Below, piece by piece: positions 1 through 64,000 of a stretch of 64,000 bases of DNA. This DNA comes from Leucobacter tardus (GTDB taxonomy: Bacteria; Actinomycetota; Actinomycetes; Actinomycetales; Microbacteriaceae), in contig NZ_JAGFBF010000005.1 of assembly GCF_017583045.1 (NCBI RefSeq), positions 682,001 through 746,000 of the forward strand, given 5' to 3'. The position numbers were made by a program, and so were the translations under genes. Position 1 is the first letter of the stretch; the number at the start of each line of letters is the position of its first letter. The notes under the pieces were generated by a model. That model had not been told where the DNA came from. It saw only the letters and a program-made list of their open reading frames with translations, and did no database searches.

Positions 1-768
1 GCCTCCGTCGGCGACGAGCACGGCTCCCGTCATGTACGACGACTGACGTGAACCGAGGAAGCGGGCGATCGCCGCGATCTCCTCGGGATCCGCCGGCCGT
101 CCGAGCGGCACGTCCGCCGTCACGGCCGCGTACCCGTCATCCGGGCTCTCGATACCGGGCGCGTGGCGCGCGAACTCCGCCATCTCTGCGTCGGCCATCG
201 GCGTGCGGACCCACCCGGGGCAAATGGCGTTCACCCGCACCCCGCGACGACCGTAGTCGCGCGCGAGACTCTTCGTGAGGCCGATGAGGGCGTGCTTACC
301 GACGGTGTACCCCGCAACCGAGGGGCCGGCGAACAGGCCGGCGAGCGACGAGACGATCACGATCTCGCCGCCGCCGTGGGCCGCGAGCGACGGCAGCGCC
401 TCCCGTGCCATGACGAACGCCGTGGAGAGGTTCACCGTCATCGCGGCCTGCCAGTCGTCATCGGAGGTCTCCCCCACGGCCGAAAAGCCGTGCCCGCCGG
501 CATTCGCCACGAGCACGTCGAGCCGTTCGTGCCGCGCGAGGATCGTCTCGATCGCCGCGCGGGCCGACGCCGTATCGGACGCGTCTGCGACAACAGCGTC
601 ACCCCCGATCCGATCCGCAACCTCTTCGAGCGGGGCCAACCGGCGACCGAGCACGATCACGGTCGCGCCGTCATCCGCGAACCGTTCGGCGATCGCGGCG
701 CCGATCCCCGTGCCGCCACCGGTGACCGCGACGACACGTCCCCGCACTGACTCGTCCCTCGCGACCAT
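1..768 (-). CDS. SDR family oxidoreductase (3' end cut by window edge)
   Basis: This is an NAD(P)-dependent short-chain dehydrogenase/reductase; 256 residues are visible and the reading frame is still open at base 1. The ATG at 768 is preceded by a GAGAGGCGG ribosome-binding stretch. The N-terminal cofactor loop reads TGGGTGIG, followed by NAG (residues about 90), the catalytic YTVGK pair (Tyr-x3-Lys) and the NAICPGWVRTPM segment typical of classical SDRs. The visible part ends in VLVADGG, which is normally only a few residues from the SDR C-terminus, so nearly the whole enzyme is here. The substrate cannot be read from the sequence. It is divergent from the permease at 953, with 184 bases between them. 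Confidence 0.9.
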   Translation of the reverse strand, partial: MVARDESVRGRVVAVTGGGTGIGAAIAERFADDGATVIVLGRRLAPLEEVADRIGGDAVVADASDTASARAAIETILARHERLDVLVANAGGHGFSAVGETSDDDWQAAMTVNLSTAFVMAREALPSLAAHGGGEIVIVSSLAGLFAGPSVAGYTVGKHALIGLTKSLARDYGRRGVRVNAICPGWVRTPMADAEMAEFARHAPGIESPDDGYAAVTADVPLGRPADPEEIAAIARFLGSRQSSYMTGAVLVADGG

Positions 769-952
769 GATCCGCCTCTCGCTCCGCATCGGGTGGCCTC
801 ATCGCCCACCGTGACGCCAGTCTGCGCGCTGCACGACCCGTACCGGTCGATCCACTCGCTGACGTCATAGTCGCCTGCCCCCATGGTCAAGCCCGGCGGG
901 GACATAATCGCTGCAACACCCGGTTCACCCCCGGTCGGCAAAGGAGCCCTCC

Positions 953-2410
953 ATGTCAGAATCCCACGTCAACACCGCCCTGCGGAAGAACGCGCTCGGC
1001 GTCGCCGGCATCGTGTTCCTCGTGCTCGCCGCAGTCGCGCCGCTCACCGGCACCATCGTGGTCGCCGGACTCGCCATCGCGCTGGGCAACGGCGGCGGCA
1101 CGCCCATGTCCTTCCTCATCGTCGCCGTCATCCTGCTGCTGTTCGCCGTCGGCTACGCGCAGATGTCGAAGCAGCTCGTCAACGCCGGCGGCTTCTACGC
1201 CTTCGTCGTGAAGGGCCTCGGTCGTCCCGGCGGACTCGTCGCCGGACTCATCGCCACCCTCGGCTACAACTTCTTCGTCGTGGGCACGATCGGCACGAGC
1301 GGCTTCTTCATGCAGATCGTCATCGCCGACCTCACGGGTGTGAACCTGCACTGGGCCGTATGGGGACTCGCGTCCATCGTCGTGTCGTTCCTCATGGGCC
1401 GACGCGGGATCGACTTCAGCTCGAAGATCCTCGGCGTCGCGCTCGTGCTCGAGGTGCTGATGCTCGTGGTCTTCAACATCTCGGTCCTGGTACAGACCGG
1501 ATATGACGTCGCGGCTTTCTCACCGTCGGCCGTCTTCGCCGGATCGCTTCCCATCGGCCTCCTGCTCGCTGCAACCGGTTTCCTCGGGTTCGAAGCCACC
1601 GCGCTCTTCGGCGAGGAGGCGCGCGATCCGCAGCGCACCATCCCACGCGCGACCTACGCCGCCATCATCCTCATCGGGGTGATTCTCGCGTGGACCACCT
1701 GGTCGGTCGTCAGCGCCACCGGCGTCGCTCAGGCTCAGGACGAAGCACTCGCGCACCTCGAAGGCGGGGACCTCATCTTCGCGCTGGCGCAGCAGTATCT
1801 CGGGGGCCCCGCGGTGATCGTCATGCAGCTGCTCCTGCTCGTCAGCCTGTTCGCGGCGATGCTCGCGTTCCACAACGCCGCGACGCGCTACCTGTTCGCC
1901 CTCGGTCGGGCGCGGATCCTGCCCTCAGCTCTCGCGCGCACCCGTGAGAACGGCGCACCGCAGCTCGCGGGCGTCATCCAGGCAGGATTCGCGGCAGTGG
2001 TCGCCCTGCTGTTCGCGCTCGCGGGCGTCGATCCGATCTCGACGCTCGTTCCGGCGATGCTCGGGTTCGGTACGCTGAGTCTCATCGTGCTGCAGGGACT
2101 CGCCGCGCTCTCGGTGGTCGTCGCGTTCCGCAGGCAACGCGATCCTCGCATCATGTCGACGCTCGTCGCACCCGGCATCGGCTTCCTCGGGCTCCTCTGC
2201 ATCGCGGTGCTCGCATTCGCCAACTTCGACATCGTGGCCGGTTCCGAGGCGCTGGCGGTCAATCTGCTGCCCCTGCTCCTGCTCGTCGCCCTCGTCGGCG
2301 GATTGATCTACGCCGCGTACCTGCGCGCCCGTCGTCCGGACGTGTACGCCAGTCTGTCGAACGATCTCGAGCGCTTCAGCGTCGACACCCCCGAACGGAG
2401 CCACCGATGA
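953..2410 (+). CDS. APC superfamily amino acid/amine permease
   Basis: A 485-residue integral membrane protein of the amino acid-polyamine-organocation family, with about twelve hydrophobic segments from residue 12 to 460. The first helix carries the APC-like stretch VLAAVAPLTGT and helix 6 region has TGFLGFEATALFGEEARDP, matching the FE.....EE.R.P motif of this family. A strong AAAGGAG lies 7 bases before the ATG. Its stop overlaps the start of the amidohydrolase gene by 4 bases (ATGA), so transport and hydrolysis are probably coupled: the permease may bring in the amide, imide or N-acyl compound that the next enzyme cleaves. The exact substrate is unknown. Confidence 0.85.
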   Translation: MSESHVNTALRKNALGVAGIVFLVLAAVAPLTGTIVVAGLAIALGNGGGTPMSFLIVAVILLLFAVGYAQMSKQLVNAGGFYAFVVKGLGRPGGLVAGLIATLGYNFFVVGTIGTSGFFMQIVIADLTGVNLHWAVWGLASIVVSFLMGRRGIDFSSKILGVALVLEVLMLVVFNISVLVQTGYDVAAFSPSAVFAGSLPIGLLLAATGFLGFEATALFGEEARDPQRTIPRATYAAIILIGVILAWTTWSVVSATGVAQAQDEALAHLEGGDLIFALAQQYLGGPAVIVMQLLLLVSLFAAMLAFHNAATRYLFALGRARILPSALARTRENGAPQLAGVIQAGFAAVVALLFALAGVDPISTLVPAMLGFGTLSLIVLQGLAALSVVVAFRRQRDPRIMSTLVAPGIGFLGLLCIAVLAFANFDIVAGSEALAVNLLPLLLLVALVGGLIYAAYLRARRPDVYASLSNDLERFSVDTPERSHR

Positions 2411-4038
2411 CGCACCCCGACCTCATCCTGACCGGCGGAACCGTGTACACCGCGGATTCGGCGCACCCCTCCGCTGCCGCCATCGCGGTCACGGCCGGCC
2501 GCATCTCCGCGCTCGGGAGCAGTGCCGAACTCGCCCGCCTCGCCGGTGTTGACACGGAGATCAGAGATCTCGGTGGGGCATTCGTCATGCCCGGCCTGAT
2601 CGATGCGCACACCCACCACGCGATCGCCGGCGAAGAAGACCTCTTCCACGTGCCCCTGCCGATCAATGCGAACCTGGACGGAATCGTGCGGGCGGTCCGC
2701 GAGCACGCGGCGGACCTTCCGGAAGACGCGTGGATCGTCGGCGGGCCCTGGGCGAGCGATCGGCTGGGCGAACTCAGCACCGCCGACGCCCTCGCCCAGT
2801 TGGATGAGGCCGCCGGCGGACGCCCCGTGATGCTCACCGACGACTCGCACCACAATCGTTGGGTGAGTTCGCGCGCCCTCGAGGTCGCCGACATCACCGC
2901 GGGTGACGGCGTGGCCGTCGACGCCGATGGCCGTCCGACCGGAGTGCTCTTCGAGGCCGCGGGGATCCCCGTCGCCCGCGCGCATCGCGCCGCCGGGGCG
3001 CTGACCCCCGAACAGGATCGCCTCGCTTCCCGGCGCGGCATCGAGATGCTGCACTCGTTCGGCATCACCGCCTTCCAGGACGCCGCCGTCTCGACCCCCA
3101 CCCTCGAGGCGCTCCGGTCGCTCGACGCCGACGGCGACCTCCCCGCGTGGGTCATGTCGTCGATGCTCATCAACGACGAGATATTCGGTTACACCCCCAT
3201 CGGCGAAGAACTCGTCTTCGACGGCGAGCGCTTCCGCACCGAGCATCACCGCCCCGACTTCGTGAAGATCTTCCTCGATGGCATCCCGCCCACCCGCACC
3301 GGAGCGTTCATCGAACCGTACCTGCCGGACGACGTGCACGGCGCCCATCACCACGGCGACACCCTGCTGCCGCACGACGCGCTCACCGACTGGTTGCGTC
3401 GCATCGCCGGGCACGGCCTGTCGGCGAAGATCCACTGCACCGGCGACGCGTCGGTGCACGCGGTGCTGAATGCGACCGAGACGCTCCGCGGCGAGGGGTT
3501 CACCGAGGCGCGCATCCACATCGCTCACGGACAGTTCGTCGATCCGGACGACATTCCCCGTTTCGCGAAACTCGACGTCGTCGCAGAGATCTCGCCCTTC
3601 ATCTGGGTGCCCGGACCGATCGTCGAAGCGATCCGCGCGGTCCTGCCGCCCGACCGGGCCGACCGCATGCACCCGAACCGCGACCTCCTCGACGCGGGGG
3701 CGATCATCGCGGGCGGGTCCGACTGGCCGGTGTCCGTCTCCCCGAACGCCTGGGAAGGGATCCACGGCCTCGTCACGCGCGCCGACCCCAGTGGTCAGTT
3801 CCCCGGCGTGCTCTGGCCCGAACAGGCGATGACCCTCGATGAAGCGATCACTGCCTTCACGATCGGTGCAGCCACGGCGCTCGGTCTCGAGCAGGAGACC
3901 GGGTCGCTCACCATCGGCAAGTCGGCCGACTTCATCCTGCTCGATCGCGATCCCTTCGCCCACCCCGCCGACGCCCTCGCGTCCACCACGGTCACCGAAA
4001 CCTGGTTCGCCGGGCGACGCGTGTACCTCCGCGAGTAG
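2407..4038 (+). CDS. YtcJ-like metal-dependent amidohydrolase
   Basis: A 543-residue amidohydrolase superfamily enzyme of the YtcJ/ExsA-like amidohydrolase_3 type, cytoplasmic. The metal site residues are recognisable: HTHH after GLIDA (about residue 65), His in KIHCTGDASVH (about 345), His in RIHIAHGQF (about 375) and the catalytic Asp in GGSDWPVS (about 440). The N- and C-terminal parts form the small beta sandwich typical of these enzymes. It overlaps the upstream permease gene by 4 bases. Members of this family hydrolyse varied N-acyl amino acids, amides and cyclic imides, so the precise reaction is not predictable. Length is normal for the family (about 530-560 residues). Confidence 0.88.
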   Translation: MTHPDLILTGGTVYTADSAHPSAAAIAVTAGRISALGSSAELARLAGVDTEIRDLGGAFVMPGLIDAHTHHAIAGEEDLFHVPLPINANLDGIVRAVREHAADLPEDAWIVGGPWASDRLGELSTADALAQLDEAAGGRPVMLTDDSHHNRWVSSRALEVADITAGDGVAVDADGRPTGVLFEAAGIPVARAHRAAGALTPEQDRLASRRGIEMLHSFGITAFQDAAVSTPTLEALRSLDADGDLPAWVMSSMLINDEIFGYTPIGEELVFDGERFRTEHHRPDFVKIFLDGIPPTRTGAFIEPYLPDDVHGAHHHGDTLLPHDALTDWLRRIAGHGLSAKIHCTGDASVHAVLNATETLRGEGFTEARIHIAHGQFVDPDDIPRFAKLDVVAEISPFIWVPGPIVEAIRAVLPPDRADRMHPNRDLLDAGAIIAGGSDWPVSVSPNAWEGIHGLVTRADPSGQFPGVLWPEQAMTLDEAITAFTIGAATALGLEQETGSLTIGKSADFILLDRDPFAHPADALASTTVTETWFAGRRVYLRE

Positions 4039-4107
4039 CGGGGCGGGGCGGGCCCGCCGGCCGCCGCCGCGTGCGCCCGTGCGCCCGGCCCGCCCCGCCG
4101 GCCCGCA

Positions 4108-4170
4108 CGCCGAGATCCCCCGAACGCTGGCTTCGCGTCCCTTGAAGCCAGCGAAACTGCGCTCTCGGCG
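4108..4170. repeat. Nested symmetric palindrome in convergent gap (REP-like)
   Basis: Two concentric perfect inverted repeats share one centre. The outer arms are CGCCGAGA (4108-4115) and TCTCGGCG (4163-4170). The inner arms are GCTGGCTTC (4126-4134) and GAAGCCAGC (4144-4152), with loop 4135-4143. Both arms are separated from the outer pair by exactly 10 bases. The element lies between the convergent genes ending at 4038 and 4293, a position typical of REP-like elements and of bidirectional terminators. There is no T tract. I found no second copy in this window by eye. Confidence 0.7.
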
Positions 4171-4177
4171 AGATGGC

Positions 4178-4196
4178 GGGCGCGGGACGGGACGGG
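4178..4196 (+). other. Candidate G-quadruplex motif
   Basis: Four GGG runs (4178-4180, 4184-4186, 4189-4191, 4194-4196) are separated by loops of 3, 2 and 2 bases. This satisfies the simple G3-N1-7 pattern. It sits just downstream of the palindrome in the convergent intergenic gap. In so G-rich a genome such a pattern can arise by chance. Confidence 0.4.
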
Positions 4197-4214
4197 ACGG
4201 ACGCGGAGCGGCGG

Positions 4215-4262
4215 GGGCCCGGCACGGCGGGGACTCGGCACGGCGGAGGCCCGGCACGGGGC
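4215..4262. repeat. Three tandem 16-bp G-rich repeats
   Basis: Units at 4215-4230 (GGGCCCGGCACGGCGG), 4231-4246 (GGACTCGGCACGGCGG) and 4247-4262 (AGGCCCGGCACGGGGC) differ at only a few positions. They share the core CGGCACGG. The array ends 30 bases before the stop codon of the FAD oxidase gene on the minus strand. The function is unknown. Confidence 0.7.
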
Positions 4263-4292
4263 GCTGCGGGGCACCGCGCAGGGCCCCCCGCC

Positions 4293-5645
4293 TCAGATGC
4301 CGCGGTCGGGGGTGAGGATCCCGGAGGGGTCGAGCGCGTGCTTGATGGCGCGCTGCACGTCGATCGCCGTCTGGTCGAGTTGCCACGCGAGCTCGTGCCG
4401 TTTCACGGAGCCGATGCCGTGCTCGCCGGTGACGGTGCCGTGCAAGGAGAGCGCGAGGCGGGTGATGTCGTCGATCACGGTTTCCGCTGCCGCGTACTCG
4501 TCGGCTGACTCCCCGGCTTCGACGGTGCAGTGCAGGTTGCCGTCGCCGGCGTGCGCCACCGTCGACACGCGTCGGCCGTGATCGCGGGCCACGGCCTCGA
4601 CTCCCAGGAACATCTCGGCGAGCGCCGCGATCGGCACCCCGACGTCACAGGAGACGCGCAGGCCCCGCGCGTTGAGCGCGGGGTTGGAGAGCCGACGTGC
4701 TTCGAGCAGCGTATCGGTCTCGGAAATCTCCGATGCGACGCTTCCGTGCGCCGCGCACACCTCGAGAATCGCGGCCGCGTCCGCTTCGGCGCGCGGCCCC
4801 ACCGTCTGCCCGACGAGGATCGCCGCATCGCCGACGGGCAGCCCGCTCGGATGGAACGACTCGATGATCTCGACGCTCAACGCGTCGAGCAACTCCAGTA
4901 CTTCGGGTTTCGCGGGTCCTGACACGATGGCGGCGACGGCAGCCCCGGCGTCCTCGATCTTCGCGAAGCTCGCACGGAATGTGCGCGGCGCCCCCTCGGG
5001 CACGGGCTTCAAACGCACGGTGGCGCGTGTGATGACTCCGAGGGTGCCCTCGGATCCGGTGAAGAGGCTCGTGAGGTCGAGCCCGGTCACGTCTTTGATC
5101 GTGCGACCGCCGGTGCGCATGATGCGACCGTCGGCGAGCACGATCTCGAGACCGGCCACAGAGTCGGTGGTGACGCCGTGGGCGACGCAGCGCAGACCGC
5201 CCGCGTTCGTGGCGATGTTGCCGCCGACGGTGGAGATTCTCGCGCTCGCGGGATCGGGCGGGAAGAACAGTCCGTGCTCCTGCGCGGCGCGATCGAGGTC
5301 GGCTGTGATCACGCCGGCTTCGACTTCGGCAAGACGGTTCGCGGGGTCGATCGTGATGATCTGGTTCATGCCTGCGAGCGAAATGACGAGGCCGCCCGGG
5401 TACCCGACCGCTCCACCGGCGAGTCCGGTGCCCGCTCCGCGCACGGAGACGCGCACCCCCTGCGCGGACGCCCAGGCGAGCGCTGCCGACACGTCCTCGG
5501 TGGACGCCGCGAGTACCACCGCGATCGGCTCGCCCTCGGGCGCCGCACGGGAGGTGTCGCGCGCATAGGGAGCGATCGCCTCCGGGTCGGTGAGCACGGC
5601 GGCTCCCAGCCGCTCGCTCAGGTCATCGAGCGCGGTCGATCCCAT
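4293..5645 (-). CDS. GlcD-type FAD-linked oxidase
   Basis: A 450-residue FAD-dependent 2-hydroxyacid oxidase/dehydrogenase of the VAO/PCMH family, related to glycolate oxidase subunit GlcD and D-lactate dehydrogenase. The N-terminal FAD domain includes VRGAGTGLAGGAVGYPGG and the STVGGNIATNAGG motif (about residues 140-152). The C-terminal substrate cap carries VAHAGDGNLH and the terminal TGEHGIGSVKR signature. The ATG is preceded by GGAAGGGG. It is divergent from the homoprotocatechuate operon across 121 bases, so it could belong to the same catabolic locus, but GlcE and GlcF partners are not nearby. Likely substrate is an alpha-hydroxy acid such as glycolate or D-lactate. Confidence 0.88.
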   Translation of the reverse strand: MGSTALDDLSERLGAAVLTDPEAIAPYARDTSRAAPEGEPIAVVLAASTEDVSAALAWASAQGVRVSVRGAGTGLAGGAVGYPGGLVISLAGMNQIITIDPANRLAEVEAGVITADLDRAAQEHGLFFPPDPASARISTVGGNIATNAGGLRCVAHGVTTDSVAGLEIVLADGRIMRTGGRTIKDVTGLDLTSLFTGSEGTLGVITRATVRLKPVPEGAPRTFRASFAKIEDAGAAVAAIVSGPAKPEVLELLDALSVEIIESFHPSGLPVGDAAILVGQTVGPRAEADAAAILEVCAAHGSVASEISETDTLLEARRLSNPALNARGLRVSCDVGVPIAALAEMFLGVEAVARDHGRRVSTVAHAGDGNLHCTVEAGESADEYAAAETVIDDITRLALSLHGTVTGEHGIGSVKRHELAWQLDQTAIDVQRAIKHALDPSGILTPDRGI

Positions 5646-5701
5646 GGAACCCCTTCCGTTGCGGACGAGTATAGGGGCTTCCTGCGACGGACCGAATACC
5701 G

Positions 5702-5744
5702 CTGGTCAATTCCAGAAAAATCATATACGATCTCAGATACGTAT
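5702..5744. promoter_or_regulatory. Candidate operator region before the hpa operon
   Basis: The divergent gap holds CTGG-TCAATT-CCAG (5702-5715) and, further on, ATACGA (5725-5730) with the perfect palindrome ATACGTAT (5737-5744), giving two ATACG half-sites 12 bases apart. The position just upstream of the GTG at 5767 suits an operator for the GntR-type regulator encoded at 8935. This is inference from position and symmetry only. Confidence 0.4.
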
Positions 5745-5766
5745 TCATCGAGGAGACGGAGGGCAC

Positions 5767-6552
5767 GTGCTCACCGAAGCGCAGATCGAGACCATCGCCG
5801 ATGAGCTGGTCCGAGCCGATCGCGAACGGACGGTCCTGCCGCGCCTGACGCAGCGGTACCCCGACATGACGATCGACGACTCGTACGCGATCCAGAAGCT
5901 CTGGTCCGATCGTCGGATCGCGAACGGCGCGCGCCTCGTCGGTCACAAGATCGGACTCACCTCGAAAGTCATGCAGGTCGCGACGGGCATCACCGAGCCG
6001 GACTACGGCGTGATCCACGATGACATGGTGGTCGAATCGGGAACAGCGCTCGAATTCGACCGCTTCTCGAACGTGCGCATCGAGGTCGAGCTCGCGTTCG
6101 TCCTGGCGCATCCGCTCGCGGGCCCCGGCGTCACCATCTTCGATGTCCTGAACGCGACGGACTACGTCGTTCCCGCGCTCGAGGTGCTGAACTCGCACCT
6201 CGAGATGGAGGGGCGCACCATCGTCGACACCATCAGCGACAACGCCGCCATGGGTGCCATGGTCATCGGAGGGCGTCCGGTGAGACCGGACGCAGTGGAC
6301 CTGCGGTGGGCATCGGCGCTCCTCTCCCGGAACGAGACGATCGAGGAGTCGGGTGTCGCGGGCGCCGTACTCGGCCACCCGGCGATGGGCGTCGCCTGGC
6401 TCGCGAACAAGCTCGCCCAGCACGGGCAGTCGCTCGACGCCGGCGAGATCATCCTCGCCGGCTCCTTCACCCGGCCGATGTGGGTCGAGCGCGGCGACAC
6501 TATCCACGCCGACTACGGAACGTTGGGAGCGGTGTCATGCCGGTTCGTCTGA
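5767..6552 (+). CDS. hpaH: 2-oxohept-4-ene-1,7-dioate hydratase (HpaH)
   Basis: A 261-residue enzyme that adds water to 2-oxohept-4-ene-1,7-dioate in the homoprotocatechuate meta-cleavage pathway, before aldol cleavage. The sequence has the hydratase/FAH-fold pattern: RLVGHKIGLTSKVMQ near residue 60, RIEVELAFVL (metal-binding Glu residues) near 105, and the terminal ILAGSFTRP followed by DYGTLG. I chose the GTG at 5767 because GGAGGG lies 4 to 9 bases upstream; the open frame continues to 5590 but that part overlaps the divergent gene. It overlaps hpaI by 16 bases. Related 2-hydroxypentadienoate hydratases look similar, but the neighbouring hpaI, hpaE and hpaD decide the assignment. Confidence 0.9.
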   Translation: MLTEAQIETIADELVRADRERTVLPRLTQRYPDMTIDDSYAIQKLWSDRRIANGARLVGHKIGLTSKVMQVATGITEPDYGVIHDDMVVESGTALEFDRFSNVRIEVELAFVLAHPLAGPGVTIFDVLNATDYVVPALEVLNSHLEMEGRTIVDTISDNAAMGAMVIGGRPVRPDAVDLRWASALLSRNETIEESGVAGAVLGHPAMGVAWLANKLAQHGQSLDAGEIILAGSFTRPMWVERGDTIHADYGTLGAVSCRFV

Positions 6553-7388
6553 CCCTCCCCGACCCCTTCGTGACCCGGATCCGCGCCGCCGATCGCCCCC
6601 TGGCCGGACTGTGGGTCTGCTCGGGCAGCCCGGTCGCCGCAGAGATCGTCGCCGGCAGCGGCATCGACTGGGTGCTCCTGGACGCGGAACACTCCCCCAA
6701 CGGTCTCGAGTCGATCCTCGCCCAGTTGCACGCCATGTCGGCGTATCCCGTAGCCCCGGTGGTCAGGCCGCCGTTCGGAGACCCGGTCACCATCAAGCAG
6801 GTGCTCGACCTCGGAGCGCAGAACCTCCTCATCCCGATGGTCGACTCTGCCGAGCACGCCGCAGAGATCGTGCGCGCCGTCCGCTACCCGGGCGGGGCGC
6901 GCGGTGGGGTGCGCGGCGTCGGCTCGGCGCTCGCGCGCTCAGCGCGCTGGAACCGGGTCGACGGCTACCTCGGCCGCGCCGATGACACCATCAGTCTGAC
7001 GGTGCAGATCGAGTCAGCGGCGGCGGTTGCGAACGTGGAGCGCATCGTCGCCGTCGACGGCGTCGACGCCATCTTCGTGGGCCCGTCGGATCTCGCCGCG
7101 TCCATGGGTCACCTCGGCGAGCAGGGACACCCCGACGTGGTCGAGGCGGTGCTGACCGCGATCCGAGCGGCGAACGCCGCGGACGTTCCCGTCGGGGTCA
7201 ACGCCTTCGTCCCCGAGGACGCCGAGCGGTACCTCGATGCCGGCGCGGATTTCGTCGCGGTGGGTGCCGATGTCGCGATCCTCGCCAGGCAGACCGAGGC
7301 GCTCGCCGACCGCTTTACGGCACCGCGCAGTGCCGCATCGGGTGACGCGCCTCCGAACGCGGACACTGCCCCGCGCTCGTCCTACTGA
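6537..7388 (+). CDS. hpaI: 4-hydroxy-2-oxoheptane-1,7-dioate aldolase (HpaI)
   Basis: A 283-residue class II (metal-dependent) aldolase of the HpcH/HpaI family. It splits 4-hydroxy-2-oxoheptane-1,7-dioate into pyruvate and succinate semialdehyde, the last step of the pathway. Visible active-site features are the His of LLDAEHSPN, the Arg of VVRPPFGDP, the metal Glu in QIESAAAV and Asp in FVGPSDLAASMG. The ATG at 6537 has GGGAG about 7 bases upstream and overlaps the end of hpaH. The C-terminal 25 residues are a low-complexity Ala/Pro/Ser tail beyond the catalytic core. The RGVGSALARS segment matches the substrate loop of the family. Confidence 0.92.
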   Translation: MPVRLTLPDPFVTRIRAADRPLAGLWVCSGSPVAAEIVAGSGIDWVLLDAEHSPNGLESILAQLHAMSAYPVAPVVRPPFGDPVTIKQVLDLGAQNLLIPMVDSAEHAAEIVRAVRYPGGARGGVRGVGSALARSARWNRVDGYLGRADDTISLTVQIESAAAVANVERIVAVDGVDAIFVGPSDLAASMGHLGEQGHPDVVEAVLTAIRAANAADVPVGVNAFVPEDAERYLDAGADFVAVGADVAILARQTEALADRFTAPRSAASGDAPPNADTAPRSSY

Positions 7389-7432
7389 TCCCGACCCCCG
7401 CACTGCACCACGACCGCGAAGGAATCGCAGAC

Positions 7433-8938
7433 ATGACCATCGGCATCGAGACGCCAGGCAAGATCATCGCCGTGCACCTGAACTACCCGTCGCGCGCCGC
7501 GCAGCGCGGCCGCACTCCGGCACAACCGTCGTATTTCTTCAAGCCGGCGTCGTCGCTCGCACCGACCGGCAGCACCATCGAGCGTCCCGCCGGGACTGAA
7601 CTGCTCGCGTTCGAAGGCGAGATCGCGATCGTCATCGGTGCTCCGGCGAAGCGGGTCTCCCCCGAAGACGGGTGGGCGCACGTCGCCCGGGTGACCGCAG
7701 CGAACGACTTCGGTCTCTACGATTTGCGGGCCGCCGACAAGGGTTCGAATGTGCGGAACAAGGGCGGAGACGGGTACACCCCGATCGGTCCGGTCGCGAT
7801 CCCGACCGATGGCATCGGCGAGGACGCGTGGCGGGTGCGCACGTGGGTCAACGGTGAGCTCGTCCAGGACGACACCTCCGACACCCTGCTCTTCCCCTTC
7901 GGTCGCCTGGTCGCCGACCTCTCCCAGCACCTGACGCTCGAGACCGGGGATGTGATCCTCACGGGCACGCCGGCCGGATCATCCGTGGTGCTCCCGGGCG
8001 ACGTCGTCGAGGTGGAAGTGGATGCGCCGGATGCGCCGGGGTCCCCCACCACCGGCCGATTGGTCACGACCGTCACGCAGGGCGAAACCCCCTTCGGGGA
8101 CTTCGGCGCGAAGCCCAACGTCGACGACCTGCAGCGGATCGAGGCGTGGGGCAGCGAGGCCGAGCACGCGAACGCGGTCGCCGCGGGCCGGGCGACTCCG
8201 CTCGAGGGCGCACCGGACGGCCCGCTGAGCACGGAGATCCGCGAACAGCTCTCGGGCGTCGCGGTGGCGACGGTGTCGGCGGCGCTGCGCAAGCGCGGCT
8301 ACGTCGACATCTTCATCGACGGCGTCCACCCGAACCATGAGGACGATCGGATTCTGGGCACCGCGAAGACGCTGCGCTTCATTCCCTTCCGCCCGGATCT
8401 CTTCCAGTCCTACGGCGGCGGGTTCAACGCCCAGAAGCGCGCCTTCGACACGGTGAATCCCGGCGAGATCCTCGTCGTGGAGGCACGCGGCGTCCGCGAC
8501 ACCGGCACGGTCGGCGACGTGCTCGCGCTCCGCGCCCAGGTGCGGGGTGCCGCGGGCATCGTCACCGACGGCGGTGTCCGCGACTTCGCCGCGGTGCAGG
8601 AGTTCGACATTCCCGTCTTCTCCCAGGGCGCCCACCCGAGCGTGCTCGGCCGTCGACACGTGCCGTGGGAGACGGACGTCACGATCGGCTGCGGAGGTGC
8701 GGCCGTGCAGCCGGGCGACATCATCTTCGGCGACCACGACGGCGTCATCGTGATCCCGCCTCATCTGCTGGCCGAGGTCGCCGCCGAGGCCGCTGCGCAG
8801 GAGCGCGCGGACGCCTGGATCGCCGAGCAGGTCGCGCAGGGCGCGCCGGTCGACGGCCTTTTCCCGATGAACGCCGAGTGGCGCGCGCGATACGAGGCCG
8901 AGACAACCGCAGAGCCGGATACGAGTGCGACACCGTGA
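7433..8938 (+). CDS. FAH-family domain fused to RraA-like aldolase/decarboxylase domain
   Basis: A 501-residue two-domain protein. Residues about 1-235 are a fumarylacetoacetate hydrolase fold with metal ligands E61-x-E63 and D92 and the NKGGDGYTPIGP loop. Residues about 265-490 are an RraA/HMG-aldolase fold with GDVLA (361-365) and the D379-G-G-V-R383-D384 signature. Its place between hpaI and hpaE suggests it covers the decarboxylation, and perhaps isomerisation, of the C8 ring-cleavage product, a job done in E. coli by HpaG, which has two FAH domains. RraA-fold enzymes include oxaloacetate decarboxylases and aldolases, so both halves could be catalytic. The two halves keep complete signatures. 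Its stop overlaps the next start (GTGA). Confidence 0.88.
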   Translation: MTIGIETPGKIIAVHLNYPSRAAQRGRTPAQPSYFFKPASSLAPTGSTIERPAGTELLAFEGEIAIVIGAPAKRVSPEDGWAHVARVTAANDFGLYDLRAADKGSNVRNKGGDGYTPIGPVAIPTDGIGEDAWRVRTWVNGELVQDDTSDTLLFPFGRLVADLSQHLTLETGDVILTGTPAGSSVVLPGDVVEVEVDAPDAPGSPTTGRLVTTVTQGETPFGDFGAKPNVDDLQRIEAWGSEAEHANAVAAGRATPLEGAPDGPLSTEIREQLSGVAVATVSAALRKRGYVDIFIDGVHPNHEDDRILGTAKTLRFIPFRPDLFQSYGGGFNAQKRAFDTVNPGEILVVEARGVRDTGTVGDVLALRAQVRGAAGIVTDGGVRDFAAVQEFDIPVFSQGAHPSVLGRRHVPWETDVTIGCGGAAVQPGDIIFGDHDGVIVIPPHLLAEVAAEAAAQERADAWIAEQVAQGAPVDGLFPMNAEWRARYEAETTAEPDTSATP

Positions 8939-9672
8939 CCGCCGAATCGAAATCGCAGCGGGCATACCGGGTGCTGCGCGAACGTATCGACGCCGGCACG
9001 GTCGTCCCCGGTTTTCGTCTCGTGCTCGCAACCATCGCCGCAGAGCTCGACATGTCGGTCGTGCCGGTCCGCGAGGCCATTCGGAGACTCGAAGCCGAAG
9101 GGCTCGTCACGTTCGAGCGCAACGTGGGCGCCCAGGTGGCGCTCATCCATGAGACCGAGTACCAGTACACGATGCAGACCCTCGCCCTCGTGGAGGGGTC
9201 GGCCACCGCCCTCGCGGCGCCGAGCATCACCCCCGAGCAGATCGCGCGCGCGCGGGCGATCAACCACACGATGCGGCAGACGCTCACCGATTTCGAGCCG
9301 CACCGCTTCACGGAGCTGAACCTCGAGTTCCACAGCGTGCTGTTCGAGTCCTGCCCGAACCCGCACATCCTCGACCTCGTGCACCGCGGCTGGAATCGGA
9401 TGCGCGTGCTGCGCGATTCCTCGTTCAGCTTCGTGCCCGGCCGCGCGCACGACTCAGTCGATGAGCACGAGCGGATCCTCAAGCTCATCGAGGCCGGCGC
9501 TCCGGCGATCGAGATCGAGCTCTGCGCCCGCGCGCATCGCACGGCGACACTCGACGCCGTGCTCGAGCGGCAGGCGTCAGCGCACGAGACGCAGACGTCC
9601 ACTCACGACACGCAGACGCCACCCGGCTCGCTCGAGCCGCACCAGCAGACCCGCGGCATCGACGCCGCCTGA
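8935..9672 (+). CDS. GntR family (FCD type) transcriptional regulator of the hpa operon
   Basis: A 245-residue DNA-binding regulator. Residues about 5-75 form the winged helix of the GntR family (SQRAYRVLRERIDAG, then SVVPVREAIRRLEAEGLV). Residues 80-220 are an all-helical FCD ligand domain with metal-type His residues in NLEFHSVLFES and ARAHR. The GTG start at 8935 overlaps the preceding stop by 4 bases, so it is translated from the operon and probably regulates it, sensing an aromatic acid or pathway intermediate. The last 25 residues are a Thr/Gln/Pro-rich tail with a repeated T-x-D/E-TQT pattern. Candidate target: the half-sites at 5725-5744. Confidence 0.87.
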   Translation: MTAESKSQRAYRVLRERIDAGTVVPGFRLVLATIAAELDMSVVPVREAIRRLEAEGLVTFERNVGAQVALIHETEYQYTMQTLALVEGSATALAAPSITPEQIARARAINHTMRQTLTDFEPHRFTELNLEFHSVLFESCPNPHILDLVHRGWNRMRVLRDSSFSFVPGRAHDSVDEHERILKLIEAGAPAIEIELCARAHRTATLDAVLERQASAHETQTSTHDTQTPPGSLEPHQQTRGIDAA

Positions 9673-9714
9673 CCGCATCAGCATTCGCATTCGCATCCAC
9701 GAGGGAGCATCATC

Positions 9715-11211
9715 ATGACCCAGCACACGCCCGCAGGGCTGCCAGAGAAGATCCAGCACTTCATCGACGGCGCGCTCGTCGACTCGATCGGGGGTGAGAC
9801 CTTCGACGTGCTGAACCCCGTGACGAACGAGACCTACATTCAGGCAGCCGCCGGTCAGCACGCCGATATCGACGCCGCGGTGGCCGCCGCGAAGCGCGCC
9901 TTCGACGAGGGCCCGTGGCCGAAGATGCTGCCGCGCGAGCGATCGCGCGTGCTGCACAGAATCGCCGACATCGTCGAGTCCCGCGACGCCCAGCTCGCCG
10001 AGCTGGAGAGCTTCGATTCCGGCCTCCCGATCACGCAGGCGAAGGGCCAGGCACGTCGTGCGGCCGAGAACTTCCGCTTCTTCGCCGACCTCATCGTCGC
10101 GCAGCACGACGATGCCTTCCAGGTTCCCGGCCGCCAGATGAACTATGTCAACCGGAAGCCGATCGGTGTCGCCGGCCTCATCACGCCGTGGAACACCCCG
10201 TTCATGCTCGAGTCGTGGAAGCTCGGTCCGGCTCTCGCGACCGGCAATACGGTCGTGCTGAAGCCGGCGGAGTTCACGCCGCTGTCGGCGTCGCTCTGGG
10301 CAGAGATCTTCCGGGCGGCCGGGGTGCCTGACGGCGTCTTCAACCTCGTTAACGGACTCGGCGAGGCGGCTGGCGACGCACTCGTGAAGCACCCGGACGT
10401 TCCCCTCATCTCGTTCACCGGAGAAAGCAGCACCGGGCAGCTGATCTTCGCGAACGCGGCGCCGCATCTCAAGGGCCTCTCGATGGAGCTGGGCGGCAAG
10501 AGCCCCGCCGTCGTCTTCGCCGACGCCGACCTCGACTCCGCCATCGACGCGACGGTCTTCGGCGTCTTCAGCCTGAACGGCGAGCGCTGCACGGCGGGCA
10601 GCAGGATCCTCGTACAGCGCGACATCTACGACGAGTTCGTGGAGCGCTACGCGGAGCGCGCCAAGAACGTTGTTGTCGGCGAGCCGTCCGACCCGGCCAC
10701 CGAGGTCGGTGCGCTCGTGCACCCCGAGCACTACGACAAGGTGATGAGCTACGTCGAGATCGGCAAGCAGGAGGGGCGCCTCGTCGCGGGCGGCGGGCGA
10801 CCCGAGGGGTTCGAGCGCGGCAACTACGTCGCACCGACCGTCTTCGCCGATGTCTCCCCCGACGCCCGCATCTTTCAGGAGGAGATCTTCGGGCCCGTCG
10901 TCGCGATCACTCCTTTCGATACCGATGAGGACGCGCTCGCGCTCGCCAACCACACCAAGTACGGCTTGGCCGCCTACATCTGGACCTCCGACCTCAAACG
11001 CGCGCACAACTTCTCCCAGTCGGTCGAGGCCGGCATGGTGTGGCTCAACTCGAACAACGTGCGCGACCTGCGGACCCCGTTCGGCGGGGTGAAGGCGTCG
11101 GGACTCGGGCACGAGGGCGGCTACCGCTCGATCGACTTCTACACCGACCAGCAGGCGGTCCACATCACGCTCAACGAAGCGCACTCGCCGAAGTTCGGCG
11201 CCGGGAAGTAG
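9715..11211 (+). CDS. hpaE: 5-carboxymethyl-2-hydroxymuconate semialdehyde dehydrogenase (HpaE)
   Basis: A 498-residue NAD-dependent aldehyde dehydrogenase that oxidises the ring-cleavage semialdehyde to 5-carboxymethyl-2-hydroxymuconate. The Rossmann region has LITPWNTPFM and the FTGESSTG loop. The general-base Glu is E258 in SMELGGKSP and the nucleophile is C292 in NGERCTAGS. Length and these residues fit the HpaE/HpcC group. GAGGGAG lies about 7 bases before the ATG. It follows the regulator by 42 bases and precedes hpaD by 10 bases, and that context is what separates it from other aldehyde dehydrogenases. Confidence 0.92.
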   Translation: MTQHTPAGLPEKIQHFIDGALVDSIGGETFDVLNPVTNETYIQAAAGQHADIDAAVAAAKRAFDEGPWPKMLPRERSRVLHRIADIVESRDAQLAELESFDSGLPITQAKGQARRAAENFRFFADLIVAQHDDAFQVPGRQMNYVNRKPIGVAGLITPWNTPFMLESWKLGPALATGNTVVLKPAEFTPLSASLWAEIFRAAGVPDGVFNLVNGLGEAAGDALVKHPDVPLISFTGESSTGQLIFANAAPHLKGLSMELGGKSPAVVFADADLDSAIDATVFGVFSLNGERCTAGSRILVQRDIYDEFVERYAERAKNVVVGEPSDPATEVGALVHPEHYDKVMSYVEIGKQEGRLVAGGGRPEGFERGNYVAPTVFADVSPDARIFQEEIFGPVVAITPFDTDEDALALANHTKYGLAAYIWTSDLKRAHNFSQSVEAGMVWLNSNNVRDLRTPFGGVKASGLGHEGGYRSIDFYTDQQAVHITLNEAHSPKFGAGK

Positions 11212-11221
11212 AGGAGCGATC

Positions 11222-12364
11222 ATGACCAAGCTCAATGACGCCGACAAGCAGTCCGCAGGGTTCTGGGTGACACAGGAGGCCCCGATCGTATCGGAGAACC
11301 CGATCCCGAAGGCGACGTCGCCCGCTCCCGACATCCTCCGGTGCGCCTACATGGAGCTCATCGTCACCGATCTCGCCGCCTCGCGCGAGTTCTACGTCGA
11401 CGTGCTCGGGCTGTACGTGACGATGGAGGACGACACGGCGATCTACCTCCGCTCGACCGAGGAGTTCATCCATCACAACCTGATCCTCCGAAAAGGACCG
11501 GTCGCAGCGGTGGCGGCCTTTTCGTACCGGGTGCGCAGCCCCGAGGATCTCGACCTCGCGGTCGCGTTCTACGAGGAGCTCGGGTGCGAGGTGCGCCGCA
11601 ACCCCGACGGCTTCGTGGCGGGCATCGGCGACTCGGTGCGCGTGGTGGATCCGCTCGGGTTCCCGTATGAGTTCTTCTATCAGACCGAGCACACCGAGCG
11701 CATGTCGTGGCGCTACGACCTCCACATTCCCGGCGAACTCGTGCGGCTCGACCACTTCAACCAGATCACCCCAGACGTGCCGCGCGCGGTGGGGTTCATG
11801 CAGAACCTCGGCTTCCGCGTGACGGAGGACATCCAGGATCACGAGGGCACGGTCTACGCCGCCTGGATGCGACGCAAGCCGACGGTGCACGACACCGCGA
11901 TGACCGGTGGCGACGGGCCGCGCATGCACCACGTCTGCTTCGCCACGCACGAGAAGCACAACATCCTCGCGATCTGCGACAAGCTCGGCTCGCTGCGCAG
12001 GTCGGACAGTATCGAGCGCGGTCCCGGCAGGCACGGCGTCTCGAACGCGTTCTACCTCTACCTCCGCGACCCCGACGGGCACCGCGTCGAGATCTACACG
12101 CAGGACTACTACACCGGCGACCCCGACAACCCGGTCGTCACGTGGGACGTGCACGACAACCAGCGCCGCGACTGGTGGGGCAATCCCGTCGTCCCGTCGT
12201 GGTACACCGACGGCTCGCTCGTGCTCGACCTGGACGGGAACCCGCAACCCGTCGTCGCCCGCACCGACGACTCGGAGATGGAGGTCACGATCGGTGCGGA
12301 CGGGTTCTCCTACACCCGGACCGACGGTGAGGAGCAGGGCTTCAAGCTCGGCAACACCTTGTAG
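11222..12364 (+). CDS. hpaD: 3,4-dihydroxyphenylacetate 2,3-dioxygenase (HpaD)
   Basis: A 380-residue type I extradiol dioxygenase that opens the ring of homoprotocatechuate. The metal ligands H178, H237 and E290 and the acid-base H223 and Y280 fall exactly 23 residues after the known positions of the Brevibacterium fuscum enzyme (H155, H214, E267, H200, Y257). The core is closely similar to the Brevibacterium/Arthrobacter HPCD-MndD group. Members of that group use Fe(II) or Mn(II), and the metal cannot be told from the sequence. The N-terminus is about 23 residues longer than in those enzymes. GAGGAG precedes the ATG. The gene ends the operon directly before a strong terminator. Confidence 0.95.
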   Translation: MTKLNDADKQSAGFWVTQEAPIVSENPIPKATSPAPDILRCAYMELIVTDLAASREFYVDVLGLYVTMEDDTAIYLRSTEEFIHHNLILRKGPVAAVAAFSYRVRSPEDLDLAVAFYEELGCEVRRNPDGFVAGIGDSVRVVDPLGFPYEFFYQTEHTERMSWRYDLHIPGELVRLDHFNQITPDVPRAVGFMQNLGFRVTEDIQDHEGTVYAAWMRRKPTVHDTAMTGGDGPRMHHVCFATHEKHNILAICDKLGSLRRSDSIERGPGRHGVSNAFYLYLRDPDGHRVEIYTQDYYTGDPDNPVVTWDVHDNQRRDWWGNPVVPSWYTDGSLVLDLDGNPQPVVARTDDSEMEVTIGADGFSYTRTDGEEQGFKLGNTL

Positions 12365-12372
12365 GGGCGACC

Positions 12373-12414
12373 AGCGGCGTCGGGTCCGGTGCGAACATCG
12401 GACCCGACGCCGCT
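12373..12414. terminator. Bidirectional terminator after hpaD
   Basis: A perfect 16-bp inverted repeat (AGCGGCGTCGGGTCCG, 12373-12388, and its complement 12399-12414) encloses a 10-base loop. It lies between the convergent hpaD and DUF3237 genes, and the right arm covers two bases of the DUF3237 stop codon. There is no T tract, which is common for actinobacterial terminators. Confidence 0.8.
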
Positions 12415-12898
12415 ACGCGACCTCGAACACGTCGACCTGCACGCGATCCGGGAAGCGCTGACCCGCTCCGACGAAGACCCGATCCTCGACCCACGACCAC
12501 GCCCCGCTGCCGATGAGACGGGGAACGCATCGGAAGTAGACGCGTTCCGGGGGCACTGGAAGACCCGCGGCGATCCGCTCGACGTCGGCCGGACTGGCCG
12601 TGCGTACGCCGACGTTCTCGACGATGAGGACCTCGTCGTCCTCGGTCCGGATCGCGTACTTCGCGAGCAGGTCGGTGGCCGTCTCGGATCGGATGACTTG
12701 GAAGTCCGCGCCTGCCGGCAGGATCTCGCCGCGGATCCGCGGCCCCTCGACCGTGCCGCCGGTGATGTGGATGATGCGGTGGCGCTCCGACCCGATGGTC
12801 CCCGTTTCGACGGGAGCGTCCACTCGGATCGTGAGTCGTGCGAAGAACCGCAGCTCCGGCGGCTCAGGCGGTTCCGGTCGGGGTGGATCCTTCGGCAT
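12413..12898 (-). CDS. DUF3237 family protein
   Basis: A 161-residue protein of the DUF3237 (UPF0311) family. It has a proline-rich N-terminus (residues 1-20), then a predicted beta-barrel with the family-like segments HIIHITGGTVEGP-like near 45, RGEILPAGADFQ near 60 and VRTASPADVERI near 105. I chose the ATG at 12898 because AAGGAG stands 6 bases upstream; a GTG at 12919 would include that ribosome-binding site. The biochemical role is not established. It is convergent with hpaD and divergent from the aldehyde dehydrogenase at 13065, so a link to aromatic catabolism is only positional. Confidence 0.75.
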   Translation of the reverse strand: MPKDPPRPEPPEPPELRFFARLTIRVDAPVETGTIGSERHRIIHITGGTVEGPRIRGEILPAGADFQVIRSETATDLLAKYAIRTEDDEVLIVENVGVRTASPADVERIAAGLPVPPERVYFRCVPRLIGSGAWSWVEDRVFVGAGQRFPDRVQVDVFEVA

Positions 12899-13064
12899 CG
12901 ATGCTCCTTCGCACGTCACGGCTGGTTCGCCCGTTCGGGGTCACCCTACACTGAAGGCGTGGCGTCGGAGTCGGGAGGCACTGCGGAGGACCGCCCGACC
13001 GGCACCCTGCACTCAAGGGCGGCCTTAGCGCCCCTGAACCACATCCGCGATTCGAGGAGGAATC

Positions 13065-14534
13065 ATGTCAGATCGCCGCACCGGGCTGGACCCCGAACGT
13101 TGGAACGGACGGCTGTTCACCGATGGCTGGACCACCGGATCCGCAGGCACGACCGACGTACATGAGCCCGCCACCGGGAACGTCCTCGGCCAGGTCGCCC
13201 TCGCGAACGAAGAGGACGTCCTGACGGCAGCGCGGCGCAGCGCCGTCGCACAGCGCGAATGGGCCGCGCAGAAACCGGAAGTCCGCGCCGCCGTGCTGCG
13301 CCGGGCCGGCGCGTTCTTCGGCGATCACGAGGCCGAGTTGGCTGAGTGGATCCAGCGGGAGACCGGCGCCATCGCTCCGAAGGCCGGACTCGAGCTGCAC
13401 GTCGCGGCGAACGAGTGCTTCGATGCCGCCGCGCTTCCCCATCACCGTCACGGCGACGTGCTCGCGTCGGACGGCGACCACTGGTCGTTCGCGCGACGGC
13501 TGCCCGCGGGCGTCGTCGGGGTGATCTCCCCGTTCAACTTCCCGCTCATCCTCTCGATCCGCTCCGTCGCGCCCGCGCTGGCGCTCGGCAACAGCGTGGT
13601 CCTCAAACCGGACCCCCGGACCCCGGTCTCGGGCGGGTACCTCATCGCGCGCGCGTTCGAGGAAGCCGGCCTGCCCGCCGGAGTGCTGCAGGTGCTGCCG
13701 GGCGGCGCCGATGCGGGAGCCGCGCTGACCGAGGCACCGGAGATCGCCGTGGTCTCCTTCACCGGCTCCACCGCGGCGGGGCGCAAGGTCGGCGAAGCCT
13801 GCGGTCGCAACCTGAAGCGCGTCCACCTCGAACTCGGCGGCAACAACGCGCTGGTGGTGCTGCCCGGCGCCGATGTCGCGGCTGCGGCGTCCGCCGGCGC
13901 GTTCGGGTCGTTCCTCCACCAGGGTCAGATCTGCATGACTGCCGGTCGGCACCTGGTGCACGAGTCCATTCGGGACGAGTACGTTGCGGCGCTTCGCGAG
14001 AAGGCCGCGCAGCTGCCGGTCGGCGATCCCTGGGCCGACCAGGCACCGATCGGCCCGATCATCGACGCGGGCCAGCGCGACCATGTGGATCGCATCGTCC
14101 GCGACGCCGAACGGGCGGGCGCGACGATCGAGACCGGTGGCACGTCGGAGGGACTGTTCTACCGCCCGACGGTGCTCTCGAACGTCGCTGTCGACAATCC
14201 CGCGTGGTCCGAAGAGATCTTCGGCCCCGTCGCGCCCGTCATGTCGTTCTCGACCGTGGCGGAGGCCGCGGACATCGTGAACGCGAGCGACTACGGCCTC
14301 TCCGTCGGCATCCTCGGTGATGTCGGCACCGCGATGCAGCTCGCCGACCTCGTGCATTCGGGCAAGGTGCACATCAACGAGCAGACCGTCGCGGACGAGT
14401 CGAACGCGCCATTCGGCGGCGTCGGCGATTCGGGCAATGGATCGCGCTTCGGCGGCTACGACGCCAACATCGAGGCGTTCACCGAGACGCAGTGGCTGAC
14501 GGTGCGCTCCGATATCGCGCCGTACCCCTTCTAG
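13065..14534 (+). CDS. Aldehyde dehydrogenase (benzaldehyde dehydrogenase-like)
   Basis: A 489-residue NAD(P)-dependent aldehyde dehydrogenase. The cofactor region shows VISPFNFPLIL and FTGSTAAGR; the general base is E256 in HLELGGNN and the nucleophile C290 in QGQICMTAG. The ELGGNNALVV and GQICM wording is typical of the benzaldehyde/salicylaldehyde dehydrogenase branch rather than of the HpaE branch. GAGGAGG precedes the ATG. It stands alone, divergent from the DUF3237 gene, so its substrate is not given by context; an aromatic aldehyde is the best guess. Confidence 0.88.
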   Translation: MSDRRTGLDPERWNGRLFTDGWTTGSAGTTDVHEPATGNVLGQVALANEEDVLTAARRSAVAQREWAAQKPEVRAAVLRRAGAFFGDHEAELAEWIQRETGAIAPKAGLELHVAANECFDAAALPHHRHGDVLASDGDHWSFARRLPAGVVGVISPFNFPLILSIRSVAPALALGNSVVLKPDPRTPVSGGYLIARAFEEAGLPAGVLQVLPGGADAGAALTEAPEIAVVSFTGSTAAGRKVGEACGRNLKRVHLELGGNNALVVLPGADVAAAASAGAFGSFLHQGQICMTAGRHLVHESIRDEYVAALREKAAQLPVGDPWADQAPIGPIIDAGQRDHVDRIVRDAERAGATIETGGTSEGLFYRPTVLSNVAVDNPAWSEEIFGPVAPVMSFSTVAEAADIVNASDYGLSVGILGDVGTAMQLADLVHSGKVHINEQTVADESNAPFGGVGDSGNGSRFGGYDANIEAFTETQWLTVRSDIAPYPF

Positions 14535-14586
14535 CCGCTGGGTCCGGGTGACAGTTGTCGACGCGACGGTTGCGATCGACGCTGCA

Positions 14587-15312
14587 CTAGAGCTCCGACA
14601 GCCGCCAGTCGATCGGGCCCGCTCCGAGGTCGCGAAGCGCGGCGTTCGCGCGACTGAACGGACGCGAGCCGAAGAAGCCGCGCGACGCCGACAACGGCGA
14701 CGGATGCGCGCTCTCGATGACGGGCGTGCTGCCGAGCAGCGGCTTCAGCGACCGCGCGTCGTTGCCCCAGAGGATCGCGACGAGCGGGCCGCCCCGCTCG
14801 ACGAGCGCGCCGATCGCGTACGCCGTGAGCGCCTCCCATCCTTTTCCGCGATGGGAGGCGGAGGCACCGGCCCGGACAGTGAGCACGCGGTTGAGCAGCA
14901 TGACGCCGTGGTCGGCCCAGCCCGAGAGATCGCCGTGGGTCGCGGGCGCGATGCCGAGGTCGGACTCCAGCTCGCGATACATGTTCTGCAGACTGCGCGG
15001 GATCGGGCGCACGTCGGGCGCGGTGGCGAACGACAGTCCGATCGGGTGTCCGGGGGTCGGGTACGGATCCTGACCGACGATCAGCACGCGCACGTCGGCG
15101 AGCGGTCGTTCGAAGGCGGCGAGAATGCGGTCGCCCGCGGGAAGCACCCGGTGGCCGGCCTCGCGCTCGGCATCGAGGAACCGTCCGAGCGCTCCGAGAT
15201 CGTCCGCGACCGGCATCAACGCCTCCGCCCAGTCGGCGGCGATGACTCCCTGCCGCGCGAGATCCCAGGGCCCCAGCGCCCTCCCGGCCTCTGCCCCGTG
15301 TCCGTCGTCCAC
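14587..15312 (-). CDS. ung: Uracil-DNA glycosylase (family 1)
   Basis: A 241-residue family 1 uracil-DNA glycosylase that removes uracil from DNA at the start of base excision repair. The water-activating loop is [11 protein letters not shown] with D82, where many Ung proteins have GQDPYH, and the minor-groove loop begins HPSPLS at residue 203. The frame is open upstream to 15468, but the GTG at 15312 is chosen because AGGAGCGAGGA lies just upstream and the homology starts soon after. It is convergent with the aldehyde dehydrogenase and divergent from the flavoprotein at 15461. Confidence 0.92.
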
Positions 15313-15460
15313 CGGTGTCCTCGCTCCTGCGTCGGGCGCCGCGGCGGGTACCCGCCGCGATCGATCCGATCCGAGTGTACTGAACGCTGCGCCAGAGACT
15401 CGCACACGGCAGAATGGTCGAGGATGCCTTCGGCATCGCTCGCCGCGCAGAGGGGGAAGC

Positions 15461-16831
15461 ATGTTCAACGGTCACGTGTCGCACTGGTGGCAGCAGGTCG
15501 GGGCCCCGCAGCCGCGTCCCGAGCTTCCCGGTTCCCGCACCGCGGACGTCGCGATCGTAGGCGCCGGATACACCGGTCTCTGGACCGCCTACGCGCTGAA
15601 ACAGCAGCGACCCGAGCTCTCGGTCGTGATCGTCGAGCAGCGACACGTCGGTTACGGGGCATCAGGACGCAACGGCGGATGGCTCACGAACGCGATCACC
15701 GGCGGCCGTGAGCAGTACGTCGCAGCGCACGGGCACGATGCCGTCGAACGATTTCAGGCGGCGATGAACGACACCGTCGATGAGGTCATCCGCGTGATCG
15801 ATGCCGAGGGGATCGACGCGGACGTGCAGCGGGGCGGCGAGTTCACGGTGGCGTACACGCCGGCGCAGGAACGCCGTCTGCGCGCGTTCGCCGCCGCCGA
15901 GCAGCGCTGGCGGTCCACCGATCTGGAGGTGCTCGAGGCCGACGCCGCCCGGGCGAAGATCGATGTCGCCGCCACGCGAGCCGCGGTGTGGCACCCGCAC
16001 GCCGCACGCATCCAGCCGGCGAAGCTGGCCGCAGGACTCGCGCGCGTGGTCGAAGAGCTCGGTGTCGACATCTACGAGCGGACTCGCGCCGTCGAGATCG
16101 CTCCGCACCGCGTGCGCACGACGCACGGAACCGTCTCGGCCGACTTCGTGGTGCGGGCGACGGAGGGGTTCACCGCGAACCTGCAGGGTCTGAAGCGGCT
16201 CTGGCTGCCCATGAACTCCTCGCTCATCGCGACCGAGCCGCTCTCGACCGAGGTCTGGGACGAACTGCACTGGAATCAGGGCGAGGTGCTCGGCGATATG
16301 GCGCACGTCTACATGTACGCCCAGCGGACGGCCGACGACCGGATCGCGATCGGCGGGCGCGGGGTGCCCTACCGGTACGGATCCCGCACCGACACCGACG
16401 GCCGCACGCCGGACATCACGGTGGAGACGCTCCGCCGCATCCTCCACCGGTTCTTCCCCGCGACCCGCGGAGCCGCAATCGACCACGTCTGGTCCGGTGT
16501 GCTCGGCGTGCCGCGCGACTGGTCGGCAACCGTCGGGCTCGACCGGGAGTCGGGCATCGCCTGGGGCGGCGGCTACGTCGGCACCGGCGTCACCTCCACC
16601 AACCTCGCCGGGCGCACGATCGCCGATCTGATCCTCGGCACCGAGAGCGACCTCGTCTCGCTGCCCTGGGTGAACCACCGCGTCCGCAAGTGGGAGCCGG
16701 AGCCGCTCAGGTGGCTCGCCACCCGCGGGCTCTACGCCGCATACGGGGTCGCCGACCGCGCCGAGGCCCGCGGCCGCGCCACGACCTCCCCCATCGCCAC
16801 CGTCGCCGACGTGATCACCGGACGCCACTGA
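15461..16831 (+). CDS. FAD-dependent oxidoreductase (DAO family)
   Basis: A 456-residue flavoprotein of the D-amino acid oxidase/glycine oxidase family. The FAD-binding dinucleotide fold is [19 protein letters not shown] (residues 28-46), followed by the [14 protein letters not shown] motif typical of the gamma-glutamylputrescine oxidase (PuuB)/YurR branch. The C-terminal part has [11 protein letters not shown] and [15 protein letters not shown], the flavin-closing segment. The open frame begins at 15125, but the ATG at 15461 with AGGGGGAAG before it fits the family start. The likely role is oxidation of an amine or amino acid. There is no linked puu or other polyamine gene; an agmatine deiminase lies about 13 kb away. 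Confidence 0.85.
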
Positions 16832-16869
16832 GCCGTGCTCGCACACGTTACGTTGCGAGTCTGCGACGA

Positions 16870-16898
16870 TTGTCGGTGGGACAGCAGCGTCGTACGCT
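16870..16898 (+). promoter_or_regulatory. Candidate sigma-70-type promoter for metY
   Basis: TTGTCG (16870-16875) and TACGCT (16893-16898) are separated by 17 bases, a good match to an actinobacterial housekeeping promoter. Transcription would start near 16905 and leave a leader of about 58 bases before the metY ATG. I see no SAM riboswitch in this leader. Confidence 0.45.
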
Positions 16899-16962
16899 CG
16901 GATCCTGCGGCCCGAGGACGCGCCGCCCGCACACCATCACCGTTCACCCGAGGGAGCACGCC

Positions 16963-18291
16963 ATGACCGATCACCAGACCTGGAAGTTCGAGACCCAGCA
17001 GATCCATGCCGGGCAGGTGCCGGATCCGGCGACCGGAGCACGGGCGCTCCCCATCCACCAGACCACCTCGTTCGTCTTCGAGAGCACCGACCAGGCGGCG
17101 AACCGGTTCGCGCTCGCTGAAGGCGGCAACATCTACACCCGCATCACGAACCCGACTCAGGCCGTGGCCGAGGAGCGCATCGCCGCGCTCGAGGGCGGCA
17201 CCGCGGCACTGCTGCTCGCGAGCGGTCAGGCGGCAGCGACCTACGCGATCCTCAACATCGCCGGAGCCGGCGACCACATCGTCTCGTCCGCCTCGATCTA
17301 CGGGGGCACCTACAACCTCTTCAAGTACACCCTCGCGAAGATCGGCATCGAGGTCACCTTCGTGTCCGACCAGGACGACCTCAGCGAGTGGCAGCGAGCG
17401 GTGCGTCCGAACACCAAGGCGTTCTTCGCCGAGAGCATCGCGAACCCGCGCGTCAACATCCTCGACATCACCGGCGTATCCGAGGTCGCGCACGAGAACG
17501 GCGTGCCGCTCATCATCGACAACACGGTCGCGAGCCCCTACCTCATCCGTCCGATCGAGTACGGGGCCGACATCGTGCTGCACTCGGCGACGAAGTTTCT
17601 CGGCGGACACGGCACCACCCTCGGCGGTGTCATCGTCGACGGCGGCAGGTTCCCCTGGTCCGAGCACGTCGACCGGTTCCCCGGCCTCACCGAGCCCGAC
17701 CCGTCGTACAACGGCGTCAGCTACACCGGCGTCCTCGGGGACGGCATCGCCTACGTCATGAAAGCGCGTGTGCAACTGCTCCGCGACATCGGCGCCGCCG
17801 TCGCCCCCAACAGCGCCTGGTTGCTGTTGCAGGGCATCGAAACACTCTCGCTGCGGATGGAGCGGCACGTGCAGAACGCGCAAGAGGTCGCCGAATGGCT
17901 CGACGCGCACGACGACGTGGCGACGGTCTACTACGCCGGTCTCCCCTCGAGCCCGTGGTACGCGGCGGCGAACCGGTACGCGCCGAAGGGCGTCGGCGCC
18001 GTGCTCTCCTTCGAGCTCAAGGGAGGAGTGAACGCCGGGAAGGCACTGGTGGAGGGCGTCGAGCTGTTCAGCCACGTTGCCAACATCGGCGACGTCCGGT
18101 CCCTCATCATCCATCCGGCGTCGACCACGCACTCGCAGCTCACTCCCGAGCAGCAGCTCGTCGCCGGCGTCACGCCCGGACTCGTGCGCCTGTCCGTCGG
18201 CATCGAGAACATCTCCGACATCACCGCCGACCTGGAGCGGGGATTCGCCGCAGCGCGCGAGGTCGTCGCCCGCGCACGCGCCGAGGCGTAA
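16963..18291 (+). CDS. metY: O-acetylhomoserine sulfhydrylase (MetY)
   Basis: A 442-residue PLP enzyme of the Cys/Met metabolism family that makes homocysteine from O-acetylhomoserine and sulfide in methionine synthesis. The PLP lysine is K211 in LHSATKFLGG. Other family segments are YTRITNPT (57-66), SGQAA (87-91) and the C-terminal HPASTTHSQL and RLSVGIE. Length matches the larger MetY type (about 430-440 residues) rather than MetB/MetC (about 380). AGGGAG lies before the ATG, and the open frame upstream is a shadow of the preceding gene. metX follows 76 bases downstream and supplies the acetylated substrate. Confidence 0.95.
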   Translation: MTDHQTWKFETQQIHAGQVPDPATGARALPIHQTTSFVFESTDQAANRFALAEGGNIYTRITNPTQAVAEERIAALEGGTAALLLASGQAAATYAILNIAGAGDHIVSSASIYGGTYNLFKYTLAKIGIEVTFVSDQDDLSEWQRAVRPNTKAFFAESIANPRVNILDITGVSEVAHENGVPLIIDNTVASPYLIRPIEYGADIVLHSATKFLGGHGTTLGGVIVDGGRFPWSEHVDRFPGLTEPDPSYNGVSYTGVLGDGIAYVMKARVQLLRDIGAAVAPNSAWLLLQGIETLSLRMERHVQNAQEVAEWLDAHDDVATVYYAGLPSSPWYAAANRYAPKGVGAVLSFELKGGVNAGKALVEGVELFSHVANIGDVRSLIIHPASTTHSQLTPEQQLVAGVTPGLVRLSVGIENISDITADLERGFAAAREVVARARAEA

Positions 18292-18311
18292 CCGCCCGAT
18301 CGACCGCGCAG

Positions 18312-18340
18312 CCCGGCGAGCGTCACATTCGCCCGCCGGG
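18312..18340 (+). terminator. Hairpin between metY and metX
   Basis: CCCGGCGAGCG (18312-18322) pairs with CGCCCGCCGGG (18330-18340) around a 7-base loop, with one A/C mismatch. It has no T tract. It may partly end metY transcripts, so that metX could be expressed at a different level or from its own start. Confidence 0.5.
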
Positions 18341-18367
18341 TCGCGCTTCGCGGCAGAATAGAGGGCT

Positions 18368-19573
18368 ATGGACTGGCAGACTCCCGAGGACTCGTTCCCG
18401 ACGGATTTCATCACCGATGCGCAGTTGCGGGCGATCATCGGCCGCCCACCCGTCTCGGGCGGATGGAGCGAAGGCGACCCGGTCGGCGAGCGCGCCTTCG
18501 CCTCCATCGGTTCGCTCACCACCGAGTCCGGCAGCGAGCTCACCGGGGCCAAGATCGCCTTCGAGCAGTTCGGCGAGCTCTCCGCCGCGCGCGACAATGC
18601 CCTGCTCGTGTTCCACGCGCTCACCGGCGACAGCCACCTCGTGGGACCCGCCGGTCCCGGCCACCCCACCGACGGCTGGTGGTCGGAGATCGTCGGTCCG
18701 GGCAAGTATCTCGACACCGACCGCTACGCGGTCTTCGCCCCGAACGTTCTCGGCGGGTGCCAGGGATCGACCGGCCCGGGAACGCTCGGGCCGGATGATC
18801 GGGAGTGGGGCAGCCGGTTCCCCTACCTCACGATCCGAGACCAGGTCGCTGCAACGGCTCGCTTCGCCGACCACATCGGCGTCGACCGCTTCGCCGCCGT
18901 CATCGGCGGCTCGATGGGCGGCATGCACGCCCTCGAATGGGCGCTCACGCACCCCGACCGCGTCGAGCGTCTGGCGGTGATCGCAGCGCCCCCGGTCACG
19001 ACCGCCGACCAGATCGGGCTCAACCTCGTGCAGCTCGAGGCGATCCGTTCGGACCCCTCCTTCCGCGGCGGCAACTACTATGATGCGCCCGGCGGTGTCG
19101 GCCCCCATCACGGCCTCGCCACCGCGCGCCGGCTCGCGCTGCTCAACTACCGCAGCAACACCGAGCTCGACGACCGGTTCGGCCGCACCTGGCAGTCGGC
19201 GGTGAGCCCGCTCGGCTCCGGCGGACGCTTCGCGGTCGAGTCGTACCTCGACTTCCACGGCAACAAGTTCACGCGCCGCTTCGACGCGGGCAGCTACGTC
19301 ACGCTCGTGCAGGCGATGAACTCGCACGACGTGGGGCGCGGGCGCGGCGGCGTCGCCGAGGCGCTCAGCCGACTCACGCTCCCGACGCTCATCCTGGGCA
19401 TCCCGAGCGACCGCCTGTTCACCGTCGATGGTCAGGATCTCATCGCTCGGCACGCCCCGGGCAGCCTCGACGGCGACCGCGCCACCCGCATCGACTCGCC
19501 GTTCGGTCACGACTCGTTCCTCATCGAGTCCGACCTCGTCGGAGCCCAGCTCGGCCGACTGCTCGCCTCGTGA
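18368..19573 (+). CDS. metX: Homoserine O-acetyltransferase (MetX)
   Basis: A 401-residue alpha/beta-hydrolase fold enzyme that acetylates homoserine with acetyl-CoA, the first committed step of methionine synthesis. The nucleophile is S182 in VIGGSMGGMHALEW, after the family segments NALLVFHALTGDSH and NVLGGCQGSTGP. The catalytic Asp lies in the SDRLF segment and His in SPFGHDSFL near the C-terminus. Some MetX-like proteins are succinyltransferases, but pairing with metY fits the acetyl route. The ATG has only a short GAGGG two bases upstream. Confidence 0.94.
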   Translation: MDWQTPEDSFPTDFITDAQLRAIIGRPPVSGGWSEGDPVGERAFASIGSLTTESGSELTGAKIAFEQFGELSAARDNALLVFHALTGDSHLVGPAGPGHPTDGWWSEIVGPGKYLDTDRYAVFAPNVLGGCQGSTGPGTLGPDDREWGSRFPYLTIRDQVAATARFADHIGVDRFAAVIGGSMGGMHALEWALTHPDRVERLAVIAAPPVTTADQIGLNLVQLEAIRSDPSFRGGNYYDAPGGVGPHHGLATARRLALLNYRSNTELDDRFGRTWQSAVSPLGSGGRFAVESYLDFHGNKFTRRFDAGSYVTLVQAMNSHDVGRGRGGVAEALSRLTLPTLILGIPSDRLFTVDGQDLIARHAPGSLDGDRATRIDSPFGHDSFLIESDLVGAQLGRLLAS

Positions 19574-19618
19574 GACGACCGTGCGGCGGTCGGCGGCGGT
19601 CATCGCGGCGATAGGATC

Positions 19619-20074
19619 ATGTCCATGACGCTTCCCCTCTACGTGCTCAACGGTCCGAACCTGAACCTGCTCGGTGTGCGCGAGCCCGAGACGTACGGCA
19701 CGACGACGCTCGCCGACATCGAAGCGCTGTGCCGGAAGCACGCCGCCTCGGCGGACTTCGACATCGTGTTCCGGCAGAGCAATCATGAGGGTGAGCTCGT
19801 CGACTGGATCCAGGAAGCGCGCGACCACGGATCGGGCATTCTGCTGAACCCCGCGGGGTACACGACGACGTCGATCGCGATCCTGGATGCGCTCATCGCG
19901 TCCGAGTTGCCCGTCGTCGAGGTGCATCTCACGAACATCCACCGTCGCGAGGAGTTCCGTCATCACTCGTTCGTCTCGAAGGCGGCCGATGCCGTCATCG
20001 CAGGGGCGGGCCCGCAGGGCTACGCGTTCGGCATCGCGCACCTGACCGAGCTCGCGGGTCGTCGAGCGCTGTAA
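19619..20074 (+). CDS. aroQ: 3-dehydroquinate dehydratase, type II (AroQ)
   Basis: A 151-residue type II dehydroquinase of the shikimate pathway, which forms a dodecamer in known members. The N-terminal signature [18 protein letters not shown] contains the catalytic Tyr. Further residues are Asn-His-Glu in [12 protein letters not shown], Asn in [11 protein letters not shown] and His in [16 protein letters not shown]. Two in-frame ATGs (19619 and 19625) are possible; the second gives the more usual length by two residues. It follows metX by 45 bases but is probably independent of methionine metabolism. Confidence 0.95.
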
Positions 20075-20259
20075 AGCATCCCGCGTGACGAGGCACGCCG
20101 CGTCGCGTCCAGCGCGCACTGAGCGGGTACCGGTGCGACTCCCATGCATCTTTCATGGTGCTCCCACCTTCGACGCATAGGCTCAATCCCGTAGCGCGTC
20201 GCAGTTCCCCTGCGGCGTTTTCCAGGTTGATTGATGGGCGACGCGAGGAGGGATTCGGA

Positions 20260-20892
20260 GTGACGCAGTGGAGGCTTCCCGGCGCGAGTCGGCGGAACGC
20301 CGTGATCGGCGCCGCCGTGGTCCTCCCGCTCGGGTGCACGCTCGGCCTCGTCGCCTGTTCGGCTCCAGCGCACGAGCTCTCCAGCACCGAACTGCGCGCT
20401 GCTTCCGGCTCCGACATGGTCGAATCGCCGTCGCAGCAGGTCTACGGCGTCGACGACGTCGATGTGGTCTCGCCCGGTCTCGACGCGGCTGCGGAAGAGC
20501 GCATGGAAGAGGTGGATTACGACGGGTCGCTGACGTTGAGCGACGGCGTCATCACGGATGCCGAGTTCTCCGTCACCCTCGAGCAGCACCCCACGGTCAG
20601 CTTCACGCTGACGGAACCGCTGGTGCTGCGACGCGAGGGCGGCGACGGGGTCCCGATGAACGCGGTCGGCACCCTCACCGTGGGCACGTACGAGCGGCAC
20701 GGCACCTCGGTCACGCTGACTCCCACCTTCGCCGACGCCGACCGCGCCGAAGTGGATGTCGAGATCGGTTCGTTGAACACCGTCTTCCTCCCGTCCGAAG
20801 CGAACGGATACAGCGGTGAGGCGGGCGCGGCCCCGTCCGAGGGACTCGACGCCATCACCGCACGCATCAGCCTCGTCGTCGACGAGTCCTAA
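20260..20892 (+). CDS. Putative lipoprotein of unknown function
   Basis: A 210-residue exported protein. The GTG at 20260 has a perfect AGGAGG 7 bases upstream; the open frame to 20155 lacks one. The N-terminus has Arg residues, a hydrophobic run (AVIGAAVVLPLG) and a lipobox LVAC near residue 33, so it should be lipid-anchored outside the membrane. After a Ser/Asp-rich spacer, residues 85-205 alternate in a way that suggests an all-beta domain, with faint resemblance to YceI-like lipid-binding barrels (SFTLTEPLVL, AVGTLTVG). I cannot assign a family with confidence. It is convergent with the DUF21/CBS pair. Confidence 0.7.
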   Translation: MTQWRLPGASRRNAVIGAAVVLPLGCTLGLVACSAPAHELSSTELRAASGSDMVESPSQQVYGVDDVDVVSPGLDAAAEERMEEVDYDGSLTLSDGVITDAEFSVTLEQHPTVSFTLTEPLVLRREGGDGVPMNAVGTLTVGTYERHGTSVTLTPTFADADRAEVDVEIGSLNTVFLPSEANGYSGEAGAAPSEGLDAITARISLVVDES

Positions 20893-20922
20893 GAGCACTC
20901 GCCGCGGCACGGCCCACGAGAT

Positions 20923-21969
20923 TCAGGCGAACCGCTGACGCCGGGTCGCATCGTGCACCTCGCCGACGAGTTCTTCGATGACGTCTTCCAAGAACACGAC
21001 GCCGAGTTCGGCGTCGTTCGCGTCGAACACGCGGGCGAGATGAATGCCGCGGGCCTGCATCCCCGCCAGCACATCTTCGATATCCGTCTCGGCGCGCACG
21101 GCGAGCATCTCGCGGATGCGCTTCGGCGGTATGGCCTGGTGCACGCGATCCTCTCCGAGGCGGAGCAGATCCTTGATGTGCACGTAGCCGTCGAACGCAC
21201 CCGCCTCATCACGGATCGGATAGCGCGAGAACCCGTGACGCGCGACCGCCGCCTCCACGTCGGCCGGTGTCGCGCCGGGATCGAGCGTCACCAGATCGAC
21301 GCTCGGCACGAGCAGGTCGCTTGCGCGCTTCGCCGTGAACTCGAACGCCGCGCTCAGCGCGCCACTGCGGTCCTCGAGCACGCCTTCACGCGTGGAGTGG
21401 TTCACGATGCTCGCGACCTCCTCCAGAGTGAACGTGCTGTTCGTCTCCGACACGGGTTCGACGCGGAACAGTCGGAGCACGCCATTCGCGATGGCATTCA
21501 GCGCGGCGATGAGGTGCCGGAAGATGCGCGACACCATCACGAGCGGCGGCGCGAGCAGCAGCACGGCCTGATCCGGCAGGGAGAACGCCGCGTTCTTCGG
21601 CACCATCTCGCCGAAGACGACGTGCAGGTAGGAGACGCCCACCAGCGTCAGCACGAACGCCGTGATCGACACCGCCTCGGGCGGGAGTCCGGTCCAAGCG
21701 AGCGGGCCCTCGAGCAGATGGTGGATCGCCGGTTCGGACACGTTCAGGATCAGCAGGGAGCAGACCGTGATGCCGAGCTGGCTGGTCGCCAGCATCAGCG
21801 TCGCATGCTCCATGGCGTAGAGCGCGGTGCGCGCGCGCTTCGAACCAGCCTCCGCGCGCGGCTCGATCTGCGATCGTCTCGCCGAGATGACCGCGAACTC
21901 GGCGCCCACGAAGAAGGCGTTGAACATCAAGAGGATCACGAGCCACAGGATCCCCGCCCAGTCGCTCAT
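20923..21969 (-). CDS. DUF21/CBS-domain membrane protein (CNNM/CorC-like), short form
   Basis: A 348-residue protein with an N-terminal DUF21 (CNNM) membrane domain of about four helices (residues 1-150) and a CBS pair (about 205-330) with ASDLLVPSVDLVTL and the GYVHIKDLL segment. It lacks the C-terminal CorC/HlyC domain that its neighbour has. Such proteins are often annotated as hemolysins, but CorC/CNNM members are better linked to Mg2+ or Co2+ efflux and resistance. The ATG overlaps the stop of the upstream paralogue by 4 bases, and GGAGGAG precedes it. Confidence 0.9.
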   Translation of the reverse strand: MSDWAGILWLVILLMFNAFFVGAEFAVISARRSQIEPRAEAGSKRARTALYAMEHATLMLATSQLGITVCSLLILNVSEPAIHHLLEGPLAWTGLPPEAVSITAFVLTLVGVSYLHVVFGEMVPKNAAFSLPDQAVLLLAPPLVMVSRIFRHLIAALNAIANGVLRLFRVEPVSETNSTFTLEEVASIVNHSTREGVLEDRSGALSAAFEFTAKRASDLLVPSVDLVTLDPGATPADVEAAVARHGFSRYPIRDEAGAFDGYVHIKDLLRLGEDRVHQAIPPKRIREMLAVRAETDIEDVLAGMQARGIHLARVFDANDAELGVVFLEDVIEELVGEVHDATRRQRFA

Positions 21970-23297
21970 GCCTGCTCCTCCTCATCGATCACGGCTTCCG
22001 GAAGCGGAGCGCCGGTGTACCTCAGGCGCGCGATGCGGCGGCCCTCCATTCGCTCCACCCGGAGGGTGCCGGAGTCGGGAACCGAGACCTCGTCGCCGAT
22101 CACCGGCATGCGTCCGAGTTCGCTGAGCACGTAGCCCGCGATGGTGTCGTAATCGTCGTCCTCGGGGATGTGGATCCCGGTCTGCTCCAGCACCTCGTCG
22201 GGGCGGAGGTCGCCCGGAAGGGTCATGCTCTCGGCCGTGCCGACCACACCGGCGCTCGCACGGTCGTGCTCGTCGGCGACCTCGCCGACGAGCTCTTCGA
22301 CCAGGTCTTCGAGGGTGACGATCCCCTCGGTTCCGCCGTACTCGTCCACCACGATGGCGAGCTGGAAGCCTTGGGACCGCAGTTCTTCGAGCAGCTGGTC
22401 GAGGCGCATCGTCTCAGGCACCCGCACCGCGTCTTCGACCAGCGCGGCGACGGGTACCTCACTGCGCTTCGCGCGCGGGACCGAGATGGCCTGCTTGACG
22501 TGCACGACCCCGACGATGTCGTCGCGATCCTCATCGATCACGGGGAACCGGGAGAAGCCGGTTCGTCCGGCGAGCTCGAGCACCGCCTGAGCGGACTCCA
22601 GCTTCTGCAGACTCTCGACGCGCAAGCGCGGAGTCATCACGTCTCCGGCCGAGCGCTCGGAGAACTTCAGCGTGCGGTCGAGCAGCGTCGCCGTGTCGGC
22701 TTCGAGGAACCCGGCGCTCGCCGAGTGCCGCACGAGCGACGACAGCTCTTCAGCGGTGCGCGCGCCTGACAGCTCTTCCTGGGGCTCGATGCCGAGTGCG
22801 CGGAGCAGACCGTTGGCGCTGCCGTTCAGGGTGACGACGGCAGGCTTGAAGGTCGTCGTGAACGCCGCCTGAGCCGGCATCACCACACGCGCGGTGCCGA
22901 GCGGCTTCGCGAGCGCGAAGTTCTTCGGCACGAGCTCGCCGACGATCATCGAGAACACGGTGGCGAGTGCCACGGCGATCGGAGCGCTGATCGCTCGACG
23001 CAGTTCTTCCGGTACGCCGAGCGCGCCCAGGGGGCCGTCGAGAAAACCGCTGATCGCCGGCTCGAGGGTGTATCCGGCGAGCAGCGTCGTCAGCGTGATG
23101 CCGAGCTGCGCACTCGATAGGTGCGTCGAGGTGTGCTTGAGCCCGCGCACGACGATGCCGAGGCCGCGAGTACCGCGCGCTTGCTGTCGTTCGACCTCTT
23201 GCCGGTCGAGCGCGACGAGCGAGAACTCGGCGGCGACGAAGATGCCGGTACCCGCCGTCAGCACGATACCGATCAGCAGCAGGAGCCAGTCGCTCAC
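21966..23297 (-). CDS. DUF21/CBS/CorC-HlyC membrane protein, long form
   Basis: A 443-residue paralogue of the next gene: N-terminal DUF21 membrane domain (about 1-195; GIFVAAEFSLVALDR), a CBS pair (about 205-340; GDVMTPRLRVESL, IVGVVHVKQ, VVDEYGGTEGIVTLEDL) and a C-terminal CorC_HlyC transporter-associated domain (about 355-435; LPGDLRPDEVLEQTG). GTG is the start, with GGAGG 6 bases upstream. The pair forms a two-gene operon by 4-base overlap and probably works in divalent cation transport or tolerance. Two DUF21 paralogues in tandem may form a hetero-oligomer. Confidence 0.92.
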   Translation of the reverse strand: MSDWLLLLIGIVLTAGTGIFVAAEFSLVALDRQEVERQQARGTRGLGIVVRGLKHTSTHLSSAQLGITLTTLLAGYTLEPAISGFLDGPLGALGVPEELRRAISAPIAVALATVFSMIVGELVPKNFALAKPLGTARVVMPAQAAFTTTFKPAVVTLNGSANGLLRALGIEPQEELSGARTAEELSSLVRHSASAGFLEADTATLLDRTLKFSERSAGDVMTPRLRVESLQKLESAQAVLELAGRTGFSRFPVIDEDRDDIVGVVHVKQAISVPRAKRSEVPVAALVEDAVRVPETMRLDQLLEELRSQGFQLAIVVDEYGGTEGIVTLEDLVEELVGEVADEHDRASAGVVGTAESMTLPGDLRPDEVLEQTGIHIPEDDDYDTIAGYVLSELGRMPVIGDEVSVPDSGTLRVERMEGRRIARLRYTGAPLPEAVIDEEEQA

Positions 23298-23456
23298 CGG
23301 CGCCTCCGCTCAGGAGTCCGCGCTCTCGCGCGGCTGGTACTCGGAGGGTCGGTATCTGCCGTGCGTCGCGGGGCCTGGTCCATGATGAGCGTTACTGTAG
23401 CAAAAACTTCTCCGAGGCGGGAGTCCGACGCTCACGCGGCGTTCCGCAAAACGGCG

Positions 23457-23462
23457 TAGGCT
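23457..23462 (+). promoter_or_regulatory. Candidate -10 element for kgd (leaderless spacing)
   Basis: TAGGCT fits the actinobacterial -10 pattern TANNNT. It ends 7 bases before the A of an ATG at 23470, exactly the spacing that would put the transcription start on that A. No clear -35 is visible, as is common in these genomes. Confidence 0.45.
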
Positions 23463-23469
23463 AGTGACC

Positions 23470-23529
23470 ATGCGCGTCGAAGCGCGCGGGAATGCGGAAT
23501 CCACGGTGAAAGGAAGTCGGTTTGGCTGA
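23470..23529 (+). CDS. Possible leaderless 19-residue upstream ORF overlapping the kgd start
   Basis: An ATG at 23470 opens a 19-codon frame ending in a TGA at 23527-23529, which overlaps the first codons of kgd (TTG at 23522) in another frame. The peptide would read MRVEARGNAESTVKGSRFG. The ATG has no ribosome-binding site but sits 7 bases after a TAGGCT -10 box, the arrangement of leaderless actinobacterial mRNAs. If translated, ribosomes ending here would stop about on the kgd start and could couple its translation. The kgd AAAGGAAG site lies inside this frame. The ORF is too short to judge by composition and may be fortuitous. Confidence 0.4.
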   Translation: MRVEARGNAESTVKGSRFG

Positions 23530-26500
23530 GCGGACGAGCACCCCCGTACCGGGGGGCTCCGCAGAAGATTTCGGTGCGAACGTGTGGTTGGTAGAGGAGC
23601 TCTACAAGCAGTTCGTACAAGACAAGAACTCAGTCGATCGGTCCTGGTGGCCCGTGCTGGAGCAGTACGGCGGCGAGCAGCAGGCCGCCGCGGACAGCTC
23701 GTCGGCGACGACACCGGAGGCGGCGTCCACGGGCGCGTCGGGCTCCACGGGTGCGCCGACGCAGGCGTCGCCCACGCAGTCGGGGTCGGCCTCCGGCCCC
23801 TCGACCGCCCCCGTATCGACGGCCACGCAGCCGGCGAAGACGACGAACGCCGCACCCCGGAGCGCGCCGATCCCCGCCGACGCACCGCGCACCACGCCGA
23901 ACATCGACGTCGTCGATGAAGCTCAGGCGGACGACGTCAAGGCCCTCAAGGGCATGGCGCGCACGCTCTCCAAGAACATGGACCAGAGCCTCACCGTGCC
24001 GACCGCGACGAGCGTGCGCACGATTCCGGCGAAACTACTCATCGACAACCGCATTGTCATCAACAACCACCTCCGCCGGTCCCGTGGCGGCAAAGTGTCC
24101 TTCACGCACCTCATCGGGTGGGCGCTGATCCAGTCACTGAAAGACTTCCCGAGCCAGAACGTGTCGTACGCCGAGGTCGACGGCAAGCCGTCCATCGTCG
24201 TTCCCGCGCACGTCGGACTCGGCATCGCCATCGACGTGCCGAAGCCGGACGGGACGCGCTCGCTGCTCGTCCCCTCGATCAAGCGGGCGGACACGCTCGA
24301 CTTCAACGAGTTCCTGGTCGCCTACGAAGACCTGGTGAAGCGTGCGCGCGACAACAAGCTCGGCGCCGGCGACTTCCAGGGCACGACGATCTCCCTCACC
24401 AACCCCGGTGGCATCGGCACCGTCCACTCGGTACCCCGACTCATGCAGGGTCAGGGTTCGATCATCGGCGCCGGCGCGCTCGAGTACCCCGCGGAGTTCC
24501 AGGGCGCCTCGCAGGAGGTGCTGACGCGCCTCGCCGTGTCGAAGACGATCACGCTCACCAGTACCTACGATCACCGGGTGATCCAGGGCGCCGGGTCGGG
24601 CGAGTTCTTGAAGCTCGTGCACGAGCGCCTGATCGGCAAGCACGGCTTCTACGAAGAGATCTTCGCCGCGCTCCGCATCCCCTACAAGCCGGTGCAGTGG
24701 GCCTCCGACATCCACGTCGACATCTCGGGCGCCGTCGACAAGACCGCTCGCGTGCAGGAGCTCATCAACTCCTTCCGCGTGCGCGGCCACCTCATGGCCG
24801 ATGTCGACCCGCTCGAGTACCAGCAGCGCACCCACCCCGACCTCGAGATCGAGTCGCACGGCCTCACGTTCTGGGACCTCGACCGCGAGTTCGTCACGGG
24901 GGGCATCGGCGGGCAGCGCACCATGAAGCTGCGCGACATCCTGGGCGTCCTGCGCGACACGTACTGCCGCAAGATCGGCATCGAGTACATGCACATCCAG
25001 GATCCGGATCAGCGGCACTGGCTCCGTGAGAAGCTCGAAGTGCCATACGCGAAGCCGAGCCACGACCAGCAGATGCGCATCCTCGAGAAGCTCAACGAGG
25101 CCGAGGCCTTCGAGACCTTCCTGCAGACGAAGTACGTCGGGCAGAAGCGCTTCAGCCTGGAGGGCGGCGAGTCCGTGATCCCGCTGCTCGACGCCATGCT
25201 CGTCGACGCCGCGGACGACGGTGTCGACAGCGTCGACATCGGCATGGCGCACCGCGGTCGGCTCAACGTGCTGTCGAACATCGCCGGCAAGACCTACGGA
25301 CAGATCTTCCGCGAGTTCGAGGGGGCGCAGACCTCGAAGTCCGGTTCGGGCGACGTCAAGTACCACCTCGGCACCTCGGGCACCTTCACCGCCCCCAATG
25401 GCACTCAGGTGCCGATCCACTTGGCGGCGAATCCCTCGCACCTGGAGACGGTCGACGGGGTGCTCGAGGGCATCGTGCGCGCGAAGCAGGATCTGAAGCC
25501 CATCGGCTCCTTCACGACGCTGCCGATCCTCATCCACGGCGATGCCGCGATGGCCGGTCAGGGTGTCGTGTACGAGACCCTGCAGATGTCGCAGCTGCGC
25601 GGCTACCGCACCGGCGGCACGCTGCACATCGTCATCAACAATCAGGTGGGCTTCACCACCCTCCCGCTCGACTCGCGCTCGTCGGTCTACTCGACCGACG
25701 TGGGCAAGGTCGTTCAGGCGCCGATCTTCCACGTGAACGGCGACGATCCCGAGTCGGTGGTCCGCGTCGCGCAGCTCGCGTACGAGTTCCGTCAGCGGTT
25801 CCACAAGGACGTCATCATCGACCTCGTCTGCTACCGCCGTCGCGGGCACAACGAGGGCGACGACGCGTCGATGACCCAGCCGCTGATGTTCGACCTCATC
25901 GAGGCGAAGCGCTCCACCCGCCGCCTCTACACGAGCGCGCTGGTCGGACGCGGCGACATCACCGAAGAGGAGTACGAGAAGGCGAAGCAGGACTTCCAGT
26001 CCCGCCTCGAGGAAGCGTTCCAGGAGACGCACGCCGCGCAGACGGGCGCGATCCCGGTCATCGACCAGAACGGGATCACCACCAGGGTCGACGCTCAGAG
26101 CGCCCCCGTCGAGAAGATCGAGACCGCCGTGGACACGAGCGTGATCGAACGGATCGGCGACGCCCACCAGAATCAGCCGGACGGGTTCACGGTGCACCGC
26201 AAGCTGCAGCAGCTGCTCGACAAGCGCGTGCAGATGAGCCGCGACGGCAACATCGACTGGGGCTTCGGCGAGTTGCTCGCGCTCGGCTCACTGCTCATGG
26301 AGGGCACCGCCGTGCGCGTCGCGGGGCAGGACGCGCGACGCGGGACGTTCGCGCAGCGGCACGCCGTGTTCCACGACCGTTCCAATGGTCAGGAGTGGCT
26401 GCCCCTGCTCAACCTGTCGGACGAGCAGGCACGGTTCTGGATCTACGATTCGCTGCTCTCGGAGTACGCCGCCGTCGCGTTCGAGTACGGCTACTCGCTG

Positions 26501-27286
26501 CAGCGCGAGGACGCACTCGTCGTGTGGGAAGCGCAGTTCGGCGACTTCGTGAACGGCGCGCAGTCGGTCGTGGACGAGTTCATCTCGTCGGCCGAGCAGA
26601 AGTGGGGGCAGCAGTCCTCCGTCGTGATGCTCATGCCCCACGGGTACGAGGGTCAGGGCCCGGATCACTCGTCGGCTCGCATCGAGCGCTTCCTGTCGAT
26701 GTGCGCCGAGGACAACATGATCGTCACGCGCCCCTCCACGCCGGCGAACTACTTCCACCTGCTGCGCCGACAGGCGTACGCACGTCCGCGGAAACCGCTG
26801 CTGGTGTTCACCCCGAAGTCGATGCTGCGCCTGCGCGGGGCCACGTCTTCGGTCGAGGAGTTCACCGAGGGCACGTTCCGCCCGGTCATCGACGACCCGA
26901 TGATCGAGGACCGCAGCCAGGTCACGCGCGTCGTGCTGACCTCGGGCAAGGTGTACTACGACATGCGCACCGCGCTCGAGAAGAACCCCGATCCGCGGGT
27001 CGCGCTCGTGCGGGTCGAGCAGTTCTACCCGATCCCTGGCATCGAGCTCGGTCGCATCCTCGCGCAGTACTCGGGTGCCGAGCTGGTGTGGGTGCAGGAC
27101 GAGCCGGAGAACCAGGGCGCCTGGCCCTTCATCTCGCTCGAGCTGTCGAAGCAGCTGGCGAACGACCGCATCCGTGTGGTGTCTCGCGCGGCATCGGCGG
27201 CGCCGTCGACCGGTTCCGCAAAGGTTCACGCCGTGGAGCAGGAGGCCCTGGTCGCCGCAGCGCTCCGCTTCGAGAACGAGGCGTAA
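23522..27286 (+). CDS. kgd: Multifunctional 2-oxoglutarate dehydrogenase/decarboxylase (Kgd, fused E2-E1)
   Basis: A 1254-residue TCA-cycle enzyme of the actinobacterial Kgd/OdhA type. It has an N-terminal helix that docks to partners (NVWLVEELYKQFVQD, about 20-35), a Pro/Ala/Thr/Ser linker (about 55-125), an E2-like acyltransferase domain (about 135-365) with catalytic His near 351 in TYDHRVIQGAGSG, then the thiamine-diphosphate E1 part (about 390-1254) with GMAHRGRLNVL, HGDAAMAGQG and INNQVGFTT. No lipoyl domain is present, as expected for this fusion. The start is TTG with AAAGGAAG upstream. Family members act in a complex with DlaT and Lpd and can be controlled by the FHA protein OdhI/GarA. 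Confidence 0.95.
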   Translation: MAERTSTPVPGGSAEDFGANVWLVEELYKQFVQDKNSVDRSWWPVLEQYGGEQQAAADSSSATTPEAASTGASGSTGAPTQASPTQSGSASGPSTAPVSTATQPAKTTNAAPRSAPIPADAPRTTPNIDVVDEAQADDVKALKGMARTLSKNMDQSLTVPTATSVRTIPAKLLIDNRIVINNHLRRSRGGKVSFTHLIGWALIQSLKDFPSQNVSYAEVDGKPSIVVPAHVGLGIAIDVPKPDGTRSLLVPSIKRADTLDFNEFLVAYEDLVKRARDNKLGAGDFQGTTISLTNPGGIGTVHSVPRLMQGQGSIIGAGALEYPAEFQGASQEVLTRLAVSKTITLTSTYDHRVIQGAGSGEFLKLVHERLIGKHGFYEEIFAALRIPYKPVQWASDIHVDISGAVDKTARVQELINSFRVRGHLMADVDPLEYQQRTHPDLEIESHGLTFWDLDREFVTGGIGGQRTMKLRDILGVLRDTYCRKIGIEYMHIQDPDQRHWLREKLEVPYAKPSHDQQMRILEKLNEAEAFETFLQTKYVGQKRFSLEGGESVIPLLDAMLVDAADDGVDSVDIGMAHRGRLNVLSNIAGKTYGQIFREFEGAQTSKSGSGDVKYHLGTSGTFTAPNGTQVPIHLAANPSHLETVDGVLEGIVRAKQDLKPIGSFTTLPILIHGDAAMAGQGVVYETLQMSQLRGYRTGGTLHIVINNQVGFTTLPLDSRSSVYSTDVGKVVQAPIFHVNGDDPESVVRVAQLAYEFRQRFHKDVIIDLVCYRRRGHNEGDDASMTQPLMFDLIEAKRSTRRLYTSALVGRGDITEEEYEKAKQDFQSRLEEAFQETHAAQTGAIPVIDQNGITTRVDAQSAPVEKIETAVDTSVIERIGDAHQNQPDGFTVHRKLQQLLDKRVQMSRDGNIDWGFGELLALGSLLMEGTAVRVAGQDARRGTFAQRHAVFHDRSNGQEWLPLLNLSDEQARFWIYDSLLSEYAAVAFEYGYSLQREDALVVWEAQFGDFVNGAQSVVDEFISSAEQKWGQQSSVVMLMPHGYEGQGPDHSSARIERFLSMCAEDNMIVTRPSTPANYFHLLRRQAYARPRKPLLVFTPKSMLRLRGATSSVEEFTEGTFRPVIDDPMIEDRSQVTRVVLTSGKVYYDMRTALEKNPDPRVALVRVEQFYPIPGIELGRILAQYSGAELVWVQDEPENQGAWPFISLELSKQLANDRIRVVSRAASAAPSTGSAKVHAVEQEALVAAALRFENEA

Positions 27287-27292
27287 GCGCGC

Positions 27293-27330
27293 GAGGCCCC
27301 GGCTCACCCGCACGGGTGGGCCGGGGCCTC
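27293..27330 (+). terminator. Terminator after kgd
   Basis: GAGGCCCCGGC (27293-27303) pairs perfectly with GCCGGGGCCTC (27320-27330), and the inner CACCCG/CGGGTG extends the stem. It begins 7 bases after the kgd stop and stands between convergent genes. There is no T tract. Confidence 0.75.
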
Positions 27331-27391
27331 GCTGTGTCCGGAGGCCGGGAGCCTGAGTCGAGACCCTCAACCCGGGGCCCCGACCGCCGAC

Positions 27392-27994
27392 TCAGAGTGC
27401 GTCGAAACGCCGCTCGAGCCCGAGCCGCATCGCGTCGGCCAGTTCGCGACCGAGTCGCGCCGTACGCGTCTCCAGACTCTCCACCTCAGCCGTTCCGGCC
27501 TGCTCATCCCCCCAGTCCGCGGTCGCGGCGAAGACGCCGGTCGGCATCGGGAAGGTGCGCAAGTACGTCATGAGCGGACGCATGGCGTAATCGATCACCA
27601 GCGAATGGCGCGCGCTCCCGCCGGTCGCGCCGAGCGCCACCGGGATCCCCTGCAGCGCTTGCGGCTGCACGAGGTCGAGGAACGATTTCACGAGACCGGA
27701 CACCGACCCGTTGAAGACCGGCGACACCAGCACGATGCCGTCAGCGGTCTGCAGTCGCTCGAGCGCATCGGTGAGCGCCGCATCGGCGGTGCCCTTGACG
27801 AGCCGGTGCGCGATCGCCACGGCGAGGTCTCGGAGCTCGATGACGGCGACCTCGGCACCGCAGCCGTGCGCGGCGAGGGCGCGCTCGACGTGCCCGGTGA
27901 CGCGGTCGGCGAGTCGCCGCGAGCTGGACGGGGTGCCGAGTCCGCCGCTCACCACGACGACGCGGGCGATGGCGGCGTCCGACCCCGCGGTCAC
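27392..27994 (-). CDS. NADPH-dependent FMN reductase
   Basis: A 200-residue flavodoxin-fold FMN reductase of the CE1759-like group. The N-terminal VVVVSGGLGTPSSSRRLAD is the FMN phosphate loop and VLVSPVFNGSVSGLVKSFLD (about 87-106) the flavin-edge loop. It probably supplies reduced FMN to the LLM monooxygenase in the same operon. It starts with GTG, overlapping the stop of the MarR gene by 4 bases. Confidence 0.87.
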   Translation of the reverse strand: MTAGSDAAIARVVVVSGGLGTPSSSRRLADRVTGHVERALAAHGCGAEVAVIELRDLAVAIAHRLVKGTADAALTDALERLQTADGIVLVSPVFNGSVSGLVKSFLDLVQPQALQGIPVALGATGGSARHSLVIDYAMRPLMTYLRTFPMPTGVFAATADWGDEQAGTAEVESLETRTARLGRELADAMRLGLERRFDAL

Positions 27995-28464
27995 GCGGCG
28001 CCTCGAGCGCCGTGGTCGACGTCCCGGGTCTCGGCGCAGACGAGCTTCTGGGCGAGCGCGCGCAACTGCATGAGCTCATCGTCGCTCAAGCGGCTGGTCA
28101 GCGCCTGAGCGACATCCTTCGCGTGCGCCGCACCGATCCGGCGCTGCAGCGATGCCCCCTCCGATGTGAGCGAGAGCAGGGCTCCCCGTCCATCCCTGGG
28201 GTCGGGGCATCGGTCGATCAAGCCGTCGGAGACGAGACGGTCGACGACCCTGCTGAGCGACGGTTGCGACATCATGAGCCGGTTCATCAGATCGCGCTGC
28301 CGCACCCCGGACTCCCCCCCGAGCGACATCTGGTAGAGCACATCGTATTCGCGCGGATTGCGGCCGGCCCAGACGGGCGCCTGCTGGAATCGACGGAAGA
28401 GCGTGCTCTGCGCCCGGAACAGCGCCTCCCACGATTCGACGGCGAGCCGCTCACTGGCGCTCAC
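27991..28464 (-). CDS. MarR family transcriptional regulator
   Basis: A 157-residue winged-helix regulator. The DNA-binding part spans about residues 50-110: YQMSLGGESGVRQRDLMNRL, then SQPSLSRVVDRLVSDGLIDR, and the wing DPRDGRGALLSLT. It is placed between the monooxygenase and the FMN reductase with 4-base GTGA/TGA overlaps on both sides, so it is most likely an autoregulator of this operon that responds to a small aromatic or oxidant. A palindrome at 29590-29601 upstream of the operon is a candidate binding site. Confidence 0.9.
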   Translation of the reverse strand: MSASERLAVESWEALFRAQSTLFRRFQQAPVWAGRNPREYDVLYQMSLGGESGVRQRDLMNRLMMSQPSLSRVVDRLVSDGLIDRCPDPRDGRGALLSLTSEGASLQRRIGAAHAKDVAQALTSRLSDDELMQLRALAQKLVCAETRDVDHGARGAA

Positions 28465-29555
28465 GCCGCGACCTCGGCCGACGCATCGGCGCGTGCCTGC
28501 TGCCGCGGGTGCCGCGGCGTCTCGGGCACGTCGGCGGGCCGGCCGATCGCGAACTCGCGACGCAGCACGGGCAAGACCTCTTCGCCGAACAGATCGAGCT
28601 GTTCGAGCACCGTCTTCAACGGCAGGCCCGCGTGGTCGATGAGATAGAGCTGCCGCTGATAGTCGCCCGCCCAGCTGCGGAACGCGAGGGTGCGGTCGAT
28701 GACCTCCTGCGGGCTGCCGACGGTCAGCGGGGTCTGCGACATGAAGTCTTCGAGCGACGGGCCGCCCCCGTACACCGGAGCATGATCGAAGTAGGGCCGG
28801 AACTCGTCGATCGCATCCTGCGAGTTCTTCCGCATGAAGAACTGACCGCCGAGACCGACGATGGCCTGGTGCGCCCCTCCGTGTCCGAAGTGCTCGTAGC
28901 GTTCGCGGTAGATCGAGATGAGCCGCGCGAAGTGCTCCTTCGGCCAGAAGATGTTGTTCGCGAAGAATCCGTCGCCGTACGACGCCGCCTGGTGCGCGAT
29001 CTCAGGGCTCCGGATCGATCCGTGCCAGACGAAGGGAGCGACCCCATCGAGCGGACGCGGCGTCGACGTGAATCCGCGCAGCGGGGTGCGGAACTGGCCC
29101 TCCCAATCGACGACGTCCTCCGACCAGAGTCTGCGCAGCAGGGCGTAGTTCTCGAAGGCGAGCGGGATTCCCTGGCGGATGTCCTTACCGAACCACGGGT
29201 AGACCGGGCCGGTATTGCCGCGACCCATGACGAGATCGACACGACCGTCCGAGAGATGCTGGAGCGTCGCATAATCCTCGGCGATCTTGACCGGGTCGTT
29301 CGTCGTGATGAGCGTCGTCGCGGTCGAGAGGGTGATGCGCTCGGTCAGCGCCGCGATGTGCGCGAGCGTGGTCGTCGGCGAGGACGGGAAGAAGGGCGGG
29401 TTGTGATGCTCGCCCGTCGCGAAGACGTCCATGCCGATCTCTTCGGCTTTCCGAGCGATCGCGACGTGCGCCATGATGCGCTCGTGCTCGGACTGCGTGA
29501 TGCCCGTGGTCGGATCAGGGGTGAGGTCCCCCACCGAGAACACACCGAATTCCAT
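28461..29555 (-). CDS. LLM class flavin-dependent monooxygenase (CE1758-like)
   Basis: A 364-residue bacterial luciferase-like TIM-barrel enzyme. Recognisable segments are GMDVFATGEHHNPPFF (about 35-50), ITLSTATTLI, the RVDLVMGRGNTGPVYPWFG substrate/flavin loop (about 105-123) and VGLGGQFFMRKNS. It uses reduced FMN and oxygen. The reductase two genes downstream is the likely flavin donor. The ATG has AGGAG about 9 bases upstream. The substrate is unknown. The last 20 residues are a His/Arg/Ala-rich tail. Confidence 0.9.
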   Translation of the reverse strand: MEFGVFSVGDLTPDPTTGITQSEHERIMAHVAIARKAEEIGMDVFATGEHHNPPFFPSSPTTTLAHIAALTERITLSTATTLITTNDPVKIAEDYATLQHLSDGRVDLVMGRGNTGPVYPWFGKDIRQGIPLAFENYALLRRLWSEDVVDWEGQFRTPLRGFTSTPRPLDGVAPFVWHGSIRSPEIAHQAASYGDGFFANNIFWPKEHFARLISIYRERYEHFGHGGAHQAIVGLGGQFFMRKNSQDAIDEFRPYFDHAPVYGGGPSLEDFMSQTPLTVGSPQEVIDRTLAFRSWAGDYQRQLYLIDHAGLPLKTVLEQLDLFGEEVLPVLRREFAIGRPADVPETPRHPRQQARADASAEVAA

Positions 29556-29589
29556 GGTGCTGCTCCTGCCTGGCGCTGTGCCAATTTAT

Positions 29590-29601
29590 ATTCAGATGAA
29601 T
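29590..29601. promoter_or_regulatory. Candidate MarR operator
   Basis: The dyad ATTCA-GA-TGAAT lies 35 bases before the LLM gene start in the divergent gap with the agmatine deiminase gene, within an unusually A/T-rich stretch (AATTTATATTC). Its position and symmetry suit the MarR protein encoded at 27991-28464. Confidence 0.5.
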
Positions 29602-29726
29602 CTATTCTACGCGCTCACCGCAGATCCTTCAACCTGCGCCGTTCGCCGCCGCGGGGTCGGCGGTGACGCGGTACGCTCTGATGAGTGCGACACCGCCGGA
29701 AGTCGCCCGTCGAAGGAGAGGGTTCC

Positions 29727-30755
29727 GTGACCACCTGGCAGATGCCCATCGAAGGACACGAGCAGTCACGCCTGTGGCTCGCCTGGCCGACCACCGGATA
29801 CACGCTCGGCGACACCGAGGCCGAGGCCGAGGAGGCCAGGCGCACCTGGTCCGCCGTCGCGAACGCGGCGAGCGAGTTCCAGCCGGTGACCGTCGTCGTG
29901 CATCCGGGCGACGAGCCGGTGGCGCGACGCTATCTGTCGGGGTCGATCGCCCTGCTGACGGCACCGCTCAACGACGCCTGGATGCGCGATATCGGGCCGA
30001 GCTTCGTCATCGGTGACGACGGGCGCCTCGGCGCGGTCAACTTCGTATTCAACGGCTGGGGCGCGCAGGACTGGGCGACCTGGGATCATGACCAGCACAT
30101 CGGCCGCATCGTGGCCGAGGCGGTCGGCGCCGAGCGCATCGACTCGGAGATGGTCAACGAGGGCGGGGGCATCCAGGTCGACGGCACCGGACGCGTCGTG
30201 CTCACCGAGACCGTGCAGCGGGATCCGGGTCGCAACCCCGGCTGGACCCGCGCACAGGTCGAGGCGGAGCTGCAGCGCACCATCGGCACCACGAGCGCGC
30301 TGTGGCTGCCGCGCGGGCTCACCCGCGACCACGACACCTTCGGCACCCGCGGTCACTCCGACATCCTCGCGGCGTTCGCCACCCCGAACGTGCTGCTCAT
30401 GCACCGGCAGGACGCCGAGAACCACCCGGACCACGTCGTCGCGCGTACCAATCGAGATGTCGCGGCGCAGTGGGTCGCCGACACGAGCGCCGGTATCGAG
30501 ATCCTCGACCTTCCGGCTCCGTCCGTACTCACGGACGAGGAGGGCGTCGTCGACTACAGCTACATCAACCACGTCGTCATCAACGGCGCGGTGCTCGCGT
30601 GCGCTTTCGACGACCCGGCCGATGACTTCGCACTCGGTGTGCTCCGCGATGTCTACCCTGGCCGAGAGGTGATCGGGATCGACGCCCGCCCGCTGTTCGC
30701 CCGCGGCGGCGGCATCCACTGCATCACGCAGCAGCAGCCGAAGACGGCTCACTGA
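29727..30755 (+). CDS. Agmatine deiminase
   Basis: A 342-residue guanidine-modifying (PPAD) enzyme that hydrolyses agmatine to N-carbamoylputrescine and ammonia. Motifs are NDAWMRDIGPSF (substrate Asp/Asn), EGGGIQVDG, the His and Asp of TRGHSDILAAF, and the nucleophilic C332 in GGGIHCITQQQP. GTG at 29727 is the start, with AAGGAGAGGG upstream. An N-carbamoylputrescine amidase is not nearby, so the rest of the polyamine route is elsewhere or absent. It is divergent from the LLM operon. Confidence 0.93.
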   Translation: MTTWQMPIEGHEQSRLWLAWPTTGYTLGDTEAEAEEARRTWSAVANAASEFQPVTVVVHPGDEPVARRYLSGSIALLTAPLNDAWMRDIGPSFVIGDDGRLGAVNFVFNGWGAQDWATWDHDQHIGRIVAEAVGAERIDSEMVNEGGGIQVDGTGRVVLTETVQRDPGRNPGWTRAQVEAELQRTIGTTSALWLPRGLTRDHDTFGTRGHSDILAAFATPNVLLMHRQDAENHPDHVVARTNRDVAAQWVADTSAGIEILDLPAPSVLTDEEGVVDYSYINHVVINGAVLACAFDDPADDFALGVLRDVYPGREVIGIDARPLFARGGGIHCITQQQPKTAH

Positions 30756-30767
30756 TCGGGATGGCGG

Positions 30768-30805
30768 CGGTGGTGCCGGCCCTCATCGGGGCACCGGCAC
30801 CACCG
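30768..30805. terminator. Bidirectional terminator overlapping a coding 3' end
   Basis: CGGTGGTGCCGG (30768-30779) pairs with CCGGCACCACCG (30794-30805) around a 14-base loop. The right arm is inside the last codons of the convergent phosphoesterase gene, and its stop codon lies in the loop. Confidence 0.65.
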
Positions 30806-31286
30806 TCACATCTCGGATGCCTCGCGCGTCCACACTGACGGTCATGAACGTGCAGACGGGCTGACGCCGACGATCCGTCGGTGAACCCGGGTTCAGCAGG
30901 CGCATACCGTTCGGCGCCGTCGAGTCCCAGGGAATGTGGCTGTGCCCGAATACCAGCACGTCGACGTCGGGGAACGCGGACTCCATGCGGCGCTCACGCC
31001 CCTGCTTCGCCCCGGTCTCGTGCACGACCGCCCACCGATGACCCTCGATCTCGACGCGAGCGACCTCGGGCACCCGGGCGTGCAGCTCGGGACCGTCGTT
31101 GTTCCCCGCGACGCCGACGAGCCGGGGCGCACGATCCTCGAACGCGTCGAGGGTCGCTTCATCGACCCAGTCCCCCGCGTGAATCACGATGTCCGCGTCC
31201 GCGATCGCGGCCCAGAGCGCAGCGGGCAGCGCTTTCGCGCGCTTCGGCAGGTGGGTGTCCGCGACGAGGACCAGCGAGGTGGACAT
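30783..31286 (-). CDS. YfcE-like metallophosphoesterase
   Basis: A 167-residue calcineurin-like phosphoesterase of the YfcE/MJ0936 type. The metal-site motifs are in order: DTHLP (about 9-13, where D-x-H is required), IHAGDWVD, GNNDGPE, HE (in WAVVHETG) and GHSHIPW (about 115-121). Such proteins hydrolyse phosphodiesters; the physiological substrate is not known. It lies 12 bases downstream of the ABC ATPase gene and is probably cotranscribed with it. Confidence 0.9.
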   Translation of the reverse strand: MSTSLVLVADTHLPKRAKALPAALWAAIADADIVIHAGDWVDEATLDAFEDRAPRLVGVAGNNDGPELHARVPEVARVEIEGHRWAVVHETGAKQGRERRMESAFPDVDVLVFGHSHIPWDSTAPNGMRLLNPGSPTDRRRQPVCTFMTVSVDARGIRDVTVVPVPR

Positions 31287-31298
31287 GACGCGCGGCGC

Positions 31299-32399
31299 CT
31301 ACCGTTTCGCGTCAGGGGTGCCGATCCGATCCCCCGATTCGATGTCGAAGAGGTGCACGCGGGCGGCGACCGGCAGCACGGACACCTCGTCTCCGGCGTC
31401 GGGGTGGTCGCGTCCGTCAACCCGGACGACGAGCGGCGACTGCTCACCCGTCAGGTCGACATCGGCGAAGAGGTATCCGTCCGCCCCGAGCTCCTCGACG
31501 AGCGTCGCCGTGATGGAGATCCCCTGGCCGCCTGCTCCCGACACCACGAAGTCCTCCGGTCTGACCCCGACGGTGACCCGATCACCGGCGATCGCATCGC
31601 GCACCTCGGGCGCGAGCGGCACATGTGCGGTGCCGAAGACGAGACCCTGCTCGTCGACGCTGGCGGTGAAGAGGTTCATCGCGGGGCTGCCGATGAACCC
31701 GGCGACGAAGGTGTTCACCGGGTGATCGAGCAGCTCGCGCGGTGTGCCGACCTGCTGCAGCACGCCGAGCTTCATCACCGCGATGCGATCGCCCATCGTG
31801 AGCGCCTCGGTCTGGTCGTGCGTGACATAGACGGTCGTCACCCCCAGCTCGCGCTGCAGCGAGGCGATCCAGGTTCGGGTCTGTACGCGGAGCTTCGCAT
31901 CGAGGTTCGAGAGCGGCTCGTCCATGAGGAACACTCGGGGTTCGCGCACGATCGCCCGACCCATGGCGACGCGCTGCCGCTGCCCGCCGGACAGCGCCTT
32001 GGGCTTCCGGTCCAGGTACTCGGTGAGCCCGAGCTGCTCGGCGACCTCTTCGACGCGGGTGCGTCGCTCCTCCTTGCCCACACCGGCGATCTTCAGCGCG
32101 AACCCCATGTTCTCGGCGACCGTCATGTGCGGGTAGAGCGCGTAGTTCTGGAAGACCATCGCGATATCGCGATCCTTCGGAGAGACGTGCGTCATGTCCT
32201 CATCACCGATGAGGATCCGACCGCTCGTCACCTCCTCCAGCCCCGCGAGCATCCGGAGGGCGGTGGATTTGCCGCACCCCGACGGCCCGACGAGTACCAA
32301 GAACTCGCCGTCCCCGATCGTCAGGTCGAGGTCGGTGACCGCCGGCCGCTCCGTGCCGGGGTAGTGCAGAGTCGTGCTGTCGTAGATGACGCTCGCCAT
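31299..32399 (-). CDS. Orphan sugar ABC transporter ATPase (MsiK/UgpC family)
   Basis: A 366-residue ABC ATPase. Walker A is GPSGCGKST (about 39-47), Q-loop VFQNYALYPHM, signature ALSGGQRQRVAMGRA, Walker B RVFLMDEPLSNLD, and switch His in YVTHDQTEA. The C-terminal 120 residues are the TOBE/MOI regulatory region of the MalK/UgpC family. No permease or binding protein gene is adjacent, so it resembles MsiK, which energises several sugar importers at once. GAGGAA lies before the ATG. Two inverted repeats upstream probably control it. Confidence 0.93.
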   Translation of the reverse strand: MASVIYDSTTLHYPGTERPAVTDLDLTIGDGEFLVLVGPSGCGKSTALRMLAGLEEVTSGRILIGDEDMTHVSPKDRDIAMVFQNYALYPHMTVAENMGFALKIAGVGKEERRTRVEEVAEQLGLTEYLDRKPKALSGGQRQRVAMGRAIVREPRVFLMDEPLSNLDAKLRVQTRTWIASLQRELGVTTVYVTHDQTEALTMGDRIAVMKLGVLQQVGTPRELLDHPVNTFVAGFIGSPAMNLFTASVDEQGLVFGTAHVPLAPEVRDAIAGDRVTVGVRPEDFVVSGAGGQGISITATLVEELGADGYLFADVDLTGEQSPLVVRVDGRDHPDAGDEVSVLPVAARVHLFDIESGDRIGTPDAKR

Positions 32400-32420
32400 T
32401 GAAATCGTTCCTCTCTTCCA

Positions 32421-32438
32421 CCGGCAGGTACGTGCCGG
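32421..32438. promoter_or_regulatory. Inverted repeat in leader of the orphan ABC ATPase
   Basis: CCGGCA (32421-32426) and TGCCGG (32433-32438) are separated by 6 bases, 22 bases before the ATPase start codon. It could be a leader hairpin or a half of a larger control region with the next repeat. Confidence 0.45.
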
Positions 32439-32457
32439 ACGATCCTTCGTGAAAGTG

Positions 32458-32495
32458 CTGTGCCAGACGGATCTGACACGATCAGTCTGGCACAG
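32458..32495. promoter_or_regulatory. Strong inverted repeat upstream of the orphan ABC ATPase
   Basis: CTGTGCCAGAC (32458-32468) and GTCTGGCACAG (32485-32495) form a perfect 11-bp inverted repeat around 16 bases. The spacer itself contains CTGA-CACGA-TCAG. It lies about 60-95 bases upstream of the ATPase start. This looks like a dimeric regulator site, for example of a LacI or GntR sugar regulator, though no such gene is adjacent. Confidence 0.6.
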
Positions 32496-32533
32496 TCCTC
32501 ACCGGATTTCGAGGAAACGAGTCGGAAGACGAC

Positions 32534-32884
32534 TCACCACAGCACGGCGAGCGCGACGTTCACCGCCGAGAGGCCGGCGATCGCGCCGAGCGCCCCGCCC
32601 GAGATCCTCGTCCGCTTCCGGTTCACGAGCACCAGCGCGATGATCGCGATGAGTACGAGGAGCTTGACGCCGATCTTCGCGTTGTTCGGCGCTCCGCCGA
32701 GCGCATACATCATGCCGACCAGAGCGAGCCCGGTGACGAGCAGCAGCAGGCTGCCGTGCAGCATGCCGGCGCTCACCTTCGCGGTTCCGAGCTTCACGTT
32801 CGGCAATTGGGCCAGAGCACCACCCATCACCACACCGAAGCCGATGATGTGCAGAACGACGAGAACACCGTACAGAATCTCCAT
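32534..32884 (-). CDS. Small four-helix membrane protein of unknown function
   Basis: A 116-residue protein with four hydrophobic segments (about 3-24, 41-65, 72-89, 95-115), the loop NAKIGVKLLVLIAI between the second and third, and a basic NRKRTR cytoplasmic turn. I do not recognise a function. It starts 51 bases after the FtsX-type permease gene on the same strand, and could be cotranscribed with that exporter. It is separated from the orphan ATPase by the palindromic control region. Confidence 0.75.
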   Translation of the reverse strand: MEILYGVLVVLHIIGFGVVMGGALAQLPNVKLGTAKVSAGMLHGSLLLLVTGLALVGMMYALGGAPNNAKIGVKLLVLIAIIALVLVNRKRTRISGGALGAIAGLSAVNVALAVLW

Positions 32885-32935
32885 GCCGTCAGCGTATCGA
32901 TAGGCGGGTAACGAAACGCTGGTCTCCGGCCTCGC

Positions 32936-34363
32936 TCACTCGATGGCCAGGGCCGCGACCGGCGACACGCGCGCCGCCCGCCTCGCCGGTGCCACCGCGG
33001 CCACGGCTGCCAGCAGCACGCCGAACACGACGATCCCAGCGAGCACCGGCCACGGCAGCGTGGGAGCCGTCAATCCGGCCTCGGAACCCATCAGGGACTG
33101 CGCAGCCGTCCACCCGTAGATCGTGCCGAGCAGCAGCCCGAAACCGAGCGCGACCACAGTCATCTGCGCGCTCTCGATCGCGACCATCGACCGGATCTGA
33201 CCCCCCGAGAAGCCGAGCGCGCGGAGCAAGCCGAATTCGCGCGTGCGCTGCAGCACACCGAGCGACAGCGTGTTCACCATGCCGACCGCCGCGATGAGCG
33301 CCGAGAAGCCGACGAGTCCGCTGAACACGGCCGTGGTCACGGCGAGCGTGTCCCGCAGCACGACTTCCATCTCAGGATCCTGCGCGAACATCTGCAGGGT
33401 CATCTGCTCGTAGGTCGCGAGCGCGACCGCGAACATCGTCACCAGCGTGACCCCGATCACGAGTCCGATGGTGGCACGCGCGCTGCGCTCGGGAAAGCGG
33501 ATGGCATTGGCTCCGGCGAGACGGCCGGTGGGCCCGCCCGCGAGGGGCAGCGCCGCCCACCGCAGGAGCGGCGGCATGATGAGGTGGGCCCCGACAGCGA
33601 TACCCGAGAACGAGAGCACTCCGCCCCAGAAGGCGACGAACAGGCCCATCGGACCGACGAAGCCGAGCAGGATCCCCGCGGTCAGGAGCGCGGCTCCGCA
33701 GGCGATGAGCGCGATCGCGACAACCGTGCGCCCGGTGCGGCGCACGGAAGCGGCCTGCGGCAACTCGACCGCCGCTCCGGTGGCGGCCACCGGGGAGACG
33801 CCGGCAACGCGGCGCGACCCCGCACGGGCGGCGATCCACGTCGTGAGCGCGACCACGCCGACGGCGACGAATGCCAGCGGGTGGAACACCGGGTACTCCC
33901 GACCCGCGGGCAACCACCCCCAGCCCGGCCCCCACTGCACGATCCCGACGATGAGACCGACCGCGAGGGCTCCGCCGACGAGCGCTCCGACGCACCCCAT
34001 GAGCAGCCCTTCGGCGGCCACGCGACGCCGCACCTGCTGCGCCGTCGCTCCGATCAGGCGGTAGAGCGCGATGGTGCGCACCCGCCCCGCGATGATCGTC
34101 GCGAAGGTGTTGGCCGTGACGATGGCTCCGACGTAGAGGGCGATGAGGATGAAGACGGCGCTCACGATCATGAGCATGAGCCAGAAGGTGCCGCTGGCGT
34201 CGACGAGATCCGGATCCAGCGCGGCGGTGAGCACCCCGGTCCCGAGGATCAGCGCGACGGCGAACAGGCCGGACAGCGCGGAGACGGTGACCGTCGCCGC
34301 GTGCTCGCGGAGACCGGCCGGCGGTCGCCCCGCGGATCGGGATCCGCCTCCCCCGCCGCTCAC
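32936..34363 (-). CDS. ABC transporter permease, FtsX/MacB-like
   Basis: A 475-residue membrane protein with about eight predicted helices arranged as two FtsX-like domains (about 20-180 and 300-475); the C-terminal part has VNTLSLGVLQRTREFGLLRALGFS, split here as VNTLSLGVLQR and EFGLLRALGFS, the hallmark of this family. It works with the ATPase encoded just upstream, with which it overlaps by 4 bases. The family exports peptides, lipoproteins or antibiotics, or controls cell-wall hydrolases. The substrate is unknown. The start is GTG. Confidence 0.9.
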   Translation of the reverse strand: MSGGGGGSRSAGRPPAGLREHAATVTVSALSGLFAVALILGTGVLTAALDPDLVDASGTFWLMLMIVSAVFILIALYVGAIVTANTFATIIAGRVRTIALYRLIGATAQQVRRRVAAEGLLMGCVGALVGGALAVGLIVGIVQWGPGWGWLPAGREYPVFHPLAFVAVGVVALTTWIAARAGSRRVAGVSPVAATGAAVELPQAASVRRTGRTVVAIALIACGAALLTAGILLGFVGPMGLFVAFWGGVLSFSGIAVGAHLIMPPLLRWAALPLAGGPTGRLAGANAIRFPERSARATIGLVIGVTLVTMFAVALATYEQMTLQMFAQDPEMEVVLRDTLAVTTAVFSGLVGFSALIAAVGMVNTLSLGVLQRTREFGLLRALGFSGGQIRSMVAIESAQMTVVALGFGLLLGTIYGWTAAQSLMGSEAGLTAPTLPWPVLAGIVVFGVLLAAVAAVAPARRAARVSPVAALAIE

Positions 34364-35124
34364 GCCGACACCGCCTCGAGGCTCAGCATCATCTCCGAGA
34401 TCCGCTCGGCGCTCATCGCCCGATGATCGGCGACGATGCGGCCATCGGCGAGAAACAGGATGCGGTCGGCATGGCTCGCGGCGACGGGGTCGTGGGTGAC
34501 CATCGCGATGCTCTGCCCCGAACCGATGACCGCGGATCGGAGCAGGCGCAGCACCTCTCGGCCGGTGCGCGAGTCGAGCGCCCCGGTCGGCTCATCGGCG
34601 AAGATGATATCGGGTTGCGTCGCGAGGGCGCGTGCGATGGCGACGCGCTGCTGCTGCCCGCCCGAGAGCTCGTGCGGGCGGTGCCCGACGCGATCCGTCA
34701 GTCCGAGACCGGCGACGAGCGCATCGATCCGATCGCGCTCCTCGCGGTTCGGGCCGCGACCCCCGAGCTCGAACGGGAGCCGCAGGTTGCCCCGCACATC
34801 GAGCGTCGGAACCAGGTTGAACGCCTGGAAGACGAACCCGATGCGACGGCGGCGCAACCGCGTGAGTTCCCGGTCGCGCAGGTGGGTGATCTCGTCGTCA
34901 CCGAGCCACGCACTCCCCTCGCTCGCCGAGTCGAGACCGGCCATCACGTGCATCAGGGTCGACTTGCCCGACCCCGACGGTCCCATGATGGCGGTGAACT
35001 CGCCCCGGCGGATCCCGATCGACACGTCATCGAGCGCCGTGACGCGCTGAGCGCCGCTGCCGTAGTACTTGCTGAGGTGCGCGACGCGGGCCACGAGGCC
35101 CATGCTGCTCGTCTGAATCTCCAT
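34360..35124 (-). CDS. ABC transporter ATPase, MacB/LolD-like
   Basis: A 254-residue ATPase partner of the FtsX-type permease. Walker A GPSGSGKSTL (about 46-55), the family-specific RRRRIGFVFQAFNLVPTL, signature ELSGGQQQRVAIARAL, Walker B IIFADEPTGALD and switch His in MVTHDP. The open frame extends to 35253, but homology begins near the ATG at 35124. That ATG has only a close GAAGG, so the second ATG at 35103 is also possible. Confidence 0.92.
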   Translation of the reverse strand: MEIQTSSMGLVARVAHLSKYYGSGAQRVTALDDVSIGIRRGEFTAIMGPSGSGKSTLMHVMAGLDSASEGSAWLGDDEITHLRDRELTRLRRRRIGFVFQAFNLVPTLDVRGNLRLPFELGGRGPNREERDRIDALVAGLGLTDRVGHRPHELSGGQQQRVAIARALATQPDIIFADEPTGALDSRTGREVLRLLRSAVIGSGQSIAMVTHDPVAASHADRILFLADGRIVADHRAMSAERISEMMLSLEAVSA

Positions 35125-35262
35125 GCCTTCGACGCTACGGACGCCGTCGCTTCGGTGCGTCAGACTCGAGTGCCGCGCCGGTGGTCCCGGGGTACCGTGT
35201 GCGGCACACGAGTTCGGGCGTGCCGCGCCGCTCCGTCCAGGAGCGTGCGGCACACCCCCCTG

Positions 35263-36936
35263 TCAGTGGGCGAAGTGGCGCTCGCCCGTGAAGTACATCG
35301 TGACCCCCGCGGCGTCGGCCGCGGCGATGACCTCTTCGTCGCGCACCGATCCGCCGGGCTGCACGACGGCGCGGACTCCGGCGTCGAGCAGCACCTGCAG
35401 GCCGTCGGCGAAGGGGAAGAACGCGTCCGACGCGGCGACGGAACCCGACGCCCGCTCACCGGCCCGCTCGACCGCGAGTCGACAGGAATCGACGCGGTTG
35501 ACCTGTCCCATACCGACGCCGACGGAGGCGCCGCCGCCGGTCAAGAGGATTCCGTTCGACTTGACGGCCCGGCACGCGCGCCAGGCGAACTCGAGCTCCG
35601 CGAGCGTCTCGGCATCGGCCGGGGTCCCCGTTGCGAGCGTCCACGCGTCGGCGGGCGCGAACGACCGGTCGGCGTCCTGCACGAGGAACCCCCCGGAGAC
35701 CTGACGCAGCTCGACGGGATTGGGGACGAAGTCCGCGGGAAGCGCGATCAGCCGGATGTTCTTCTTCTGGGTCAGGATCTCGAGCGCCTCGGGCTCGAAC
35801 GCCGGCGCGACGATGACCTCGGTGAAGATCTCGGCCACCGTCGCCGCCATGGCGCGCGTCACGGGCCGATTGGCGGCGATGACCCCGCCGAATGCGGAGA
35901 CCGGATCGCAGGCGTGCGCGAGCTCGTGCGCCGCCGCGATCGGGTCGGTCGCCGACTCGGGCGCGACCGCGATGCCGCACGGATTGGCGTGCTTGATGAT
36001 CGCGACCGCGGGGCGCTCATGGTCGAAGGCGGCGCGCACGGCGGCGTCGGCATCCACGTAGTTGTTGTACGACATGGGCTTGCCGTGCAGTTGCGCAGCC
36101 TGGGCGATGCCGGCCCCCTCGTTCTCGGTGAAGATCGCGGCGCGCTGGTGGCTGTTCTCGCCGTACCGCAGCACGGACTCGCGCAGTCCGAACACCTCGT
36201 ACCCGACGTACCCCTCGACGGTGTCGAAGAGGCTGTCGATGGACGCCTCGGTCGGTCCACCGGCGGTGTCGGACGCGTCCGCCTCCGCCGCGGCATCCCA
36301 CCCCTGCTCGTCCTGCTCGAGGAACCAGTTCGCGACCGAGGCGTCGTAGTTCGCGGTGTGGACGAACGCTTCGGTCGCGAGGGACCGACGCAGCGCCAGG
36401 GTCGTGCCGCCGTTGCGTACCGCGCCGATGACCTCGGAGTACCGGCCCGGTGACACGACGATCGCGGCGTTCGCGTGGTTCTTCGCCGTGGCACGCACCA
36501 TCGCCGGTCCGCCGATGTCGACGTTCTCGATGACGTCGGCGGCCGGTTTGCCCGCGGCGACCGTCTCGTCGAACGGGTAGAGGTTCACGACCACGAGCTC
36601 GAACGGCGCGAACCCGAGCTCGTCCATCTGCCGACGATGATCGGCGAGCCGGAGATCGGCGAGCAGGCCCGAGTGGACCGCGGGGTGCAGCGTCTTCACC
36701 CGACCGTCGAGCGCCTCGGCGAAGCCGGTGACCTCCGCCACGTCGGTCACAGCGTGGCCCGCGTCGCGGATCGTCGCCGCCGTCGACCCCGTCGAGACGA
36801 TCTCGACTCCCGCCTCGGTCAGTGCCGCGGCGAGTTCGAGCAGCCCGCTCTTCTCGCTCACGGAGATGAGTGCCCGGCGCACCGGGATCTGATCGCGGTG
36901 CTCGTACAGGCTCGGGTCGTGGCTCTGGACTGCCAT
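35263..36936 (-). CDS. purH: Bifunctional AICAR formyltransferase/IMP cyclohydrolase (PurH)
   Basis: A 557-residue enzyme for the last two steps of IMP synthesis. Residues about 10-150 are the IMP cyclohydrolase ([31 protein letters not shown]); the rest is the AICAR transformylase with KHANPCGIA and [10 protein letters not shown]. It uses 10-formyl-THF. The ATG at 36936 is chosen because GAGGAG lies 5 bases upstream, rather than the alternative 4 codons earlier. It follows purN by 8 bases. It is downstream of the thiamine operon and may receive read-through from it. Confidence 0.96.
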
Positions 36937-36944
36937 GTGGCTCC

Positions 36945-37568
36945 TCAAGTGTGGGGATGTGGGGTGATGGGATGCTCGGATGCGCCGACGGGCAGCTCCA
37001 GTGCGCCCGACGCGATGTCTCTGACCGTGGCGACGAGCAGCGGACGCTCGATCTGCTTGATGCGCTCGTGGAGTTCGTTCTCCGGCTCTCCCGGAACGAT
37101 GGCGACTCGAGCCTGGCGCAGCACAGGGCCGGTGTCGACGCCCTCATCGATCACGTGCACCGTGACCCCGGTCTCGGCCGCACCCGCGGCGAGCGCGTCA
37201 CGGACCGCGTGCGCGCCCGGGTAGAGCGGGAGGAGGGCCGGGTGGGTGTTGATCAGGCGAGGCGCGAACGCGCGGACGAAGCCGGCGGGCAGGATCCGCA
37301 TGAGCCCAGCGCTCACGACGAGGTCGGCACCGGACTCGCGAATGCGACGAGCGAGAGCGTCCCCCCACGCTTCGCGGGATGCGAAATCGCGCGGGCGGAC
37401 GATGGCGGCCGGAATGTCCGCCGCAGTGGCGTGCGCCAGGCCCTCAGCGTCGGTGTCGGCGAAGACGGCGACGACGCGTGCCGGGAAATCGGGGTCGGCT
37501 GCGGCGTCGAGCAGCGCTTTCAGATTGCTTCCGCCGCCGGAGATGAGAACCGCGAGTGACAGCACCAC
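36945..37568 (-). CDS. purN: Phosphoribosylglycinamide formyltransferase (PurN)
   Basis: A 207-residue GAR transformylase of purine synthesis that uses 10-formyl-THF. The phosphate loop is [12 protein letters not shown] (about 9-20). The catalytic residues Asn-His and Asp are in [14 protein letters not shown] and [12 protein letters not shown]. Two GTG codons in a row (37568, 37565) are possible starts. It is 8 bases before purH, and its usual partner DUF6350 is not directly upstream here: a thiamine operon stands between them. Confidence 0.95.
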
Positions 37569-37615
37569 GACAGTCTACCCCGCCGACGGATGACAGCCGG
37601 TGCGTGCTCGTCCGG

Positions 37616-38203
37616 TCAGCGGGACCCCGCGTGCACGACCTCGCGGGCGAGTGCCAGGGGTCGTGTCCGCGCGAACAGCGCGTCCTCCTGTGCCGCCCAC
37701 GACTCCCAGTGCGGGCGGAACAGATCACCGTCGCGGGTCAGCGCCCGTTCACGACGCTCCTCCGCCGGACAGTCCACCCACACGGCGTGCACGGCTCCCG
37801 CGCCTCCGCCGCCCGCCCAGCGCGCGGCGGCCGCGAGCGTCTCGGCGGAGAGCGCGCCGCAGCCCTCGATGACGAGTCGCCGTGGTCGATCGAGTGTCAC
37901 CTGCTCGGCGAATGCCGCAGCGTGCCAGTCATACCGCGCGTACGCGCGCGCGTCGAGCGCCGGCGCGAGCGCCGCCGATCCCGCGGCGAGGCCGCCCCAC
38001 CCGGGGTACAGGTCCTCCACCGGAAGGATCGCGGCACCGAGCAAACGGGCGAGCCCCGCGGCGAGCGAAGTCTTTCCCGAACCCGAACGCCCATCGATGA
38101 CGACGACGCTCGGCGGTCCGGAGCGGGTCGCGCGCAGACGGTCGTGGACGCGGTGGGCGAGCCCGAAGAGCTCGGCCCCCAGCGGGCTTTCGGGACACGT
38201 CAT
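37616..38203 (-). CDS. P-loop kinase (uridine kinase-like) in the thiamine operon
   Basis: A 195-residue P-loop NTPase. Walker A is DGRSGSGKTSLA (about 37-48), then VEDLYPGWGGLAAG and the ARYDW segment in the place of nucleoside-kinase substrate contacts, IEGCGALS as the Walker B strand, and RRERALTRDGDLFRPHW near the lid. The family is annotated only as uridine kinase-like or ATP-binding protein. The ATG at 38203 overlaps the thiQ stop by 4 bases, so it is the fourth gene under the TPP riboswitch. A role in phosphorylating imported thiamine or a precursor is attractive but unproven. Confidence 0.85.
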   Translation of the reverse strand: MTCPESPLGAELFGLAHRVHDRLRATRSGPPSVVVIDGRSGSGKTSLAAGLARLLGAAILPVEDLYPGWGGLAAGSAALAPALDARAYARYDWHAAAFAEQVTLDRPRRLVIEGCGALSAETLAAAARWAGGGGAGAVHAVWVDCPAEERRERALTRDGDLFRPHWESWAAQEDALFARTRPLALAREVVHAGSR

Positions 38204-38910
38204 GATGCGTCCTCGGGGGCGTCCCATGTCACCAGCCGCCCCTGTTCCATGCGGATCACACGGTCGGCGACCGTGCGCGCCTCCGTTTCATCGTGGGTGA
38301 CGAGAATCGCGGTGGTTCCGGTGCCTCTCAGCATCGCGGCGAGGTCATCGGCGAGCCGGTCGCGGAGCGCACGGTCGAGCGCGGAGAGCGGTTCATCGAG
38401 AAGGAGCAGGCGCGGTTGCGGTGCCAGCGAACGGGCGAGCGCGACCCGCTGGCGCTCCCCTCCGGAGAGCTCGGTGACCGATCGTTCCGCCGCTCCCGGC
38501 AGCCCGACGAGTTCGAGCAACGCGGTCACCCGCGCCTCCCGTTCCGCGCGCGGCACCCGCTGCACGCGGAGGCCGTAGGCGATGTTCTCGGCGACGCTGC
38601 GATGGACGAAGAGCTGCCCGTCCTGGAAGACGAGGCCGAAGGAGCGTCGATGCGGTGGGACGCTCGCCAGGTCGTCCCCCGCCCAACGGACGGTTCCGGA
38701 GACGAGCGGTTCGAGTCCGGCGATGGCGCGCAGCAGCGTGGACTTGCCGCACCCGGACGGGCCGAGGAGTCCGACGACCTCACCACGGGCGACGGTGAAC
38801 GTCACCGCGTCGACCGCCGCGGGGTGCGGCGACCGCCGCCGACCGTCGGCGTACCGCACCGTCGCCCCGTCGACCGACAAGCCGTGTTCCGTTCGCGTGT
38901 CCGCTACCAT
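38200..38910 (-). CDS. thiQ: Thiamine ABC transporter ATPase (ThiQ)
   Basis: A 236-residue ABC ATPase. Walker A GPSGCGKST, Q-loop VFQDGQLFVHRSV, signature ELSGGERQRVALARSL, Walker B RLLLLDEPLSALD, switch His in LVTHDETEA. It has no long C-terminal regulatory domain, as in ThiQ. It overlaps thiP by 7 bases and has GGAGG upstream. Position in an operon with thiB and thiP under a TPP riboswitch fixes the substrate as thiamine or TPP. Confidence 0.92.
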   Translation of the reverse strand: MVADTRTEHGLSVDGATVRYADGRRRSPHPAAVDAVTFTVARGEVVGLLGPSGCGKSTLLRAIAGLEPLVSGTVRWAGDDLASVPPHRRSFGLVFQDGQLFVHRSVAENIAYGLRVQRVPRAEREARVTALLELVGLPGAAERSVTELSGGERQRVALARSLAPQPRLLLLDEPLSALDRALRDRLADDLAAMLRGTGTTAILVTHDETEARTVADRVIRMEQGRLVTWDAPEDAS

Positions 38911-40562
38911 TCGCCGCCTCCGCTATTCGTGCGCCACCGCTCGGCGACCATCATGATTCCCGCCGTCAGCGCGGCCAGTACGACGGCCGCGGCGAGCGCC
39001 GTACCGTAGCTGCCCATCGCTTGGTGTCCGATGAGCTCCGCGACGACCACCGGGAGCGTCTGCGCCCCGGGCCGGACGAGAAAGGCCGTCGCACCGAATT
39101 CGCCGAGCGACGCGGCGAGCGCGAAGCCGAGGGCCAACCCGGCTGACCGACCGAGCATCGCGAGATCGATGGTCGTGAGCACGCGCCACGGGGATGCGCC
39201 GAGCATTGCCGCGGCGTCGCGCTGTCTGGGGTCGATGCCGCGGAGCACGGGCAGGATCGTCCGGACCACCAGCGGGAGCGCCACGAGAGCCTGAGCGATC
39301 GGGATCAGCACGACCGAGGTGCGCAGATCGAAGCCGACGCCGAGCGGCTGATGCATGGTGAGCAGGAGACCGAAACCGACGGTCACCGCCGAGACGCCGA
39401 GGGGCAGCATGACGAGGGCGTCGAACGCGCCGATACTGCGTCGCAGACCTGCCGATCGGGGTCGCCGGGAGAGGACGAGTGCGACGAGCGTGCCGAGGAC
39501 CACGGCGATCGCGGTCGCGATGAGCGCGATTCCGATCGACCGCCCGGCCGCCTGCAGCACCGACCCGATGATCGGGGACTCCGGCGGGGGGACGACGAGG
39601 TTCACGTAGTTCTGCACCGAGAAGCCACCGCCGCTGGCCTGGAAGGAGCGCGCGAGCAGGGTGAGGATCGGCAGTCCGTGCAGCAGCAGCGCGGTCGCGG
39701 CGAACACCGCGAGCACGGGGAGGTGCCGCATCCCCGGCCGCACGCCTTCGTGCTGCTCGCTGCGCATCGCGACCGCGCGCTCACGGGTCCGGCGGAGTTG
39801 CGACGAGACGATCAGGGTGAGGATCACGATCGCGAGCTGCGCGAGGGAGAGCACGGCGGCCGACCGCAGATCCAGGAACTGCACCGTCAGCTGGTAGATC
39901 TCCGTCTCGATGTTCGCGAACCGCCTGCCGCCGAGCACCAGCACGATCCCGAACGACGTCGCGCAGAACAGGAACACGAGTGCGGCCGCGGAGGCGATCG
40001 CGGGGCCCAGTGCCGGGAGGGTGATGGTGCAGAACACCCGCGTCGGACTCGCCCCGAGCATGCGCGCCGCCTGCTCGGTACGGGAGTCGAGCTGGGACCA
40101 GAAGCCGCCGACGGTCCGCATCACGACCGTCACGTTGAAGAACGCGAGTGCCGCGACGATGACGGGCAGCGAGCGCTCGAGGCCCGTCCACGCGAGGGGA
40201 CCGCCTGTGCCGAACAGTGCGGTGAACGCCACGCCGACGACCACGGTCGGCAGCACGAACGGCACGGTGAGCAGCCCGCGCAGCACCGTCCGCCCTGCGA
40301 ACGTCAGTCGGTAGAGCACGAACGCGGCCGGGAGTCCGAGTGCGAGCGACAGCACCGTCGCCAGACCGGCCTGCGTGAGCGTGTGCCCGATGACCTGCCA
40401 GGTGCGCGGGTCCGAGAAGACGGCGGGCACACCGCTCGCATCGAACGCGCCGTCGGCCGTGAACCCGGTCGCGAGCAGCGCGACGACGGGCCAGACGAAG
40501 AAGAGAGCGAGGAAGACGAGCGGCAGCGCGGCGGCGATCCCCCAGGCGAACCGCCCGCGCAT
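38904..40562 (-). CDS. thiP: Thiamine ABC transporter permease (ThiP)
   Basis: A 552-residue permease made of two fused BPD_transp_1 halves with about twelve helices, like ThiP and ferric-iron SfuB permeases. The first half carries EQAARMLGASPTRVFCTITLP (shortened here to EQAARMLGASPTRVF) and the second RQRDAAAMLGASPWRVLTTI, the two EAA loops that contact ThiQ. The ATG at 40562 shares one base with the thiB stop (TGATG), and the longer open frame lies inside thiB. Together with ThiB and ThiQ it imports thiamine or its phosphates. Confidence 0.93.
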   Translation of the reverse strand: MRGRFAWGIAAALPLVFLALFFVWPVVALLATGFTADGAFDASGVPAVFSDPRTWQVIGHTLTQAGLATVLSLALGLPAAFVLYRLTFAGRTVLRGLLTVPFVLPTVVVGVAFTALFGTGGPLAWTGLERSLPVIVAALAFFNVTVVMRTVGGFWSQLDSRTEQAARMLGASPTRVFCTITLPALGPAIASAAALVFLFCATSFGIVLVLGGRRFANIETEIYQLTVQFLDLRSAAVLSLAQLAIVILTLIVSSQLRRTRERAVAMRSEQHEGVRPGMRHLPVLAVFAATALLLHGLPILTLLARSFQASGGGFSVQNYVNLVVPPPESPIIGSVLQAAGRSIGIALIATAIAVVLGTLVALVLSRRPRSAGLRRSIGAFDALVMLPLGVSAVTVGFGLLLTMHQPLGVGFDLRTSVVLIPIAQALVALPLVVRTILPVLRGIDPRQRDAAAMLGASPWRVLTTIDLAMLGRSAGLALGFALAASLGEFGATAFLVRPGAQTLPVVVAELIGHQAMGSYGTALAAAVVLAALTAGIMMVAERWRTNSGGGEW

Positions 40563-41647
40563 CAGCCCGCCGAGGATTCGGCGACCGTGTCGGCGACCGT
40601 CTTCTGCCACTCCGTCAATCCGGCCGCCACGTCGGCGCTCGGCAGATCATTGGGCTCATCGGGCAACGGCGCGTGCTGCTCCCACTCGGCCGGGACCGCG
40701 GCATCGGGGTCGACCGGGTACATGTACATCGTCTCGGCGATGGTGTCCTGGAACTCGCCAGACAGGAGGTAGTCGACGACCGCCCGCGCTCCTTCGGGGT
40801 TCTCGGCGCCTGCGAGCACACCGGCGTACTCGACCTGACTCGAGCAGGTGCTGAGCAGCGCAGCGCTCGTGGAAGACCCGTCGTCGGCGATCGTCGCCGC
40901 AGGCGAGGAGCTGTACGAGAGCACGATCGGGCGGGTGCCGCCCTCGCCGCCCTGGGAGAACTGCCCGTAATAGGCGTCGCTCCACCCCTGTTCGATCCGC
41001 GCACCGTTCTCGACGAGGTCGCTCCAGTAGTCCGCGTAGGCGTCTTCACCGAAATGGGCGACGGTTCCGACGAGGAACGACGCACCCGTCGACGAGGCGG
41101 CGGGGTCGAGCAGTACCGTGAGGTCGCGATACTCGGGCTGCAGCAGGTCCTCGTAGGTCTCAGGGGCGTCGATCCCCGCATCGGCGAACCACGCGGTGTC
41201 GATGTTGAAGCAGGTGGCTCCACGGTCGACCGGCACGAGGGCCTGCGATCCCTCGACCATCAGATCGGCGGCACCCTCGGGCAGATGCTCCGTGCTCGTC
41301 TCCTCTGCGACACCGGCGTCCACGACTCGCGATGCGAAGATCTGATCGACGCCGAAGAACGCGTCGCCGAGGGGCGCGCCCTGAGTGAGCACCAACTGAT
41401 TGGCGAGCTCGCCTCCGTCGCCCGATCCCAGAACCTCGACGTCGTAGCCGGTGGCAGCGCTCGCGGCTTCGGCGAACGCCTCGTTCGGGAAGGAATCGTG
41501 GACGATCAGGGTGACCGCCCCCGAAGCCTCGGTGTCGGATCCCGCGTCCGACGAGCATCCGGCGAGCACGAGAGCCGCGGTTCCGGTGAGGGCGAGAGCG
41601 GTGAGTACGGCGCGACGGCGCGGCACGGGAGTGCGCATGGGCATCAT
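40562..41647 (-). CDS. thiB: Thiamine ABC transporter substrate-binding lipoprotein (ThiB/TbpA)
   Basis: A 361-residue extracellular binding protein. It has a basic N-terminus (RTPVPRRR), a hydrophobic segment and a lipobox LAGCSS (Cys about residue 30). The mature part is ThiB-like: VTLIVHDSFPNE, GDAFFGVDQ, LVPVDRGATCFN, LLDPAASSTG, YYGQFSQGGEGGTRPIVLSYSSSPA (seen as separate parts) and PVDPDA. ATG at 41647 is the first gene after the TPP riboswitch, with GGAAG 6 bases upstream. Confidence 0.94.
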   Translation of the reverse strand: MMPMRTPVPRRRAVLTALALTGTAALVLAGCSSDAGSDTEASGAVTLIVHDSFPNEAFAEAASAATGYDVEVLGSGDGGELANQLVLTQGAPLGDAFFGVDQIFASRVVDAGVAEETSTEHLPEGAADLMVEGSQALVPVDRGATCFNIDTAWFADAGIDAPETYEDLLQPEYRDLTVLLDPAASSTGASFLVGTVAHFGEDAYADYWSDLVENGARIEQGWSDAYYGQFSQGGEGGTRPIVLSYSSSPAATIADDGSSTSAALLSTCSSQVEYAGVLAGAENPEGARAVVDYLLSGEFQDTIAETMYMYPVDPDAAVPAEWEQHAPLPDEPNDLPSADVAAGLTEWQKTVADTVAESSAG

Positions 41648-41658
41648 GAGGGCTTCCT

Positions 41659-41749
41659 TCCTCCGCTGGTGTGAACCAGATCAGGTTGAACGGTCGAAGC
41701 TCGCGAGCTCCCTCTCAGCCCGGCGCGTCCGGACTCCCGTGGATTGCCC
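41659..41749 (-). ncRNA. TPP riboswitch (THI element)
   Basis: On the minus strand the leader of thiB contains the conserved TPP aptamer cores: ACGGGAGTC near the 5' end, GGGCTGAGAGG (41711-41721), GACCGTTCAACCTGATCTGG in part, and TTCACACCAGCGGAGGAA at the 3' end. The 3' end runs into the thiB ribosome-binding region (AGGAAGGAAG), so translation control by hiding this site is likely when TPP is bound. It begins 7 bases after the DUF6350 stop. Confidence 0.95.
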
Positions 41750-41756
41750 CGTCAGT

Positions 41757-43745
41757 CTATCGCTTGCGTCCCGGCCACCGCCACACGCGGCGCCCCGAGC
41801 CCGGACCGCTCGAGTCCTCGGGATCGTCGATGAGATCGTCGACCGGCGCGGTCTCCTGCGCATCCGGGTCGACCGACTCGAACGCCGATGCGGCAGCCTC
41901 CGTGCCGACGTCGGTCGGGGTGTCGACGTCCGGCGAACGGTCCTCGGGTGCGTCCGTCCACTCCACCGTCGAGCCGTCCCACGAGTAGGCGGCGAGGATC
42001 GCCTCGGCTTCCGACTCGCTGACGCGCAGTTCGTCTTCGGTGACGTCGTCGAGGCGTTCGGGCAGCGCCGCCTCGGCGGGGGCCTGAGCCGGCTCGAGTG
42101 ACCGCGCGTCGTCCGGGTTCGGCTTCGGGTTCGGCTCCGGAGTGGGCTCCACGGCGGGCACGATCTCGGCACCGGGATCGTCTCCGTCACCCGTCTCGAT
42201 CGGGCCCGTCTCGTCGCGCCAGGTGTCGACGCGTCCGGTGTCGTCGGCGTCGTCGACGTCCCCGCGCGACCCCGCCGCTGCAGTCCCGAAACCGAGGAAG
42301 CCCCGGAGTCTCCCCGTCACTCCGGTCCGAGGTCCAGTCACCCCGCCGGCCGCGATCTGGTGCCGGCCGTCCTCATCCGGTGCACTCCGGTCGCGTTCCA
42401 CCCGATCGAGTGCGATCAGTGTCTCGGAGCTCCACGAGCGAGCGTCGGTTGCGTCGGCGTGGTCGCGCGCGTCGATCGCGCGCTGATCCCCGCCGCGCAC
42501 GAGCTCGACCAGCGTCCCGAGGCGCGCGGCATCCGCACGACCCGCGGCGATGCCGAGCAGCATGCCGACGCCGAGCTCCGCGGCCGCGATCCCGCCGGTG
42601 AGCCAGGGGGCAGGACCCGCCTGTGCCAGCCGATCCGGCCCCATCGCCCCGCTCGCGAGCACGGACAGCAGTACGACGGCGAGTCCGGCGAGAGTGGAGG
42701 CGAGCACGGGCACGACGATCGCGGCACCCCAGCCGGCACCGCGCAGCGTGCTGCGACGGGCGGCGGCGACGCCGATCACGAGACCGGCGATCACGATGAT
42801 CGCCGGCGCCACGGGTGCGAAGCCGCCCCAGCTCGGCGGGATCGCACCCATGAGCGGCAGGGCTGGAATCGGACCGACGAGGGCGTCGAACGGCGAGACC
42901 GATGTGCCGACGCCCACCGCGAATCCGGTCCCGACGAACCAGGACATCGACCAGATCAGCGCGATCGGGAGGAACGCGAGCTGCACGATGAAGAGCACGG
43001 AGGCGCCGAGCGGGTCGAGCTGCAGGTTCTGCGAAAGCGCGGTGATATCGACGTACCCGATGATCAGCGAGACGGTGAATCCGGCCGCGGCGATCCCGGC
43101 GAGGGCGGCGAGCGCACCGAGCGCGAGCCGCAGCACCTCCTGCGTGCGCAACGGCAGCGTCGACGCCAGCAGCGGCGATGCCCGGGTCACCAGTCGCTGC
43201 ACGCCTCTGACGCTCCGCGTGAACCAGTCCTGCTGGGAGACCGCCGCGTGCACCACGAACGGGATCAGCATGCTCACGGCGTAGATCAGTCCGAGGGTGA
43301 GCAGGGCGCGCCACTCCGGCTCGGGCAGCATGGGGGCGACGAACGGCAGACACGCGAAGCCCACCGCCGTGTACCCGATGCCGCCGCCGAGCACACCGGC
43401 GGCCCCCGTGCCCCCTCGCGACGCGAACCGCCAGCCGGCGCGCATCGCGAGCAGCACGGTCACGAGCGACAGACCGAGGGGCGCCAGCGAGATCGGGAAG
43501 GCGAACGCCTCTCCCGGAAGGCCGAGGCCGAGCGCCGCCTCCGCCGTCACCGACACCTGCAGCGGCACGCCATGGGCGAGGAACCAGACGGAGGCGATGC
43601 CCCCGACCAGCTCCGCCGGAGTCGCATCGAGACCGAAGGTGATGATCCACATGAGCACCGCGGGCACTCCGATGACCACCAGCCCGGCGAGTGCGACGGC
43701 ACCCGCTTCGATCGCCGCGATCACGGCCGTCAGTGTGGCTCTCAT
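41757..43745 (-). CDS. DUF6350 family membrane protein
   Basis: A 662-residue protein with about 10-12 hydrophobic helices in the first 410 residues, then a long charged tail (about 430-662) rich in Asp, Glu, Pro and Arg, including short E-P-x-P repeats (PTPEPNPKPNPDD) and ending in basic RRVWRWPGRKR. DUF6350 proteins are usually found beside purN-purH in actinobacteria. The function is not known. Here the thiamine operon lies between it and purN. The tail looks disordered and cytoplasmic. Confidence 0.8.
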   Translation of the reverse strand: MRATLTAVIAAIEAGAVALAGLVVIGVPAVLMWIITFGLDATPAELVGGIASVWFLAHGVPLQVSVTAEAALGLGLPGEAFAFPISLAPLGLSLVTVLLAMRAGWRFASRGGTGAAGVLGGGIGYTAVGFACLPFVAPMLPEPEWRALLTLGLIYAVSMLIPFVVHAAVSQQDWFTRSVRGVQRLVTRASPLLASTLPLRTQEVLRLALGALAALAGIAAAGFTVSLIIGYVDITALSQNLQLDPLGASVLFIVQLAFLPIALIWSMSWFVGTGFAVGVGTSVSPFDALVGPIPALPLMGAIPPSWGGFAPVAPAIIVIAGLVIGVAAARRSTLRGAGWGAAIVVPVLASTLAGLAVVLLSVLASGAMGPDRLAQAGPAPWLTGGIAAAELGVGMLLGIAAGRADAARLGTLVELVRGGDQRAIDARDHADATDARSWSSETLIALDRVERDRSAPDEDGRHQIAAGGVTGPRTGVTGRLRGFLGFGTAAAGSRGDVDDADDTGRVDTWRDETGPIETGDGDDPGAEIVPAVEPTPEPNPKPNPDDARSLEPAQAPAEAALPERLDDVTEDELRVSESEAEAILAAYSWDGSTVEWTDAPEDRSPDVDTPTDVGTEAAASAFESVDPDAQETAPVDDLIDDPEDSSGPGSGRRVWRWPGRKR

Positions 43746-43777
43746 CGCCTGGAAGTGTATCGTCTGCGCCTGCGGGG

Positions 43778-43802
43778 CGCCCGGCTCCGCGCCGAGCGGG
43801 CG
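43778..43802 (-). terminator. Hairpin after the BCCT carrier gene
   Basis: CGCCCGGCTC (43778-43787) pairs with GAGCGGGCG (43794-43802) with one bulged base and a 6-base loop. It lies between the BCCT gene stop and the DUF6350 start on the same strand, so it may separate the two transcripts. It has no T tract. Confidence 0.4.
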
Positions 43803-43826
43803 GAACCCCGCGGGCGCGGACGACCG

Positions 43827-45668
43827 TCAGGTGTTGGAGGCCGGCGGCGTGTCCTCGACATCCTCGAGACGCTTGCGCTCCGCCTTCTCCTCCGCGTCCT
43901 GACGCGCGGCTTCGGTGGTCACCACCGTGATCTCGGTGGTGACCAGGCTGAAGTGGCCGCTGTCGTGCCGATCCACGCCCTCTGCGACGGACTGCTCGAG
44001 CAGTTCTCGCGCCACCCGGCCCTGGAGCACGAGCGGATCGCGACTGAGGTCCTTCCAGATGCCGATGCAGAGCAGCAGCATCACGAGGACGAACGGAAGC
44101 GCGGAGACGATGGTGATGTTCTTCAGCCCGTTGAGCGCCGCAGCCGGATCGGATCCTCCGGCGAGCAGCATGACGGCCGCCACGGCACCCGTGGAGACGC
44201 CCCAGAAGATCACCGCCTTCTTCGACGGCTCCTCAGCGCCGTTCTCGCTGAGCGCCCCCATCACGATCGACGCGGAGTCGGCTCCGGTGACGAAGAAGAT
44301 CGCGATGAGCACGACCGTGACGACCATGAGCACGACCGCCACCCACTCGGGCACGGGCAGACTGCCCAGCATGTCGAAGAGGATGAGGTCGAAGTTGATG
44401 TCGGGCGCGCCGTCGACGATGTTGGCCAGCGCCTGCCCCATGTCTCCCGAGCGCTCCGCGCGCTCCTGGATGCCGATCGCCCCGCCGCCGAAGATCGAGA
44501 ACCAGAGCAGGGTCACCGCGGACGGGACGAGCAGCACGCCGGTGACGAACTGGCGGATGCTCCGGCCGCGCGAAATGCGCGCGATGAAGAGTCCGACGAA
44601 CGGGGTCCACGAGACCCACCACGCCCAGTAGAAGACCGTCCACGATGACAACCAGCTCGCGAGCGCATCGTCGCCCGTCGCAGCGGTGCGCGACGCCATC
44701 TGCGGCAGATCGCCGATGAACGAGCCGACGGCGTTGGGAATCACATTCAGAATGAAGAGGGTCGGGCCGCCGATGAAGACGATGAGTGCGAGGACCACGG
44801 CGAGCACCATGTTGATGTTCGAGAGCCACTGGATGCCGCGTTCGATCCCCGAGACCGCTGACGCGACGAACATGGCGGTGAGCACGGCGATGATGACGAC
44901 GAGGGTCACGGATCCGACCTGATCCATGATGCCGGTGGATTGGATGCCGCCGCCGATCTGCAGGGCCCCGAGGCCCAGCGAGCACGCCGACCCGAACAGG
45001 GTGGCGATGATGGCGAGGATGTTGATGACGCGGCCGCCCCACCCGTTGACGATGCGCTCGCCGAAGATCGGCGTGAACATCGACGAGAACAGCTGCGACC
45101 GGCCCAGCCGGAAGCTGCCGTACGCCATGCCGAGACCGACGATCGCGTACATCGCCCAGGGAAAGAGCGTCCAGTGGAAGAGCGTCGTGCCCATGGCCGT
45201 GCTGAGCGCGGCGTCGGTCTGCCCCTCCACCGTGCCCGGCGGAGGCGACATGTAGAAGAAGAGCGGCTCACCGACCCCGTAGAACACCAGGCCGATGCCC
45301 ATGCCGGTCGCGAACATCATCGAGATCCACGAGACGGTCTTGAACTGGGGCTTCTCCCCGTCCTTGCCGAGCGGGATCCGTCCGAACCGCCCCGCGGCCA
45401 CCACGAGCACGAACACCGTGAAGACGGATGCGGCGATGACGAACAGCCATCCGGTGTTGGTGATCACCCAGTCGAGCGCGGCACCCGCGGTGTCGCCGAG
45501 ACCTTCGGGCGAGGCGAAGCCCCAGATGATGAACGCCACCGCGAGCGCCCCCGCGAGCCCGAACACCCAGTAGTCGGTGCCCGACGACCTGGTCTTCGGA
45601 ATCTGCTGCAATCGTGCGGTGCGGAGCTTCCCGACCAGCTCCTGGATCGAATCGTCGTTCTGCTTCAT
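43827..45668 (-). CDS. BCCT family transporter (glycine betaine/choline uptake)
   Basis: A 613-residue carrier with twelve helices of the betaine-choline-carnitine family. The family signature is clear: FYWAWWVSWTPFVGLFIAR followed by ISRGRS (about residues 355-380), and GMGIGLVFYGVGEP (about 124-137) forms the helix 3 region. The N-terminus (about 40 residues) and the charged C-terminus (about 55 residues) are cytoplasmic. The ATG at 45668 follows GAGGAG; the longer frame has no better site. Its position next to the betaine and sarcosine genes suggests glycine betaine as substrate. It can import for catabolism, osmoprotection or both. Confidence 0.92.
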   Translation of the reverse strand: MKQNDDSIQELVGKLRTARLQQIPKTRSSGTDYWVFGLAGALAVAFIIWGFASPEGLGDTAGAALDWVITNTGWLFVIAASVFTVFVLVVAAGRFGRIPLGKDGEKPQFKTVSWISMMFATGMGIGLVFYGVGEPLFFYMSPPPGTVEGQTDAALSTAMGTTLFHWTLFPWAMYAIVGLGMAYGSFRLGRSQLFSSMFTPIFGERIVNGWGGRVINILAIIATLFGSACSLGLGALQIGGGIQSTGIMDQVGSVTLVVIIAVLTAMFVASAVSGIERGIQWLSNINMVLAVVLALIVFIGGPTLFILNVIPNAVGSFIGDLPQMASRTAATGDDALASWLSSWTVFYWAWWVSWTPFVGLFIARISRGRSIRQFVTGVLLVPSAVTLLWFSIFGGGAIGIQERAERSGDMGQALANIVDGAPDINFDLILFDMLGSLPVPEWVAVVLMVVTVVLIAIFFVTGADSASIVMGALSENGAEEPSKKAVIFWGVSTGAVAAVMLLAGGSDPAAALNGLKNITIVSALPFVLVMLLLCIGIWKDLSRDPLVLQGRVARELLEQSVAEGVDRHDSGHFSLVTTEITVVTTEAARQDAEEKAERKRLEDVEDTPPASNT

Positions 45669-45755
45669 GGCATGTACTCCTCTTCGGACGACGCGCCGTC
45701 GAGACGGGCATCGGCGCGTGCTCGGTTCATCGTCGAACCGGGGGTGCACTCGCGC

Positions 45756-45767
45756 TGATATATCTTA
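45756..45767 (-). promoter_or_regulatory. Candidate -10 and GntR operator of the BCCT gene
   Basis: On the minus strand TAAGAT (45767-45762), a plausible -10, runs directly into GATATATCA (45764-45756). The same TGATATATC core recurs at the glyA promoter. A regulator bound here would cover the -10 and the start of transcription. Confidence 0.5.
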
Positions 45768-45799
45768 CGCATGACGCGGAAGAGCGCCACCCAGGGAGT

Positions 45800-45839
45800 C
45801 CGCAGTCTCTCCGCAGAGTACGTTGCAGAGATTCCGCAG
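45800..45839. promoter_or_regulatory. Three phased CCGCAG repeats upstream of the BCCT promoter
   Basis: CCGCAG occurs at 45800-45805, 45811-45816 and 45834-45839. The spacings are 11 and 23 bases, about one and two helical turns, so all face the same side of the DNA. They lie about 35-75 bases upstream of the candidate -10 of the BCCT gene, where an activator would bind. Confidence 0.4.
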
Positions 45840-45857
45840 GAGCAGTGCTGATCTCGA

Positions 45858-46514
45858 CTACAGGACCATGCGCACGGCGCTGTCAAAGTGCTGCACGTGT
45901 TCGGCGGCGAGTCGCTCGGCCCGCGATTCGTCGCCGTCGAGGATCGCCTGCATGAGTGCGACGTGCTCCGTGATGTGCTCGCGCATCGGCGGCAGGCGAT
46001 CCATCATGAGGCACCAGAGTCGCGTCACGAGACTGTCGAGTCGCACGAGCATCTCCTCGAGGTGCGGGCTCTCGGACGCCCGGTTGATGAGCCGGTGCAC
46101 CTGCACGTCGAACTCCATGAGGTGCCGCGTGTTCTCATCGTCACCGAGCGATTCGATCCGGTCGAGCGCCTCCGCCAGTGCCGCCGCGACGGAGCCTCCG
46201 CCGTTGGCGGCGGCGCGGCGAGCGGCGAGCGGCACGAGCGCACCTCGGATCTCGGAGATCGTCGACAGCTCCGTCAGATCGACGTTCGTCGCGAAGGTGC
46301 CCCGCCGCGGGAAGGTGACGACGAGGTGATCGGCTTCGAGGCGCTTGATCGCCTCGCGCAGCGGCGTGCGACCGACTTCGATCTCCTGCGCGAGCACCGA
46401 CTCGACGATGGGCCCGCCGGGTTCGATATCGAGCAGGATCAGCCGATCCCTCAGCAACCGGTACGCGCGCTCGGCGAGCGACTCGTTCACCTGCTCGTCG
46501 ATCGAAGTGATCAT
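45858..46514 (-). CDS. GntR family (FCD type) regulator of the betaine/one-carbon genes
   Basis: A 218-residue regulator. Residues about 10-75 form the GntR winged helix (SLAERAYRLLRDRLILLDI, then VGRTPLREAIKRLEADHLV and FPRRGTFA). Residues 85-215 are the FCD ligand domain with metal-type residues in FDVQVHRLINRA and EHVALMQAI and EHVQHFDS. The ATG at 46514 is chosen for the GAAAGAG site upstream; the ATG at 46541 has none. It lies between the BCCT carrier and glyA-sox genes, divergent from the latter, and the shared TGATATATC motifs beside both suggest that it represses them until a betaine-pathway compound binds. Confidence 0.88.
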   Translation of the reverse strand: MITSIDEQVNESLAERAYRLLRDRLILLDIEPGGPIVESVLAQEIEVGRTPLREAIKRLEADHLVVTFPRRGTFATNVDLTELSTISEIRGALVPLAARRAAANGGGSVAAALAEALDRIESLGDDENTRHLMEFDVQVHRLINRASESPHLEEMLVRLDSLVTRLWCLMMDRLPPMREHITEHVALMQAILDGDESRAERLAAEHVQHFDSAVRMVL

Positions 46515-46560
46515 CTCGTGCTCTTTCCGCATACTCGTCATGAATGTCGCCGGATGGCGC

Positions 46561-46614
46561 TTGCGCCTCGCATACCTGAGACCTAGTATAGATACGCGGC
46601 TGATATATCAGTTG
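46561..46614 (+). promoter_or_regulatory. glyA promoter with palindromic operator
   Basis: TTGCGC (46561-46566) and TAGTAT (46584-46589) are 17 bases apart. Just beyond the expected start (about 46596) lies the perfect palindrome TGATATATCA (46601-46610), followed by GTTG. A repressor bound there would block early transcription of the glyA-sox operon. The divergent GntR gene starts at 46514, so this region also serves its autoregulation. Confidence 0.6.
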
Positions 46615-46672
46615 CTGATGATGAGAGATTCCCTCGACTCCCCGCGAGACGAGCGATCGAACGGAGCGCAAC

Positions 46673-48004
46673 GTGGCATTCCCTCCCCCGGTGGCAACGC
46701 AGTCCCTCACGCGGACCCTCGCCGACCTCGACCCCGAGGTGGCGTCTCGCATCGACCTCGAACTCGCGCGGCAGCGCGACGGTCTCGAGATGATCGCGTC
46801 CGAGAACCATACGGCCCAGGCCGTCATGGAAGCACAGGGATCGGTGCTCACGAACAAGTACGCCGAGGGGTACCCCGGTCGCCGGTACTACGGCGGCTGC
46901 GAGCACGTCGACGTCATCGAGCAGCTCGCGATCGACCGCCTGACCGCGCTGTTCGGGGCCGAGTACGCGAACGTCCAGCCCCACTCCGGCGCCCAGGCCA
47001 ACGCCGCCGTCATGCACGCGCTCATCCGGCCGGGCGATACGATCCTCGGCCTCAACCTCGCGCACGGCGGTCACCTCACGCACGGGATGAAGATCAATTT
47101 CTCGGGCAGGCTCTACCAGGTCGCCGCGTACGGCGTCGACGAGGAGACGCTGACGATCGACATGGACGAGGTCGAGCGACTCGCCCACGAGCACCGTCCG
47201 CAACTCATCGTGGCCGGCTGGTCGGCCTACCCCCGTCAGCTCGACTTCGCACGGTTCCGAGCGATCGCCGACGCCGTCGGGGCGTACCTCATGGTCGACA
47301 TGGCGCACTTCGCCGGCCTCGTCGCCACCGGGCTGCACCCGAGTCCCGTGCCCCACGCGCACGTCGTCACCTCGACGACCCACAAGACGCTCGCCGGGCC
47401 GCGCGGCGGCATCATCCTCTCGAACGACGCCGACATCGCGAAGCGCATCAACTCCGCCGTCTTCCCCGGACAGCAGGGGGGTCCGCTCGAGCACGTCATC
47501 GCCGGCAAGGCCGTCGCATTCGGCATCGCCGCGAGCCCCGAATTCCGTGAACGGCAGGAGCGCACGCTCGCCGGAGCCAAGATCCTCGCGGAGCGGCTCT
47601 CCCAACCCGACGTCGCCGAACGCGGCATCCGGGTCCTCTCCGGAGGCACCGACGTGCATCTCGTCCTCGTCGATCTCCGCGAAAGCAGCCTGAACGGCCA
47701 GGAGGGCGAAGACCTGCTCGCGGCCATCGACATCACCGTCAACCGCAACGCGGTCCCGTTCGATCCGCGCCCCCCGATGGTGACATCGGGTCTCCGCATC
47801 GGCACGCCAGCCCTCGCGACCCGAGGGTTCAGCACCGAGGCGTTCACCGAGGTGGCCGACATCATCGCCGAGACGCTCATCGTCGGCGCCGGCGACACCG
47901 GTGCAGACGCCGCGACTCTCGATGCGCTGCGCGAGCGGGTGCAGTCCCTCGCGCAGGCGCATCCCCTCTACCCGAACCTCTCCACCGACGAGAACGGAGC
48001 CTGA
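46673..48004 (+). CDS. glyA: Serine hydroxymethyltransferase (GlyA)
   Basis: A 443-residue PLP enzyme. The PLP lysine is K238 in [14 protein letters not shown]. Other hallmarks are [11 protein letters not shown] (39-49), [13 protein letters not shown] (63-75) and PHSGAQAN (103-110). It starts with GTG after ACGGAG. Here it begins the sarcosine oxidase operon, so its task is probably to convert glycine plus 5,10-methylene-THF, both formed by demethylation, into serine. A second, housekeeping glyA probably exists elsewhere. soxB follows after 2 bases. Confidence 0.95.
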
Positions 48005-48006
48005 TC

Positions 48007-49224
48007 GTGGCCGACCTCCTCCCCGAGCACCCGGACTTCCTGTGGCGGAACCCCGATCCGAAGCCCACCTACGACGTCATCATCGTCGGCGGCGGCGGTC
48101 ACGGTCTCGCGACGGCGTACTACCTCGCCAAGCAGCACGGCATCACGAACGTGGCGATCCTCGAGCGCGGTTGGCTCGCCGGCGGCAACATGGCCCGCAA
48201 CACCACCATCATCCGCTCGAACTACCTGTGGGACGAGTCGGCAGGCATGTACGAGCAGTCGATGAAGCTGTGGGAACAGCTTCCCGAGGAGCTCGAGTAC
48301 GACTTCCTCTTCTCGCAGCGCGGAGTGATGAACATCGCCCACACGATGCAGGACGTGCGCGAGTCGCGCCGTCGCGTCAACGCGAACGTGCTCAACGGCG
48401 TCGACGCCGAGTACCTCGACCCTCAACAGGTGAAGGAGGTCTGCCCGATCATCAACATCGAGGACGACATCCGCTACCCCGTCATGGGTGCGACCTACCA
48501 GCCGCGTGCCGGCATCGCGAAGCACGATCATGTCGCCTGGGCGTTCGCCCGCAAGTGCGATGAGATGGGCGTCGACATCATTCAGAACTGCGAGGTCACC
48601 GGGTTCGTCAAGGAGGGCAACCGTGTGGTCGGCGTCGAAACCTCCCGGGGCCGGATCGGCGCGAGCAAGGTCGCACTGGCGGCCGCAGGGCACTCCTCGG
48701 TGCTCGCCGACCTCGCCGGCTTCCGCCTCCCGATCCAGTCGCACCCCCTCCAGGCGCTGGTCTCGGAGCTCTTCGAACCCGTCCACCCGACGGTCGTGAT
48801 GTCGAACCACGTGCACGTCTACGTGTCGCAGGCCCACAAGGGCGAACTCGTCATGGGCGCCGGAATCGACCCGTACGTCGGCTACGGCCAACGAGGCGGG
48901 TTCCACGTCATCGAAGAGCAGATGGCCGCCGCGGTGGAGCTCTTCCCGATCTTCTCCCGCGCCCACCTGCTGCGCACCTGGGGCGGCATCGTCGATACGA
49001 CGTTCGACGCCTCGCCGATCGTGTCGAAGACCCCGATCGACCAGCTGTACGTGAACTGCGGCTGGGGCACCGGAGGATTCAAGGGCACGCCGGGAGCGGG
49101 GCTCACGTTCGCGCACACCATCGCGCACGACGAGCCGCATCCGCTGAACGCTCCGTTCGCCCTCGACCGGTTCGAAACCGGCCACCTCATCGACGAGCAC
49201 GGCGCCGCGGCCGTCGCCCACTGA
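48007..49224 (+). CDS. soxB: Sarcosine oxidase subunit beta (SoxB)
   Basis: A 405-residue flavoprotein subunit of heterotetrameric sarcosine oxidase; known members hold FAD non-covalently and covalent FMN at the interface with alpha. The FAD fold is [19 protein letters not shown] (about 23-41), followed by [17 protein letters not shown] His-rich segment [13 protein letters not shown] (about 170-182) is in the region where the covalent FMN His lies in corynebacterial SoxB. The end has [19 protein letters not shown] is the start, 2 bases after glyA, with GGAGCC upstream. Confidence 0.95.
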
Positions 49225-49245
49225 CCCGAGACGAAAGGCACGCTC

Positions 49246-49536
49246 ATGCTGCTCATCGACTGCCCGAACTGCGGTCCCCGTGACGAGGTGGAGTACCACT
49301 ACGGCGGCCAGGCGCACGTCGCCTATCCCGAGAATCCCGACGCGCTCACCGACCGCGAGTGGGCGGAGTACCTCTTCTACCGCGCGAACCCGAAGGGGGC
49401 GTTCGCCGAGCGCTGGCAGCACTCGGCCGGTTGCCGCAAGTGGTTCAACGCCGTTCGCGACACCGTGACCTACGAGTTCCTCGCCGTCTACCCCATGGGT
49501 CAGCAGACCCCCGACATCGAAGGGAGCGCACGATGA
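49246..49536 (+). CDS. soxD: Sarcosine oxidase subunit delta (SoxD)
   Basis: A 96-residue zinc-binding small subunit. The Zn ligands are visible: CPNCGPRDE (Cys-x2-Cys, residues 6-9), a His in YHYGG, and HSAGCRKWF (His-x3-Cys, about 64-68), with the family ending [18 protein letters not shown]. It overlaps the soxA start by 4 bases (ATGA), in the usual beta-delta-alpha-gamma order. Confidence 0.94.
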
Positions 49537-52517
49537 CCGCCTCGCGCCTGTCGCCCGCCCACTCCCCCGGTCACGGCATCGACCGTGACGACGCATTCAC
49601 CTTCACCCTCGACGGCGTCGAGGTCCACGGCTTCGACGGCGATACGGTCGCGAGCGCATCGATCGCCGACGATCGCATCGCCTGCGGACCCTCGCTGTAC
49701 CTCGCTCGTGCGCGCGGCATTCTGACCGCGGGCGTCGAAGAGCCCAATGCGCTGCTGCACGTGTCGTCGCAGCAGAGCGGCCAGCCGGCAGAGTCCATGC
49801 TCCCGGCGACCACGATCCACGCCTGCGACGGACTCGAGGCGAGGTGGCTGCAGGGTCTCGGCCGCCTCGATCCGGCAGGCGACGGCGCCGTGTACGACCA
49901 CCGTCACGTGCACACCGACGTCCTCGTCGTCGGCGCCGGACCCTCCGGCCTCGCCGCGGCCCGCGAAGCGGCGAAGACCGGCGCCCGGGTGCTGCTCATG
50001 GATGAGCAGCCGCTTCCCGGCGGCAGCCTTCTCTCATCACGTCCCGGCAGTGAAGACGGCGAGATCGACGAGCAGGACTCCGTCTCATGGGCGAGCGCCA
50101 CGATCGACCGGCTCGACGGGTACGAGGAGTTCACCTACCTGCCCCGCACGACGGCGATCGGCAGCTACGACAGCAACTACGTCATCGCCGTCGAGCGCCG
50201 CACGGCGCACCTCCCAGCGGCGGAGCGCGAGCGCCTCGCGGCGTCGGGCGTCTCGCGCCAGCGCGTGTGGCACGTGCGCGCGCAGCGGGTCGTGCTCGCG
50301 ACCGGATCGCACGAGCGCCCCATCGTCTTCGCGAACAACGACCGCCCGGGCATCATGCTCGCCGGTGCCGTGCGCACCTACCTGAACCGCTACGCCGTCG
50401 CCGCCGGATCCCGCGTGGTCGTCGCGACGACGAACGACGCCGCCTATGCGCTCGTCGAAGACCTCATCGACTCCGAACTGCAGGTCGCGGCGGTCGTCGA
50501 TTCGCGGCGGGAAGCGTCGCCGCGCGCCGCAGCCGTGCTGGCTCGGACGGGCGTCCGCGGCATCTTCGGCTCCGCCGTCGTCGACACGGCTTCGGCCTCG
50601 GACTCCGTGCTGTTCGACACCGCGGCGGAGACCGACGGTCGCGTCTCGGCCGTCACCGTCTCCGCACTCGACGCCGACGGACGCCCCGCGGGCGAGCACG
50701 AGGAGCTCTACACCGACCTGCTCGCGGTCTCGGGCGGGTACTCCCCCGTGCTGCATCTGCACACGAACCGTCAGGGTCGCGTGCGGTGGGATGCGCACCT
50801 CGCAGCCTTCGTTCCCGAGGCGCCCGTGCAGCATCAGGCCGTCGTGGGGTCGGCGAACGGCGCGACGAGTCTCGCCGCGTCGCTGCGCGAGGGCGCTGAA
50901 GCGGGTCACCTCGCGGCACGCGAACTCGGGTATACCGCTCCGCTCGTCGTTCCGGCCGGGCCCGATGCGACTCCCGACGCAGCGGTCCGTCCGCTCTGGG
51001 TGGTCCCGGCGCGCGGCGCGTCGCTCGAAGCCGCTGCGGCCGACGAGTGGCGCACCCATTTCGTCGATCTGCAGCGCGACCAGACGGTCGCCGATGTGCT
51101 CCGCGCGACGGGTGCCGGCATGCGCTCCCCCGAGCACATCAAGCGCTACACCTCGATCTCGACGGCCAACGATCAGGGCAAGACCTCCGGCGTCAACGCC
51201 ATGGGTGTCATCGCCGCGGTCCTCAACTCGCAGGATCCCGATGCGGTCGGCACCACGAAGAACCGTCCGCCCTACACACCGGTGCCGTTCGTGGCACTCG
51301 CCGGTCGGCGGCGCGGCGAGCTCTTCGATCCGGCGCGGGTGACGAACATCCAGCCCTGGCATGTCGCGCACGGTGCGCTCTTCGAAGACGTCGGACAGTG
51401 GAAGCGACCGTGGTACTACCCGCAGGACGGCGAGGACATGGACGCCGCGGTGCTGCGAGAGTGCGCCGCCGTCCGCGACTCCGTGGGGTTCCAGGACACG
51501 TCGACGCTCGGCAAGATCGAGATTCGCGGCGCCGACTCCCCCGAGTTCTTGAATCGGATCTACACGAACGGCTTCGCGAAGCTCAAGGTCGGTCAGGGCA
51601 GGTACGGTCTCATGTGCACGCCCGACGGCATGCTCTTCGACGACGGCGTCACCATGCGCTTCGCCGAGGACCACTACTTCATGACCACCACCACGGGCGG
51701 CGCCGCGAAGGTGCTCGACTGGCTCGAGGAGTGGCACCAGACCGAGTGGCCCGAGCTCGACGTCTGCTTCACCTCGGTGACCGAGCAGTACAACGTCGTC
51801 GCGGTCGCCGGCCCGCAGTCCCGTGCGGTGATCGCGCGGATCGCGCCGGAGATCGATGTCGCCAACGACGCCTTCCCGTTCATGGCCTATCGGGAGACGG
51901 CGCTCGTGAACGGCGTGCCGGCGCGCATCGCCCGCGTCTCCTTCTCCGGGGAGCTCGCCTTCGAGGTCTACGTCGACAACTTCTACGGACTGTCCACGTG
52001 GGAGCTCATCGCGGAGGCCGGCGCCGAGTACGGCATCACGCCGTACGGCACCGAGACGATGCACGTGCTCCGTGCGGAGAAGGGACTCGTCATCATCGGC
52101 CAGGACACCGATGGCACCGTCACCCCGCACGACGCCGGTATGGAGTGGGCGGTCTCGAAGCTCAAGGACTTCGTCGGCAAGCGCTCCTTCGCACGCGACG
52201 ACAACCTGCGCGCGAACCGCAAGCACCTGGTCGGCGTCGTCCCGGTCGACCGCAGGACGCGCCTCGATGAGGGCGCACAGCTCATCGCCTCGGGAACGCC
52301 GGTGACCCCGGAGGACGGTCCGGTCCCGATGATCGGTCACGTCACGTCGTCCTACCTATCGGCCGCGCTCGGACATCCTTTCGGGCTCGCGCTGATCGAG
52401 AACGGACGCGGACGTGCCGGCGAGATCGTGCAGTCCCCGAAGGACGGCCGTCTGATCGATGTCCAGATCACCCCCCAGATTCTGTTCGACCCCGAAGGGA
52501 GCCGTCGCGATGGCTAA
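49533..52517 (+). CDS. soxA: Sarcosine oxidase subunit alpha (SoxA)
   Basis: A 994-residue large subunit. The N-terminal part (about 15-110) has the small 2Fe-2S-ferredoxin-like fold without the cluster Cys residues, then an NAD(+)-type Rossmann fold ([19 protein letters not shown], about 129-147) and the pyridine nucleotide part ([12 protein letters not shown]). The C-terminal 400 residues (from about 600) form the folate-binding GcvT/aminomethyltransferase domain ([24 protein letters not shown]). It would pass the methyl carbon to THF as 5,10-methylene-THF. The ATG at 49533 is preceded by AGGGAG; the longer frame lies inside soxD. Confidence 0.95.
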
Positions 52518-53145
52518 CACCACCCACCTCGATCAGCTGCGCCGCTCTCCCGCGGCCGGCCTCACCGATGAGATGGCGGCCGCCGAAGTTCCCGGCGTCG
52601 TCGCGGTGCGCGAGATCGCCTTCGCACCGCAGCTCGGCGTCCGCGCCGTTCCGGGTTCCCCCTCGGCCGAACGCATCGAACGCGCGCTCGGCGTCGCGCT
52701 GCCGACCTGGTCGGGACAGACTACGGGCGACGCCGACGGGGCCCACTGCATCTGGTTGTCGCCCGACGAGTTCCTGGTGGTCAATGCGTCGCGCAAGCAA
52801 GTTCCCGGCGAGGCCGACGCCGCGGCTGCGGCGATCGAAGGACTGCCGGGACAGGTGATCGATCTCTCCGGAAACCGGACCATCATCGAGTTGAGCGGCA
52901 GCGAAGCCCGCGCGGTGCTGGAGAAAGGCTGTCACGTCGACCTGCATCCCCGCGCCTTCCAGGTGGGGCACGCCGTGCAGACGCTGCTCGGCACGATCCC
53001 GGTGATCATTCACCGCTCGGCTCGCGACACGTATCGTATCCTGCCGCGATCATCGTTCGCGGAGTACACGGTGCTCTGGCTGATCGACGGCATGCGCGAG
53101 TTCCGGGCGGCCGGATTCGCCACGCGCGGCCTCGGCGGCGCGTAA
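52510..53145 (+). CDS. soxG: Sarcosine oxidase subunit gamma (SoxG)
   Basis: A 211-residue subunit with a GcvT-like fold. Features are [19 protein letters not shown] near the N-terminus, [13 protein letters not shown] (about 78-90), [25 protein letters not shown] in parts (about 117-140), and [19 protein letters not shown]. It overlaps soxA by 8 bases and has GAAGGGAG upstream of the ATG. It completes the heterotetramer. A hairpin lies 17 bases after its stop. Confidence 0.93.
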
Positions 53146-53161
53146 GCGCACGTCGGGACGC

Positions 53162-53191
53162 GTCCGGGTCGCTCCCCTCGAGCGCCCGGAC
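53162..53191 (+). terminator. Hairpin between soxG and purU
   Basis: GTCCGGG (53162-53168), a bulged T and CGCTC (53170-53174) pair with GAGCG (53180-53184) and CCCGGAC (53185-53191). It is followed by a C/T-rich run (CTCCCCTTTCTC). It may end or attenuate sox transcripts before purU. Confidence 0.6.
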
Positions 53192-53230
53192 CTCCCCTTT
53201 CTCTCACGACCTCATTTGCAAGGAAGCATC

Positions 53231-54094
53231 ATGACCGCGAAGAACGAGTTCATCCTGACCTTCTCGTGCGCGCAGCGCACCGGCATCGTCCACGCGCTGA
53301 CCGGCGCCCTCGTCCATCACGACGGCGACATCATCGAGCTCAAGCAGTTCGACGATCCGGTGACGCAGCGCTTCTTCTTCCGCGCGCACTTCGCGCTCCC
53401 CACGGCGGAAGCCGACCACGTGTCGGCGCTCAAGGCCGAACTCGACGAGCTGGGCGAGACCTACGGGGCGGAGTGGGACGTGCGACCGATCGATGCCCGC
53501 CCCCGCGTGCTCATCATGGTCTCGAAGTTCGAGCACTGCCTGAACGACCTGCTCTACCGGGAGCGGACCGGCGAGCTCCCCGCCGAGATCGCCGCCGTGG
53601 TCTCCAACCACCCCGACCACCGCCAGCTGGTCGAGTGGCACGGGATCCCCTTCTACCACGTGCCGATCACCGCTGAGACGAAGCCGCAGGCCGAAGAGAA
53701 GCTGCTCGACATCGTCGACCGGTTCGAGATCGACCTCGTCGTGCTCGCCCGGTACATGCAGATTCTGTCCGACGATCTCTCGCGCGAACTCACCGGCCGG
53801 GCGATCAACATCCACCACTCGTTCCTGCCCTCCTTCAAGGGCGCGAAGCCATACCACCAGGCGTACGAGCGCGGCGTGAAGACCATCGGCGCCACCGCGC
53901 ACTACGTGAACCACGAACTGGATGAGGGCCCGATCATCGCCCAGCAGGTGCAGCCGGTCGACCACACCTCGAGTCCCGAAGATCTGGTCGCCGCCGGACG
54001 CGACACCGAGTCCAAGGCACTCGCCGAGGCCGTGAAGTGGCACTGCGAATCCCGCGTCTTCCTGAACGGCGGACGCACGGTCGTGCTCCGCTGA
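53231..54094 (+). CDS. purU: Formyltetrahydrofolate deformylase (PurU)
   Basis: A 287-residue enzyme that hydrolyses 10-formyl-THF to formate and THF. Residues about 5-85 form an ACT domain (FILTFSCAQRTGIVHALTG). The formyltransferase-like catalytic domain (about 90-285) has the Asn-His-Asp triad in INIHHSFLPSFKGAKPYHQA and VNHELDEGPIIAQ. AGGAAG precedes the ATG. In this cluster it recycles THF loaded with one-carbon units by the sarcosine and dimethylglycine oxidases. A FolD to make 10-formyl-THF is not in the window. Confidence 0.95.
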   Translation: MTAKNEFILTFSCAQRTGIVHALTGALVHHDGDIIELKQFDDPVTQRFFFRAHFALPTAEADHVSALKAELDELGETYGAEWDVRPIDARPRVLIMVSKFEHCLNDLLYRERTGELPAEIAAVVSNHPDHRQLVEWHGIPFYHVPITAETKPQAEEKLLDIVDRFEIDLVVLARYMQILSDDLSRELTGRAINIHHSFLPSFKGAKPYHQAYERGVKTIGATAHYVNHELDEGPIIAQQVQPVDHTSSPEDLVAAGRDTESKALAEAVKWHCESRVFLNGGRTVVLR

Positions 54095-54166
54095 TCCCAC
54101 CCGGCTGCCACCCACAGCCACCTCTCCCCCTCCCTCGCTCGATCGACTGGAATGGCGACTATGACC

Positions 54167-54185
54167 CCTCCTCGTCCTGAGGAGG
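54167..54185 (+). promoter_or_regulatory. Hairpin that sequesters the ribosome-binding site of the MFS gene
   Basis: CCTCCTC (54167-54173) pairs perfectly with GAGGAGG (54179-54185) around a 5-base loop. The right arm is the ribosome-binding site of the GTG at 54193. A 7-bp stem of this kind would restrict translation unless it is opened. Confidence 0.6.
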
Positions 54186-54192
54186 TGCGCGC

Positions 54193-55530
54193 GTGAGCAC
54201 CACGCAGCCCTCCTCCCTGCCCACCGGCACCGGCACCATCCCCTACGACGCCGCCCCCGTGAACCGACTCGTCGTCCTCGTCACGATCGCCTGCCTCGGC
54301 GGCATCTTCGTCGACGGCTATATTCTCGGCGTGATCGGCGGCGCCGTCGTCCCGGCGACCGAAGAGCTCGGCCTCTCGCTGCTCGGCACCGGCCTCATCG
54401 CCGCGAGCGCGCTGATCGGCATCTTCATCAGCGGACTCCTCTTCGGTCGCGTGGCGGACCGCTTCGGCCGCAAACGAGTGTTCTTCTGGAACCTCGTCGG
54501 CTTCACCGTGGTCTCCCTGCTGCAGCTCTTCGTCGTCGGTACCTGGGATCTCGTCGCCCTGCGACTCATCCTCGGACTGCTGATCGGGGTCGAGTACGCG
54601 GTCGGCACCTCGTTGCTGGCCGAGTTCGCGCCCGTGAAGAAGCGCACGGTGCTCGTCGGAGCGATCGGGCCGTTCTGGTTCGTGGGCTTCATCGCCGCAT
54701 TCGTCGTCTCGCACTTCTGGGAGCCGGACGCCTGGCGCTGGCTCCTGGCGTCGAGCGCCGTGCCCGCCCTGATCGTGCTCCTCATCAGGCTCGGGATCCC
54801 CGAATCCCCCCGTTGGCTCCAGAGTCAGGGTCGCGAAGCCGAGGCTCAGGCGATCGTGACGCGCCACTACGGCAGCGGGTACACGCTGCACCCCGCGGTC
54901 GAATCCACGACCAGCACGACGCTCCGCGACTTCTTCGTCGAGAACGACTGGCGTCGCGTGCTGTACGCCGGCCTGTTCTGGTTCTGCCAGGTCGGTCCGC
55001 TCTTCGCCATCTTCACGTTCATCAACCCGGTGCTCAGCGAACTCGGCTTCAGCGGAGGCTTCGGGCTCGACCTGGTAATGAATGCGTTCCAGCTCGCGGG
55101 CGCCGCATTCGGACTCTGGTTGCTGTACGTCATGACGCGACGGGGCTTCGTGATCTGGACGTTCGGGATCCTCGCGGTCCTGCTGCTGTACCTCGGCCTC
55201 TGGGCCGACCAGCCCCCCGTGCTGAAGCTCGTGGTGTTCAGCGCGTTCGTGTTCATCATCGTCGCATCGAACAGCATCCAGTACGTGTACCCGCCCGAAA
55301 TGTTCTCCACGCGGTTCCGCAGCACCGGCGTCGGGTTCTCGGCCGCGATGAGCCGGGTGGGTGCCGCGGGCGCCACCTATCTCTTTCCGCTCGCGCTCTC
55401 GGCGTACGGTGCCAGCGGGACGCTCCTGCTGCTCGCCGCCTTCCCGATCGTCGGCTGGGTCGCCTCGCTCCTCTGGGCTCCCGAGACGAAGCACGCGCCG
55501 CTCGACACCAATGTGGTGCGCGTGCCGTAA
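54193..55530 (+). CDS. MFS transporter
   Basis: A 445-residue major facilitator with twelve helices. The loop 2-3 signature is GRVADRFGRKRVFFW (about 93-107) and the second half has GLVMNAFQLAG-like helix 7, a short RRGF loop and STGVGFSAAMSRVGAAGA near helix 10. The loop RLGIPESPRWL after helix 6 is typical of sugar- and organic-acid-porter MFS proteins. It follows purU by 98 bases. The substrate is not evident; choline, betaine, dimethylglycine or an aromatic acid are possible. Its ribosome-binding site is in a hairpin. Confidence 0.85.
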   Translation: MSTTQPSSLPTGTGTIPYDAAPVNRLVVLVTIACLGGIFVDGYILGVIGGAVVPATEELGLSLLGTGLIAASALIGIFISGLLFGRVADRFGRKRVFFWNLVGFTVVSLLQLFVVGTWDLVALRLILGLLIGVEYAVGTSLLAEFAPVKKRTVLVGAIGPFWFVGFIAAFVVSHFWEPDAWRWLLASSAVPALIVLLIRLGIPESPRWLQSQGREAEAQAIVTRHYGSGYTLHPAVESTTSTTLRDFFVENDWRRVLYAGLFWFCQVGPLFAIFTFINPVLSELGFSGGFGLDLVMNAFQLAGAAFGLWLLYVMTRRGFVIWTFGILAVLLLYLGLWADQPPVLKLVVFSAFVFIIVASNSIQYVYPPEMFSTRFRSTGVGFSAAMSRVGAAGATYLFPLALSAYGASGTLLLLAAFPIVGWVASLLWAPETKHAPLDTNVVRVP

Positions 55531-55562
55531 CCCGGAACCTCGACCACGGACCACGGGCCGGT

Positions 55563-55604
55563 CGCCGGGTCGTTCGCCCCCTTAGCGGGCGCGGCGACCC
55601 GGCG
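55563..55604. terminator. Bidirectional terminator containing the iclR stop codon in its loop
   Basis: CGCCGGGTCG (55563-55572) pairs with CGACCCGGCG (55595-55604), and an inner stem CGCCC/GGGCG (55575-55579, 55587-55591) closes a 7-base loop that holds the TAA of the iclR gene. It stands between the convergent MFS and IclR genes. Confidence 0.65.
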
Positions 55605-56397
55605 CGAGGTGTCCGAGACGCTTTGCGAGTTCGTCGGCGAAGACCCTGAGGCGACCCGCGAGCTCCGGAAGGTCGTCCTCGGGCATGCGGAATGCCGGTG
55701 CCGTGACGCTGAGCGCGGCGATGACGGCCCCCTCACCCGTGAACACCGGCACCGCCACCGCGTTGGTGTGCTCCTGCCACTCCGCGAGCGCACCGCCCCA
55801 TCCGCGCTCGCGGATCGCGCGCATCTCCCGCTCCAGTTCATTGGGATCGACGATCGTGCGGTCCGAGTAGCGAGCGACGGTCGCACCGGCGATCCGCGCG
55901 GCCGTGTCGTCCGCGTAGGCGAGCAGCGTCTTGCCCGACGACGTGGCGTGCCCGGGGGTGCGCTGCCCCACGAACTGGTCGCGCACCGCGACACTGCTCG
56001 TGCCAGTAGCCTGCGCGATGTTCACGGCGTCGCCGTCGACCAGGATCGCGACGTTCGAGGTCTCCCCGATCGCCGCGGTCACCTCGTCGCAGATCGCCTG
56101 GGACTCGCGCGCAAAGTCCACACGAGTGGTGACGGCCCCGGCGATGCGGAGCGCTCCGCTTCCGAGCGCGTATGCGCCGTCGGCTTCGCGGAAGACGAAC
56201 CGGCGAGCCTCGAGGGTGCCGAGCAGCCGGAAGGCGGTCGAGCGATGCACGCCGAGCTCTCGCGCGACGGCACTCGCGGACTGCGGGCCCCCGTCGGCGA
56301 TGATCTCGAGGATGCGGAGCGCACGGTCGACCGCTTGCACCGGGCTCGTATCGCTCGCGGTCCCTCCCGACCCCGGGGCGTCGTCATGCATGAACAT
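55582..56397 (-). CDS. IclR family transcriptional regulator
   Basis: A 271-residue regulator with an N-terminal winged helix (about 25-85; VQAVDRALRILEIIADGGP, SASAVARELGVHRSTAFRLL) and a C-terminal GAF-like effector domain (about 100-260; VRDQFVGQRTPGHATSSGK, AIRERGWGGALAEW). The start at 56397 has AGGAG about 12 bases upstream; 56391 is another possibility. It is convergent with the MFS gene and lies after fdhA, and could regulate either. The effector is unknown. Confidence 0.88.
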   Translation of the reverse strand: MFMHDDAPGSGGTASDTSPVQAVDRALRILEIIADGGPQSASAVARELGVHRSTAFRLLGTLEARRFVFREADGAYALGSGALRIAGAVTTRVDFARESQAICDEVTAAIGETSNVAILVDGDAVNIAQATGTSSVAVRDQFVGQRTPGHATSSGKTLLAYADDTAARIAGATVARYSDRTIVDPNELEREMRAIRERGWGGALAEWQEHTNAVAVPVFTGEGAVIAALSVTAPAFRMPEDDLPELAGRLRVFADELAKRLGHLAPGRRAR

Positions 56398-56431
56398 CAG
56401 TCTAGGCCGCTCCTCGGCGCGCACGCGTGGA

Positions 56432-56460
56432 AGGGGCCGTGTCCCGACGACACGGCCCCT
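56432..56460 (-). terminator. Terminator after fdhA
   Basis: AGGGGCCGTGT (56432-56442) pairs perfectly with ACACGGCCCCT (56450-56460) around a 7-base loop, 15 bases after the fdhA stop. It separates fdhA transcripts from the iclR gene. There is no T tract. Confidence 0.8.
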
Positions 56461-56475
56461 CCGCAGCGACGCGTC

Positions 56476-57690
56476 TCAGCGCGTGATCATGCCGTGCGGG
56501 TCGAGCACGAACTTCTGCGCAGCGCCCTCGTCGAACGCGGCGTACCCCGCGGGTGCATCGTCAAGGGAGATGGGCGTCGCGTTGACGTTCTTCGCGATGC
56601 TCACCTTGTCGTGCAGAATCGCCTGCATGAGTCCGCGGTTGTACTTCATGACGGGGCACTGTCCCGTGACGAACCGGTGCGACTTCGCGAAGCCGAGTCC
56701 GAACCGCATGGACAGCGAGCCGACGCGCGCCGCCTCGTCCTTCGATCCGGGATCTTCCGTGACGTACAGACCGGGGATCCCGAGATTGCCCCCGGCACGG
56801 GTGATGTCCATCAGAGAGTTCAGCACGACGGCCGGCTGCTCCTTGGCCGCATCCGCCCCGTGGCCGCGTGCCTCGAAGCCGACCGCGTCGATGCCGCAGT
56901 CGACCTCCGGGACGCCGAGAATCTGCTCGATCTGATCCTTCGGGTCGCCCTCGCCGACGTTCACGGTCTCGCATCCGAACGCGCGGGCCTTCGCGAGACG
57001 ATCCTCGTTGAGATCGCCGACGATGACCACCGAGGCACCGAGCAGCTGCGCTGAAGTCGCCGCGGCGATGCCGACGGGACCTGCACCGGCGACGTAGACC
57101 GTTGAGCCGACTCCGACACCCGCGCCGACCGCGCCGTGGAAGCCGGTGGGGAAGATGTCGGAGAGCATCGTGAGGTCGAGGATCTTCTCGAGTGCCTGGT
57201 CGCGATCCGGGAACTTCAGCACGTTCCAGTCCGCGTACGGCACCAGCACGTACTCGGCCTGGCCGCCGACCCAGCCACCCATGTCGACGTAGCCGTACGC
57301 CGATCCGGGGCGATCGGGATTGACGTTGAGGCAGATCCCGGTCTGCCCCTCCTTGCAATTGCGGCAGCGACCGCAGGAGATGTTGAACGGCACCGAGACC
57401 ACGTCGCCCACCTTGACGAACTCCACGTCCCTGCCGACCTCGACGACTTCGCCCGTGATCTCGTGCCCGAGCACGAGACCCTCGGGAGCGGTCGTGCGAC
57501 CGCGAACCATGTGCTGATCGGAACCGCAGATGTTCGTCGCGATCGTCTTCAGGATCACGCCGTGGTCGACCCGGCGACCGACGTTGGCCGGGTTCACTCC
57601 CGGCCCGTCCTTCAGCACGAAATCGGGGTATTCGGTGTCGATGACCTCGACCTTGCCCGGACCCGCGTAGCTCACTGCCTTGTTGCTCAT
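56476..57690 (-). CDS. fdhA: Glutathione-independent formaldehyde dehydrogenase
   Basis: A 404-residue zinc alcohol dehydrogenase family enzyme of the glutathione-independent formaldehyde dehydrogenase type. The catalytic zinc site is ICGSDQHM (Cys about 46) and GHEITGEV; the structural zinc site is NISCGRCRNCKEGQTGIC (about 97-114). The coenzyme fold is VYVAGAGPVGIAAATSA (about 170-186). It would oxidise formaldehyde released by demethylation of betaine, dimethylglycine and sarcosine. AGGAG precedes the ATG at 57690. The long form of this family (about 390-405 residues) has an insertion loop, which fits the length. Confidence 0.92.
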   Translation of the reverse strand: MSNKAVSYAGPGKVEVIDTEYPDFVLKDGPGVNPANVGRRVDHGVILKTIATNICGSDQHMVRGRTTAPEGLVLGHEITGEVVEVGRDVEFVKVGDVVSVPFNISCGRCRNCKEGQTGICLNVNPDRPGSAYGYVDMGGWVGGQAEYVLVPYADWNVLKFPDRDQALEKILDLTMLSDIFPTGFHGAVGAGVGVGSTVYVAGAGPVGIAAATSAQLLGASVVIVGDLNEDRLAKARAFGCETVNVGEGDPKDQIEQILGVPEVDCGIDAVGFEARGHGADAAKEQPAVVLNSLMDITRAGGNLGIPGLYVTEDPGSKDEAARVGSLSMRFGLGFAKSHRFVTGQCPVMKYNRGLMQAILHDKVSIAKNVNATPISLDDAPAGYAAFDEGAAQKFVLDPHGMITR

Positions 57691-57742
57691 CGTTGAGTCT
57701 CCTACTCCGTAGTGGGAACCGGGGCCTCGATCGATCACTGGG

Positions 57743-57752
57743 ATATCAGTTG
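57743..57752 (-). promoter_or_regulatory. GATATC motif at the fdhA promoter, like the glyA operator
   Basis: GGATATCAGTTG here shares ATATCAGTTG (57743-57752) with the glyA operator (46605-46614). It lies about 55 bases upstream of the fdhA ATG. Only one arm of the TGATATATCA palindrome is well conserved. Confidence 0.35.
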
Positions 57753-57812
57753 AATATGAGGCCCGTCCGAGCATTCTCGATCCCCGCGGACGCCGCTGTC
57801 AAGCCGCGCGCT

Positions 57813-58745
57813 CTAGCTCTCGTCGTCGAGCCGGGACGCGAGAATCTCTTGAGCGGTCGCGCGGAGATAGGCCAGCGACTCGGTGATGAGCGGGGATCCG
57901 GCACTTCCGGAGCGCACCGCCGCGACGATCTTGCGCGTCGGCCGTCGCTGACCGGCGATCCGCACGCGGACCACATTCCGGGCGCCCTCGAGACTTGCGA
58001 GCCTCGGCACGAGACCGATGCCGAGTCCCGCCTCGACGAGCGCCGTCGAGGTGTCCCACTCCGCCGCCTCGTGCGACACGCGCGGCGTCAGCCCGAGCGC
58101 GGAGAACGCCGCCGTGAACAGGTCGTGGTACGGGGTGCCCGGAACATCAGTGATCCACTCCTCGCCCGACAATTCCTCCAGAGTCACCGGCCCGTTCCCC
58201 GCGACGGCGTGGTCGGCCGGCACGATGACGTCGAGCGGGTCGTTGAGCAGGCTGATCTGCTCGAACCGCGGATCGCCGTCCACATCGACTTCGGCCTGAC
58301 TCGCGACCACGACGGCGAGATCGATGCGCTCGGCGACCAGCAGGTCGAGGCAACGTGCCGGACTGGCTTCGAGTACGTGCACCTGCACCCCCGGTCGCTC
58401 GCGCTTCACGTGCGCGGCGAGCGGCGCGAGCAGATTCGACGCCGCGGTCGAGAATCCGCCCATGCCGAAGTGCGTCGGCGTCTGGTCGCCGGCACGCAGC
58501 GCGGCGGCCTTGATGGACTCCCATTCGGCGATCAACGTGTCCGACCGTTTGACCAGATATCGCCCCGCGGCGGTCAACCGCAGGCCCCGCCCGTCTTTCA
58601 CCAGCAGTTGCATATCGAGCGAGCGCTGCAGCTCTCGCAACTGCGCCGAGACCGCCGACGGGGAGTACCCGGTGAGCTCCGCGGTCGTGGAAACCGTCCC
58701 GCAGCTGGCGAAAGTTCTGAGCGTCAGCAACCGTGAGTCGATCAT
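57813..58745 (-). CDS. LysR family transcriptional regulator
   Basis: A 310-residue regulator with the N-terminal LysR winged helix (about 3-62; LLTLRTFASCGTVSTTAELTG in part, SPSAVSAQLRELQRSL) and a C-terminal periplasmic-binding-like effector domain (about 90-295; LAPLAAHVKRERPG, DLLVAERIDLAVV, GLGIGLVPRLA). ATGs at 58745 and 58760 are both possible, neither with a good ribosome-binding site, so a leaderless mRNA is likely. It is divergent from gbcA with a 143-base gap and is the natural candidate activator of the betaine demethylation genes; fdhA lies just downstream. Confidence 0.9.
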   Translation of the reverse strand: MIDSRLLTLRTFASCGTVSTTAELTGYSPSAVSAQLRELQRSLDMQLLVKDGRGLRLTAAGRYLVKRSDTLIAEWESIKAAALRAGDQTPTHFGMGGFSTAASNLLAPLAAHVKRERPGVQVHVLEASPARCLDLLVAERIDLAVVVASQAEVDVDGDPRFEQISLLNDPLDVIVPADHAVAGNGPVTLEELSGEEWITDVPGTPYHDLFTAAFSALGLTPRVSHEAAEWDTSTALVEAGLGIGLVPRLASLEGARNVVRVRIAGQRRPTRKIVAAVRSGSAGSPLITESLAYLRATAQEILASRLDDES

Positions 58746-58888
58746 GCAGCCATTATGCATGAATGTCACCACTATTTAACGCTTTTCCTGCAGCACAAGA
58801 TTTGGTTAGGTTGCGATCAGCAGCCCGTTTCTCGGCGTCGTCGACGATCCGGTTGTCGATCACGCCCCGGCATCAGTGGAGATGAATC

Positions 58889-60186
58889 TTGGCCCCTGCA
58901 ATCAATCTGTCCCCCGCACCGTCGACGACCGGCGCAGGCATCGCCGGCGAGAAGCTCGCAGAGATCTCGGACCTCCTGGAGCGACGCAGAGCGGGGTTCT
59001 CACTCGAGTCGCCCTTCTACACCGACCCGGACCTCTTCGCCGTCGACATGCGTGCGATCTTCGGCGAGCACTGGATCTACGCGGCGAGCGTCGCCGAGGT
59101 CCCCGAGCCCGGAGACTACGTCACGGTGGAGTACGGACCGTACTCCCTCGTGGTGCTGCGCAACGACGACGCGGGCGTCAACGTACTGCACAACGTGTGC
59201 CGCCACCGCGGCGCTCGCGTGCTCACGGAGCCCACCGGCACGACGGGGAACCTCGTCTGCGGTTACCACTCCTGGACGTACTCCCCCGAGGGCGAACTGA
59301 TCCATGCGTCAGCGCCGGGTGAGATCGACTTCGACAAGGAGTGCTACGCACTCAAACGCGCACACGGCAAAATTGTCGCCGGACTCATCTTCATCTGCCT
59401 CGCCGACGAGCCGCCGACCGATTTCGACGAGACCGCCAAGATCTTCGAACCCTACCTCGCCCCGCACGAGCTCTCCACAGCGAAGGTCGCCTACCAGCAG
59501 AACATCGTCGAAGAGGGCAACTGGAAGCTCGTGATGGAGAACAATCGCGAGTGCTACCACTGCGACGGCCACCCCGAACTCGCCTGCTCACTCTTCCCGA
59601 CCTGGGGCCTCACCGACGAGACGGTGCCCAAGCACCTCGAGGACGTGTGGGAGCGAAATCAGGACGCGCAAGCATCACTGGAGTACCGGTGCCGCCGCTA
59701 CGGACTCCCTTACGAGGTCGTGGAGGAGCTCGATACCCGCGTCGCCGGCATCCGCATCTCTCGCGAGTCGCTCGACGGGGACGGCGAATCGTTCTCACCG
59801 GACGGCCATCGTCTGTCGAAGAAGCTTCTCGGAGATCTGCCCGACTTCCGACTCGGTCGCTGCTCGATGCACCTCCAGCCGAACAGCTGGTTCCACTTTC
59901 TCGGCGACCACGTCATCACGTTCGGCGCGTTTCCCATCAACGAGCACCAGACCCTGGTCCGCACGACCTGGCTCGTCGCCGACGATGCGGTGGAAGGCGT
60001 GGACTACGACCTCGACAAGCTCACGCACACCTGGAAGCAGACGAACCTGCAGGACAAGGCGTTCGTCGAGCTCTGCCAGCAGGGGGCGTCGAGCCCAGTG
60101 TATGAACCAGGACCCTACATGAAGAGCGAGTATCAGGTCGAAGCGTTCATCAACTGGTACGTGCAGCGCATGCAGGAGCACGTGGC

Positions 60187-60190
<4 letters not shown>
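58889..60190 (+). CDS. gbcA: Glycine betaine monooxygenase, Rieske oxygenase subunit (GbcA-like)
   Basis: A 433-residue Rieske non-haem iron oxygenase. The Rieske cluster ligands are C104-x-H106 (CRHRGARV) and C124-x2-H127 (CGYHSW). The mononuclear iron ligands are H224 and H228 in ECYHCDGHPE and probably D340 in FLGD. This pattern and the LVMENNRECYHC context are typical of GbcA, which turns glycine betaine into dimethylglycine and formaldehyde; carnitine- and stachydrine-type demethylases are related. The start is TTG, with GGAG about 9 bases upstream. It overlaps gbcB by 4 bases. Confidence 0.9.

Positions 60191-64000
<3,810 letters not shown>

Follow-up and report, generated by a model that had tools for sequence, protein, structure and literature searches.

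The homoprotocatechuate operon of Leucobacter tardus carries, in the place of HpaG, a gene for a 501-amino-acid protein in which a fumarylacetoacetate hydrolase (FAH) domain is followed by an RraA-like domain, and this fusion locus is the standard homoprotocatechuate arrangement in actinobacteria. Judging from sequence comparisons and gene context, the single fusion protein very probably converts 5-carboxymethyl-2-hydroxymuconate (CHM) to 2-oxohept-3-enedioate (OHED), thus covering the steps performed by HpaF, HpaG1 and HpaG2 elsewhere. The FAH-RraA architecture is not new: it already constitutes an unnamed NCBIfam family without an assigned reaction, of which the fusion is a real and widespread member. 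A search of open-licence papers retrieved no study of an FAH-RraA fusion.

The Homoprotocatechuate Operon of Leucobacter tardus

The window, i.e., the whole 64,000-nucleotide stretch that was analyzed (G000:C5:682001-746000), lies within a 2.95-Mb assembly rated 100% complete. Coordinates given below are those of the window, and all features are on the forward (+) strand unless stated otherwise. The genes are arranged in the order HpaH, HpaI-like aldolase, fusion, GntR, HpaE and HpaD. The hydratase gene hpaH (5665..6552) scored 365 bits with TIGR02312 (cut-off 351.5); the match lies within residues 35-295, and the true start is probably located downstream of the start of the frame. The next gene (6534..7388) codes for an HpaI-like class II aldolase, for which TIGR02311 is the best family, though at 305 bits it stays below the cut-off of 369. 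The fusion gene (7433..8938) is a single open frame whose TGA stop codon is overlapped by the GTG start codon (GTGA) of a gene for a GntR/FCD regulator (8935..9672), recognized by a Pfam-level match. The products of the two genes that follow, hpaE (CHMS dehydrogenase, 9715..11211) and hpaD (vicinal-oxygen-chelate-type homoprotocatechuate 2,3-dioxygenase, 11222..12364), scored 666 bits with TIGR02299 (cut-off 638) and 424 bits with TIGR02295 (cut-off 321), respectively. Thus, of the four genes that a first-pass annotation of the same DNA had listed as present, hpaD, hpaE and hpaH are assigned above cut-off and hpaI by best family only. Further downstream, an aldehyde dehydrogenase gene (13065..14534), possibly that of succinic semialdehyde dehydrogenase, exceeded no equivalog cut-off. 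A DUF3237 gene on the opposite strand (12413-12919, -) separates hpaD from the aldehyde dehydrogenase gene; since it had no match in the other loci searched (tblastn, 1e-8), it falls outside the conserved cluster.

No HpaB-type 4-hydroxyphenylacetate hydroxylase (PF03241) was found in the whole genome. The TC1 and Rhodococcus clusters contain a PheA/TfdB-type or FAD-binding monooxygenase in place of the HpaB type.

The first-pass annotation had also noted the lack of HpaF in the operon and had suggested looking for it in the rest of the genome and surveying other genomes for the fusion and the absence of hpaF. Both searches agree with it. In the whole 2.95-Mb assembly, PF02962 (HpaF) had no match at E<=1. 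When seven HpaF proteins of other operons were used as tblastn queries, their own seven loci were recovered and no fusion locus was. Low sensitivity was rejected as an explanation, the seven diverse queries having also recovered weak PF02962 genes of other actinobacteria. Two genes of the 4-oxalocrotonate tautomerase (4-OT) family (PF01361), which are not HpaF, are present, unlinked, elsewhere in the genome; they are possible stand-ins for HpaF. An HpaE-like dehydrogenase gene is directly followed by a 4-OT family gene (239875) at G000:C1:238399-240027.

Distribution of the Fusion

In a survey of 296 genomes drawn from the class, the fusion scored over its cut-off in 20 genomes (spread, by the tool's labeling, over 11 genera and 7 families), and hpaE scored over its cut-off in the identical 20, a co-occurrence not corrected for ancestry. 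None of the 20 carries the HpaG C-lobe (TIGR02303) over cut-off. Among the 69 fusion loci that have 5.9 kb or more of sequence on either side (the window excluded), HpaE was found in 69, GntR and HpaD in 68 each, and HpaH and HpaI in 67 each; with the fusion adjoining hpaE in 69/69 loci, the arrangement is not due to chance. No separate HpaG-like FAH gene was seen beside the fusion (0/69), and on these counts the idea that another FAH or HpaG gene lies unnoticed near the operon was rejected. Among plasmid records, the window's HpaE had four matches at E<=1e-150, and exactly these four also contain the fusion (at least 80% of the length covered). Since the same 20 genomes carry hpaE and the fusion and none has a classical HpaG over cut-off, the conclusion that the fusion stands in for HpaG is supported.

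HpaF (PF02962) was over cut-off in 19 of the 296 genomes. Among the 20 fusion genomes, G208 alone has it, as an unlinked gene located on a contig other than that of the fusion. In 35 further fusion genomes, hand-picked from 80 loci (they may repeat species of the 296 set; E. coli, L121, was left out), none carried HpaF over cut-off, which brings the count to 1 of 55 (20 + 35). PF01361 matches (E<=0.01) were present in 12 of the 20 fusion genomes and absent from eight, and these eight also had no PF02962 match over cut-off. The fusion probably stands in for HpaF as well.

Classical operons, with HpaG1 and HpaG2 or a double HpaG plus HpaF, were found in E. coli, Pseudomonas, Paraburkholderia, Klebsiella, Sphingobium and Azotobacter. 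Vitreoscilla differs in having the G1 and G2 genes without an adjoining HpaF, and Deinococcus in having a single HpaG2-type FAH gene together with HpaF. Plasmid pTC2 of strain TC1 carries the fusion with hpaE, a hydratase and an aldolase and has no annotated HpaF. The TC1 fusion (Paenarthrobacter, L124 9013-10425) is labeled "putative Dimethylmenaquinone methyltransferase", a misleading name derived from its RraA half. A. aurescens TC1 is described as the closest sequenced relative of Arthrobacter sp. Rue61a, which uses 4-hydroxyphenylacetate, homoprotocatechuate and tyrosine for growth (PMC3534580). In the homoprotocatechuate cluster of Rhodococcus ruber Chol-4, the available part of the published description names an annotated 4-oxalocrotonate tautomerase and no fusion (PMC6498646), so the pattern need not hold for every actinobacterial cluster so named.

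A second type of operon was seen at seven loci (L131, L132, L133, L136, L139, L140 and L127) from six genomes or records (G208, with two loci, G233, G019, G183, G291 and Embleya). Here, neither HpaH nor HpaI adjoins the fusion, and a DapA-family gene separates the fusion, or its GntR gene, from HpaE. Two of the DapA proteins had their best match in TIGR02313, "HpaI-NOT-DapA", without reaching its cut-off of 397 (350 and 356 bits). A search of whole genomes for HpaH gave nothing at E<=1e-30 in G208, G019 and G291, a match under cut-off in G183 and an unlinked match over cut-off in G233. With no HpaH match in three of the genomes with DapA operons, hydratase and aldolase activity may be combined in the DapA-type enzyme.

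Two Conserved Domains

The fusion scored 797.3 bits (cut-off 444) with NF009399/PRK12764, a 501-position model named "fumarylacetoacetate hydrolase family protein", over residues 6-494; the match is full length, the order of the two domains is the same, and no difference was found. One FAA_hydrolase domain (residues 10-214, 7460..8074; Pfam E 1.9e-48) and one RraA-like domain (residues 279-440, 8267..8752; Pfam E 2.2e-32) were detected, which bears out the first-pass description of an FAH domain followed by an RraA/HMG-aldolase domain rather than a double FAH protein. An AlphaFold model was built from a 31-sequence alignment; with a mean pLDDT of 82.5 and a pTM of 0.52, the packing of the domains is uncertain. 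Residues 1-217 of the model match Thermus HpcE (1wzo; Z 25.5, rmsd 1.8, 196 aligned), residues 260-469 match Streptomyces RraAS2 (5x15; Z 24.6, rmsd 2.2, 198 aligned), and residues 263-482 match the Pseudomonas putida HMG/CHA aldolase (3noj; Z 20.9, rmsd 2.5, 201 aligned).

In an alignment of 104 fusion rows, which are not independent (a single genus supplies many of them, and L100 and L107 come from the same genome), 78 of the 223 columns of the FAH half and 61 of the 228 of the RraA half are near-invariant, as against 1 of the 32 of the linker. The window itself (L095) was removed before counting, and one row (L102) is cut and has no N-terminus. On this alignment, both halves are under strong constraint, and the linker is not.

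The FAH Half

The FAH half has the features of its superfamily, that is, the fold match to 1wzo and the metal ligands E-x-E...D. The metal ligands E61, E63 and D92 lie with the lysine K110 at 7613..7762, a second lysine, K37, is located further upstream, and all five residues are invariant in up to 104 fusion rows. In a phmmer alignment, the three ligands map onto what we take to be E276, E278 and D307 of HpaG. The His-Glu dyad that FAHD1 and HpaG2 carry in the lid helix is replaced by R21 and Q24 (7493..7504). The position of the dyad His is Arg in 103/103 fusion rows that cover it, and the second dyad position is Gln in 100 rows and Glu in three (rows of G208 and G233). In FAHD1, the dyad is given as His30-Glu33 (PMC8398924).

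A comparison of 42 rows showed the dyad His in 8/8 HpaG2-type proteins and Arg in its place in 13/13 fusions and in 14/14 FAH-only relatives; HpaG1 lobes are without the E-x-E metal ligands. In a midpoint-rooted tree, in which the program flagged long branches, the fusions form a clade (100/100) whose sister group consists of FAH-only proteins (100/98 for the joint branch); the two clades lie closer to HpaG2 than to HpaG1. Derivation of the FAH half from the metal-less HpaG1 lobe, suggested by the likeness of NHRSQ to NHRSR, was therefore rejected, since the tree places the fusion and the FAH-only proteins on the HpaG2 side. The fusion stays below the cut-offs of the HpaG models (TIGR02303, 130.8/276.4; TIGR02305, 89.3/228.65; PRK15203, 116.7/811 bits). 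It resembles E. coli HpaG/HpcE (PRK15203; TIGR02303 plus TIGR02305) in adjoining hpaE and in having an FAH domain whose metal ligands are identical, but differs in having one FAH domain instead of two, Arg for the dyad His, and RraA as its second half.

The FAH-only relatives (L128, L130, L160-L167 and L172) have Arg at the position of the dyad His and keep the Glu. Most of them adjoin an HpaE-like dehydrogenase and a class III HpaD_Fe-like dioxygenase; these clusters appear to belong to a ring-cleavage pathway. No RraA gene was seen beside the 14 FAH-only genes viewed, of which L129, L161 and L173 show part of the cluster only. Locus L130 also contains a P450 gene, and a neighboring frame resembles glutamine synthetase by eye.

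The RraA Half

The RraA half contains the D-x20-RD motif of class II pyruvate aldolases/oxaloacetate decarboxylases (D362-x20-R383-D384, 8516..8584), and D362, R383 and D384 are invariant in 104/104 fusion rows. The DGGVRD sequence that the first reading had called intact corresponds to residues 379-384 and is indeed so. The motif aligns with that of the HMG/CHA aldolase holding Arg123 and Asp124 (PMC5065237). With 239 bits, the RraA half is over the cut-off (208) of PRK08245, an RraA-like subfamily labeled hypothetical. It shares with the HMG/CHA aldolase LigK/PcmE/GalC (3noj) the fold and the D-x20-RD motif, but scores far under the cut-offs of the corresponding models (TIGR02798, 82.9/304.5; PRK09262, 91.4/179 bits), is fused, and has other loop residues. 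It is also under the cut-offs of the RNase E regulator models PRK09372 (60.1/136 bits), TIGR01935 (55.7/123.8 bits) and TIGR02998 (28.4/241.25 bits). Taken by its residues, the RraA half looks catalytic. Stand-alone RraA relatives from Rhizobium, Gemmobacter and four actinobacterial genomes have no adjoining FAH partner and thus provide no split-gene evidence for the fusion.

Proposed Function and Alternatives

In the classical pathway, as described in a published study, CHMI (HpaF) tautomerizes CHM to OPET, and decarboxylation of OPET to HHDD/OHED is then carried out by OPETD (HpaG2), complexed with HHDDI (HpaG1); OPETD alone was a poor decarboxylase and required HHDDI (PMC12718150). The same source reports that CHM isomerization is spontaneous too and that decarboxylation without CHMI proceeds, more slowly, in Acinetobacter (PMC12718150). 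Given these steps, the fusion must cover at least the conversion of OPET to OHED and may cover that of CHM to OHED. What is missing here is HpaF, HpaG1 and the His of HpaG2. The first-pass annotation had taken the loss of HpaF as a sign that decarboxylation may have moved to the RraA half, leaving the FAH half to isomerize. Since HpaF is the CHM tautomerase and decarboxylation is the task of HpaG (PMC12718150), loss of HpaF alone says nothing about decarboxylation, and the argument was misdirected. The mechanism itself is plausible and now better supported, as it fits the HpaG place of the fusion, the lack of HpaF in nearly all fusion genomes, the catalytic appearance of the RraA half and the loss of the dyad His from the FAH half.

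According to this mechanism, the FAH half, with its metal, its lysine relay and Arg for the dyad His, would perform enol-keto tautomerization/isomerization, and the RraA half, with its intact metal/Arg enolate site, would decarboxylate OPET via a stabilized dienolate. We infer this division of labor from the FAH half, where the relay is retained and the His lost, and from the decarboxylase activity of RraA-fold enzymes. FAHD proteins are reported to tautomerize oxaloacetate efficiently and to be very poor at decarboxylation (PMC10825186). For the proton transfer of tautomerization, a Lys-Asp relay has been put forward, and for hydrolysis and enolate quenching a water held by H30-E33 (PMC7115867). 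The HMG/CHA aldolase is described as decarboxylating oxaloacetate and as needing Arg123, with a pyruvate enolate stabilized at the metal (PMC5065237). An RraA-family protein with dehydratase/decarboxylase activity, FlDet, is on record (PMC8563752). It is comparable as an RraA-family decarboxylase acting on a 2-oxo diacid; it differs in belonging to another pathway, alginate catabolism, and is likened here by description (PMC8563752). We give the division of labor an about even chance. Both the tree and the profile scores place the FAH half closer to HpaG2, which is the decarboxylase lobe, than to HpaG1, and its FAH-only sisters share the Arg with no RraA found beside the genes viewed; both points weigh against it, as do the Glu at the second dyad position in three fusion rows and the two 4-OT genes of the L. 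tardus genome. Deinococcus, with one HpaG2-type FAH and HpaF, indicates that one FAH domain may suffice, and since CHM isomerizes spontaneously and decarboxylation occurs without CHMI (PMC12718150), HpaF need not be replaced.

Several of these observations, namely the closeness to HpaG2 with the metal ligands kept, the Deinococcus pair, the FAH-only sisters without RraA and the decarboxylation reported without CHMI (PMC12718150), favor an FAH half that isomerizes and decarboxylates alone, CHM tautomerization being spontaneous or due to an unrelated enzyme and the RraA half serving another substrate or oxaloacetate-like by-products. We consider this unlikely, though worth keeping in mind: the His kept in all eight HpaG2-type proteins is Arg in the fusion, OPETD needed HHDDI (PMC12718150), for which no counterpart was seen here, and the RraA half is never lost and has an invariant active site. 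Reversed roles, with the RraA half as the tautomerase replacing HpaF and the FAH half as the decarboxylase, would explain why the absence of HpaF tracks the presence of RraA, and class II pyruvate aldolases exchange enolate C3 protons, the HMG/CHA aldolase catalyzing proton exchange of pyruvate (PMC5065237); against this stand the loss of the His from the FAH half and the better documentation of FAH folds as tautomerases (PMC10825186), which make the reversal improbable. As the first-pass annotation had allowed, the RraA half may instead extend the pathway to another substrate.

The nearest enzymatically characterized fold relative among the matches listed, the HMG/CHA aldolase 3noj, acts on 4-hydroxy-2-oxo acids, and the RraA half could on this ground be a second retro-aldolase for 4-hydroxy-2-oxoheptanedioate. 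This is very improbable, an aldolase gene being already present (HpaI-like in 67/69 loci, or DapA-type in the seven loci of the second operon type); since the fusion is retained with both types, the RraA half was rejected as the aldolase of the pathway. A catalytically idle RraA half, acting as an RNA decay regulator or oligomer holder in the manner of E. coli RraA and Streptomyces RraAS2, whose structure titles describe them as RNase E/ES inhibitors, is hardly credible given three invariant active-site residues and scores below every RNase E regulator cut-off.

We retain, tentatively and at somewhat less than even odds, the specific proposal that a dyad-less FAH domain acting as a metal-dependent tautomerase and an RraA domain acting as a vinylogous OPET decarboxylase have together displaced HpaF, HpaG1 and HpaG2 in actinobacteria; in the literature searched, we found no report of vinylogous OPET decarboxylation by an RraA fold. 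Many homoprotocatechuate-degrading actinobacteria have this one two-domain protein where other bacteria have two or three individual enzymes. If the proposal is true, a part of a textbook pathway that is unassigned throughout this bacterial class would be accounted for, and the misleading label of the TC1 protein would be replaced. The two halves, if they do split tautomerization and decarboxylation between them, would make a clean system for studying the role of the FAH His-Glu dyad, and RraA-fold proteins, most of which are named after RNA decay, would gain a concrete catabolic reaction.
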